Assembly (NCBI GenBank): GCA_903822335.1
Contig: CAIJOT010000242.1
Coordinates: forward strand, 1-36,495
Direction of reading: 5' to 3'
Length of the DNA stretch: 36,495 bases
DNA from: an uncultured delta proteobacterium
GTDB taxonomy: Bacteria; Desulfobacterota; Syntrophorhabdia; Syntrophorhabdales; Syntrophorhabdaceae
Shown here in pieces: positions 1 through 36,495 of the stretch. Made by a program: the position numbers and the translations under genes. The first letter of the stretch is position 1. Each line of letters begins with the position of its first letter. The notes beneath the pieces were generated by a model. It was not told where the DNA came from. It searched no databases and saw only the letters and a program-made list of their open reading frames with translations.

Positions 1-136
1 ATTCTAAGTTCACATTGGTAAAACCTTTAAAGCAGATAACGGTAACGATTACTACTAATATTCCAACAGTAAAAAATGCCTGGATATTCAGACCTATCTT
101 GACAAGTCTATCAATAAATCTGGGGGGTATCCTCAT
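1..136 (-). CDS. pstA: Phosphate ABC transporter permease PstA, N-terminal part only (runs off the window)
   Basis: Reverse complement reads ATG-AGG-ATA-CCC-CCC-AGA (MRIPPRFIDRLVKIGLNIQAFF...), hydrophobic; ATGA overlap with the end of pstC; pst gene context. Confidence 0.7.
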   Translation of the reverse strand, partial: MRIPPRFIDRLVKIGLNIQAFFTVGILVVIVTVICFKGFTNVNLE

Positions 137-996
137 TTTATGACCTTCCTCTTTATTCCAAAATTGGCGATATAATTGAGAATCATGATGATCACCAGGA
201 GAACTACTCCAGTAGAAAATAGCCCCTGCCTGTGGTCGCCTGTCGCATAAGCAAGTTCAAGGGCAATATTGCCGGTCAGCGTTCTCAAAGGGTCTAAGAT
301 ACTTTCCGGTATCTTTAATGCATTACCGGCAATCATAATAACTGCCATTGTCTCCCCTATTGCCCTTCCCATACCCAGGATAAAACTCGCCAGAATCCCT
401 GATTTAGCAGAAGGAATCACAACTTTATATATTGTTTGCCATTTGGTAGCCCCCATAGCAAAAGAACCTTCCCTGTATGTTTTGGGCACACTCATGAGTG
501 AATCAAAGGATATGCTAATTATTGTGGGCAGAATCATCACCCCGAGGATGATAGAGGTAGAAAGGAGCGAAAAACCAGCTCCACCAAAGTAATTTCTTAC
601 GATGGGGACAATATACACCACACCTAAAAAACCGTAGACCACTGAAGGGATACCTGCAAGAAGTTCGAGGGCTGGTTTCAAAAACATCTTCAGCTTTTTC
701 CCTGAATATTCAGAAAGATATATAGCACAGGAGAGTCCCATTGGAGCACCAATACAAAGGGCGCCGAAGGTAACGAGAAAGGAAGACACAATCATCGGGA
801 ATATCCCAAAGTAACCCTTTGTGGGTGCCCACTTAAAACCAAAAATAATATTTTTCAAACCCACCTTATGAAAGAGAGGCAGACCTTCAAATAGAATAAA
901 AATAAAAATCAGGAAAAGGAATAGAAGCGACGAGAGGGCGAATGCTGTGAGAACCCACTTTACAAAATGCTCTCTGGTGAATGATTTTCTGATCAT
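133..996 (-). CDS. pstC: Phosphate ABC transporter permease PstC
   Basis: 287 aa polytopic protein with the BPD transporter EAA-type loop (GATKWQTIYKVVIPSAKSGILASFILGMGRAIGETMAV). Confidence 0.93.
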   Translation of the reverse strand: MIRKSFTREHFVKWVLTAFALSSLLFLFLIFIFILFEGLPLFHKVGLKNIIFGFKWAPTKGYFGIFPMIVSSFLVTFGALCIGAPMGLSCAIYLSEYSGKKLKMFLKPALELLAGIPSVVYGFLGVVYIVPIVRNYFGGAGFSLLSTSIILGVMILPTIISISFDSLMSVPKTYREGSFAMGATKWQTIYKVVIPSAKSGILASFILGMGRAIGETMAVIMIAGNALKIPESILDPLRTLTGNIALELAYATGDHRQGLFSTGVVLLVIIMILNYIANFGIKRKVIK

Positions 997-1796
997 CGTA
1001 TACCGATAAGCCCCTCTTTTTGAAGGATGTTTTGTCCGTCTTTGGAAAGAACAAAATCAATGAATATTTTTACATTATCTTTAGGTATGTCTTTTGTCAA
1101 AAACAGAAAAGGCCTCACAATCTTGTACTGCTTAGCTTTTATATTTTTTACCGTGGGTACAACACCATCAATCAATAAGGCCCTGACTCTATTATCAACA
1201 AGCCCGAGGGATATATACCCTATTGCATAAGGGTCGGTTGCTACGACCTCTTTCACAGAACCATTGGAGTCCTGAACCATAATCCCGTCATCTATCTCTT
1301 CGTCGTTCATCACTAACTCTTCAAAGGAACCACGGGTACCAGAACCTTCTTCTCTTGTAACAGCATCAATCTTCCTGTGAATCCAGCCAAGTTCACTCCA
1401 GTTCTTAATTCGTCCGCTGAAAATATCTCTTGCCTGCTTTAATGTGAGGGCATTGATTGGATTCGTTGGGTGAACCACGATAGAAATACCGTCAAAGCAA
1501 ATAATAATTTCATGTAATACCAGCTCGTCCTGCTTGAGTTGTCTTGATGACATCCCAATATTCACGGTATTATTCATGCATGCCTGAATACCGGCTGTGG
1601 AACCACCACCCTGGACATCTACTACGATTGCTGGGTGGTCAACCATAAAATGCTCTGACATTTTTTCTGTAAAAGGCATTACAGAGGTCGAACCGGCTAT
1701 AGTAATAGTCTTCTTTTGGCTGCTCGATCCTTGATAATTGCAGGATAAGAGTAATGTTACAGAAAGAAACAGAACAATACCGACAAATCTATTCAT
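993..1796 (-). CDS. pstS: Phosphate-binding lipoprotein PstS
   Basis: Lipobox LLLSC, ITIAGSTSVMPF, TREEGSGTRGSFEE motifs; adjacent to pstC. Confidence 0.92.
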   Translation of the reverse strand: MNRFVGIVLFLSVTLLLSCNYQGSSSQKKTITIAGSTSVMPFTEKMSEHFMVDHPAIVVDVQGGGSTAGIQACMNNTVNIGMSSRQLKQDELVLHEIIICFDGISIVVHPTNPINALTLKQARDIFSGRIKNWSELGWIHRKIDAVTREEGSGTRGSFEELVMNDEEIDDGIMVQDSNGSVKEVVATDPYAIGYISLGLVDNRVRALLIDGVVPTVKNIKAKQYKIVRPFLFLTKDIPKDNVKIFIDFVLSKDGQNILQKEGLIGIR

Positions 1797-1800
1797 AAGG

Positions 1801-2532
1801 CTATTCCTCGGGAGGATACTTAAGATGCCTAATTATCTTCCCTTCTACCATAAATATCACCAGCTCAGCGATATTTACCGCATGGTCAGCCATTCTCTCC
1901 AAGTTTTTTGATATAAAGAGCAATCTGGTTGCCCTTGAAATGGTTCTCAAATCCTGCATCATATAGGTTAACAATTCACGAAAAATCTGGTCAAGAATAT
2001 TATCTACCTTCTCGTCATCCTTTGTCACCTTCAATGCCAACTCTACGTCTTCCTTCACGAAAGCATCGAGGCTCTCTTTCACCATGAGCTGGACTGTATT
2101 TGCCATAGTAGGTAAATCTATGTATGGTTTTAACTGTGGCTCCTGATTCAACTCCAAAACCCTTTCACAGATGTTTACCGCCATATCGCCAATTCTTTCC
2201 AGGTCATAATTTATTTTGATTGCCGTTGTGATAAACCTCAAATCCCTTGCGGCTGGTTGTCTTAAGGCAAGCAATTTTAAACAGAATTCATCTACCTCTA
2301 CCTCTTTTGCGTTCACAATTTCATCGTCCTCTATTACCTTCATGGCAAGCTCCGAGTATCTCTCAAGAAGTGCCTTGATTGCATCTCTTATTGCCCTCTC
2401 AACTAAGGCTCCTTCATAGAGAATTTTCTCCTTTAACTCTTTAAGCTCCATATCAAAAACCTTGTAGATGTGTCCTTCCATAGGGGACCTCCTTAATCTT
2501 TCGAAAAGATTATAGTAATTTTTTGAGGGCAT
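1801..2532 (-). CDS. phoU: Phosphate transport regulator PhoU (true start probably an internal Met such as MEGHIYKVFDMELKELKEKIL)
   Basis: PhoU repeats (LRQPAARDLRFITTAIKINYDLERIGDMAVNICE; LLFISKNLERMADHAVNIAE). Confidence 0.92.
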   Translation of the reverse strand: MPSKNYYNLFERLRRSPMEGHIYKVFDMELKELKEKILYEGALVERAIRDAIKALLERYSELAMKVIEDDEIVNAKEVEVDEFCLKLLALRQPAARDLRFITTAIKINYDLERIGDMAVNICERVLELNQEPQLKPYIDLPTMANTVQLMVKESLDAFVKEDVELALKVTKDDEKVDNILDQIFRELLTYMMQDLRTISRATRLLFISKNLERMADHAVNIAELVIFMVEGKIIRHLKYPPEE

Positions 2533-2553
2533 TACAAGACAATATCAAGAAAC

Positions 2554-2582
2554 TTCACAAGAGCTGTTTTAATTGGTATAAT
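2554..2582 (+). promoter_or_regulatory. Sigma70-like promoter for the molybdopterin oxidoreductase gene
   Basis: TTCACA (2554-2559), 17-bp spacer, TATAAT (2577-2582); GGAGGA-type RBS and ATG downstream. Confidence 0.6.
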
Positions 2583-2610
2583 TATCTTTGTAGGAGGAGG
2601 TACAGGTCAG

Positions 2611-4659
2611 ATGACAAAAAATGTGAAAGAGGTCCTCACCGATTGCACCCTCTGTTACCATAGCTGTGGAACCAAGGTGACCGTCGAAGACGGGAAAGCT
2701 ATAAAAATCAAAGGTCTTGAATCCCACCCTTTGAACAGGGGCATGCTTTGTCCGAAAGGAAGGGCAGCGCTTGACAATATTTATGATCCCGACCGTTTGC
2801 AATATCCCATGAAAAAGTTCAACAGCGGTTTTAAAAGGATAACATGGGATCAGGCCCTCACCGAAATAGCTGAAAAACTCTTAACCCTTAAGAAGGAATT
2901 TGGCCCCGCCGTCCTTGGTGTTTTCAGCGGATCCATCGGGGTGGAAAACCTGGAAATGGCAGGTTTAGCCCACAGGTTCGAAGCTGTTTTTGGCTCACCA
3001 AATTTTTTTTCGGTGGAAAGTATCTGCTACAGGATGAGGATCAGAACAAGGCAAATCACCTTCGGGAAATACCCGGCAGAGGAACTCGACTCAAACCTCT
3101 ACATACTCTGGGGGCATAATCCTCAAGAATCTGATTTCCCTCTGCTCCTTGCCCTTAAAAAGAATCTGAAAAAGGGAGCAAAAATCGTTGTTATTGATCC
3201 GAAAAGGATTTCCCTTGCCGACCAGGCAGAGATGTATCTCAAAATAAGGCCTGGAACTGATGGTGCCCTGGCCCTTGCAATGATACATGTGATTATTCAA
3301 GAGAAGCTTTATGATATTGATTTTATTGACAAATACACCACTGGATTTGATAAGCTCGTATCCCATATACAGCAATACACCCCGGAGTGGGCAGAGAAGA
3401 TTACCTGGGTACCTGCGGAAATGATCTGCAAGCTTGCCAGACTCTTTGCAAAAACAAAAGGAGCAAGTATTTATCAAGGCACGTGCACACAGGATCAAAC
3501 CGCAAACGGGACTCAAAACAGCCGCGCTTTCTCAATCCTCCAGATTATCACAGGGAATATTAATAATCACGGTGGATGGGTAATCGGTCCGGGATTGCCC
3601 TTAGGGAATATTGGTATGGGTGTGGAAGAAAAACCACTTGGTGCCGATCGTTTTCCCCTTTTCTATGAAATACGTGGGAAAAAGAGTCATTTCGGCGTGG
3701 TAACCTGTGTTCCTGAGAGTATTCCGGAAAAAATTAAGGCTTTTTTTGTCATAGGGGGCAATCCTGTGGTCTCTATGGCAGACTCAAATGCCTTTACGGA
3801 AGCCTTCAAAAGGTTGAACCTTCTCGTTGTTCACGACCTTTTCATGACAGAGACAGGAGAGCTTGCACATTATGTCCTGCCTGCCTGTTCACACCTCGAA
3901 AAGTGGGGAGTTGCGTATACCTATAATGTATGCCATGGCTTGCCTTATCTCATGCTCCGAAAAAAGGCGATAGAGACGTTATATGAAAGCTGGTCAGAGT
4001 GGAAACTATTTACAGAACTTGCGAAGAAGCTCGGAATTGGAGATAAATTTCCCTGGCAGTCAGAGGAGGAACTTATTGCCTTTGAACTTGAACCAACCGG
4101 TTTGACCTTCGATGAACTCCTCAATGAAAAACCGGAAGGGGCCTTCTTTAAGGAAAAAATATATGGCATGAAAGCAGAAGGATTTCCGACACCTTCAAGA
4201 AAGATTGAGATATACAGTGAGACTCTGGCACAGATTGGATTTGATCCACTCCCTACATACCTTGAACCAAAGAGGAGCCCTATGAGCTCCCCTATGTTAT
4301 TAAAAAAATACCCGTTAATCCTCTCTACAGGAAATAGAAACCGCTACTATACACATGGTCAATTCAGGAGGGTAAAGTCTTTACAAGACAAGAGCCCTGA
4401 ACCCGAAGCAGAGATAGCCCCGGTAACGGCTCTTACATATAGTATCAGTGATGGAGATGATGTGATAATTGAAACAAACCGGGGGGTGGTTAAGATGAAG
4501 GTTCAGGTGAGTGAAAGGGTTGCTGAAGGAGTCGTCCTCGTTCCTCACGGGTGGTCTGGAGAGGCGAATGCCAATCTCCTGACCGATACCCAGTGCCGGG
4601 AGCCTATTATGGGTTATCCGGAAGTAAAAGCGCTCTTATGCGCAATGAGAAAAGCCTGA
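2611..4659 (+). CDS. Molybdopterin-dependent oxidoreductase (formate dehydrogenase / anaerobic dehydrogenase-like catalytic subunit)
   Basis: N-terminal CTLCYHSCGTKV...GMLCPKG 4Fe-4S motif; ILWGHNPQESD, VVIDPKR, VIGGNPVVSMAD, C-terminal molydop-binding domain (SPMLLKKYPLILSTGNRNRYYTHGQFR). Confidence 0.9.
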   Translation: MTKNVKEVLTDCTLCYHSCGTKVTVEDGKAIKIKGLESHPLNRGMLCPKGRAALDNIYDPDRLQYPMKKFNSGFKRITWDQALTEIAEKLLTLKKEFGPAVLGVFSGSIGVENLEMAGLAHRFEAVFGSPNFFSVESICYRMRIRTRQITFGKYPAEELDSNLYILWGHNPQESDFPLLLALKKNLKKGAKIVVIDPKRISLADQAEMYLKIRPGTDGALALAMIHVIIQEKLYDIDFIDKYTTGFDKLVSHIQQYTPEWAEKITWVPAEMICKLARLFAKTKGASIYQGTCTQDQTANGTQNSRAFSILQIITGNINNHGGWVIGPGLPLGNIGMGVEEKPLGADRFPLFYEIRGKKSHFGVVTCVPESIPEKIKAFFVIGGNPVVSMADSNAFTEAFKRLNLLVVHDLFMTETGELAHYVLPACSHLEKWGVAYTYNVCHGLPYLMLRKKAIETLYESWSEWKLFTELAKKLGIGDKFPWQSEEELIAFELEPTGLTFDELLNEKPEGAFFKEKIYGMKAEGFPTPSRKIEIYSETLAQIGFDPLPTYLEPKRSPMSSPMLLKKYPLILSTGNRNRYYTHGQFRRVKSLQDKSPEPEAEIAPVTALTYSISDGDDVIIETNRGVVKMKVQVSERVAEGVVLVPHGWSGEANANLLTDTQCREPIMGYPEVKALLCAMRKA

Positions 4660-4700
4660 CTTCATTAAATTCAGAAAAGATACATGAACCTTATAGATTC

Positions 4701-4906
4701 CCACGGGCAAGCCCGTGGCACTGTGAATACATACGCTTCGCGTAAATAACGGAAGCATTCACCCACGTTTAAAAACGTGGTACTCTGCTGGTTTGCGTCG
4801 CCGGGTACCCTTGGTATTACACGGGTGTTGGAATCTATCCAGCTTGCATAGCAAGCGAGAGGGAGAGGTTCCGCAAGCTTTGCTTGGGGAGGGGGCGACG
4901 CAAGCC
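4701..4906. repeat. Cluster of palindromes / REP- or MITE-like intergenic element
   Basis: CCACGGGC-AA-GCCCGTGG (4701-4718), CCACGTTT-AA-AAACGTGG (4763-4780), GCTTGC-ATA-GCAAGC (about 4842-4856), plus a 12/13 inverted repeat GGTTTGCGTCGCC (4790-4802) / GGCGACGCAAGCC (4894-4906). Confidence 0.6.
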
Positions 4907-4962
4907 CCGGTAATAGATATTGTTGATAAAATGATAATTTTAAGATAGATTTAACAAGCGCT

Positions 4963-5358
4963 ATGAAAGAAGATTTACAACTGAAGCTTGCAAAGAATAC
5001 ACCATACTATAAACACCTTGGTATTGAAGTCGCTAATGTCAGAAAAGGTTTTGCAGAGCTTAAACTCGATTTTAAGGATTGTTTGACACACCCTTTCGGT
5101 TACTTTCATGGTGGAGCGATCGCGAGCCTTGCAGATTCAGCAGGCATTAACTCTGTATTAACTTTACTTAAAAAGGATGAGAAAGCCCTTACACTTGAGA
5201 TGAAGATAAATTATCTTTTACCTTTTAAGGATGCTGCAATTTATGCCGAGGGAAAGGTGATCCATAAAGGGAAAAAAATTGCAGTATCCGAAGTAGATGT
5301 AAAGAGCAATAACGGAGAATTGATTGCGAAAGCAATCGTAACATGTGCAATCTTCTGA
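4963..5358 (+). CDS. PaaI-like hotdog-fold thioesterase
   Basis: HPFGYFHGGAIASLADSAGINSVLT hotdog signature; 131 aa. Confidence 0.88.
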   Translation: MKEDLQLKLAKNTPYYKHLGIEVANVRKGFAELKLDFKDCLTHPFGYFHGGAIASLADSAGINSVLTLLKKDEKALTLEMKINYLLPFKDAAIYAEGKVIHKGKKIAVSEVDVKSNNGELIAKAIVTCAIF

Positions 5359-5389
5359 TATATCTGAAATACAATAAGGCGCTGAATGA

Positions 5390-7525
5390 TTGAAAAATAC
5401 TGATAGAGCCATTTTGAAAAGGAAAGGAAAACTACTATCTTATTTAATTTTGCTGGTGGTATTGTCTTTGCTGCTCGTAATAGGCGGTTTTTACATTTAT
5501 GTGATAAATGATATTCCTTCTGTAACGGTTCTTAAGCATTTAGAGAACAAACCGGTAAGCAGCATATACGGAACAAACGATGAGTTAGTGTACCTTCTTG
5601 TTCCTGATAATAAAATATTTGTCCCCTATAACAAAATTCCAAAATATGTAAAGGACGCCTTTTTAGCTGCAGAGGATGCAGAATTTTTTACACATGGGGC
5701 AGTTGATCCTGTGAGTATTATAAGAGCCCTATGGAAAAACATCGTGTACGGAAAGTTAGCCCAGGGGGGCAGTACAATTACCCAGCAGGTGATCAAATCG
5801 CTTATCTTAGGCCCTGAAAAAAGTCTATCCAGGAAAATAAGGGAGGCTATCCTTGCATACCGATTAGAGAATTATCTGACAAAAAAAGAGATTTTAAACC
5901 TCTATTTGAATAATATTTACATGGGACACGGGGTATACGGGATAGAGGCAGCGTCTCAGGTATACTTTGGAAAACACATCTGGGAGACATCAAGGGCAGA
6001 GGCAGCCCTTCTCGCAGGGATAGTCCAGGCACCATCAAGGTATACACCAAAAAAACATCCTGGCAACGCACGCATCAGGCAGGAATATGTGATAGAGCAG
6101 ATGTTTCAGAAAGGCTTCATAGACGGGAAAAGAAACAAGGAGATGCTGAAGGAGAGAATCAATATACGGGAAGACCATGGCCTGTTTTCTGACAGCTATT
6201 TCAAAGATTTCATATACAGGTATGTGGAGGAGAAATACGGAAAAGGGATAGTGGCCAGAAAGAAATTAAGTATATATGCAACGGTGGACGCACAACTTCA
6301 GAGGTTGGGCGAGGAGGCAGTGAAAAGGGGCCTGAACCTTTACGAGCAGAGAAATGGAGAGTATGTAGTTCAGTACCGCCTGGAAAAGAGAAAATGGGAT
6401 GATTTTATGAAATCTCAGGATAGAGATATAAAGCTTTCAGGTCTTAAAACAGGTAAAACGTACAACATATTAATCTCAGAAAGGATAAAGGGTGGTTATT
6501 CCGTTGTTGCAGGGAGAACAAAAGGGATAATGATGATGGATGCTTTTCCGTACAAGCCTGGAGATGTGGTGAAAGCCATGTATGGAGGGCTGGATAAAAG
6601 AAAGACGAACCAGTTTCAACCAACAAGAAGTTTAAAGGTTGAGGGGGCACTACTTTGTATGGATGTCCATACCGGTTATGTGTTCGCCATGGTTGGAGGA
6701 AGGAGCTTTGAAAATAGTCCGTATAACAGAGCAATCTCGGCAAAGATACAATCGGGCAGCGCTTTTAAACCTTTTATCTATGTTACGGCTTTGAAGAAAG
6801 GCTTTGAACCTGACTCTGTAATTGTTGATGAACCAAAAACATACTCAACGGGTCTCGGAAAGACCTGGACACCCAAAAACTATGATGGCGTATACCAGGG
6901 ACAGATAACTATTCGCGATGCGATAGCCTACTCTAAAAATGCCGCTACCGTGAGATTGCTTGAAGAGATAGGCGTAAGCGCTGTCAGGGAAACAATAGAA
7001 GAATTAGGCATCAATGCTGAGATAGAGAACAACCTGTCCATTGCCCTCGGGACATCAAATTTAACCCTTCTTGACCTTGTGAAAGGTTTTTCTGCCTTTG
7101 CAAATGGCGGGAACAGGGTAAAACCGATGCTTATCAGAAGGATAGTTGATGAAGACGGAAATGTTCTGGAAGAGAACGGGATTGAAAAACAAAGGGCTTT
7201 ATCTGAAGAAATAGCCATGAAGATGAATGTTCTTTTGAAAGGACCCACTGAATATGGAACAGCCAAGGGAGTCTCGAAAATGGGTTATCCTCTTGCAGGT
7301 AAAACAGGAACAACAAGTAACTACTATGATGCCCTTTTTGTTGGTTATTCTCCCCATATATGCACAGGTGTCTGGGTTGGATTTGATGCGAGAACATCCC
7401 TTGGAAAAGGTGAAAGCGGGGCAAGGGTGTGTTTGCCAATATGGATGAACTTCATGGGATCAGCCCTGAGACGCTACCCACCGGATGATTTTGGTCCAGC
7501 TTTCTCTGAAACACCTCAACTGTAA
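5390..7525 (+). CDS. mrcA: Class A penicillin-binding protein (PBP1A), TTG start
   Basis: Transglycosylase motifs EDAEFFTHGAVDP, GGSTITQQVIK, and transpeptidase SGSAFKPF, SKN, KTGTTS. Confidence 0.92.
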   Translation: MKNTDRAILKRKGKLLSYLILLVVLSLLLVIGGFYIYVINDIPSVTVLKHLENKPVSSIYGTNDELVYLLVPDNKIFVPYNKIPKYVKDAFLAAEDAEFFTHGAVDPVSIIRALWKNIVYGKLAQGGSTITQQVIKSLILGPEKSLSRKIREAILAYRLENYLTKKEILNLYLNNIYMGHGVYGIEAASQVYFGKHIWETSRAEAALLAGIVQAPSRYTPKKHPGNARIRQEYVIEQMFQKGFIDGKRNKEMLKERINIREDHGLFSDSYFKDFIYRYVEEKYGKGIVARKKLSIYATVDAQLQRLGEEAVKRGLNLYEQRNGEYVVQYRLEKRKWDDFMKSQDRDIKLSGLKTGKTYNILISERIKGGYSVVAGRTKGIMMMDAFPYKPGDVVKAMYGGLDKRKTNQFQPTRSLKVEGALLCMDVHTGYVFAMVGGRSFENSPYNRAISAKIQSGSAFKPFIYVTALKKGFEPDSVIVDEPKTYSTGLGKTWTPKNYDGVYQGQITIRDAIAYSKNAATVRLLEEIGVSAVRETIEELGINAEIENNLSIALGTSNLTLLDLVKGFSAFANGGNRVKPMLIRRIVDEDGNVLEENGIEKQRALSEEIAMKMNVLLKGPTEYGTAKGVSKMGYPLAGKTGTTSNYYDALFVGYSPHICTGVWVGFDARTSLGKGESGARVCLPIWMNFMGSALRRYPPDDFGPAFSETPQL

Positions 7526-7570
7526 TCGTTAAAAACAGATCAGGTTCATCTGGAAACCCTGTGGGCCTCA
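7468..7570. repeat. Direct-repeat copy 1: mrcA 3' end plus downstream 43 bp (copy 2 at 9001-9061 + 9204-9246)
   Basis: GAGACGCTACCCACCGGATGATTTTGGTCCAGCTTT(C)TCTGAAACACCTCAACTGTAATCG matches 9001-9061 with one mismatch over 61 nt; then ...CAGATCAGGTTCATCTGGAAACCCTGTGGGCCTCA matches 9204 onward. Confidence 0.9.
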
Positions 7571-7608
7571 TACCATTTTGCTATCATAAATTACATTATG
7601 CTTTTACG

Positions 7609-7818
7609 GTGGGAACATATCCCCTCGCACTTCCCATTCCATTCCCGACCATAGTAAGGCTTGCATCGCTTGATGTGCAAGGGCGGAGGCTACCCGCTGA
7701 AGTACATGCCTGCACATCATCCCGTCCCGTAAAAACTGGACGGGAACGTTCTTCTTCACCTAACTATGATGGTTTCACGGTCATTACATGATGTCGTGCT
7801 CAGGGGAGATGTTCCCAC
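7609..7818. mobile_element. Candidate MITE / non-coding IS remnant bounded by 17-bp terminal inverted repeats
   Basis: GTGGGAACATATCCCCT (7609-7625) versus AGGGGAGATGTTCCCAC (7802-7818), 16/17 inverted match; no credible ORF inside. Confidence 0.55.
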
Positions 7819-8052
7819 TTTAATTCAGTCATTGAAGGCGAACTGGTATTAGTTGCTTACTAAAAGAGAGCTTTTAACAAACAAGCAGTTTATACCATTT
7901 TTCCACTGGCAATAGTGTACCCTTTCAATCTTTTTAAGTTCATCAATGGTTGGGTAGCGGGGACTCTTTCTTCCTGTTTTTTCTGAAATATTAAAGACAT
8001 CCCCTTTTTCTTATAAAAAAACTACTTGACAGCCTGTTGAAATAGAAGGAAA

Positions 8053-8394
8053 ATGGAATGTATGGTTGGTATGGATAAAGAAATAGAAATTACAAAAACA
8101 ATTATAAACGAAGTACTGAAAAACTCAGGAATTGCTTTGGTTGACACGATATTATTCGGAAGCAGGGTAAAGGGTAGCCATAAAAAGGATAGCGATTGGG
8201 ATTTCTTAATAGTTGTCAATGAAGAGTTAAGTTTTAACGACAAATGGGCCTTAATTCTTAAAATAAAGAGGAGACTGGCAAAACTAAGGATTCCGAATGA
8301 CATTATCATCAAATCTAAGAAACAGTTAGAATCTCAAATGGCTGATGTCGGACGTATTGCCTATTATGCTTTCAAAGAAGGCATACAAGTGTGA
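8053..8394 (+). CDS. MNT-domain nucleotidyltransferase (MntA-like antitoxin); start may be the internal MDKEIEI
   Basis: LFGSRVKGSHKKDSDWDFLIV = GSRxxG...DSDxD minimal nucleotidyltransferase motif; 4-nt overlap with the HEPN gene. Confidence 0.88.
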   Translation: MECMVGMDKEIEITKTIINEVLKNSGIALVDTILFGSRVKGSHKKDSDWDFLIVVNEELSFNDKWALILKIKRRLAKLRIPNDIIIKSKKQLESQMADVGRIAYYAFKEGIQV

Positions 8395-8810
8395 ATAAAA
8401 GTACAGTAAAAAACTGGATTCTGAAAGCCGAAAATGACCTCAAGACCGGCAAAGATGAACTGGCTACAGGGAATCCGGCAACCGACACTGTATGTTTTCA
8501 TATGCAGCAGTGTGCAGAAAAATGCCTGAAAGCCTTCCTTGTATTTCATAACCTGGAAATAAGAAAAACACACGATATAGCTGAATTGATTGAACTATGC
8601 ACACAGGTAGATCCCGAATTTGAATATTTGCTTGACCTGAAAGTTGATGAATTGACAAAATATGCTATTGAAATAAGATATCCCGATGATTTCTATTTTC
8701 CATCGATTGATGAGTCAAGGCATGCAGTTGAGCTTGCCCAACAGGTGAAAGATTTTGTATTGAAAAAGCTTCAAATAAATGGCGGGGAAGAAATTAGTCC
8801 GGAGTTGTGA
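8391..8810 (+). CDS. HEPN domain protein, partner of the MNT protein (putative toxin)
   Basis: WILKAENDLKTGKDEL...VCFHMQQCAEKCLKAFLVFHNLEIRKTHDIAELIELC, typical HEPN (PF05168-like); GTG start overlapping the MNT stop. Confidence 0.86.
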   Translation: MNKSTVKNWILKAENDLKTGKDELATGNPATDTVCFHMQQCAEKCLKAFLVFHNLEIRKTHDIAELIELCTQVDPEFEYLLDLKVDELTKYAIEIRYPDDFYFPSIDESRHAVELAQQVKDFVLKKLQINGGEEISPEL

Positions 8811-9000
8811 GTTAGGAATTGACTTATTAATATTTTTTATGGCCACTCCGCCGTTCCCTTGATCCCTCGTATTATCACGTGGCAGAGGGCGGAGGGAGTA
8901 TCCGGCCGGGTATGACGGGGCATAAAGGGAGTCTACAGTATGAAGGTAATTTCTGTCAAGATAAACGCAACGATTGCAACAACGTCCCCATTGCCACTTC

Positions 9001-9061
9001 GAGACGCTACCCACCGGATGATTTTGGTCCAGCTTTCGCTGAAACACCTCAACTGTAATCG
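9001..9061. repeat. Direct-repeat copy 2 of the mrcA 3' end (interrupted; continues at 9204)
   Basis: See 7468-7570; encodes RRYPPDDFGPAFAETPQL-stop out of any gene context. Confidence 0.9.
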
Positions 9062-9063
9062 AT

Positions 9064-9206
9064 GAACTACCCCGCAGCAGAGCTGTGAGGTATCTGGAAT
9101 ACAGTAGTCAGAAGTCAGAATTTTCTTGAAGATATTTTAATCCCCCTTCTGGATTCTGAATTCTGGATTCTTACCCCGAAGCAGAGCTTCGAGGAATTCT
9201 TTTGAT
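9064..9206. mobile_element. 143-bp insertion splitting direct-repeat copy 2; candidate MITE-like element with apparent GAT target duplication
   Basis: Ends carry near-identical palindromic modules TACCCCGCAGCAGAGCTGTGAGGTATCT / TACCCCGAAGCAGAGCTTCGAGGAATTCT; flanked by GAT (9061-9063) and GAT (9204-9206); uninterrupted sequence inferred from copy 1. Confidence 0.5.
9102..9171. repeat. Heptamer-period degenerate repeat tract
   Basis: CAGTAGT CAGAAGT CAGAATT TTCTTGA AGATATT TTAATCC CCCTTCT GGATTCT GAATTCT GGATTCT in one 7-nt register. Confidence 0.75.
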
Positions 9207-9597
9207 TAAAAGCAGATCAGGTTCTTCTGGAAACCCTGTGGGTCTCAGTTCCTTCCTGCAATGGAGTTTCTGCCAAGGTTGTCGAATGGGCAACATTTCA
9301 ACCGGCAATCGATAACCAGCGTGAATGTTTCAGCTTGAAATTGAACCGCAATTTCAAAACGGGAGATAAATGCAAACATGATAAGAATACGTGATTCTTC
9401 TCGCCGAGGTTGCTACTTTCTTCTTTATGGCCTCTATCGTTCCTGTAAATAATAAACTTTAAGGTTATGTAGTGCGCATCACAACATTACGATTTAAGAT
9501 TATGTTGTTCGCTACAATTTGTAATGACATCTCGTATCTAATGGCTATCATACGGTTTTATCCTCATAAGTTTGTTATTATAAGAACGTCATTGTCC

Positions 9598-9626
9598 TTG
9601 ACAATACTGCACGTTAAACATAATAT
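9598..9626 (+). promoter_or_regulatory. Sigma70-like promoter upstream of the first gene cassette (Pc-like by position)
   Basis: Perfect TTGACA (9598-9603), 17-bp spacer, TAATAT (9621-9626), about 30 bp upstream of the cassette boundary GTTGGAT (9658-9664). Confidence 0.45.
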
Positions 9627-9675
9627 TTTACAAATTATATGTAGCAGCATGTTAATTGTTGGATGAGGAATAAGA

Positions 9676-10449
9676 ATGAACCAGAAGGATAGCAAATGGC
9701 AAACGAAGGAGCTTGCAAAGACCTTCTTGGAGGGAGTTCGGGGAGCTATTCCAGCAGCAAACTTACAACTGGAAGTGCTCAACAAAATTGTGAGTATGTG
9801 GAGCCCTGCACCATCTGAGATTTTAGACCTGGGGTGTGGAGATGGCGTTCTCGGACGTATGCTGCTTGATGCACATGCCACAGCACATGTGACCTTTGCG
9901 GACTTCTCGGAGTCTATGCTGGAGGCAGCAAAGAAACAAATCGGCAACAATCAGCGGGCAACCCTCATTGAGGCGGATTTTTCATCAGCGGCCTGGCTAA
10001 ATGGCTTTGAGGCCGAAAAACCTTTTGATGTCATTGTATCCGGTTTTGCAATACACCACCAACCAGATGATCGAAAGAAAAAACTATATTCCGAAATTTA
10101 TGGCCTGCTGGGCGAAGGTGGCGTTTTCTTAAACCTCGAACACGTCAGTTCGGCGACTCTTTCAGTGAGTGCGCTTTTTGACAGCTTCTTTGTTGACCAC
10201 CTTTTTCGTTTCCATAGAGACACGGTTCCCAATAAAACAAGGCAGGAGATAGAAGAGGCCTACTATCAGCGGCCCGACAAGGAGGAGAACATTCTTGCTC
10301 CCGTTGAAACACAGTGCCGATGGCTTCGTGAGATAGGGTTTCAGGATGTGGATTGTTTTTTCAAGGTTTTTGAGTTGGCTCTGTTTGGAGGAAGGAAAAC
10401 ATCCAACGAGCCAATGCAGCCAATCGGCCATAATGCGGCCTCTGGCTGA
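9676..10449 (+). CDS. Class I SAM-dependent methyltransferase (small-molecule type)
   Basis: ILDLGCGDGVLGRMLL motif I, FADFSESMLEAAKKQ, FDVIVSGFAIHH. Confidence 0.85.
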   Translation: MNQKDSKWQTKELAKTFLEGVRGAIPAANLQLEVLNKIVSMWSPAPSEILDLGCGDGVLGRMLLDAHATAHVTFADFSESMLEAAKKQIGNNQRATLIEADFSSAAWLNGFEAEKPFDVIVSGFAIHHQPDDRKKKLYSEIYGLLGEGGVFLNLEHVSSATLSVSALFDSFFVDHLFRFHRDTVPNKTRQEIEEAYYQRPDKEENILAPVETQCRWLREIGFQDVDCFFKVFELALFGGRKTSNEPMQPIGHNAASG

Positions 10450-10464
10450 TTTTGTCTGTTATGA
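10401..10464 (+). other. attC-like integron recombination site (attC-a), weakest of the three
   Basis: R'' ATCCAAC (10401-10407), CAGCC..GGCC / GGCC..GGCTG stem, R' GTTATGA (10458-10464); R'' is exactly complementary to GTTGGAT at the 5' edge of the same cassette. Confidence 0.6.
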
Positions 10465-10498
10465 CACAATAATATTTACGATAGCCGACTGTTTCTGA

Positions 10499-10504
10499 TA
10501 TAAT
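10499..10504 (+). promoter_or_regulatory. Possible -10 element (TATAAT) for the brnT-like operon
   Basis: TATAAT followed by GGAGG RBS and start; weak -35 (TTACGA) 17 nt upstream. Confidence 0.4.
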
Positions 10505-10524
10505 AGCCGGTAGGAGGGGTAAGG

Positions 10525-10797
10525 GTGGAATATGAGTGGGACCCGAAAAAAGCTGTTGCTAATGTCCAAAAACATAATGTTACATTTCAGGAGGCAGCGA
10601 CAGTTTTTGGTGATCCACTGGCTATTACATTTGAAGACCCGGATCATTCTACGGATGAAAAAAGATACATTACCTTTGGATTATCACTGCGAAAAAGATT
10701 ATTGGTTGTGTCTCATACGGAACGTGTCTACAAAACAAGGATTATAAGTGCGCGTCTGATGGACCGCAAGGAGAGGAAAATCTATGAGGAAGGATAA
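10525..10797 (+). CDS. brnT: BrnT family type II toxin
   Basis: EYEWDPKKAVANVQKHNVTFQEAATVFGDPLA...RYITFGLS...LLVVSHTER...RIISAR: BrnT signature. Confidence 0.88.
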   Translation: MEYEWDPKKAVANVQKHNVTFQEAATVFGDPLAITFEDPDHSTDEKRYITFGLSLRKRLLVVSHTERVYKTRIISARLMDRKERKIYEEG

Positions 10798-11041
10798 GGA
10801 ATATGATGAACTCCGCCCAGAATACAGGCGTGAGGATCTTGGTAAGGGAGTCCGTGGAAAGTATTTTGAGTCATACCAAAAAGGAACCAATCTGGTACTC
10901 ATAAGCCCTGATGTGGCAAAAGCTTTCCCCACAGAAAAAGCTGTTAATGAGGCATTGCGATCCCTTATTGACCTTGCACAAAAATCAACCCGCATAACAA
11001 ATCGCTCAACCGAACGTGCAAAGAAACTGCACGCCGGTTAA
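10784..11041 (+). CDS. BrnT-associated antitoxin-like protein
   Basis: Overlaps brnT; LGKGVRGKYFESYQKGTNLVLISPDVAKAFPTEKAVNEALRSLI pattern seen in genes adjacent to brnT; C-terminal residues are encoded inside attC-b. Confidence 0.75.
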   Translation: MRKDKEYDELRPEYRREDLGKGVRGKYFESYQKGTNLVLISPDVAKAFPTEKAVNEALRSLIDLAQKSTRITNRSTERAKKLHAG

Positions 11042-11054
11042 CTCCATGTTGGGC
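10992..11054 (+). other. attC integron recombination site (attC-b)
   Basis: R'' GCATAAC (10992-10998), stem AACCG-aa-CGTGCA / TGCACG-c-CGGTT, R' GTTGGGC (11048-11054); spacing as in classical attC sites. Confidence 0.82.
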
Positions 11055-11096
11055 GTCTGACTGTTGCCGGTAACCGGGGATAAGGATTGAGCACTT

Positions 11097-14084
11097 ATGA
11101 GTAAGACATTCGACCAAGGCAAAGATGAAGTTGCAAAGCTGTGTCAGTACTTCGCCACTAATCGGCAGTTCTTCCACGCCCCTGGAGTCAAGGAAGACCA
11201 TATCCGCCAATCGCTCATAGACCCTTTTTTCGAGGCCCTTGGTTGGGACGTGCACAATGTCTCCATGACCGCACCCCAATATCGCGAAGTCATTCCCGAA
11301 GACAGTCTGGATGTGGAAGGCCAACAGAAGGCACCCGACTACACTTTCCGCGTCGGCACATTGCCGAAGTTCTACGTCGAAGCCAAGAAGTGCGGTGTCA
11401 ATATCAGCGCCGATCCCGCACCGGCCTATCAACTTCGACGCTACGGCTTCAGCGCCAAACTTGCCCTGTCCATCCTAACCGACTTCGATGAACTGGGCGT
11501 GTACGATTGCGCCTCTCGCCCGCGACCCGGGGACAAGGCCAGCCATGCCCGTATCCAGTATTTCGGATTCACCAAGTATCCTGACCGTTGGCGGGAGATT
11601 TGGGACGTGTTCTCGCGCGAGGCCGTCTGGTCTGGGTCGTTCGACCAGTATGCCGCCTCCAAACGTAAGCGAGGGACCTCCGAGGTTGACAGCGAGTTTC
11701 TGAAGGATATCGAAGGCTGGCGTGATGTACTGGCACGAAACCTCGCCCTGCGCAACAACGATTTATCGGCAGACGACCTAAACGCCGCCGTTCAACGGAT
11801 CATTGACCGGATCGTCTTTCTGCGAATGGCCGAGGATCGCGGACTGGAGTCTTACGGACAACTACTCAAACTCTGCGAACAGCCGGACATCTACGGCCGT
11901 TTTATGAACGGATTGTGCCGTAAGGCCGATGAGAAATACAACTCCGGCCTGTTCCACTTCCAGAAAGAAACCGGCGTCTCTGATACGCCGGACACGCTCA
12001 CGCCGCGTCTGGCCGTGGACGACAATGCCCTCAAGCCCATTCTCCAAAGCCTCTACTTCGAGCATGGCAGCCCGTACAACTTCGGTGTCATGCCCGTGGA
12101 AATCCTCGGCACGGTGTACGAACGCTTCCTCGGCAAAGTCATCCGCCTGACCGCCGGACATCAGGCCAAAGTCGAGGAAAAACCCGAAGTGCGCAAGGCC
12201 GGCGGCGTGTACTACACCCCCGCCTGTATCGTAAACTACATCGTCCATAACACCATCGGCAAACAGATCGAAGGCAAAAGCCCCGCCGATCTCGCCGGCG
12301 GCAAAACCACGCCCCCCTTCCGCGTGCTCGACATGGCATGCGGCAGCGGCTCCTTTCTTCTCGGCGCCTATCAGTTCCTGCTCGACCATTGCCTGAAGTG
12401 GCATCAAGCCAACCCCTCCCCCAAACACGCCAAGGCCGTTTGTCAGAACGCCAAAGGCGAAACCCGTCTCACCATCGCCGAACGTAAACGCATCCTCACC
12501 ACCCACATCTACGGCGTCGACATCGACCGGCAGGCCGTCGAAACCACCAAGCTCTCGTTGCTGCTGAAGGCCCTCGAAGGCGAAAACGACGCCTCCCTCT
12601 CCCAGCAGATGACCCTCTTCCACGAACGCGCATTGCCGAATCTATCGGATAACATCAAATGCGGAAACTCCCTTATCGCCTCCGACTTCTCCATGATCCC
12701 CGAAGACCTCGTGCGCGTCCGCGCCTTCGATTGGCCGGTGCAATTCCCTGACGCCATGAAAGCGGGCGGATTCGATGCGGTCATTGGCAATCCGCCGTGG
12801 GGCGCAGACTTGGAACCGCAGGTCCGCAAGTACCTAAGTGCAAAATTCGAACGCGTCGTAGAGAGAATGGTGGACACCTACATCTATTTCTTAGACCAAG
12901 CTCTTCGGGTAAACAAAAAAACTGGTCGCGTTGGCTACGTGATTCCAAGTACAGTGTTGAATCAAGTTGACGCGCGGCCACTGAGAAAACTCCTTCTGAG
13001 TGCCGGCCTATCCGTCGTGATAAACTTGGGCAAAGATGTATTCACGAGGAAGGTGCTCAACACGACGACTCTGATCGTGACAACGGGTGGCTCGCCACCG
13101 GCACAACTCATTGTTGGTGATCTTTCCGTGCAACCACTTGAACAACGTGGTGCAGTGCTATACAGTTTGGAACCGGTGGATGCCGCTGTGTGGACCAGTC
13201 AGGTTCTTGGCGATGCAACGAACACCTTTTTCGTCAACTCGGATGCAAGAACAGCACTCCTTCTGAGGTTGCAGTCAGCGCACAAGACTCTTGGTAATTA
13301 CACCGAGGCGGGAATCGCCCGTGGTGTCAGCCCCGACGTTGCCAAAGCCCATGTCCTTCCCGACCGCGCGCCAGAATTACTGACGATTGAGAATACTGTG
13401 TTACGACGCAGCATCTCCGGGCCACGGATTAAACGTTACGGCAATGTCATCGCAGATCAGTGGATTATTTACACACACAAGGGGATTCTGCCGCGTACCA
13501 TCCCAAATGCGGTTTCTCACCTTGAGCAATTCAGAAGTAAAAACACCTGCAAGGAAGTAAAGGAAGGCAAACATCCTTGGTGGAGCTTGCATCGGACACG
13601 CGACCCGGAGATTTTTCGCTCACCGAAGTTTATTGGTCTCACTACAAGCAAGACAATTGAACTCATTTTCGATGAAAACAAGGATTTGGTTGTCACTGAC
13701 GCGATGTATGTGTTTCGTTTGAAACCGAATATTAGTGTGAAAGTGGTACTAGGAATTCTCCAATCGAGACTCTTCGCATTCCTTTACCGGGTTTCAAACC
13801 AAGGTGAATCCCGCGTTATACCGCAGATCAAGGCGGCCAAGCTTGAACCGCTGTCATTCCCTGATCTCTCCAAATCGGTAGACCGCGCCCGCCACGACCG
13901 CATGGTGACACTGGTGGAGAAGATGCTGACCTTGACGCCGAAGCTGCGCGGGGCCACATCAGAATCCGAAAAAGCCGCATTGCAGAATGCTATCACGACG
14001 ACCGACGCGGAGATTGATCGCCTGGTGTACGAACTGTACGGCCTGACGGAAGAGGAAATCAAAATCGTGGAAGGTGAACGATGA
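11097..14084 (+). CDS. Single-polypeptide Type IIG-like restriction-modification enzyme (Eco57I-like N6-adenine methylase with N-terminal nuclease-like domain and C-terminal TRD)
   Basis: PDYTFRV...KFYVEAKK (PD-ExK-like), VLDMACGSGSFLLGAY (motif I), AVIGNPPWG (motif IV NPPW), C-terminal TaqI-like specificity region; 995 aa. Confidence 0.88.
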   Translation: MSKTFDQGKDEVAKLCQYFATNRQFFHAPGVKEDHIRQSLIDPFFEALGWDVHNVSMTAPQYREVIPEDSLDVEGQQKAPDYTFRVGTLPKFYVEAKKCGVNISADPAPAYQLRRYGFSAKLALSILTDFDELGVYDCASRPRPGDKASHARIQYFGFTKYPDRWREIWDVFSREAVWSGSFDQYAASKRKRGTSEVDSEFLKDIEGWRDVLARNLALRNNDLSADDLNAAVQRIIDRIVFLRMAEDRGLESYGQLLKLCEQPDIYGRFMNGLCRKADEKYNSGLFHFQKETGVSDTPDTLTPRLAVDDNALKPILQSLYFEHGSPYNFGVMPVEILGTVYERFLGKVIRLTAGHQAKVEEKPEVRKAGGVYYTPACIVNYIVHNTIGKQIEGKSPADLAGGKTTPPFRVLDMACGSGSFLLGAYQFLLDHCLKWHQANPSPKHAKAVCQNAKGETRLTIAERKRILTTHIYGVDIDRQAVETTKLSLLLKALEGENDASLSQQMTLFHERALPNLSDNIKCGNSLIASDFSMIPEDLVRVRAFDWPVQFPDAMKAGGFDAVIGNPPWGADLEPQVRKYLSAKFERVVERMVDTYIYFLDQALRVNKKTGRVGYVIPSTVLNQVDARPLRKLLLSAGLSVVINLGKDVFTRKVLNTTTLIVTTGGSPPAQLIVGDLSVQPLEQRGAVLYSLEPVDAAVWTSQVLGDATNTFFVNSDARTALLLRLQSAHKTLGNYTEAGIARGVSPDVAKAHVLPDRAPELLTIENTVLRRSISGPRIKRYGNVIADQWIIYTHKGILPRTIPNAVSHLEQFRSKNTCKEVKEGKHPWWSLHRTRDPEIFRSPKFIGLTTSKTIELIFDENKDLVVTDAMYVFRLKPNISVKVVLGILQSRLFAFLYRVSNQGESRVIPQIKAAKLEPLSFPDLSKSVDRARHDRMVTLVEKMLTLTPKLRGATSESEKAALQNAITTTDAEIDRLVYELYGLTEEEIKIVEGER

Positions 14085-14094
14085 CAAGAATGAC

Positions 14095-14152
14095 GCCTAA
14101 CAACCGGTTGCAGCGGACGGCGTTCCGCCACCGCTGAACTGGAGCGTTAGAC
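14095..14152 (+). other. attC integron recombination site (attC-c)
   Basis: GCCTAACAACCGGTTGCAGCGGACGGCGTTCCGCCACCGCTGAACTGGAGCGTTAGAC: R'' GCCTAAC, R' GTTAGAC, L'' GTT(G)CAGCGG pairs with L' CCGCTGAAC leaving an extrahelical G. Confidence 0.9.
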
Positions 14153-14173
14153 CAAAAACTAAAGGATAACACG

Positions 14174-14734
14174 ATGAATCAGAAAGAAGTCGAAATATCA
14201 GAAAAGCTTTTTCGCACGAAATATGAACAACTTGGTGAGCAAGAAAAGCATGTTGCTCATCATCTCGCCGAGAGAACCCACATTGCGAGAAATGTCGCTC
14301 AAGACTTTTCTGAGCAACAGACTTTTGGCCAGAGGTTGGCTGACAAAGTCGCTGCCTTTGGCGGCTCCTGGACGTTTATATCGATCTTTGCGGTTGTCCT
14401 TGTTATTTGGGTTCTCCTGAATTCGTTTGTTCTAATCAGGTACAGTGAGTCATTCGATCCATATCCGTACATTCTGCTGAATCTGTTTTTATCTATGCTT
14501 GCCGCTATTCAAGCTCCGATAATCTTGATGTCTCAAAACCGCCAGGCATATAAGGATCGCTTGAGTGCGGAACATGATTACGAAGTCGACTTGAAGGCGG
14601 AGCTTGAAATAATGACGCTTCATGAGAAAATAGACTTACTGAGGGAGAAGCAATGGAGTGAACTTATTTCAATTCAACAGGAACAACTCAGTCTTCTAAG
14701 CCAATTAATTGAAGACCTAAAGAAGAATCTGTGA
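14174..14734 (+). CDS. DUF1003 family membrane protein
   Basis: RLADKVAAFGGSWTFISIFAVVLVIWVLLN...FDPYPYILLNLFLSMLAAIQAPIILMSQNRQAYKDR signature. Confidence 0.88.
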   Translation: MNQKEVEISEKLFRTKYEQLGEQEKHVAHHLAERTHIARNVAQDFSEQQTFGQRLADKVAAFGGSWTFISIFAVVLVIWVLLNSFVLIRYSESFDPYPYILLNLFLSMLAAIQAPIILMSQNRQAYKDRLSAEHDYEVDLKAELEIMTLHEKIDLLREKQWSELISIQQEQLSLLSQLIEDLKKNL

Positions 14735-14749
14735 ATGACCGAACGGGGA

Positions 14750-15014
14750 GATAGGTAACAGATTATTCTGGGTTGATGGGTAACACTTTTGTATTAATTC
14801 ATAGACACAGGAGGTGCCTAGGGGTTTCAAAGGAGTTACTGTTATGGACCAGAGGATTCGTTTTATTTCAGAGTATCTCGATGGATATTGCCCTGTCAAC
14901 GAATTATGCCTTCAGTTCAGTATCAGCAGGAAGACCGCCTATAAGTGGATTCATCGATATGAAAGAAGGGGGCAAAGGGGTCTTACCGACAGACCACACA
15001 GGCCCCATGATTGA
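14750..15014 (+). pseudogene. 5' fragment of an IS481-type transposase (HTH region only) with upstream GATRGGTAACA repeats
   Basis: MDQRIRFISEYLDGYCPVNELCLQFSISRKTAYKWIHRYERRGQRGLTDRPHRPHD then stop, no DDE core; GATAGGTAACA (14750-14760) and GATGGGTAACA (14775-14785). Confidence 0.75.
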
Positions 15015-15118
15015 CACAAGGGGTGCAGGGTGCCCTCATGCCCCGTAAAAAAATCACAATAATCTTGACACTTTTGTTCCCAGTGTTATGATACACAACA
15101 ACATAGAGACTTTAAAAG

Positions 15119-15220
15119 GCAGTGAATGGTGATGAAGGCAGTGAATGGTGAATAGTGAATAGTAAAAAAGATGGTGAATGGCGAACAGTGAATAGGTTTT
15201 TAACTAACTACTATTCACTG
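15119..15220. repeat. Heptamer-period repeat tract (ATGGTGA/ATAGTGA words) ending in a perfect 10-bp inverted repeat
   Basis: GCAGTGA ATGGTGA | GCAGTGA ATGGTGA ATAGTGA ATAGTAA | ATGGTGA ATGGCGA ACAGTGA; CAGTGAATAG (15186-15195) / CTATTCACTG (15211-15220). Confidence 0.85.
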
Positions 15221-15243
15221 AAGTAATAAAAGGGGAAAACAAT

Positions 15244-16218
15244 ATGGCGACGAAGAAAACGAGTGTAAATCCTGAGTTTTTGTATATTCCCGTAGGAAAT
15301 ATTGTGGTGTTGGAACAGGTGCGATCGAATATTAATATCGAAACAGACTCGTTCAAGTCGCTCATGCAATCGATCAAAGACAAAGGTATCTTAGAGCCTC
15401 TCCTTGTAACGGGACAGGACGGCATCTCATACACACTCCTCTGCGGGGAGAGGCGTCTGGAAGCAGCCCGGCAGCTCGGACTTGAATCCGTACCGGTGCG
15501 GGTCATAGAAGCAGGTAAGGAATTAGGTGAGACTATAGCCTTTCAACTGACAGAGAACCTCCAGAGGGAAGACTTAAATCCCATGGATCAGGCGAAAGGA
15601 ATATTGGCATATATTCAGGCGAAACATCCGGATAAGGGGTATGATGTGGATGATGTTATGAACGAACTGATGAATGTCATGAGGAGACCCGACTCGGTAT
15701 CGGAGGAAATTGCAGCAACAATTGCTGCAATTACTGAAATCGTCGGAAAGTCAACAAAGACACTGTTTAACATGATTTCTCTTTTGAAGCTCTCCGAAGA
15801 GATTCGGACGGCAATTGTCCCTCCGCTGTCGGGATTAAACCGTACGGAAGGGACACTCCCTGTTTCCCAGGGATATCTCTTCGCTGCCAACCTCGAATGT
15901 CCCGACCTCATGCAGATATTTACCGACATTATAAAGACGCCCGTCACCAATGCCACCCTACAGACCATGCTCACCGCATACAAGAAGGTTAAACCGGACC
16001 CAAGTGACACAAAGCCCTCACCCATGACAAAACAGATCGCCGTCTTACGATCCTTCAGATCATATATGGAGATGAACATAGTCCAGTATATGAAACCGGA
16101 CCTTGAGATACTCGTTGATGATCTGCGGACTTTCTTAGCTTTAGCAGAGGAGCGGGTGCAGACAGCCCCAATGCCCGCACCCGTTAAGGAAAAACCAGGC
16201 AAGAAACCAATGGTGTGA
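15244..16218 (+). CDS. ParB/Spo0J-like (ParB N-terminal domain) protein, no ParA partner seen
   Basis: IPVGNIVVLEQVRSNI...SIKDKGILEPLLVTGQDGISYTLLCGERRLEAARQLGLESVPVRVI...QLTENLQREDLNPMDQAKGI. Confidence 0.88.
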   Translation: MATKKTSVNPEFLYIPVGNIVVLEQVRSNINIETDSFKSLMQSIKDKGILEPLLVTGQDGISYTLLCGERRLEAARQLGLESVPVRVIEAGKELGETIAFQLTENLQREDLNPMDQAKGILAYIQAKHPDKGYDVDDVMNELMNVMRRPDSVSEEIAATIAAITEIVGKSTKTLFNMISLLKLSEEIRTAIVPPLSGLNRTEGTLPVSQGYLFAANLECPDLMQIFTDIIKTPVTNATLQTMLTAYKKVKPDPSDTKPSPMTKQIAVLRSFRSYMEMNIVQYMKPDLEILVDDLRTFLALAEERVQTAPMPAPVKEKPGKKPMV

Positions 16219-16298
16219 GCAGGAGGGAAGAACCGAACCGGCGGGATGGCGTATCTGACCAAGGGGACGTTAGCAACTTTTGGGCATCAATAATTCGT

Positions 16299-16742
16299 TT
16301 AAAAACAATCCAGCCGATTCCTGATCTTGTCTATGAACTCCTTTGCCGCTTTGAATGACTCTTTCACTACTGCAACATCCTCTAAGAGTCCCCTGTAATA
16401 GCCTGCAATGTGTAAAAGTTTATATAGCTTATCAAACTCTCTTGTCAGTTTGCCGTTGTGGACGGATAGTTGTTTTCTTATCATATCTCTATAACCATCA
16501 ACCGACTGTGGAAGGTCTTTTTGTGCAACCCCTTTTTTCAAGAGAAATTCATCTATTGCTTTAATAATTGCCAGATATGCTGTTCCGCATGCCTCCTGGA
16601 CATATTTCACATCCGTATAGGTATTATCTTCGATCGGCGCAGATTTAAGTATCGCTTTTGCATTGTTCAGGTAGCGTATTGCCTCCCTTGGCTGACTTAC
16701 TCCTGCAGGTGATTTATGAACTGTTTCCTTTGTATTTTTCAT
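16299..16742 (-). CDS. Small helical protein, DUF5618-like
   Basis: EAIRYLNNAKAILKSAPIEDNTYTDVKYVQEACGTAYLAIIKAIDEFLLKKG; family name from memory, not searched. Confidence 0.65.
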   Translation of the reverse strand: MKNTKETVHKSPAGVSQPREAIRYLNNAKAILKSAPIEDNTYTDVKYVQEACGTAYLAIIKAIDEFLLKKGVAQKDLPQSVDGYRDMIRKQLSVHNGKLTREFDKLYKLLHIAGYYRGLLEDVAVVKESFKAAKEFIDKIRNRLDCF

Positions 16743-17409
16743 GATTTATAGTAACATTATACTCCATAAACTGCCTCTGTCAAGCATAAAGCAATCTGGA
16801 GTTTCCTCAATTTTTTTATTGCAAAATGTTATTGTCTATCAATATCATGAAGTTGAATACATCAACATCTGTGCTATACGTAAAATGGCCGGAAGAACTT
16901 TTTGCGAATCGCGACTTCGAGCATTTCTTGGGTACCCTGCCGATAAGCTGAAATGGGCCTGCGACCAGGTCGCGTTTAGGCCAATTTTCATGTTCGAAGA
17001 CCAGGTCAAGTTTGAAAATTGAATGGAAGCGAATCGATGCATGGGTAAGAAAGCGCAGGAAGCAGGGAGTAAAAGAGTTTCCCGGCGTATAATCGGTTTG
17101 GGCAACAGTCTGTTGAATGCCTGCCCTGTTGAATGCACTTTGTTTAATATTCCACAGGGTAAAAGTTTTGAGTTGAAAAAACCCAATAATATTAGGGCTT
17201 AAAGTGCTGTTTTTGGGGGTAATTTGTAACAAAGGTCTGGCCTATTTTCCCTGTAGGATAATCTTTCATCCGTTAGCGAGAAAGTATGGGCTCAACGAAC
17301 ATTATCACAAGAGAAAACATGAACCTTTGAATGATGCCAAAGAAAAATAATATCTTCATTGGTTGTGCTGTGGTATAGTATTTCAAAATTAACCAGAGAG
17401 GATGAAGTC

Positions 17410-17640
17410 ATGATCACACAGCCCATAAAAATAAAGCAGTATGTGGTTGACGATAAAGGCCGCAAGGTCGCAGCCCTCATAAACATGAAAGAATTGGACA
17501 GACTCAACAAGGTGCTGAAGCTTATTCCTTCCTCAGAAGCCTGGCTATATGAAAATGAAAACGCCCTTGAAAACGTTCAGAAGGGTTTACAGGATGCGGC
17601 GCAAGGGAAAACCTCAAAACTCAATCTCGCCGATCTGTAA
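17410..17640 (+). CDS. Putative type II antitoxin (partner of the RelE-like toxin); ATG at 17410 preferred over the ORF start 17359
   Basis: Small acidic-tailed protein directly upstream of a RelE-like ORF; GAGGATG RBS context. Confidence 0.65.
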   Translation: MITQPIKIKQYVVDDKGRKVAALINMKELDRLNKVLKLIPSSEAWLYENENALENVQKGLQDAAQGKTSKLNLADL

Positions 17641-17646
17641 CCGCCC

Positions 17647-17940
17647 GTGTTTGAAATACTCATAACTGACAATGCAAGGGAACATCTCAGCATCGTCAAG
17701 ATTGACAAAGGCTTGATGAAGAGATACAAAGCGGTAACAAAAGCAATCCGCTTATTATCGGAAAACCCCCGGCACCCCGGACTATCAACTCATGAATTTA
17801 CTACCCTGAAGGGCCCCAAAGGCGAAAAGGTCTTTGAGGCTTACGCTGAGCAAAAGACACCGGCAGCATATAGAATATTCTGGTATTATGGGCCTGGCGA
17901 AAACCAAATTACTGTCATTGCAATAACTCCTCATCCTTAA
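17647..17940 (+). CDS. RelE/ParE-superfamily toxin-like protein (GTG start)
   Basis: FEILITDNAREHL...KRYKAVTKAIRLLSENPRHPGLSTHEFTTLKG...YRIFWYYGPGENQITVIAITPHP. Confidence 0.72.
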   Translation: MFEILITDNAREHLSIVKIDKGLMKRYKAVTKAIRLLSENPRHPGLSTHEFTTLKGPKGEKVFEAYAEQKTPAAYRIFWYYGPGENQITVIAITPHP

Positions 17941-18000
17941 TTGTTCTGCACGGATAATTGGGGTCGGATCAAGTCCCGGTAAAATAGAGTAGCAAATTCA

Positions 18001-18077
18001 TTTCCGAAATCGGCAATCCGAAATCCGAAATCAACAATCCGAAATGAAGGCAGTGAATAGTGAATGGTTAATGATAT
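18001..18077. repeat. Heptamer-period degenerate repeat tract
   Basis: TTTCCGA AATCGGC AATCCGA AATCCGA AATCAAC AATCCGA AATGAAG GCAGTGA ATAGTGA ATGGTTA ATGATAT, 11 units in one register. Confidence 0.88.
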
Positions 18078-18166
18078 CCACAGGGCACAATTTGAAATGA
18101 AAAATAAGTGTGAAGATTTAAAGGGCATCCCCGTCCCTTGACCTTAGTTTAATGAATTATGGAACT

Positions 18167-18592
18167 CTATTTGCTTTGACCAAGAAATGTTACGGTATGA
18201 CTGTAAGGGTGGTATCTAAAATGTTCATCAAATGCAAAAACAGCATCAATCTTGAATCTATTTATAAGAGAAAAACTTGTGCAGTCAGTAAAACTGAGTC
18301 TTTTGTCGTCAAATCGTTTAAAAATTACTTTTGCAGCCTCTTCAATTACTTCAGAAACTTGCATGATATCAAGGTGACTTTTTTCCTCAAGTTGTTCCAT
18401 AAATTTTACAGCAGTTTTATGGCTTCCTCTTGTTTTGAGCAGAGTAAAAACCTCATCAAGTACGTAATTAGATGTGTAGAATGCCGCATTTTCTCCTTTA
18501 AGGCGTTTGTAAATTTCTTTTGCTATGCGATTGTGCTGATCGTTAGGGATAGTAAAGGCGCAGAAAGCTCCGGTATCAACAAAGACTTTCAC
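18167..18592 (-). CDS. PIN-domain (VapC-like) ribonuclease toxin
   Basis: MKVFVDTGAFCAF, YVLDEVFTLLKTRG, LSFTDCTSFSL, VFAFDEHF: PIN acidic residues in order. Confidence 0.88.
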   Translation of the reverse strand: MKVFVDTGAFCAFTIPNDQHNRIAKEIYKRLKGENAAFYTSNYVLDEVFTLLKTRGSHKTAVKFMEQLEEKSHLDIMQVSEVIEEAAKVIFKRFDDKRLSFTDCTSFSLINRFKIDAVFAFDEHFRYHPYSHTVTFLGQSK

Positions 18593-18813
18593 TTATTATC
18601 TCCGTATAAGTACTTATCATGATTTGTTGAAAGGTCTGCATCGTAACAATCTACAGCAATATCAATAATCCCGTCGAGACTGCTTTTTGTCTTGTGTACT
18701 GTTGTAATTTTTTTCGTCAGAATAATCTGAAATTTTTCATGTTCTTTTATTCTAACTTTTTGCAATGGTTTAAAAACACCGTCTTCAAAGATTGCATCTA
18801 TAACTTCTCCCAT
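18589..18813 (-). CDS. AF2212-like (DUF104) antitoxin, partner of the PIN toxin
   Basis: MGEVIDAIFEDGVFKPLQKVRIKEHEKFQIIL; overlaps the start of the PIN gene; internal ATG at 18811-18813 preceded by GGAGG-type RBS. Confidence 0.85.
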   Translation of the reverse strand: MGEVIDAIFEDGVFKPLQKVRIKEHEKFQIILTKKITTVHKTKSSLDGIIDIAVDCYDADLSTNHDKYLYGDNK

Positions 18814-18910
18814 AATCACTTCACCTCCTCTTTTGTGGTAATATTTCGAGTAAAGTTTATCACATAGAAACCACTCTGTCAAAAACAAGGGTAAGATATA
18901 AAACCAACAA

Positions 18911-18973
18911 ATTGAACGCTGAACTTTGAACAGCTTTTCGAAATCCGCAATCCGAAATCAACAATCCGAAATG
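18911..18973. repeat. Heptamer-period degenerate repeat tract
   Basis: ATTGAAC GCTGAAC TTTGAAC AGCTTTT CGAAATC CGCAATC CGAAATC AACAATC CGAAATG, contiguous register. Confidence 0.85.
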
Positions 18974-19035
18974 GGATAGTAGTAAGTGAAATATCGAGTT
19001 TCATTTACCCACAAGGTTTCCGTAAGAACCACAGA

Positions 19036-19542
19036 TCATTGAAAGATATGGTGAAACGTCACTTTTGTGCCTGCCTGAATACCACACCTATCTGCCCTTC
19101 CTGCATTGATTTCAAGAACGTATTGGGCAGGCAGTTGTGAAACTATAGATACCTCACTCCCAGGTACTGCAAAACGGTGGATACTCACAACGTGAAACCG
19201 GGAATTTATGAATACTATGTCAAGGGGTATGAAGGTATTTTTCATCCAGAAACTCTGTATGTCATCCTCATGGTAAACAAAGAGCATGCCCGCCTTCGGG
19301 TTAAGATGCTTCCTGAACATCAGGCCCTTGGATTGTTCCTCAGGCGTTATGGCAAGTTCAACCTTAAAGCTACACGATTTTTTCCCATTGCTTTTGTAAA
19401 AGGTAACTGTTCTGTCAAATGCCGATACATTTACACAATGGATAACTGTGAAAGCGAAAAACAGTATAACCAGTAAAATCAATGAATTACGACTGGAAAA
19501 ACCCGTAGCTTGCAACACGTAACGCATAACGGTTCTATCCAT
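19036..19542 (-). CDS. DUF192 family exported protein
   Basis: ELAITPEEQSKGLMFRKHLNPKAGMLFVY...SFWMKNTFIPLDIVFI...QYVLEINAG. Confidence 0.9.
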   Translation of the reverse strand: MDRTVMRYVLQATGFSSRNSLILLVILFFAFTVIHCVNVSAFDRTVTFYKSNGKKSCSFKVELAITPEEQSKGLMFRKHLNPKAGMLFVYHEDDIQSFWMKNTFIPLDIVFINSRFHVVSIHRFAVPGSEVSIVSQLPAQYVLEINAGRADRCGIQAGTKVTFHHIFQ

Positions 19543-20185
19543 TATTCACTGCTTTATTGCGTTGACGTAAAAACTCAATGACGCCTGGTAAGATTGAGAT
19601 AAAGATAATGGCAAAAATAACAAAGGTAAAATTATTTTTCACCGCAGGCAGGTTGCCGAAATAATACCCTGCAAACACACATAGAGCTATCCAGGCAATA
19701 CCTCCGACAACATTGTAACTGATAAATCGCCAGTATGTCATGCTCCCGATGCCTGCCACAAACGGGGCAAAGGTGCGAATAATGGGAACAAACCTCGCGA
19801 TAATGATGGTTTTTCCACCGTACTTTTCATAAAACTGATGGGTACGGTCCAGATATTCTTTATTCAGGAAACGGACATGCTCTTTGTGAAATACCCTTGG
19901 TCCTACATAGCATCCTATCCAGTAATTCGCTGTATCTCCTGCTATAGCAGCAACAGAAAGCAGCACAAACAGCCATGATACATCCAGCGCTCCTTTAGAG
20001 GCAAAAGTTCCGGCGGCAAAGAGCAGCGAATCTCCTGGCAGAAGGGGAGTCACTACAAGACCGGTCTCACAGAATATAATGAAAAAAAGGATGAGATAAG
20101 TCCAGACACCATAACTTTGTATGAGAACGCTCAGATGTTTATCAATGTGCATAATAAAATCCACACAGTATGTAATCAATTCCAT
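19535..20185 (-). CDS. DedA family membrane protein
   Basis: FCETGLVVTPLLPGDSLLFAAGTFA, FYEKYGGKTIIIARFVPIIRTFAPFVAGIGSM. Confidence 0.92.
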   Translation of the reverse strand: MELITYCVDFIMHIDKHLSVLIQSYGVWTYLILFFIIFCETGLVVTPLLPGDSLLFAAGTFASKGALDVSWLFVLLSVAAIAGDTANYWIGCYVGPRVFHKEHVRFLNKEYLDRTHQFYEKYGGKTIIIARFVPIIRTFAPFVAGIGSMTYWRFISYNVVGGIAWIALCVFAGYYFGNLPAVKNNFTFVIFAIIFISILPGVIEFLRQRNKAVNNG

Positions 20186-20303
20186 AGATTCTCCTTGCAG
20201 TTCAGCTAATCGTCTTCAACATTCAGCTATCATTTTTTGCATGTATACTACAATGATATGGAGTGGGAGTCAATGAAAGTAGTGGGGGCTTTCTCGTGTT
20301 ACC

Positions 20304-20331
20304 TTGAAAAAACTTTAAAAAGATATATAAT
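20304..20331 (+). promoter_or_regulatory. Sigma70-like promoter for htpX
   Basis: TTGAAA (20304-20309), 16-bp spacer, TATAAT (20326-20331). Confidence 0.55.
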
Positions 20332-20360
20332 GATAATAACAAAATAATTCGGGGGATTGC

Positions 20361-21215
20361 ATGAACCAGATGAAAACATTCTTCTTAATGGTTGTTTTAA
20401 CAATCATATTTGTTGCCCTGGGGAGTTTAATAGGTGGCAAGACAGGGAGTTATATAGCCTTTTTCATTGCCTTTGCCATGAACTTTATCACCTACTGGTT
20501 CTGTGATAAGATCGTACTTGCCATGTATAGTGCGAGGGAGGTATCGGAAAGCGAAGCACCACAGTTATACAGCATAGTTTCTTCGCTCTCTCAAAAAGCA
20601 TCCATCCCCATGCCAAGGGTTTATATAATAGAAAATGACAGTCCGAATGCCTTTGCAACAGGCAGAAATCCGTCAAAAGGGGTTGTTGCCGTGACTACCG
20701 GTATATTGAGGATTTTAAATAGAAATGAGCTTGAAGGTGTTCTCGCCCATGAAATATCCCACATCATACACAGGGATATCCTGATTCAGACTGTTGCTGC
20801 AACCCTTGCGGGCGCCATTACAATGATAGCTAACTGGGCTCGTTTCGCAGCCTTCTTTGGTGGTGGAAGCAGCGATGATGAGGAAGGTGGCAGTAATATA
20901 TTCAGTGTGATTATTTTCTCCTTGTTTGCTGCCTTTGCTGCCATGCTTATCCAGCTTGCTATATCAAGGTCAAGGGAATACCTCGCCGACGACGGTGGAG
21001 CACAACTTTCAGGAAACCCGCTGTTCCTGGCAGATGCATTAAAGAAATTACATATGGGCATCGCCAATAACCCCATGAATGACGCAAACCCATCCACTGC
21101 ACCCCTCTTTATCGTCAACCCCTTTACTGCAAAAGGTGTCCTCTCCCTCTTCAGCACCCACCCTCCAATAGAAGAAAGGATTCAAAGATTGGAGGCAATG
21201 GCCTATAGAAGATAG
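20361..21215 (+). CDS. htpX: Zinc metalloprotease HtpX
   Basis: [14 protein letters not shown] (HExxH), [26 protein letters not shown]. Confidence 0.95.
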
Positions 21216-21363
21216 TTTCGGATACACCTTAAGGTCATTATCAATAAAGATAGTAAAAAAGGTTGAAGATGGTTTTTTTCTCGACGAAACGATAGATAAC
21301 TTTTTTTCGCTACATTCACTCTCCGATGCCCAAAAAGGCCTCATATACGAAATCACATCAGGT

Positions 21364-22482
21364 GTGGTGAGGTGGAAAGGCTATCTTAATTGGATACTTT
21401 CCCGATACGCAAATAAAGAGGTCAAAAAAGAAACAAGGTACCTCATCTGGATAAGCCTTTATCAAGTCGTCTTTATGAAAAAGTCATACTACCATGTAAT
21501 AAATGAAGCTGTGGAGTATGCAAAGAGAGAGAAAGGCAGAAATATTGCAAACTTTGTGAATGCAGTGCTCAGGAGATACGTAAGGGAAAAGGACAGCCTT
21601 CCCTACCCGTCAGATATTATTTCCCATCTTTCGTTAACCCACTCTTTCCCGGAATGGCTCGTCAACAGGTGGCTTACAAGGTTCGGGCAGGAAGAAACGG
21701 AGAAACTTCTCACAATTCTCAATAAGACGCCTGATTTCACGATTAGGATAAACCTTAAAAAGATTTCAAGGGATGAGGTGATACAAATACTTGAAGGTAA
21801 AGGGATAAAAACAAGGATCGGGGCATTCCTTGAATCTGCTTTGCATGTAGACAAATTGACGCCTGTTATCAAAGACCCACTTTTTAAAAAAGGCTTAATC
21901 TGTATCCAGGATGAGACATCACAACTTGCCGGCTGGTCACTCCAATCACAGGATGGCGATTCTATACTCGATGCCTGTGCAGGTTCAGGAACAAAAACCC
22001 AACAGATAAGAGAACATGCGAATAACACTTTTGTTGTATCTACGGACATAGAGATAAAGAGGCTGAAACTGATGAAAGACAAAACCAACCTGGTGGTAAG
22101 CGATGCTTGTAATAATCCATTCAGGAAAGAAGCGTTCAACATTATACTCCTTGATGCCCCCTGTTCATCTCTCGGCATTATAAGGAAACATCCGGAGATT
22201 AAATGGCGGCGGAAGGAGGAGGATATTATCTCCTTTGGTAATTATCAGTTAGACTTATTGAAGGCCCTGTGGGATAATCTCAAAACAGGCGGGTATATGG
22301 TATACAGCGTATGCTCCTTTGAACCTGAAGAAACCGTAAATGTTATAGAAAGGCTAAAAAGGGAAAGAAAGTTTATGCTTGAAAACCCGCTCCTGTTCCT
22401 GTTTAATAAAGAATATTTTTTATCCTTACCTCACGAAACGGGTATGGATGGTTTCTTTATAGCAAAGCTAAAAAAGTTATGA
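21364..22482 (+). CDS. rsmB: 16S rRNA (cytosine-5) methyltransferase RsmB/Sun; conserved N-terminus extends upstream of the listed GTG start
   Basis: DETSQLAGWSL...ILDACAGSGTKTQQI, LLDAPCSSLGIIRKHPEIKWRR, YSVCSFEPEE; open frame upstream to about 21220. Confidence 0.9.
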   Translation: MVRWKGYLNWILSRYANKEVKKETRYLIWISLYQVVFMKKSYYHVINEAVEYAKREKGRNIANFVNAVLRRYVREKDSLPYPSDIISHLSLTHSFPEWLVNRWLTRFGQEETEKLLTILNKTPDFTIRINLKKISRDEVIQILEGKGIKTRIGAFLESALHVDKLTPVIKDPLFKKGLICIQDETSQLAGWSLQSQDGDSILDACAGSGTKTQQIREHANNTFVVSTDIEIKRLKLMKDKTNLVVSDACNNPFRKEAFNIILLDAPCSSLGIIRKHPEIKWRRKEEDIISFGNYQLDLLKALWDNLKTGGYMVYSVCSFEPEETVNVIERLKRERKFMLENPLLFLFNKEYFLSLPHETGMDGFFIAKLKKL

Positions 22483-23174
22483 AATGGATAAAAGGCTCTT
22501 TATATTGTGTAGTACCCATAATAATGTTCTTTCTCTCCGCATACTTTACAATAAATGTTCTCCTGAAAACACAAAAAACTATCGTATGTCCTGATGTGAG
22601 GGGGAAGAATGTTGAGGAAGCAAAAGGCCTTGTCGAGAGCAGGGGGTTAAAATTCAGCATTTTGAGATACGAGAGAAGGAATGATGTAGCGTACAACCAC
22701 ATAACAGTGCAAAAACCTGAAGCAAATATACCCACAAGGAAAGGAAGGGTGGTGAATGTAATCGTCTCAGAAGGACCAGAACTTGTCAAGGTTCCTGTAC
22801 TTACAGGCCAATCCCTTCAGGTTGCCGAAGAAATACTGAAAGAAAAAAATATTGAAATAGAAAAAACCATTTACGTACCCCATGCAAACGCAGGGAAGGT
22901 CGTTGCGCAGATACCTAAGGGTGGTGAAAACATACTTGAGGCGAAAGGGGTAATTCTGTTCATAGGAAATGACCAAAAAACATATTTCTTGATGCCTGAT
23001 ATCACAGAAACAAACCTTGCTGAGCTTTCAGAAGAAATGGATATGAAACAGTTAAAATATAAAACAGTTTATTTAAAGGGAGAACGCAGTATTACAGGGT
23101 CTGCAATCAAAACATCAATACCTTCCGGGACCATATTTAAAGGAGCAGATGAGATTCTAATAAATGTGAATTAA
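22479..23174 (+). CDS. PASTA domain membrane-anchored protein
   Basis: N-terminal TM, repeated PASTA units (CPDVRGKNVEEAKGLVESRGLKF; VPVLTGQSLQVAEEILKEKNIEI). Confidence 0.88.
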   Translation: MKWIKGSLYCVVPIIMFFLSAYFTINVLLKTQKTIVCPDVRGKNVEEAKGLVESRGLKFSILRYERRNDVAYNHITVQKPEANIPTRKGRVVNVIVSEGPELVKVPVLTGQSLQVAEEILKEKNIEIEKTIYVPHANAGKVVAQIPKGGENILEAKGVILFIGNDQKTYFLMPDITETNLAELSEEMDMKQLKYKTVYLKGERSITGSAIKTSIPSGTIFKGADEILINVN

Positions 23175-23189
23175 CATTGGAGGATACGT

Positions 23190-23852
23190 ATGAACAAAAT
23201 CCAGATAGCCCCTTCTATTTTATCGTGTAATTTCTTACACCTCGGTCAGGAAATAAAAGATGTTGAAGAAGCTGGTGCAGACATGATCCATATAGATGTT
23301 ATGGACGGCCATTTCGTACCTAACATAACAATAGGGCCCATGGTTGTAGAAGCGATAAAGAAAATCTCAAAAATATCTCTTGACGTCCATCTTATGATAG
23401 AAAATCCGGACATGTATATTAACAATTTTGTAGATGCCGGCGCAGATATTGTTACCATTCACGTAGAAACAGACTCCCATATCTTCAGAACCATAGAGGT
23501 GATAAAATCTCACGGTAAAAAGGCTGGTGTATCGTTAAATCCCTCAACCCCTTTAAGCTCTGTAGAATACATTATAAACGAAGTTGACCTTATACTGATA
23601 ATGACAGTCAATCCAGGTTTTGGCGGTCAGAAATACATCCGTTCTATGGAAAAAAAGATAAAAAAGGCGAAGGAGATGATAGAAAAAACAGGTAGGGCGA
23701 TAGACCTTGAAGTAGATGGTGGCATTAAGGCACAAAATGTAAAAAAGGTTGTAGAGGCAGGCGCAAGCATCCTTGTAATGGGTACGGAGATATTCCATAG
23801 TAAAAATTATAAAGAAAAATTTCTGGAAATCAGGAAAATAATCGAGGGATAA
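23190..23852 (+). CDS. rpe: Ribulose-phosphate 3-epimerase
   Basis: IAPSILSCNFLHLGQEI, HIDVMDGHFVPNITIG, LIMTVNPGFGGQKYI, LEVDGGI. Confidence 0.96.
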   Translation: MNKIQIAPSILSCNFLHLGQEIKDVEEAGADMIHIDVMDGHFVPNITIGPMVVEAIKKISKISLDVHLMIENPDMYINNFVDAGADIVTIHVETDSHIFRTIEVIKSHGKKAGVSLNPSTPLSSVEYIINEVDLILIMTVNPGFGGQKYIRSMEKKIKKAKEMIEKTGRAIDLEVDGGIKAQNVKKVVEAGASILVMGTEIFHSKNYKEKFLEIRKIIEG

Positions 23853-23856
23853 GGGC

Positions 23857-24501
23857 TTGACGCTGGAACTTAAAAAACAAAAAATCTACAAAAAAGTTTT
23901 TGAGAATGCATGTAATGCACTTTTAAGCTCTCATATTGAAAAACAGCTTCACAACGCTGCCCTGGATTATGAACGAGAAGAAAACCGATATACCGTTGCA
24001 ATACCCTACTTTGATGAGGTAATCACCTTCAAGGTGCCGGAGCTTTCTTTTATAAGCTCAAAAGGCGTGAATATAACCCTTGTCACAAAAATCATACTGC
24101 TCCACTATATCTATACTGCATCAGGAACTTCGCTTGGAGTTGATAAAATCCCTTACGAAGACATCCCGGGCTGCAGGCAATATCAACCCGTTTTTGAAAA
24201 AAGGGTTACAAAACCATTACAATCCGCATTTGGTTATAACAAGTATGCATTTCTTGAAGCAGGTGGTGGACTTAAAGGAAAAGAAGAAGAATTTGGTGAT
24301 GCATCGTTTACCCTATATGCACTCCCGAGGGTACCAATTACCTTTATTCTCTGGGAGGGGGATGAAGAATTCCCACCCTCGGTAAGGACCCTCTTTGACC
24401 CTTCCATCCAAAAGTACCTGCCCCTTGAAGATATTGTGGTCATATCAAAACTCGCCTCTACAAGGATTATAAAAGAGGCGAGGTTAAAATACTCTCTTTA
24501 A
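23857..24501 (+). CDS. DUF3786-like protein (TTG start)
   Basis: LLHYIYTASGTSL...PLQSAFGYNKYAFLEAGGG...LYALPRVPITFILWEGDEEFPPSVRTLFDPS. Confidence 0.75.
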   Translation: MTLELKKQKIYKKVFENACNALLSSHIEKQLHNAALDYEREENRYTVAIPYFDEVITFKVPELSFISSKGVNITLVTKIILLHYIYTASGTSLGVDKIPYEDIPGCRQYQPVFEKRVTKPLQSAFGYNKYAFLEAGGGLKGKEEEFGDASFTLYALPRVPITFILWEGDEEFPPSVRTLFDPSIQKYLPLEDIVVISKLASTRIIKEARLKYSL

Positions 24502-25629
24502 CAGTTCTCTTGCTATGACTGCTTTCTCTACCTCTTTAGAGCCTTCATAAATCTCGACTATCTTTGCATCCCTGTAAAACCTCTCTATATCATAGTCTCT
24601 GATAAACCCATACCCTCCGTGTAACTGCAATGCTTCATTTGCCACATATACACCAGTCTCTCCTCCATACCACTTTGCCATAGAGATTAAAGCCGAGTCA
24701 GGTTTCCCTTTATCCAAAAGATATGCCGCCCTCCAGTATAGACTCCTTGCAGCCTCAACTCTTGTGGCCATCTCTGCAATTATGAACTGGATGCCTTGAA
24801 AATCAGAAAGCATCTGTCCAAAAGCTCTTCTCTTTTTCACATACGATATAGCCATCTCTAACGAACCCTGTGCCAATCCAACACCCTGGGCCGCTACATG
24901 TAACCTTGTTCTATTGAAAAAATCCATAAGCTGGTAAAACCCATACCCTTCCCTGCCTATGAGGTTTTTTACGGGCACCTCCACATTATTATAGCTCAGT
25001 TCTGCTGTATTGGAAGCCCTTATTCCCATTTTGCCTGATAACTTCACAGCCTCGAAACCGCTCCTGTCCGTCTCCACAAGAATAACACTGTGCCTTCTAT
25101 GGGGGTCCTTTTCGTCCTTGTCGATCATGCAAAAAACAAGCAAATAATGAGCAATACACCCATTGGTGATAAACATCTTGTTCCCATTTATAACAAACTT
25201 ATCCCCTCTTTTTTCCGCCCTCGTTTTTGTGGAGGTAACGTCGCTGCCTGCATCCGGCTCTGTAATAGCAAATCCCATAATTGCCTCACCTGCAATAAGA
25301 GGAGGCAGATATTTTTTCTTTTGTTCTTCTGTCCCAAAAGTCTGGATCATCTCTGCTCCAAATGTGCAGGATAGAATCGCCTGTCCGCACCCGGGATCAA
25401 CCCTCCAGAATTCTTCCGTTATCAAAGAGTGTTCGAAAAAACCAAGCCCATGTCCTCCATACTCTTCCTTAATAAATGTTCCGACAAACCCATGTTCACA
25501 CGCTTTCTTATGGAGGGATAAATCAAACTCTTCTTTTTCGTCAAATTCCTTTGCCCTGTCTTTAAATTCTCCTTCTGCAAACTCCCTCGCAGCCTTTTTT
25601 ATATCAACCTGCTCTACCGTTAGTTCCAT
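24484..25629 (-). CDS. Acyl-CoA dehydrogenase
   Basis: AITEPDAGSDVTSTKTRAEK, MGIRASNTAELSYNNVEVP, YVKKRRAFGQMLSDFQGIQF, LQLHGGYGFIRDYDIERFYRDAKI. Confidence 0.94.
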   Translation of the reverse strand: MELTVEQVDIKKAAREFAEGEFKDRAKEFDEKEEFDLSLHKKACEHGFVGTFIKEEYGGHGLGFFEHSLITEEFWRVDPGCGQAILSCTFGAEMIQTFGTEEQKKKYLPPLIAGEAIMGFAITEPDAGSDVTSTKTRAEKRGDKFVINGNKMFITNGCIAHYLLVFCMIDKDEKDPHRRHSVILVETDRSGFEAVKLSGKMGIRASNTAELSYNNVEVPVKNLIGREGYGFYQLMDFFNRTRLHVAAQGVGLAQGSLEMAISYVKKRRAFGQMLSDFQGIQFIIAEMATRVEAARSLYWRAAYLLDKGKPDSALISMAKWYGGETGVYVANEALQLHGGYGFIRDYDIERFYRDAKIVEIYEGSKEVEKAVIARELLKRVF

Positions 25630-25708
25630 AATTCACCCCATCTTTTGTAACATTCTCAGGCTATTTTAAGAGAATAAGAAAATACTTTCAAGACATTGTT
25701 TTCCTTCT

Positions 25709-26797
25709 TCACACATGAAACCTGACATGTAAAATATCTCCGTCTTGTACTATGTAATCCCTGCCCTCTATTCTCAAGAGCCCTTTCTCTCTTGCCACGT
25801 GTTCGGAGCCACACCGGACAAAATCCTCAACATTGATTACTTCTGCCTTTATAAAACCTCTCTCCATATCGGAATGTATCTTTCCTGCTGCTTTCGCACA
25901 GGTTGTATTCCTTTCAATAGTCCATGCCCTCATCTCTTTACCCACTACGGTATAAAAAGTGATAAGACCAAGCATCTCATAGCCTATCCTGATGACCTTC
26001 TCTATGGACATCTCCCTCATGCCGTAAAGTTCCATGTAAGAGTTTCTTTCCTCACCAGAAAGACAGGCAAGGTCCTGTTCCAGTTTACCACAGATGTAGA
26101 CAATCCTTTTCCCTTTTAAATGTATTACATTATCAAGCTCATCTACAGGTACATGAGTAATGTTTTCTTCGTCAATATTTGCTATGTAAAAAATTGGTCT
26201 GGAGGTAATCAGGTCGAAGGAACAAACAGCCTCCCTTTCGTTCTCACTAAATTTCTCCACGTCAATAAATAAGCCCTTTTCAAGTGTTGCCTTCAACTTT
26301 GATAATATATCCCATTCAACCGTGCTTTTCTCTTTCGATACCTTGGCAAGTCTTTCAATCTTGTTTAGTCTTTCTTCAACAATTTCAAGGTCAGAAATAA
26401 TGATCTCAGTTTCAACGATCTCCATATCCCTCTTAGGGTCTATATCAACATACACATGTGAAACATTTTGTGTCCCAAATAGCCTTAGCACATGGGCAAT
26501 TGCATCGACATTTCTTATGTGAGATAAAAATTTATTGCCAAGACCCTCGCCTTTGTGTGCATCCTTTATGAGCCCTGCAACATCAATGAACTCGATTGTG
26601 GTAGGCGTAATCTTTTCCGGCTTCAACATGCTACCGAGCTTCTTTAACCTCTCATCAGGAACTGCTACGATACCCACATTGGGTTCAATAGTACAAAAAG
26701 GATAGGATTGACAGGGTACAGAGAGGGCAGTTAAAGCGTTAAATAGTGTGGATTTGCCTGAATTGGGTAATCCGATGATGCCACAGGAGAAACTCAT
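25709..26797 (-). CDS. ychF: YchF/Obg-family ATPase
   Basis: CGIIGLPNSGKSTLFNAL, FIDVAGLIKDAHKGEGLGNKFLSHIR, C-terminal TGS (GFIKAEVINVEDF...VQDGDILHVRF). Confidence 0.95.
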   Translation of the reverse strand: MSFSCGIIGLPNSGKSTLFNALTALSVPCQSYPFCTIEPNVGIVAVPDERLKKLGSMLKPEKITPTTIEFIDVAGLIKDAHKGEGLGNKFLSHIRNVDAIAHVLRLFGTQNVSHVYVDIDPKRDMEIVETEIIISDLEIVEERLNKIERLAKVSKEKSTVEWDILSKLKATLEKGLFIDVEKFSENEREAVCSFDLITSRPIFYIANIDEENITHVPVDELDNVIHLKGKRIVYICGKLEQDLACLSGEERNSYMELYGMREMSIEKVIRIGYEMLGLITFYTVVGKEMRAWTIERNTTCAKAAGKIHSDMERGFIKAEVINVEDFVRCGSEHVAREKGLLRIEGRDYIVQDGDILHVRFHV

Positions 26798-27351
26798 AAC
26801 TCTGAACTCCTGTTATACATACTCATGGCTTTGTCTTTTCCTTCAAACAAAAAGGTATGCAATGCATCTACCGTTCTATCCAGTGCCTCTCCCAGTGTTT
26901 CTGTTTCCTCTTCCTTAAATCTGGAAAGGACATAATCCTCAGGAAGCATTGAGGGGTCTCTCCCTATACCTATTTTTACTCTGTAGAATAGAAGTGATTG
27001 AAGTGCTTCTATTACAGATCTCACACCTTTATGCCCGCCATCTCTGCCATCCCATTTTATCTTCATTTTCCCGAATTCCATGTCAATGTCATCGTGGATA
27101 AGAATGAGGTCCTCTAATGCTATATCCATTTTTTTCATCAGAACTGAAAGCGGCCCGCCCGACAGGTTCATGAACGTATCTGGTTTTGCAAGGAGTAGGT
27201 TATTGTGTATACCTACCCTGCACCCACATAGTTTTCTTGTTATAGGGATATTAAATCTTTCTGAAAATCTATCTATTACAAGGTATCCGATGTTATGTCT
27301 CGTATATACATATCCGGAACCTTTATTTCCGAGACCACATAGTAAAAACAA
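26794..27351 (-). CDS. pth: Peptidyl-tRNA hydrolase
   Basis: CGLGNKGSGYVYTRHNIGYLVID, KPDTFMNLSGGPL, IHDDIDMEFGKMKIKWDGRDGGHKGVRS. Confidence 0.95.
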   Translation of the reverse strand: MFLLCGLGNKGSGYVYTRHNIGYLVIDRFSERFNIPITRKLCGCRVGIHNNLLLAKPDTFMNLSGGPLSVLMKKMDIALEDLILIHDDIDMEFGKMKIKWDGRDGGHKGVRSVIEALQSLLFYRVKIGIGRDPSMLPEDYVLSRFKEEETETLGEALDRTVDALHTFLFEGKDKAMSMYNRSSEL

Positions 27352-27358
27352 AAACCCT

Positions 27359-27985
27359 CTACTCCTCTTCCTTCTCCACCTTCTCCGGTTCTGCTATTTC
27401 TTCTTCTACGACTGGCTTTTCCTCAGCTGCTGGTGGGATGACCGTCACTATGGCAACATCCAAGCCTTCAAGAAGTTTTATACCAGGTATCGATATCTGG
27501 TGAACATGAAAAGAATCTCCTATGCCAAGGTCAGATACATCCACGTCTATCTTTTCGGGTATCTGCGCAGGTAGACATTCAACCATGATTGTCCTCAGGT
27601 GCTGTTCAATAATTCCACTATCAATTACACCTTTCGCTTGACCCACAAGATGTATTGGTATTTCTACCTGTACTGTCCTTTCCATGGATACCTGCAGGAA
27701 ATCAATATGAAGGACATTATCGCTGAGAAATTCCCTCTGTATGTCCTTTACCATAACTGGCCTGCTTTCTACATCCCCGTTATTCTGCAGTTCCATCTTC
27801 AGAATCATGTTTCGTCTTCTGTGTCTGCTCAACCGTTCCCACTCTTTTAAAGAAACTGTTATAGAGAGAGGTTCTGTGTCTTTCCCGTATAAAATTGCAG
27901 GGACTTTCCCCTCTTTTCTTAACTTTCTTGCTAAACTTTTTCCCCTACCTTTCCTTCTCTCCGCCTTTACCAGAATCTCTTCCAT
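27359..27985 (-). CDS. rplY: 50S ribosomal protein L25/CTC form
   Basis: GRGKSLARKLRKEGKVPAILYGKD, VDVSDLGIGDSFHVHQISIPGIKLL, acidic C-tail. Confidence 0.94.
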   Translation of the reverse strand: MEEILVKAERRKGRGKSLARKLRKEGKVPAILYGKDTEPLSITVSLKEWERLSRHRRRNMILKMELQNNGDVESRPVMVKDIQREFLSDNVLHIDFLQVSMERTVQVEIPIHLVGQAKGVIDSGIIEQHLRTIMVECLPAQIPEKIDVDVSDLGIGDSFHVHQISIPGIKLLEGLDVAIVTVIPPAAEEKPVVEEEIAEPEKVEKEEE

Positions 27986-28006
27986 TTATAACCTCCACAA
28001 ATTTCT

Positions 28007-28076
28007 TAAGGCACAAGGTGCAAGGAATCAGGCTCAAGGTACAAACCTTTGTCCTTTATCCTTTGTCCTTTAACCT
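28007..28076. repeat. Heptamer-period repeat tract between prs and rplY
   Basis: TAAGGCA CAAGGTG CAAGGAA TCAGGCT CAAGGTA CAAACCT TTGTCCT TTATCCT TTGTCCT TTAACCT, ten contiguous units. Confidence 0.9.
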
Positions 28077-28080
28077 GCAT

Positions 28081-29016
28081 CTATATAAACAATGAACTCA
28101 CAGATTCATCCCTATGTATTCTCTTTATTGCTTCACCGAGTATAGGAGAAACATCAAGCACTTTAATCTTACCCACTTTCTCTGCCTCTTCGGAAAGCGG
28201 TATTGTATTTGTAACAATTAGTTCTTTTATTGAGGATTTACTGATTTTTTCCACAGCGCTTCCTGAAAGGACTGGATGGGTACAACATGCATACACAGAG
28301 GTTGCGCCATTCTGCATAACAGCCTCTGCCGCTTTCACAATAGTACCTCCCGTATCAATCATATCATCAATAATGATTGCAACCTTTTTCTTAACATTCC
28401 CGATTATATGCATGACCTTTGAGACATTCGCCTTCTCTCTCCTCTTATCTATGATTGCGAGAGAAGCGTTCAGCCTTTTACCGAGTTCCCGTGCCCTTTC
28501 CACCCCGCCAGCATCTGGTGACACTATAACAACTTCTCCTTCAACCTTCTTGATATATTTTAACTGAACAGGTAATGCGTACAAATGGTCAACAGGGATA
28601 TCAAAAAAACCCTGAATCTGGCCTGCATGTAAATCCATTGCAAGTATCCTTGAAGCCCCGGAAATAGTGATAAGATTAGCCACAAGTCTTGCAGATATTG
28701 GTGTTCTTGGGATTACCTTCCTATCCTGTCTTGCATAACCATAATAGGGAATAACTACCGAGATCCTGTCAGCAGACGCCCTCTTCAGGGCATCAAGCAT
28801 AATCAATAACTCCATGATGTTGCGACTGACAGGCGGACACGTAGGCTGGACAACAAAAATATCCATACCCCTTACACTTTCCTGGATCTCCACCTGTATC
28901 TCACCATCACTGAATTTACCGACATTAGCTCTGCCTAACTCAATATCGAGAAACTCACATATCTTTTTTGCAAGCTGCACATTTGCATTCCCTGAAAATA
29001 TCCTGAGTTTATTCAC
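28081..29016 (-). CDS. prs: Ribose-phosphate pyrophosphokinase
   Basis: [64 protein letters not shown]. Confidence 0.96.
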
Positions 29017-29039
29017 TTATGTCTCCTTGCTCACAGATT

Positions 29040-29111
29040 CTGGGGTGGGAGGATTCGAACCTCCGAATGCAGGCTCCAAAGGCCTGTGTCTTACCGCTTG
29101 ACGACACCCCA
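29040..29111 (-). tRNA. tRNA-Gln (anticodon TTG)
   Basis: TGGGGTGTCGTCAAGCGGTAAGACACAGGCCTTTGGAGCCTGCATTCGGAGGTTCGAATCCTCCCACCCCAG: 7-bp acceptor, CAGGC-CTTTGGA-GCCTG anticodon arm, GGTTCGAATC T-arm. Confidence 0.95.
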
Positions 29112-29122
29112 ACACTTAATCT

Positions 29123-29392
29123 TTACTGCTGCTCTTTCCTGTTTATCTCTCTTTCATACGCTTCCAACACGCTCGACTCTATCTGCTGCCTCGTCGTATT
29201 ATTTAAAGGATGGACAGTGTCTCTATAAGAACCATCTTTCATCTTTTTGCTTGGCATAGCAACGAAAAGCTTGCTATCACCATGTATAACCTTTAAGTCT
29301 CTCACGATAAAACAATCATCAAACACAATCGATGCATAGGCTTTCACCCTCTTCTCACTTACAGGAAATATCTTAACATCTGTGATCTCCAT
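29123..29392 (-). CDS. spoVG: SpoVG family regulator
   Basis: MEITDVKIFPV...KAYASIVFDDCFIVRDLKVIHGDSKLFVAMPSKKMKDGSYRDTVHPLNN. Confidence 0.95.
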   Translation of the reverse strand: MEITDVKIFPVSEKRVKAYASIVFDDCFIVRDLKVIHGDSKLFVAMPSKKMKDGSYRDTVHPLNNTTRQQIESSVLEAYEREINRKEQQ

Positions 29393-29405
29393 AACTTTTC
29401 CCCTC

Positions 29406-30359
29406 CTATATACTGTGTGCTATAAAAATACTTCCCATATCACTTACCATACTGGATGCTTTTCTTGCCGCCCTTTCACTCTCAAAAATACCGAATACTG
29501 AGGAACCGCTGCCACTCATTAATACACCGATAGAACCTGTTCTTCTTAATCTATCTTTTATAGTATCAATTTTTGGACATAGTAAAATACCGATCTTCTC
29601 AAGGTCATTTTCCAAAATGCCTGCAATATCTCTTGTGGTTTTAAATTTTCCCCTCAATTTAATATCATTTTCGCCTTTTGTCAATACGATTTTTAGGCCT
29701 TTGTACACTTCTCTGGTCTGTAAAATCACGTCTGGATATACAATCAGATACCACAGAGCAGGCAACTCAACAGGTAAAATTCTTTCCCCGATTCCCTTCA
29801 TGATACACGACTTCCCATATAAGAATAAAGGAACATCCGCACCTATCTCACTGCCTAATGCCATAAGTTCTCCGTCTCCAATAGATAACCCCCATATCTC
29901 CTTCATCCCTTTTAAAACAGTCGCTGCATTGCTGCTTGGTCCTCCAAGCCCACTACCAACGGGTATGTTTTTCTCAACATATACCCTCACCCCTGAATCT
30001 ACCTTATATGTTTCCTTCAAAAGCATAACTGCCTTGTATATTGTATTCCTCTCCCCATCCGGTAAAATGCCCTTATCATCTTTAACAATCACCTTTCCAT
30101 CCCTTTGCTCCTCTATGTGTATCACATCGTAGAGGGATATAATGTCCACAATGCTGATGATGTTGTGGTATCCATCAACTCTTTTTGAAAGAACTTTTAA
30201 AAAAAGATTTACCTTTGCAGGCGACAGGAGGATATGTTCAAAACCGTGTTGAGTTGCGAGTCGTGAGTTTGCTGAAATGCTGACTTCTGTCTTCTGTCTT
30301 CTCATTGTTAACTCATCAAGATGCCCGATGTACTGTGTTTTATCGAACCCCTTCCACAT
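29406..30359 (-). CDS. ispE: 4-diphosphocytidyl-2-C-methyl-D-erythritol kinase, with unusual N-terminal extension
   Basis: LLSPAKVNLFLKVLSKRVDGYHNI, NIPVGSGLGGPSSNAATVLKG, GVLMSGSGSSVFGIF. Confidence 0.93.
   Translation of the reverse strand: MWKGFDKTQYIGHLDELTMRRQKTEVSISANSRLATQHGFEHILLSPAKVNLFLKVLSKRVDGYHNIISIVDIISLYDVIHIEEQRDGKVIVKDDKGILPDGERNTIYKAVMLLKETYKVDSGVRVYVEKNIPVGSGLGGPSSNAATVLKGMKEIWGLSIGDGELMALGSEIGADVPLFLYGKSCIMKGIGERILPVELPALWYLIVYPDVILQTREVYKGLKIVLTKGENDIKLRGKFKTTRDIAGILENDLEKIGILLCPKIDTIKDRLRRTGSIGVLMSGSGSSVFGIFESERAARKASSMVSDMGSIFIAHSI
30246..30301. repeat. Heptamer-period repeat tract within ispE 5' coding region
   Basis: GTGTTGA GTTGCGA GTCGTGA GTTTGCT GAAATGC TGACTTC TGTCTTC TGTCTTC (plus strand), contiguous register. 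Confidence 0.78.
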
Positions 30360-31821
30360 AAAAATTATCTATACTTAACTCGGGATTGGCAATGATATTT
30401 ATCTTTGTTTGATAAGTATTCTCAATGTACTCTATTGAACTCTTTTCCTCTTCATAAAGAAGGCCCGCAACCTCTGGCGCAAGGAAGACATTGATCTTTT
30501 TCCCCTCATCTTTTTTACAAAAACTCCTCAGTTCTCGTAATACTTCGTAGCACACAGTGTATTTTGACTTTATATATCCAGAACCATCACAACTGGGACA
30601 TACTTCTGTAAGTAAACTCACTATATTATGCCTTGTTCTCTTCCTTGTTATCTGAACAAGACCAATCTCACTGATAGGATAGGCAAATGTCTTTATCCTG
30701 TCTTTCTTTAAAATATCGACAAGAGCCTGAAAGACCATATCTCTTGATTCCTTTCTTTCCATATCGATAAAGTCTACAATGATAATGCCGCCAATATTCC
30801 GCAATCTTACCTGATATGCAATCTCTTTCACAGCCTCAAGATTCGTTCGGAGGATGGTATCCTCGAGTTCTTTTTTACCAAGATACCTCCCTGTGTTCAC
30901 ATCAATGACGGTAAGAGCCTCAGTATAATCCAGCACTATATATCCTCCGGATTTTAACCAGATCTTTTTTTGCGAAAGTTTTGCAATTTCAATTTCAATT
31001 CCATATACCTCAAATACAGGATCCTTCTCATCGAAATAACTTACCTCGCATCCTTCCTCGGGAAGATAGTCCTTTAAAAAACCCTCTATTTTCTCAAAGA
31101 CAAAGGTGTCATCAACAATTATTTTTTTCAAATTATGTGAGTGAAGGTCCCTTATAACCCTGAATATGATACCAAGGTCCTGATGTAGTATAGAAGGTGC
31201 CCTGACATTTTTTGCCTTATCCAGGATACTATCCCATATTCTTTTTAAAAAAATCAGATCGCCTGCTAATTCATCTTGCGTCTTGCCCTCGGATGCGGTT
31301 CTTCCAATAAGGCCAAATCCTTTTGGACATACCTCTTTAAGCACTGCTGCAAGCCTCTTTCTTTCTTCTTCCTGCTCTATTCTACGTGAGACACCGATGT
31401 GTTCTGTACCGGGCATGAGCACAAGGAGCCTTCCAGGCAAAGTTATCTTCGATGTCACCCTTGTGCCTTTTTGACCAATGGGTTCCCTTGAAACCTGAAC
31501 AATCAATTCCTGCCCATCTTCCAGCACACCTTCAATGCGTTCATTCACCACTACAGGGAACTCCAGATTTTCAAACTCCTCGTACATCATATTATCCAAA
31601 AGAATATCCCCAACATAAAGAAAGGCAGATTTTTCAAGACCTATATCAATAAAAGCTGCGTCCATTCCTGGAACAATTCTTGCGACCTTACCTTTATAGA
31701 TATTACCCACCATACTCTTGTCGTTTTTCTTCTCTATGAAAAACTCCACCAGGACGCCGTTCTCTAAAAACGCTATTCTTGTCTCGCTGAACGTAACATT
31801 AATAATTAGCTCTGATGCCAT
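30340..31821 (-). CDS. rng: Ribonuclease E/G family protein
   Basis: NIYKGKVARIVPGMDAAFIDIGLEKSAFLYVGDI, VIDVNTGRYLGKK, GGIIIVDFIDMERKESRD, CPSCDGSG. Confidence 0.94.
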   Translation of the reverse strand: MASELIINVTFSETRIAFLENGVLVEFFIEKKNDKSMVGNIYKGKVARIVPGMDAAFIDIGLEKSAFLYVGDILLDNMMYEEFENLEFPVVVNERIEGVLEDGQELIVQVSREPIGQKGTRVTSKITLPGRLLVLMPGTEHIGVSRRIEQEEERKRLAAVLKEVCPKGFGLIGRTASEGKTQDELAGDLIFLKRIWDSILDKAKNVRAPSILHQDLGIIFRVIRDLHSHNLKKIIVDDTFVFEKIEGFLKDYLPEEGCEVSYFDEKDPVFEVYGIEIEIAKLSQKKIWLKSGGYIVLDYTEALTVIDVNTGRYLGKKELEDTILRTNLEAVKEIAYQVRLRNIGGIIIVDFIDMERKESRDMVFQALVDILKKDRIKTFAYPISEIGLVQITRKRTRHNIVSLLTEVCPSCDGSGYIKSKYTVCYEVLRELRSFCKKDEGKKINVFLAPEVAGLLYEEEKSSIEYIENTYQTKINIIANPELSIDNFYVEGVR

Positions 31822-34147
31822 ATATCCTTCTCTCCTCTGTTTTTATAATTCTTTTAAATAGGTCCTTTGACCACAAATCTTTAATGCCCTTGCCTTTCCA
31901 TACATACATGAACTGTTTACCGTTATTCTCCCATCTCAACCCCTCCATATGTACATCCCGGTCTGCTACCAGTATATATAAATATTCTTTTACCATTTCT
32001 TTGAGATTTCCTTCAATAAACTCAAAAATCTTTATACCCTTTGGTAAAATCCTGTTGATTTTCTGTAATGTTTTACCATTTATAGTAACATCATCATCTA
32101 CCTCTATTTCGATCAACTCACAGGTGCTCTCTATCCCAACAGGTAATGCGTCAGATAATGAAATCTTTGGAAGGGGATGGTATTTTCCGTGCATTCTTAT
32201 CGAAATACCAGAAGACCTGAGTGCCCTCAGTATTATATTCATCGTATCAATGTGACCGATATAACGGGCATTACCATATTTGCCATACCGGAAAGTGTAT
32301 TTTGCGGTTCGGGGTTCGGGGTTCGGGGTTCGGGGTTTTCCAAAACGTCCTTCGTCTCCCCTCTCTTCTCTCCCGTTTTTCTCTTCACTGCTTACTTCAT
32401 ACTCCTTACTCCATTCTAACTTCTGACTTCTGACTTCTGACTTCAATTGATTTTCATCACATCCCATCCCGCATGCCGCACAATTAGAATAACAATCTGC
32501 TGTTTGTATGCCATGTTCTGCCTTTACGAGTTCTTCCTTGAGAAATGTCGTATCTATACCAGTGTCTATAAAATCCCATGGAAATGCTTCTTCAGGGCTT
32601 CTTTCTTTTAAATAATCCTGCCTATCCATTCCATTTTTATTAAACCATTCATCGTATAGCTCTGGCTTGAAAAATTCCCTCCAGGCCTCAAGCTTTACAC
32701 CCCTTTGAACAAGATATTCAAATAAGGGCGCAAGTTTTTGATCACCCCTTGACACAATCCCCTCTATCATGCTTACCTTTACATCCCTGTATTTCAACCT
32801 CACACCTTTTACCTTTAGCGCTCTCTTAACCATGGATAGCTTCTCTTCGAGGGTATCCTGGCTATCCATTGGCAACCACTGAAAAGGCGTGTGTGGTTTT
32901 GGTACAAAAGGGGATACAGAAAGGTTAATCTCCATGCCCCCTTTTACCAAAGGGAAAACAACCTCTCGAATGCTCCAGATATCCTCTTCTTTCTCCCACG
33001 GAAAACCAACCATAAAATAGAGCTTCAGCCTTCTCCAACCATACTTCTTAAGGGCTGACAGTTGCTTCAGCAGTATTTCAATATCAATATTTTTATTAAG
33101 TCTACACCTTATTTCCGGAGACGCGGATTCAAGAGCAAAGGTAAAACCCGTTCTTGCAACTTCACCTATGGTGCGTATTTCTTTTTCCTGTATGCTACCA
33201 ATCTTTAAGGAAGGCAGGGAAACAGATACACCTTTATGATGGCTTTTAATATAAGAAATAACCTGAAAAAGGGCACTGTAATCACCAGAACTCAAGGAAA
33301 GCAAGGAAACACCTTCATAGCCTGTCCCCTTAATTGCCTCGTCAATAATCTCTTTTACCCTTTCATAAGACCTTTCTCTATAGGGCCTGTATCCGAATCC
33401 TGCAAGGCAGAACCTGCAACCATTCCCGCAACCCCTCGAAATTTCAATATTCAGCCTGTTGTGAATACTCCCGACAACAGGTATGGGAGGCTTCACAGGG
33501 TGATATGAGGAATCAAGGTCTGTAATGTATCTCCTTTTTACATAATCTTTTTTGAATAATGGTGAATACACACCATCCAGCCCTGTAAGTTCCTTTATGG
33601 TATCTCCCCTGTCAGCACCTTTTAATCTTTTCAGGATATTCAATATCTCGATGAGTATATCCTCAGCCTCTCCCACAACAATAAGGTCAAAGAACTTTTC
33701 AAAGGGTCTGGGATTGAGCATTGAAGGCCCGCCACCCACGATTATTGGGCCAACATCTCTCTCTTCGGCCTTAGTAGGGATATTGCTCAATTCAAGCATA
33801 TTTAATATATTTGTTACATTCAATTCATAGGAAAGGGAAAAACCCACTATATCCATGGTATTCAGCGGTGTTTTGGACTCAAGGGTGAAGAGACGGACAT
33901 GCTCCTTTCTCATGTATATTTCCATATCATGCCCAGGGGCAAAACATCTCTCACACCATATACCTTCTATACTGTTTGCAAGCTCATAGAGGAGAAAATA
34001 ACCAAAGTAAGACATGCCCACTTCATAAAGATCCGGGTAACACAGGGCAAACCTTACCATCACGTCTTTCGGGTCTTTAATAATCGCATTCGGCTCTATA
34101 CCTGAATATCTTGCAGGCTTCATGATGTGGTTAGGTATATTCAACAT
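31799..34147 (-). CDS. TIGR03960-type radical SAM protein fused to a DUF2344 domain
   Basis: NIEISRGCGNGCRFCLAG (CxxxCxxC-type cluster motif), B12-binding-like N-terminus, C-terminal FRYGKYGNARYIGHIDTMNIILRALRSSGI (DUF2344). Confidence 0.9.
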   Translation of the reverse strand: MLNIPNHIMKPARYSGIEPNAIIKDPKDVMVRFALCYPDLYEVGMSYFGYFLLYELANSIEGIWCERCFAPGHDMEIYMRKEHVRLFTLESKTPLNTMDIVGFSLSYELNVTNILNMLELSNIPTKAEERDVGPIIVGGGPSMLNPRPFEKFFDLIVVGEAEDILIEILNILKRLKGADRGDTIKELTGLDGVYSPLFKKDYVKRRYITDLDSSYHPVKPPIPVVGSIHNRLNIEISRGCGNGCRFCLAGFGYRPYRERSYERVKEIIDEAIKGTGYEGVSLLSLSSGDYSALFQVISYIKSHHKGVSVSLPSLKIGSIQEKEIRTIGEVARTGFTFALESASPEIRCRLNKNIDIEILLKQLSALKKYGWRRLKLYFMVGFPWEKEEDIWSIREVVFPLVKGGMEINLSVSPFVPKPHTPFQWLPMDSQDTLEEKLSMVKRALKVKGVRLKYRDVKVSMIEGIVSRGDQKLAPLFEYLVQRGVKLEAWREFFKPELYDEWFNKNGMDRQDYLKERSPEEAFPWDFIDTGIDTTFLKEELVKAEHGIQTADCYSNCAACGMGCDENQLKSEVRSQKLEWSKEYEVSSEEKNGREERGDEGRFGKPRTPNPEPRTAKYTFRYGKYGNARYIGHIDTMNIILRALRSSGISIRMHGKYHPLPKISLSDALPVGIESTCELIEIEVDDDVTINGKTLQKINRILPKGIKIFEFIEGNLKEMVKEYLYILVADRDVHMEGLRWENNGKQFMYVWKGKGIKDLWSKDLFKRIIKTEERRIYGIRANY
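32306..32449. repeat. Heptamer-period repeat tract coding for the interdomain linker of the radical SAM/DUF2344 protein
   Basis: GGTTCGG x4 (32306-32333); then TCGTCTC CCCTCTC TTCTCTC CCGTTTT TCTCTTC ACTGCTT ACTTCAT ACTCCTT ACTCCAT TCTAACT TCTGACT TCTGACT TCTGACT in one register from 32352. Confidence 0.9.
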
Positions 34148-34170
34148 AGTCTTTATGGTATTCAGTATGC

Positions 34171-35529
34171 TTATCTATATTCACTCATAATTCTGGACAG
34201 GTCAGCTTCCACCATTGTACGGATTCTTTCCAACGCCTGTTCAGTTTCCGCTTCAAACCTCAACACAAGGACTGGTTGGGTATTTGAAGACCTGACAAGT
34301 CCCCAGCCATCTTCCAAAACTACCCTCACACCATCAATATCAATAATTGTAAATCTATTCCGATAATATTCAGTCAGATTCCTTACAACATCAAACTTCA
34401 CATTATCAGGACAAGGAATCCTTATCTCCGGAGTCGAATACATCGTTGGTACATCTTTTAAATATTCAGAGACCGGTCTCACATCCTTTCCCATAATTTC
34501 AAGCAACCTCAGCGATGAGTATATCGCATCGTCGAATCCAAAGAATTTATCAGCAAAAAACATATGTCCGCTCATTTCACCACCAAGAACAGCATTCACT
34601 TCTTTCATTTTCTGCTTTATCAGGGAGTGCCCTGCTTTCCACATGATTGGTATACCACCATGTTTCTCTATGTCTTCGTATAGATTTTTAGAGCATTTTA
34701 CCTCTGATACAAAGTATGCACCCTTCCTCTCTTTAAAAATATCCCTCGTAAATATTATCATGAGGTAATCACCCCATATGATATTCCCTTCATTATCTAT
34801 CACACCAATTCTATCACCATCCCCATCATATCCAATACCTACATCGGCCTTCTTTTCGAGGACTGTCTTTCTCAATGTCTCAATATTTTTCTCTATTGTC
34901 GGGTCAGGAAAATGGTTGGGAAAGTGTCCATCCATATCACAGAAAAGTTCAATCACTTCCTGTCCCATCTCCTTCAATATGGGAGAGGCAATAACCCCTG
35001 CTGTTCCATTACCTGCATCAATAACGACTTTAAAACCCTTCTTCAGATGTATATTGTTTCTCAAAAAACTATAGTAATCATCTACGATATTTTTATACTC
35101 CCTGTATGAACCTTCTCCATGGACAAATCTTTTTTCCTCAATTATTTTTCCTACATACTGTATCTCTTCCCCAAAAATTGTGGTCTTCCCATAAGCCACC
35201 TTGAAACCATTAAACTCAGGCGGGTTATGACTTCCGGTTATCATGATCCCACCGTCCACCTCAAGGGTAAACAGGGAATAATAAAATAGTGGTGTTGGTA
35301 CAAGACCGAGATCAACTACATCTAATCCTCCCTCTGTCATCCCTTCTACAACAAGGTCTCTATAATGTTCGGAACTCAACCTGCAGTCCCTTGCAACGGA
35401 CGCCCTTTTCTTCCCATGTTCAGACATATATGTCGCAAATGCCCTGCCAATATTCGTAACCACTTCATCAGTCAGGTCTGTATCAACCCTGCCCCTGATG
35501 TCATATTCCCTGAATATCTCTTTGTTCAT
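34171..35529 (-). CDS. Phosphomannomutase/phosphoglucomutase
   Basis: FREYDIRGRVDTDLTDE, GIMITGSHNPPEFNGFK, GIGYDGDGDRIGVID, GGEMSGHMFF, RSSNTQPVLVLRFEA. Confidence 0.95.
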   Translation of the reverse strand: MNKEIFREYDIRGRVDTDLTDEVVTNIGRAFATYMSEHGKKRASVARDCRLSSEHYRDLVVEGMTEGGLDVVDLGLVPTPLFYYSLFTLEVDGGIMITGSHNPPEFNGFKVAYGKTTIFGEEIQYVGKIIEEKRFVHGEGSYREYKNIVDDYYSFLRNNIHLKKGFKVVIDAGNGTAGVIASPILKEMGQEVIELFCDMDGHFPNHFPDPTIEKNIETLRKTVLEKKADVGIGYDGDGDRIGVIDNEGNIIWGDYLMIIFTRDIFKERKGAYFVSEVKCSKNLYEDIEKHGGIPIMWKAGHSLIKQKMKEVNAVLGGEMSGHMFFADKFFGFDDAIYSSLRLLEIMGKDVRPVSEYLKDVPTMYSTPEIRIPCPDNVKFDVVRNLTEYYRNRFTIIDIDGVRVVLEDGWGLVRSSNTQPVLVLRFEAETEQALERIRTMVEADLSRIMSEYR

Positions 35530-35538
35530 GTGCTCCTC

Positions 35539-36480
35539 CTATTCCTCAATAAATGCAACTCCGATAATGGCTGCTTCTTCTCCAAGCCGTGCCCTTTCTA
35601 TCCGTAAACCTTTCATGGATGCTGGCATCGCCCTTTTCTCCATAACACAACGTACCTCATCAACAAGATACTTCGTCCCATATACAACACCACCACCCAA
35701 CACAACAATCTCAGGATTCAGAAGGTTTACGAGACCGGCAAGAGCAGCGCCCATGTATTCAATCATTTCCTCCCAGACTTTTCTACACAAATCATCTCCC
35801 AACAGATACCCCTCTTCAATATGCCCTGCATGAAGTATATCAAGGTTACCCTCTATTAAATCCCATATTTTGCCCCTGTAACCCCCCTCCATGCTTTTTT
35901 TAACCCTTTCCACCACATATGCGCCCCCGCAGTGTGCTTCAAAACATCCCTGATTACCGCAATGACACTTGTGTCCATAAGGATTCACAATGATATGTCC
36001 AACCTCTCCCCCGACATTCGAGAAACCTCTATACAGCTTTCCGCCTATGATAAGTCCGCCACCAATACCTGTGCCGACGAATATGCCGAGGACATCATCA
36101 TAAATTCCATGCAAACTGAATTTCCACTCACCGTAAGTGGCAGCATTCACGTCATTTTCAATGTACGTCTCAATACCACATGCCTTTTCTATATCATCCC
36201 TTAATGGTGCATTATGGAATCCTAAGTTGGGTGAACTGATAATATGTTTTGAATACCTGTCTATCTGACCTGCGGAGGCTATCCCTATCCTTTCTATCTC
36301 TTTCCTTGTAATGCCATTCTCTGCAATTAATCCTTGTATCAAATTTACAATATTACCCTTTACGGTTCGGTATCCTTTCTCTCTTTCAGTGGGGATCCTT
36401 TTTTTATGTAAAACATTGCCCTGTCCATCCACAATACCGGCTATTATCTTTGTACCACCTATGTCAATCCCGATGCGCAT
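35539..36480 (-). CDS. ROK family glucokinase-like sugar kinase
   Basis: MRIGIDIGGTKIIAGIVD, NDVNAATYGEW, GIFVGTGIGGGLIIGGKLYRG, GEVGHIIVNPYGHKCHCGNQGCFEAHCGG zinc motif. Confidence 0.95.
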   Translation of the reverse strand: MRIGIDIGGTKIIAGIVDGQGNVLHKKRIPTEREKGYRTVKGNIVNLIQGLIAENGITRKEIERIGIASAGQIDRYSKHIISSPNLGFHNAPLRDDIEKACGIETYIENDVNAATYGEWKFSLHGIYDDVLGIFVGTGIGGGLIIGGKLYRGFSNVGGEVGHIIVNPYGHKCHCGNQGCFEAHCGGAYVVERVKKSMEGGYRGKIWDLIEGNLDILHAGHIEEGYLLGDDLCRKVWEEMIEYMGAALAGLVNLLNPEIVVLGGGVVYGTKYLVDEVRCVMEKRAMPASMKGLRIERARLGEEAAIIGVAFIEE

Positions 36481-36495
36481 ATCAAACCCTTTGTC

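Follow-up and report, generated by a model that had tools for sequence, protein, structure and literature searches.

The window analysed here, a stretch of 36,495 nucleotides, is contig C242 of a Syntrophorhabdaceae MAG (2.88 Mb in 342 contigs). On its minus strand, positions 31799-34147 hold an ORF of 782 amino acids in which a B12-binding/radical SAM protein is fused to DUF2344 (TIGR03960 plus TIGR03936/PF10105). In an NCBIfam profile search, both models scored above their curated cut-offs within this single ORF (TIGR03960, 548.8 bits against 462.3; TIGR03936, 86.4 bits against 71.9), with the best stretch of TIGR03960 at residues 201-562 and that of TIGR03936/PF10105 at residues 616-722. 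The names of both models denote functionally undefined families, and the enzymatic role of the protein is putative. The fusion was found in all 60 genomes searched. Its radical SAM part ends in a cysteine motif, C552-x3-C556-x2-C559-G-x2-C563 (32459-32494, minus strand), in which C552, C556, C559, G560 and C563 were invariant columns among 26 orthologues. The linker lies between this motif, which adjoins it upstream, and the first DUF2344 strand.

In the window, this linker is made of a heptamer tract (32306-32449, minus strand), through which the ORF runs uninterrupted. These nucleotides encode residues 567-614, with the peptide QLKSEVRSQKLEWSKEYEVSSEEKNGREERGDEGRFGKPRTPNPEPRT, confirming the earlier note, which had described the tract as an in-frame linker between the two domains and had given the same peptide. 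Tandem Repeats Finder identified two clean arrays. The first, GAACCCC (32306-32337, minus strand; GGTTCGG on the plus strand), consists of 4.6 perfect units (100%) and encodes PRTPNPEPRT, while the second, GAAGTCA (32414-32444, minus strand; TTCTGAC on the plus strand), has 4.4 units (95%) and encodes KSEVRSQK. Between them, a degenerate 7-periodic stretch (32341-32413, minus strand) showed self-identities of 0.56 at lag 7 and 0.53 at lag 14, against 0.19 and 0.25 at lags 6 and 8. It includes ACTCCTT/ACTCCAT units, located by the same program at 32387-32414 and of AAGGAGT type on the coding strand. When the genome was searched for (TTCGGGG)x3 with at most one mismatch, no copy other than the 32306-32337 array appeared, and three exact GAAGTCA units were present at the 32414-32444 linker array only. 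The GAACCCC array gives the template strand four runs of GGGG and with them a G4 motif, but such motifs occurred in just 5 of 39 linkers, on either strand, and a G-quadruplex function was discarded.

Over the whole tract (32306-32449), self-identity was 0.64 at lag 7, 0.57 at lag 14 and 0.46 at lag 21, with 0.26-0.29 at the adjacent lags, 6 and 8. Not one shuffle out of 20,000 attained the lag-7 value. Coding DNA of the same genome had a mean lag-7 identity of 0.25 (SD 0.04) and, with the tract left out, none of its 26,395 coding windows reached 0.6. The arrays found by Tandem Repeats Finder and this excess over the coding background establish the heptamer tract, already reported in the earlier note, as real, and its 7-periodicity is seated in the DNA, at lag 7, and not in the protein. 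AlphaFold2 (26 orthologues) modelled both domains and gave residues 565-611 a pLDDT below 50, which predicts that the interdomain linker is disordered.

The linker was then compared across 39 genomes. Thirty-eight linkers were gap-free, the window's included, and the remaining one (L093, from G023) contains a run of N. Heptamer-built linkers, with differing words, were present in 16 of the 39 (L093 being counted among them after its N were removed), and the other 23 were not built of heptamers. Lag-7 identity fell into the same two classes, with 0.40-0.60 in 15 gap-free linkers, joined by L093, and 0.16-0.36 in 23; the periodicity of L010 was weak. Words found in other linkers comprised ATACGAT, CGAACGC, GAGAGCG, CCCATTG, CTCAACA, AAATCAC and more. 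Heptamer linkers measured 35-69 residues and non-heptamer linkers mostly 30-41, with L017 at 53. Since linkers of the latter kind occur in many relatives, the linker is older than the repeats. These results bore out the prediction that orthologues would carry no linker repeats or linkers of other length or word, and the same conserved linker sequence was not seen in other lineages among the 39 orthologues. Every one of the 38 gap-free linkers, including the 15 built of heptamers, had a length divisible by three and kept both domains in one frame. An apparent frame break in G023 was rejected as uninterpretable because L093 holds the N run, and a selenoprotein idea was dropped when the TGA flagged in many orthologues proved to be the ordinary terminal stop.

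When the heptamer label was placed on a tree built from the domains only, five changes were needed, at least three of them forced by well-supported branches, indicating that heptamer linkers were gained or lost several times. Omega ranged from 0.08 to 0.14 in the radical SAM domain and from 0.11 to 0.29 in DUF2344, values which place both domains under purifying selection. In the linker it ranged from 0.24 to 1.5, an estimate made on 33-58 codons with few sites and uncertain alignments; the linker is close to neutral while its two neighbours are constrained. Non-heptamer linkers gave 0.5-0.74, so low constraint predates the repeats. The claim that repeat DNA had been inserted into the gene and tolerated at a domain boundary therefore has to be split: tolerance agrees with a near-neutral linker, but the linker itself is ancestral and the repeats expand or overwrite it.

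Differences between sister species pointed to the size of the steps involved. Two sister pairs showed linker differences of 14, 14 and 21 nt, all whole numbers of 7-nt units. L007 (G016) and L031 (G007) have equal linker length and near-identical DNA, with compensating changes of -14 and +14 nt. Of the 39 nt enclosed by these changes, 34 are identical, but the two species translate the segment in different frames (IHNSQALILPKTE versus SQFASLNPAEGG), and DUF2344 stays in frame in both despite the 14-nt changes. Residue order in the linker is thus not conserved, and compensating 14-nt changes are able to scramble it. L015 (G033) and L020 (G027) are exactly 21 nt apart, the longer one having a new word, GCATCRA. 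In other pairs, such as L007 and L016, length differences were not multiples of 7, indicating that other indels act too.

Heptamer tracts were not restricted to this gene. A 480-kb sample of this genome contained 24 tracts at period 7 and 0-5 at each other period from 5 to 11, and a 180-kb sample of G017 contained 39 versus 0-3. Counted on contig samples, tract density reached 50 per Mb in this genome, 217 in G017, 81 in G008 and 75 in G014, whereas none appeared in the 80 kb sampled from each of G024 and G038, two genomes whose linkers lack heptamers too. G003 and G015 were intermediate, G015 having tracts but a plain linker. Period 7 is thus the sole clearly enriched short period in several Syntrophorhabdaceae genomes. 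Tracts were depleted in ORFs, with 26 of 86 lying inside them against ~89% coding DNA, and several of these 26 sat at ORF starts that were possibly mis-called. The remaining in-ORF tracts fell in conserved genes identified by Pfam, encoding RecG, a hybrid histidine kinase, TonB (two genomes), UDP-GlcNAc 2-epimerase, a CapD-like protein (two genomes) and a family 2 glycosyltransferase.

Two of these proteins repeated the pattern of the linker. The RecG loop from motif II (DEQHRFG) to motif III (TATPIPRTL) has 13 residues in most relatives, and in G000, G005, G016 and G003 it is heptamer-built and 38-57 residues long, with words that are partly related, yet different. Structure prediction gave the G000 insert (residues 426-467) as disordered. 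In RecG of G007, the wedge-helicase hinge carries a second heptamer insert, which is 72 residues long where relatives have 13-19. In the CapD-like enzyme, a loop has 9 residues in g5 genomes and 23-57 in a further eleven, many of which are rich in heptamers there; the inserts L192, L193 and L195 are long and without clear 7-periodicity. In L184 (G007, contig C173), recG is interrupted by a deletion and a frameshift at the end of the motif II-III heptamer array, reflecting either a pseudogene or an assembly error.

Arrays were also seen outside conserved genes. Intergenic ones in the window comprised AGTGAAT (15139-15169), TCCGAAA (18003-18045) and CCTTTGT (28044-28076), and a TTCTGTC array (30275-30303) lay inside the called 5' end of an ispE-like ORF (29406-30359), whose true start is probably downstream of the array. 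G017 holds intergenic composite tracts (L074, L076 and L121-L124) made of the successive words GCTCATG, AGGCGTA and CTTTCAC, some of the words in inverted order, so that hairpins could form.

Taken together, we consider it very probable that these are heptanucleotide SSR arrays residing in flexible loops, where they undergo slippage and word turnover and are filtered for frame and stop codons. Replication slippage in steps of 7 nt, combined with point mutation, would make arrays grow, shrink and turn over their words, as the unit-sized differences between sister species suggest. As 7 and 3 have no common factor, each frame of a strand yields one and the same set of seven residues from a heptamer array; if the array contains no stops, it can be read through whatever the frame, and its total length alone matters. 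The encoded peptides would usually be hydrophilic and disordered in every frame, so that selection would eliminate only those changes that cause downstream frame loss, introduce stops or disturb folded parts, and arrays would persist at loops. The linker would still function as a spacer in which the order of residues is mostly irrelevant, and the same process would also be at work in RecG and the CapD-like enzyme. A further-reaching version, which we hold only tentatively and regard as doubtful, is that Syntrophorhabdaceae possess an active, 7-nt-specific repeat generator that rewrites loops and linkers of conserved proteins, the RecG helicase core included, and is driven by a property of polymerase or repair instead of ordinary neutral slippage. 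If true, this 7-nt-specific process would be a lineage-wide engine of protein-loop diversification.

Alternative explanations were weighed against the slippage of heptamer arrays. Gene switching by heptanucleotide arrays is known, as in neuO of E. coli K1, and the loss or gain of a single unit in this linker would shift the frame and turn DUF2344 off. A phase-variation switch of this kind nevertheless seems unlikely, since every gap-free heptamer linker is in frame (as judged from one consensus per species), DUF2344 is under purifying selection, other host genes such as recG have housekeeping rather than surface functions, and the clean arrays reach just ~4-5 units.

Insertion of a mobile element, by which a transposed repeat resembling a Rickettsia palindromic element landed in frame, could draw on the presence of a dispersed element in the same genome. 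A copy of this ~150-bp palindromic (MITE/REP-like) element, which contains GTAGTCAGAAGTCAGAA and has the hairpin ends CCCCGCAGCAGAGCTGCGAGG and CCCCGAAGCAGAGCTTCGAGG, lies at 9062-9210 (plus strand); it had 30 matches in the genome, 17 of which cover the query completely or for the most part, with identities of 85-100%. The word GAAGTCA is common to this element and the linker, and the genome encodes five Y1-type transposases (Y1_Tnp). The earlier claim that the words of the tract recur intergenically at 9.1 kb thus holds for this shared word, but the site belongs to a separate element that is unrelated to the linker phenomenon. The recurrence of GAAGTCA in the genome might suggest a shared word dictionary and hence spreading, but most copies belong to this dispersed element and provide no evidence that heptamers spread, and the idea was rejected. 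Moreover, no second GAACCCC array exists in the genome, and GAAGTCA forms three exact units in the linker only, so the same element at several loci, as expected of RPE/MITE-type insertions, was not observed for the clean linker arrays at three units. No flanks common to the linker and the dispersed copies were seen, and the same site in relatives holds different words. We accordingly judge an insertion improbable. In the genomes of the phylum, (GAAGTCA)x3 was present in 17 of 297, with a reversed control in ~5. Elsewhere in the window, at 8053-8810, adjacent genes for a nucleotidyltransferase (PF18765) and a HEPN protein (PF05168) likely form an MNT-HEPN toxin-antitoxin pair.

A selected protein linker, in which a charged peptide with a 7-residue repeat would carry the function and dictate the pattern in the DNA, agrees with the presence of the linker in all orthologues, its mostly hydrophilic composition and the fact that it never frameshifts DUF2344. 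We regard it as very unlikely: a protein heptad predicts a DNA period of 21 nt, yet identity was higher at lag 7 than at lag 21, words and peptides vary between genera, the same DNA is read in different frames in sister species and omega exceeds that of both flanking domains. Finally, an assembly artefact of metagenome binning is extremely improbable, for although the genomes are largely MAGs and repeats are prone to misassembly (as in the N gap of L093 and the broken recG of G007), heptamer linkers occur in 16 genomes, with named records from different projects, no gap-free case breaks the frame, and independent genes are affected at the same loops.

Within genes, the expectation for tandem repeats is a unit length divisible by three. 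The heptamer arrays described here depart from it: their 7-nt unit is found repeatedly in conserved genes, at the same loops and with different words across genera, the frame being preserved through total length. These loops constitute a natural experiment in which disordered segments of bacterial proteins arise from non-coding-type DNA, with empty sites available for comparison. They also call for caution with MAG proteins, as peptides such as RTPNAEHR, KFKIQNSK and AEGSKQKAEG represent DNA repeats and not conserved domains.

Heptanucleotide repeats are already known. In most bacterial genomes, no other long simple repeats are reported to be as common as heptanucleotide arrays, and slippage over a 7-nt polymerase footprint is proposed for them (PMC4679880, PMC4692102, citing Mrazek 2007). 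Examples are the words GGGNATC (Xanthomonas), GGGGA(C/T)T (Nostoc) and TAACTGA (Beggiatoaceae) (PMC4679880, PMC4692102). The arrays reported here resemble these SSRs in their tandem 7-nt units at many loci per genome and in length and sequence that vary among close relatives. Exact units occurred above chance without enrichment of other periods, and lengths differed by whole units in two sister pairs, in addition to the other differences seen in further pairs. The published SSRs are mainly intergenic with one or few words, whereas here many words per genome occur, in frame in conserved genes and at recurrent sites. No account of heptamer arrays that recur at fixed loops in conserved genes was found in a literature that mostly excluded subscription journals, so that this absence is weak evidence.

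Among individual systems, Geobacter metallireducens has heptanucleotide elements of four and five units, among them GGGACCG with 49 copies inside genes as well as between them, and class 3 sites with the consensus MTYCTGA (PMC2700814). As in our case, its arrays lie both in and between genes, and MTYCTGA fits the window word CTTCTGA, but each of its classes has one word and is read as regulatory sites (PMC2700814), while here the words at the same site differ between genomes. Rickettsia palindromic elements, conserved sequences of ~150 bp at many loci (Ogata 2000, described in PMC10969869), are similar in placing repeat DNA in frame within conserved protein genes, where it is tolerated at fold-compatible sites (PMC10969869), and differ in that the linker tract has no element copies elsewhere. 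Similarly, the amino-acid tandem repeats of Borgs are fast-evolving DNA repeats that create disordered protein regions; the unit lengths of Borg ORF repeats are all divisible by three (PMC9879509), in contrast to the 7-nt unit described here, for which the frame is preserved via total length.
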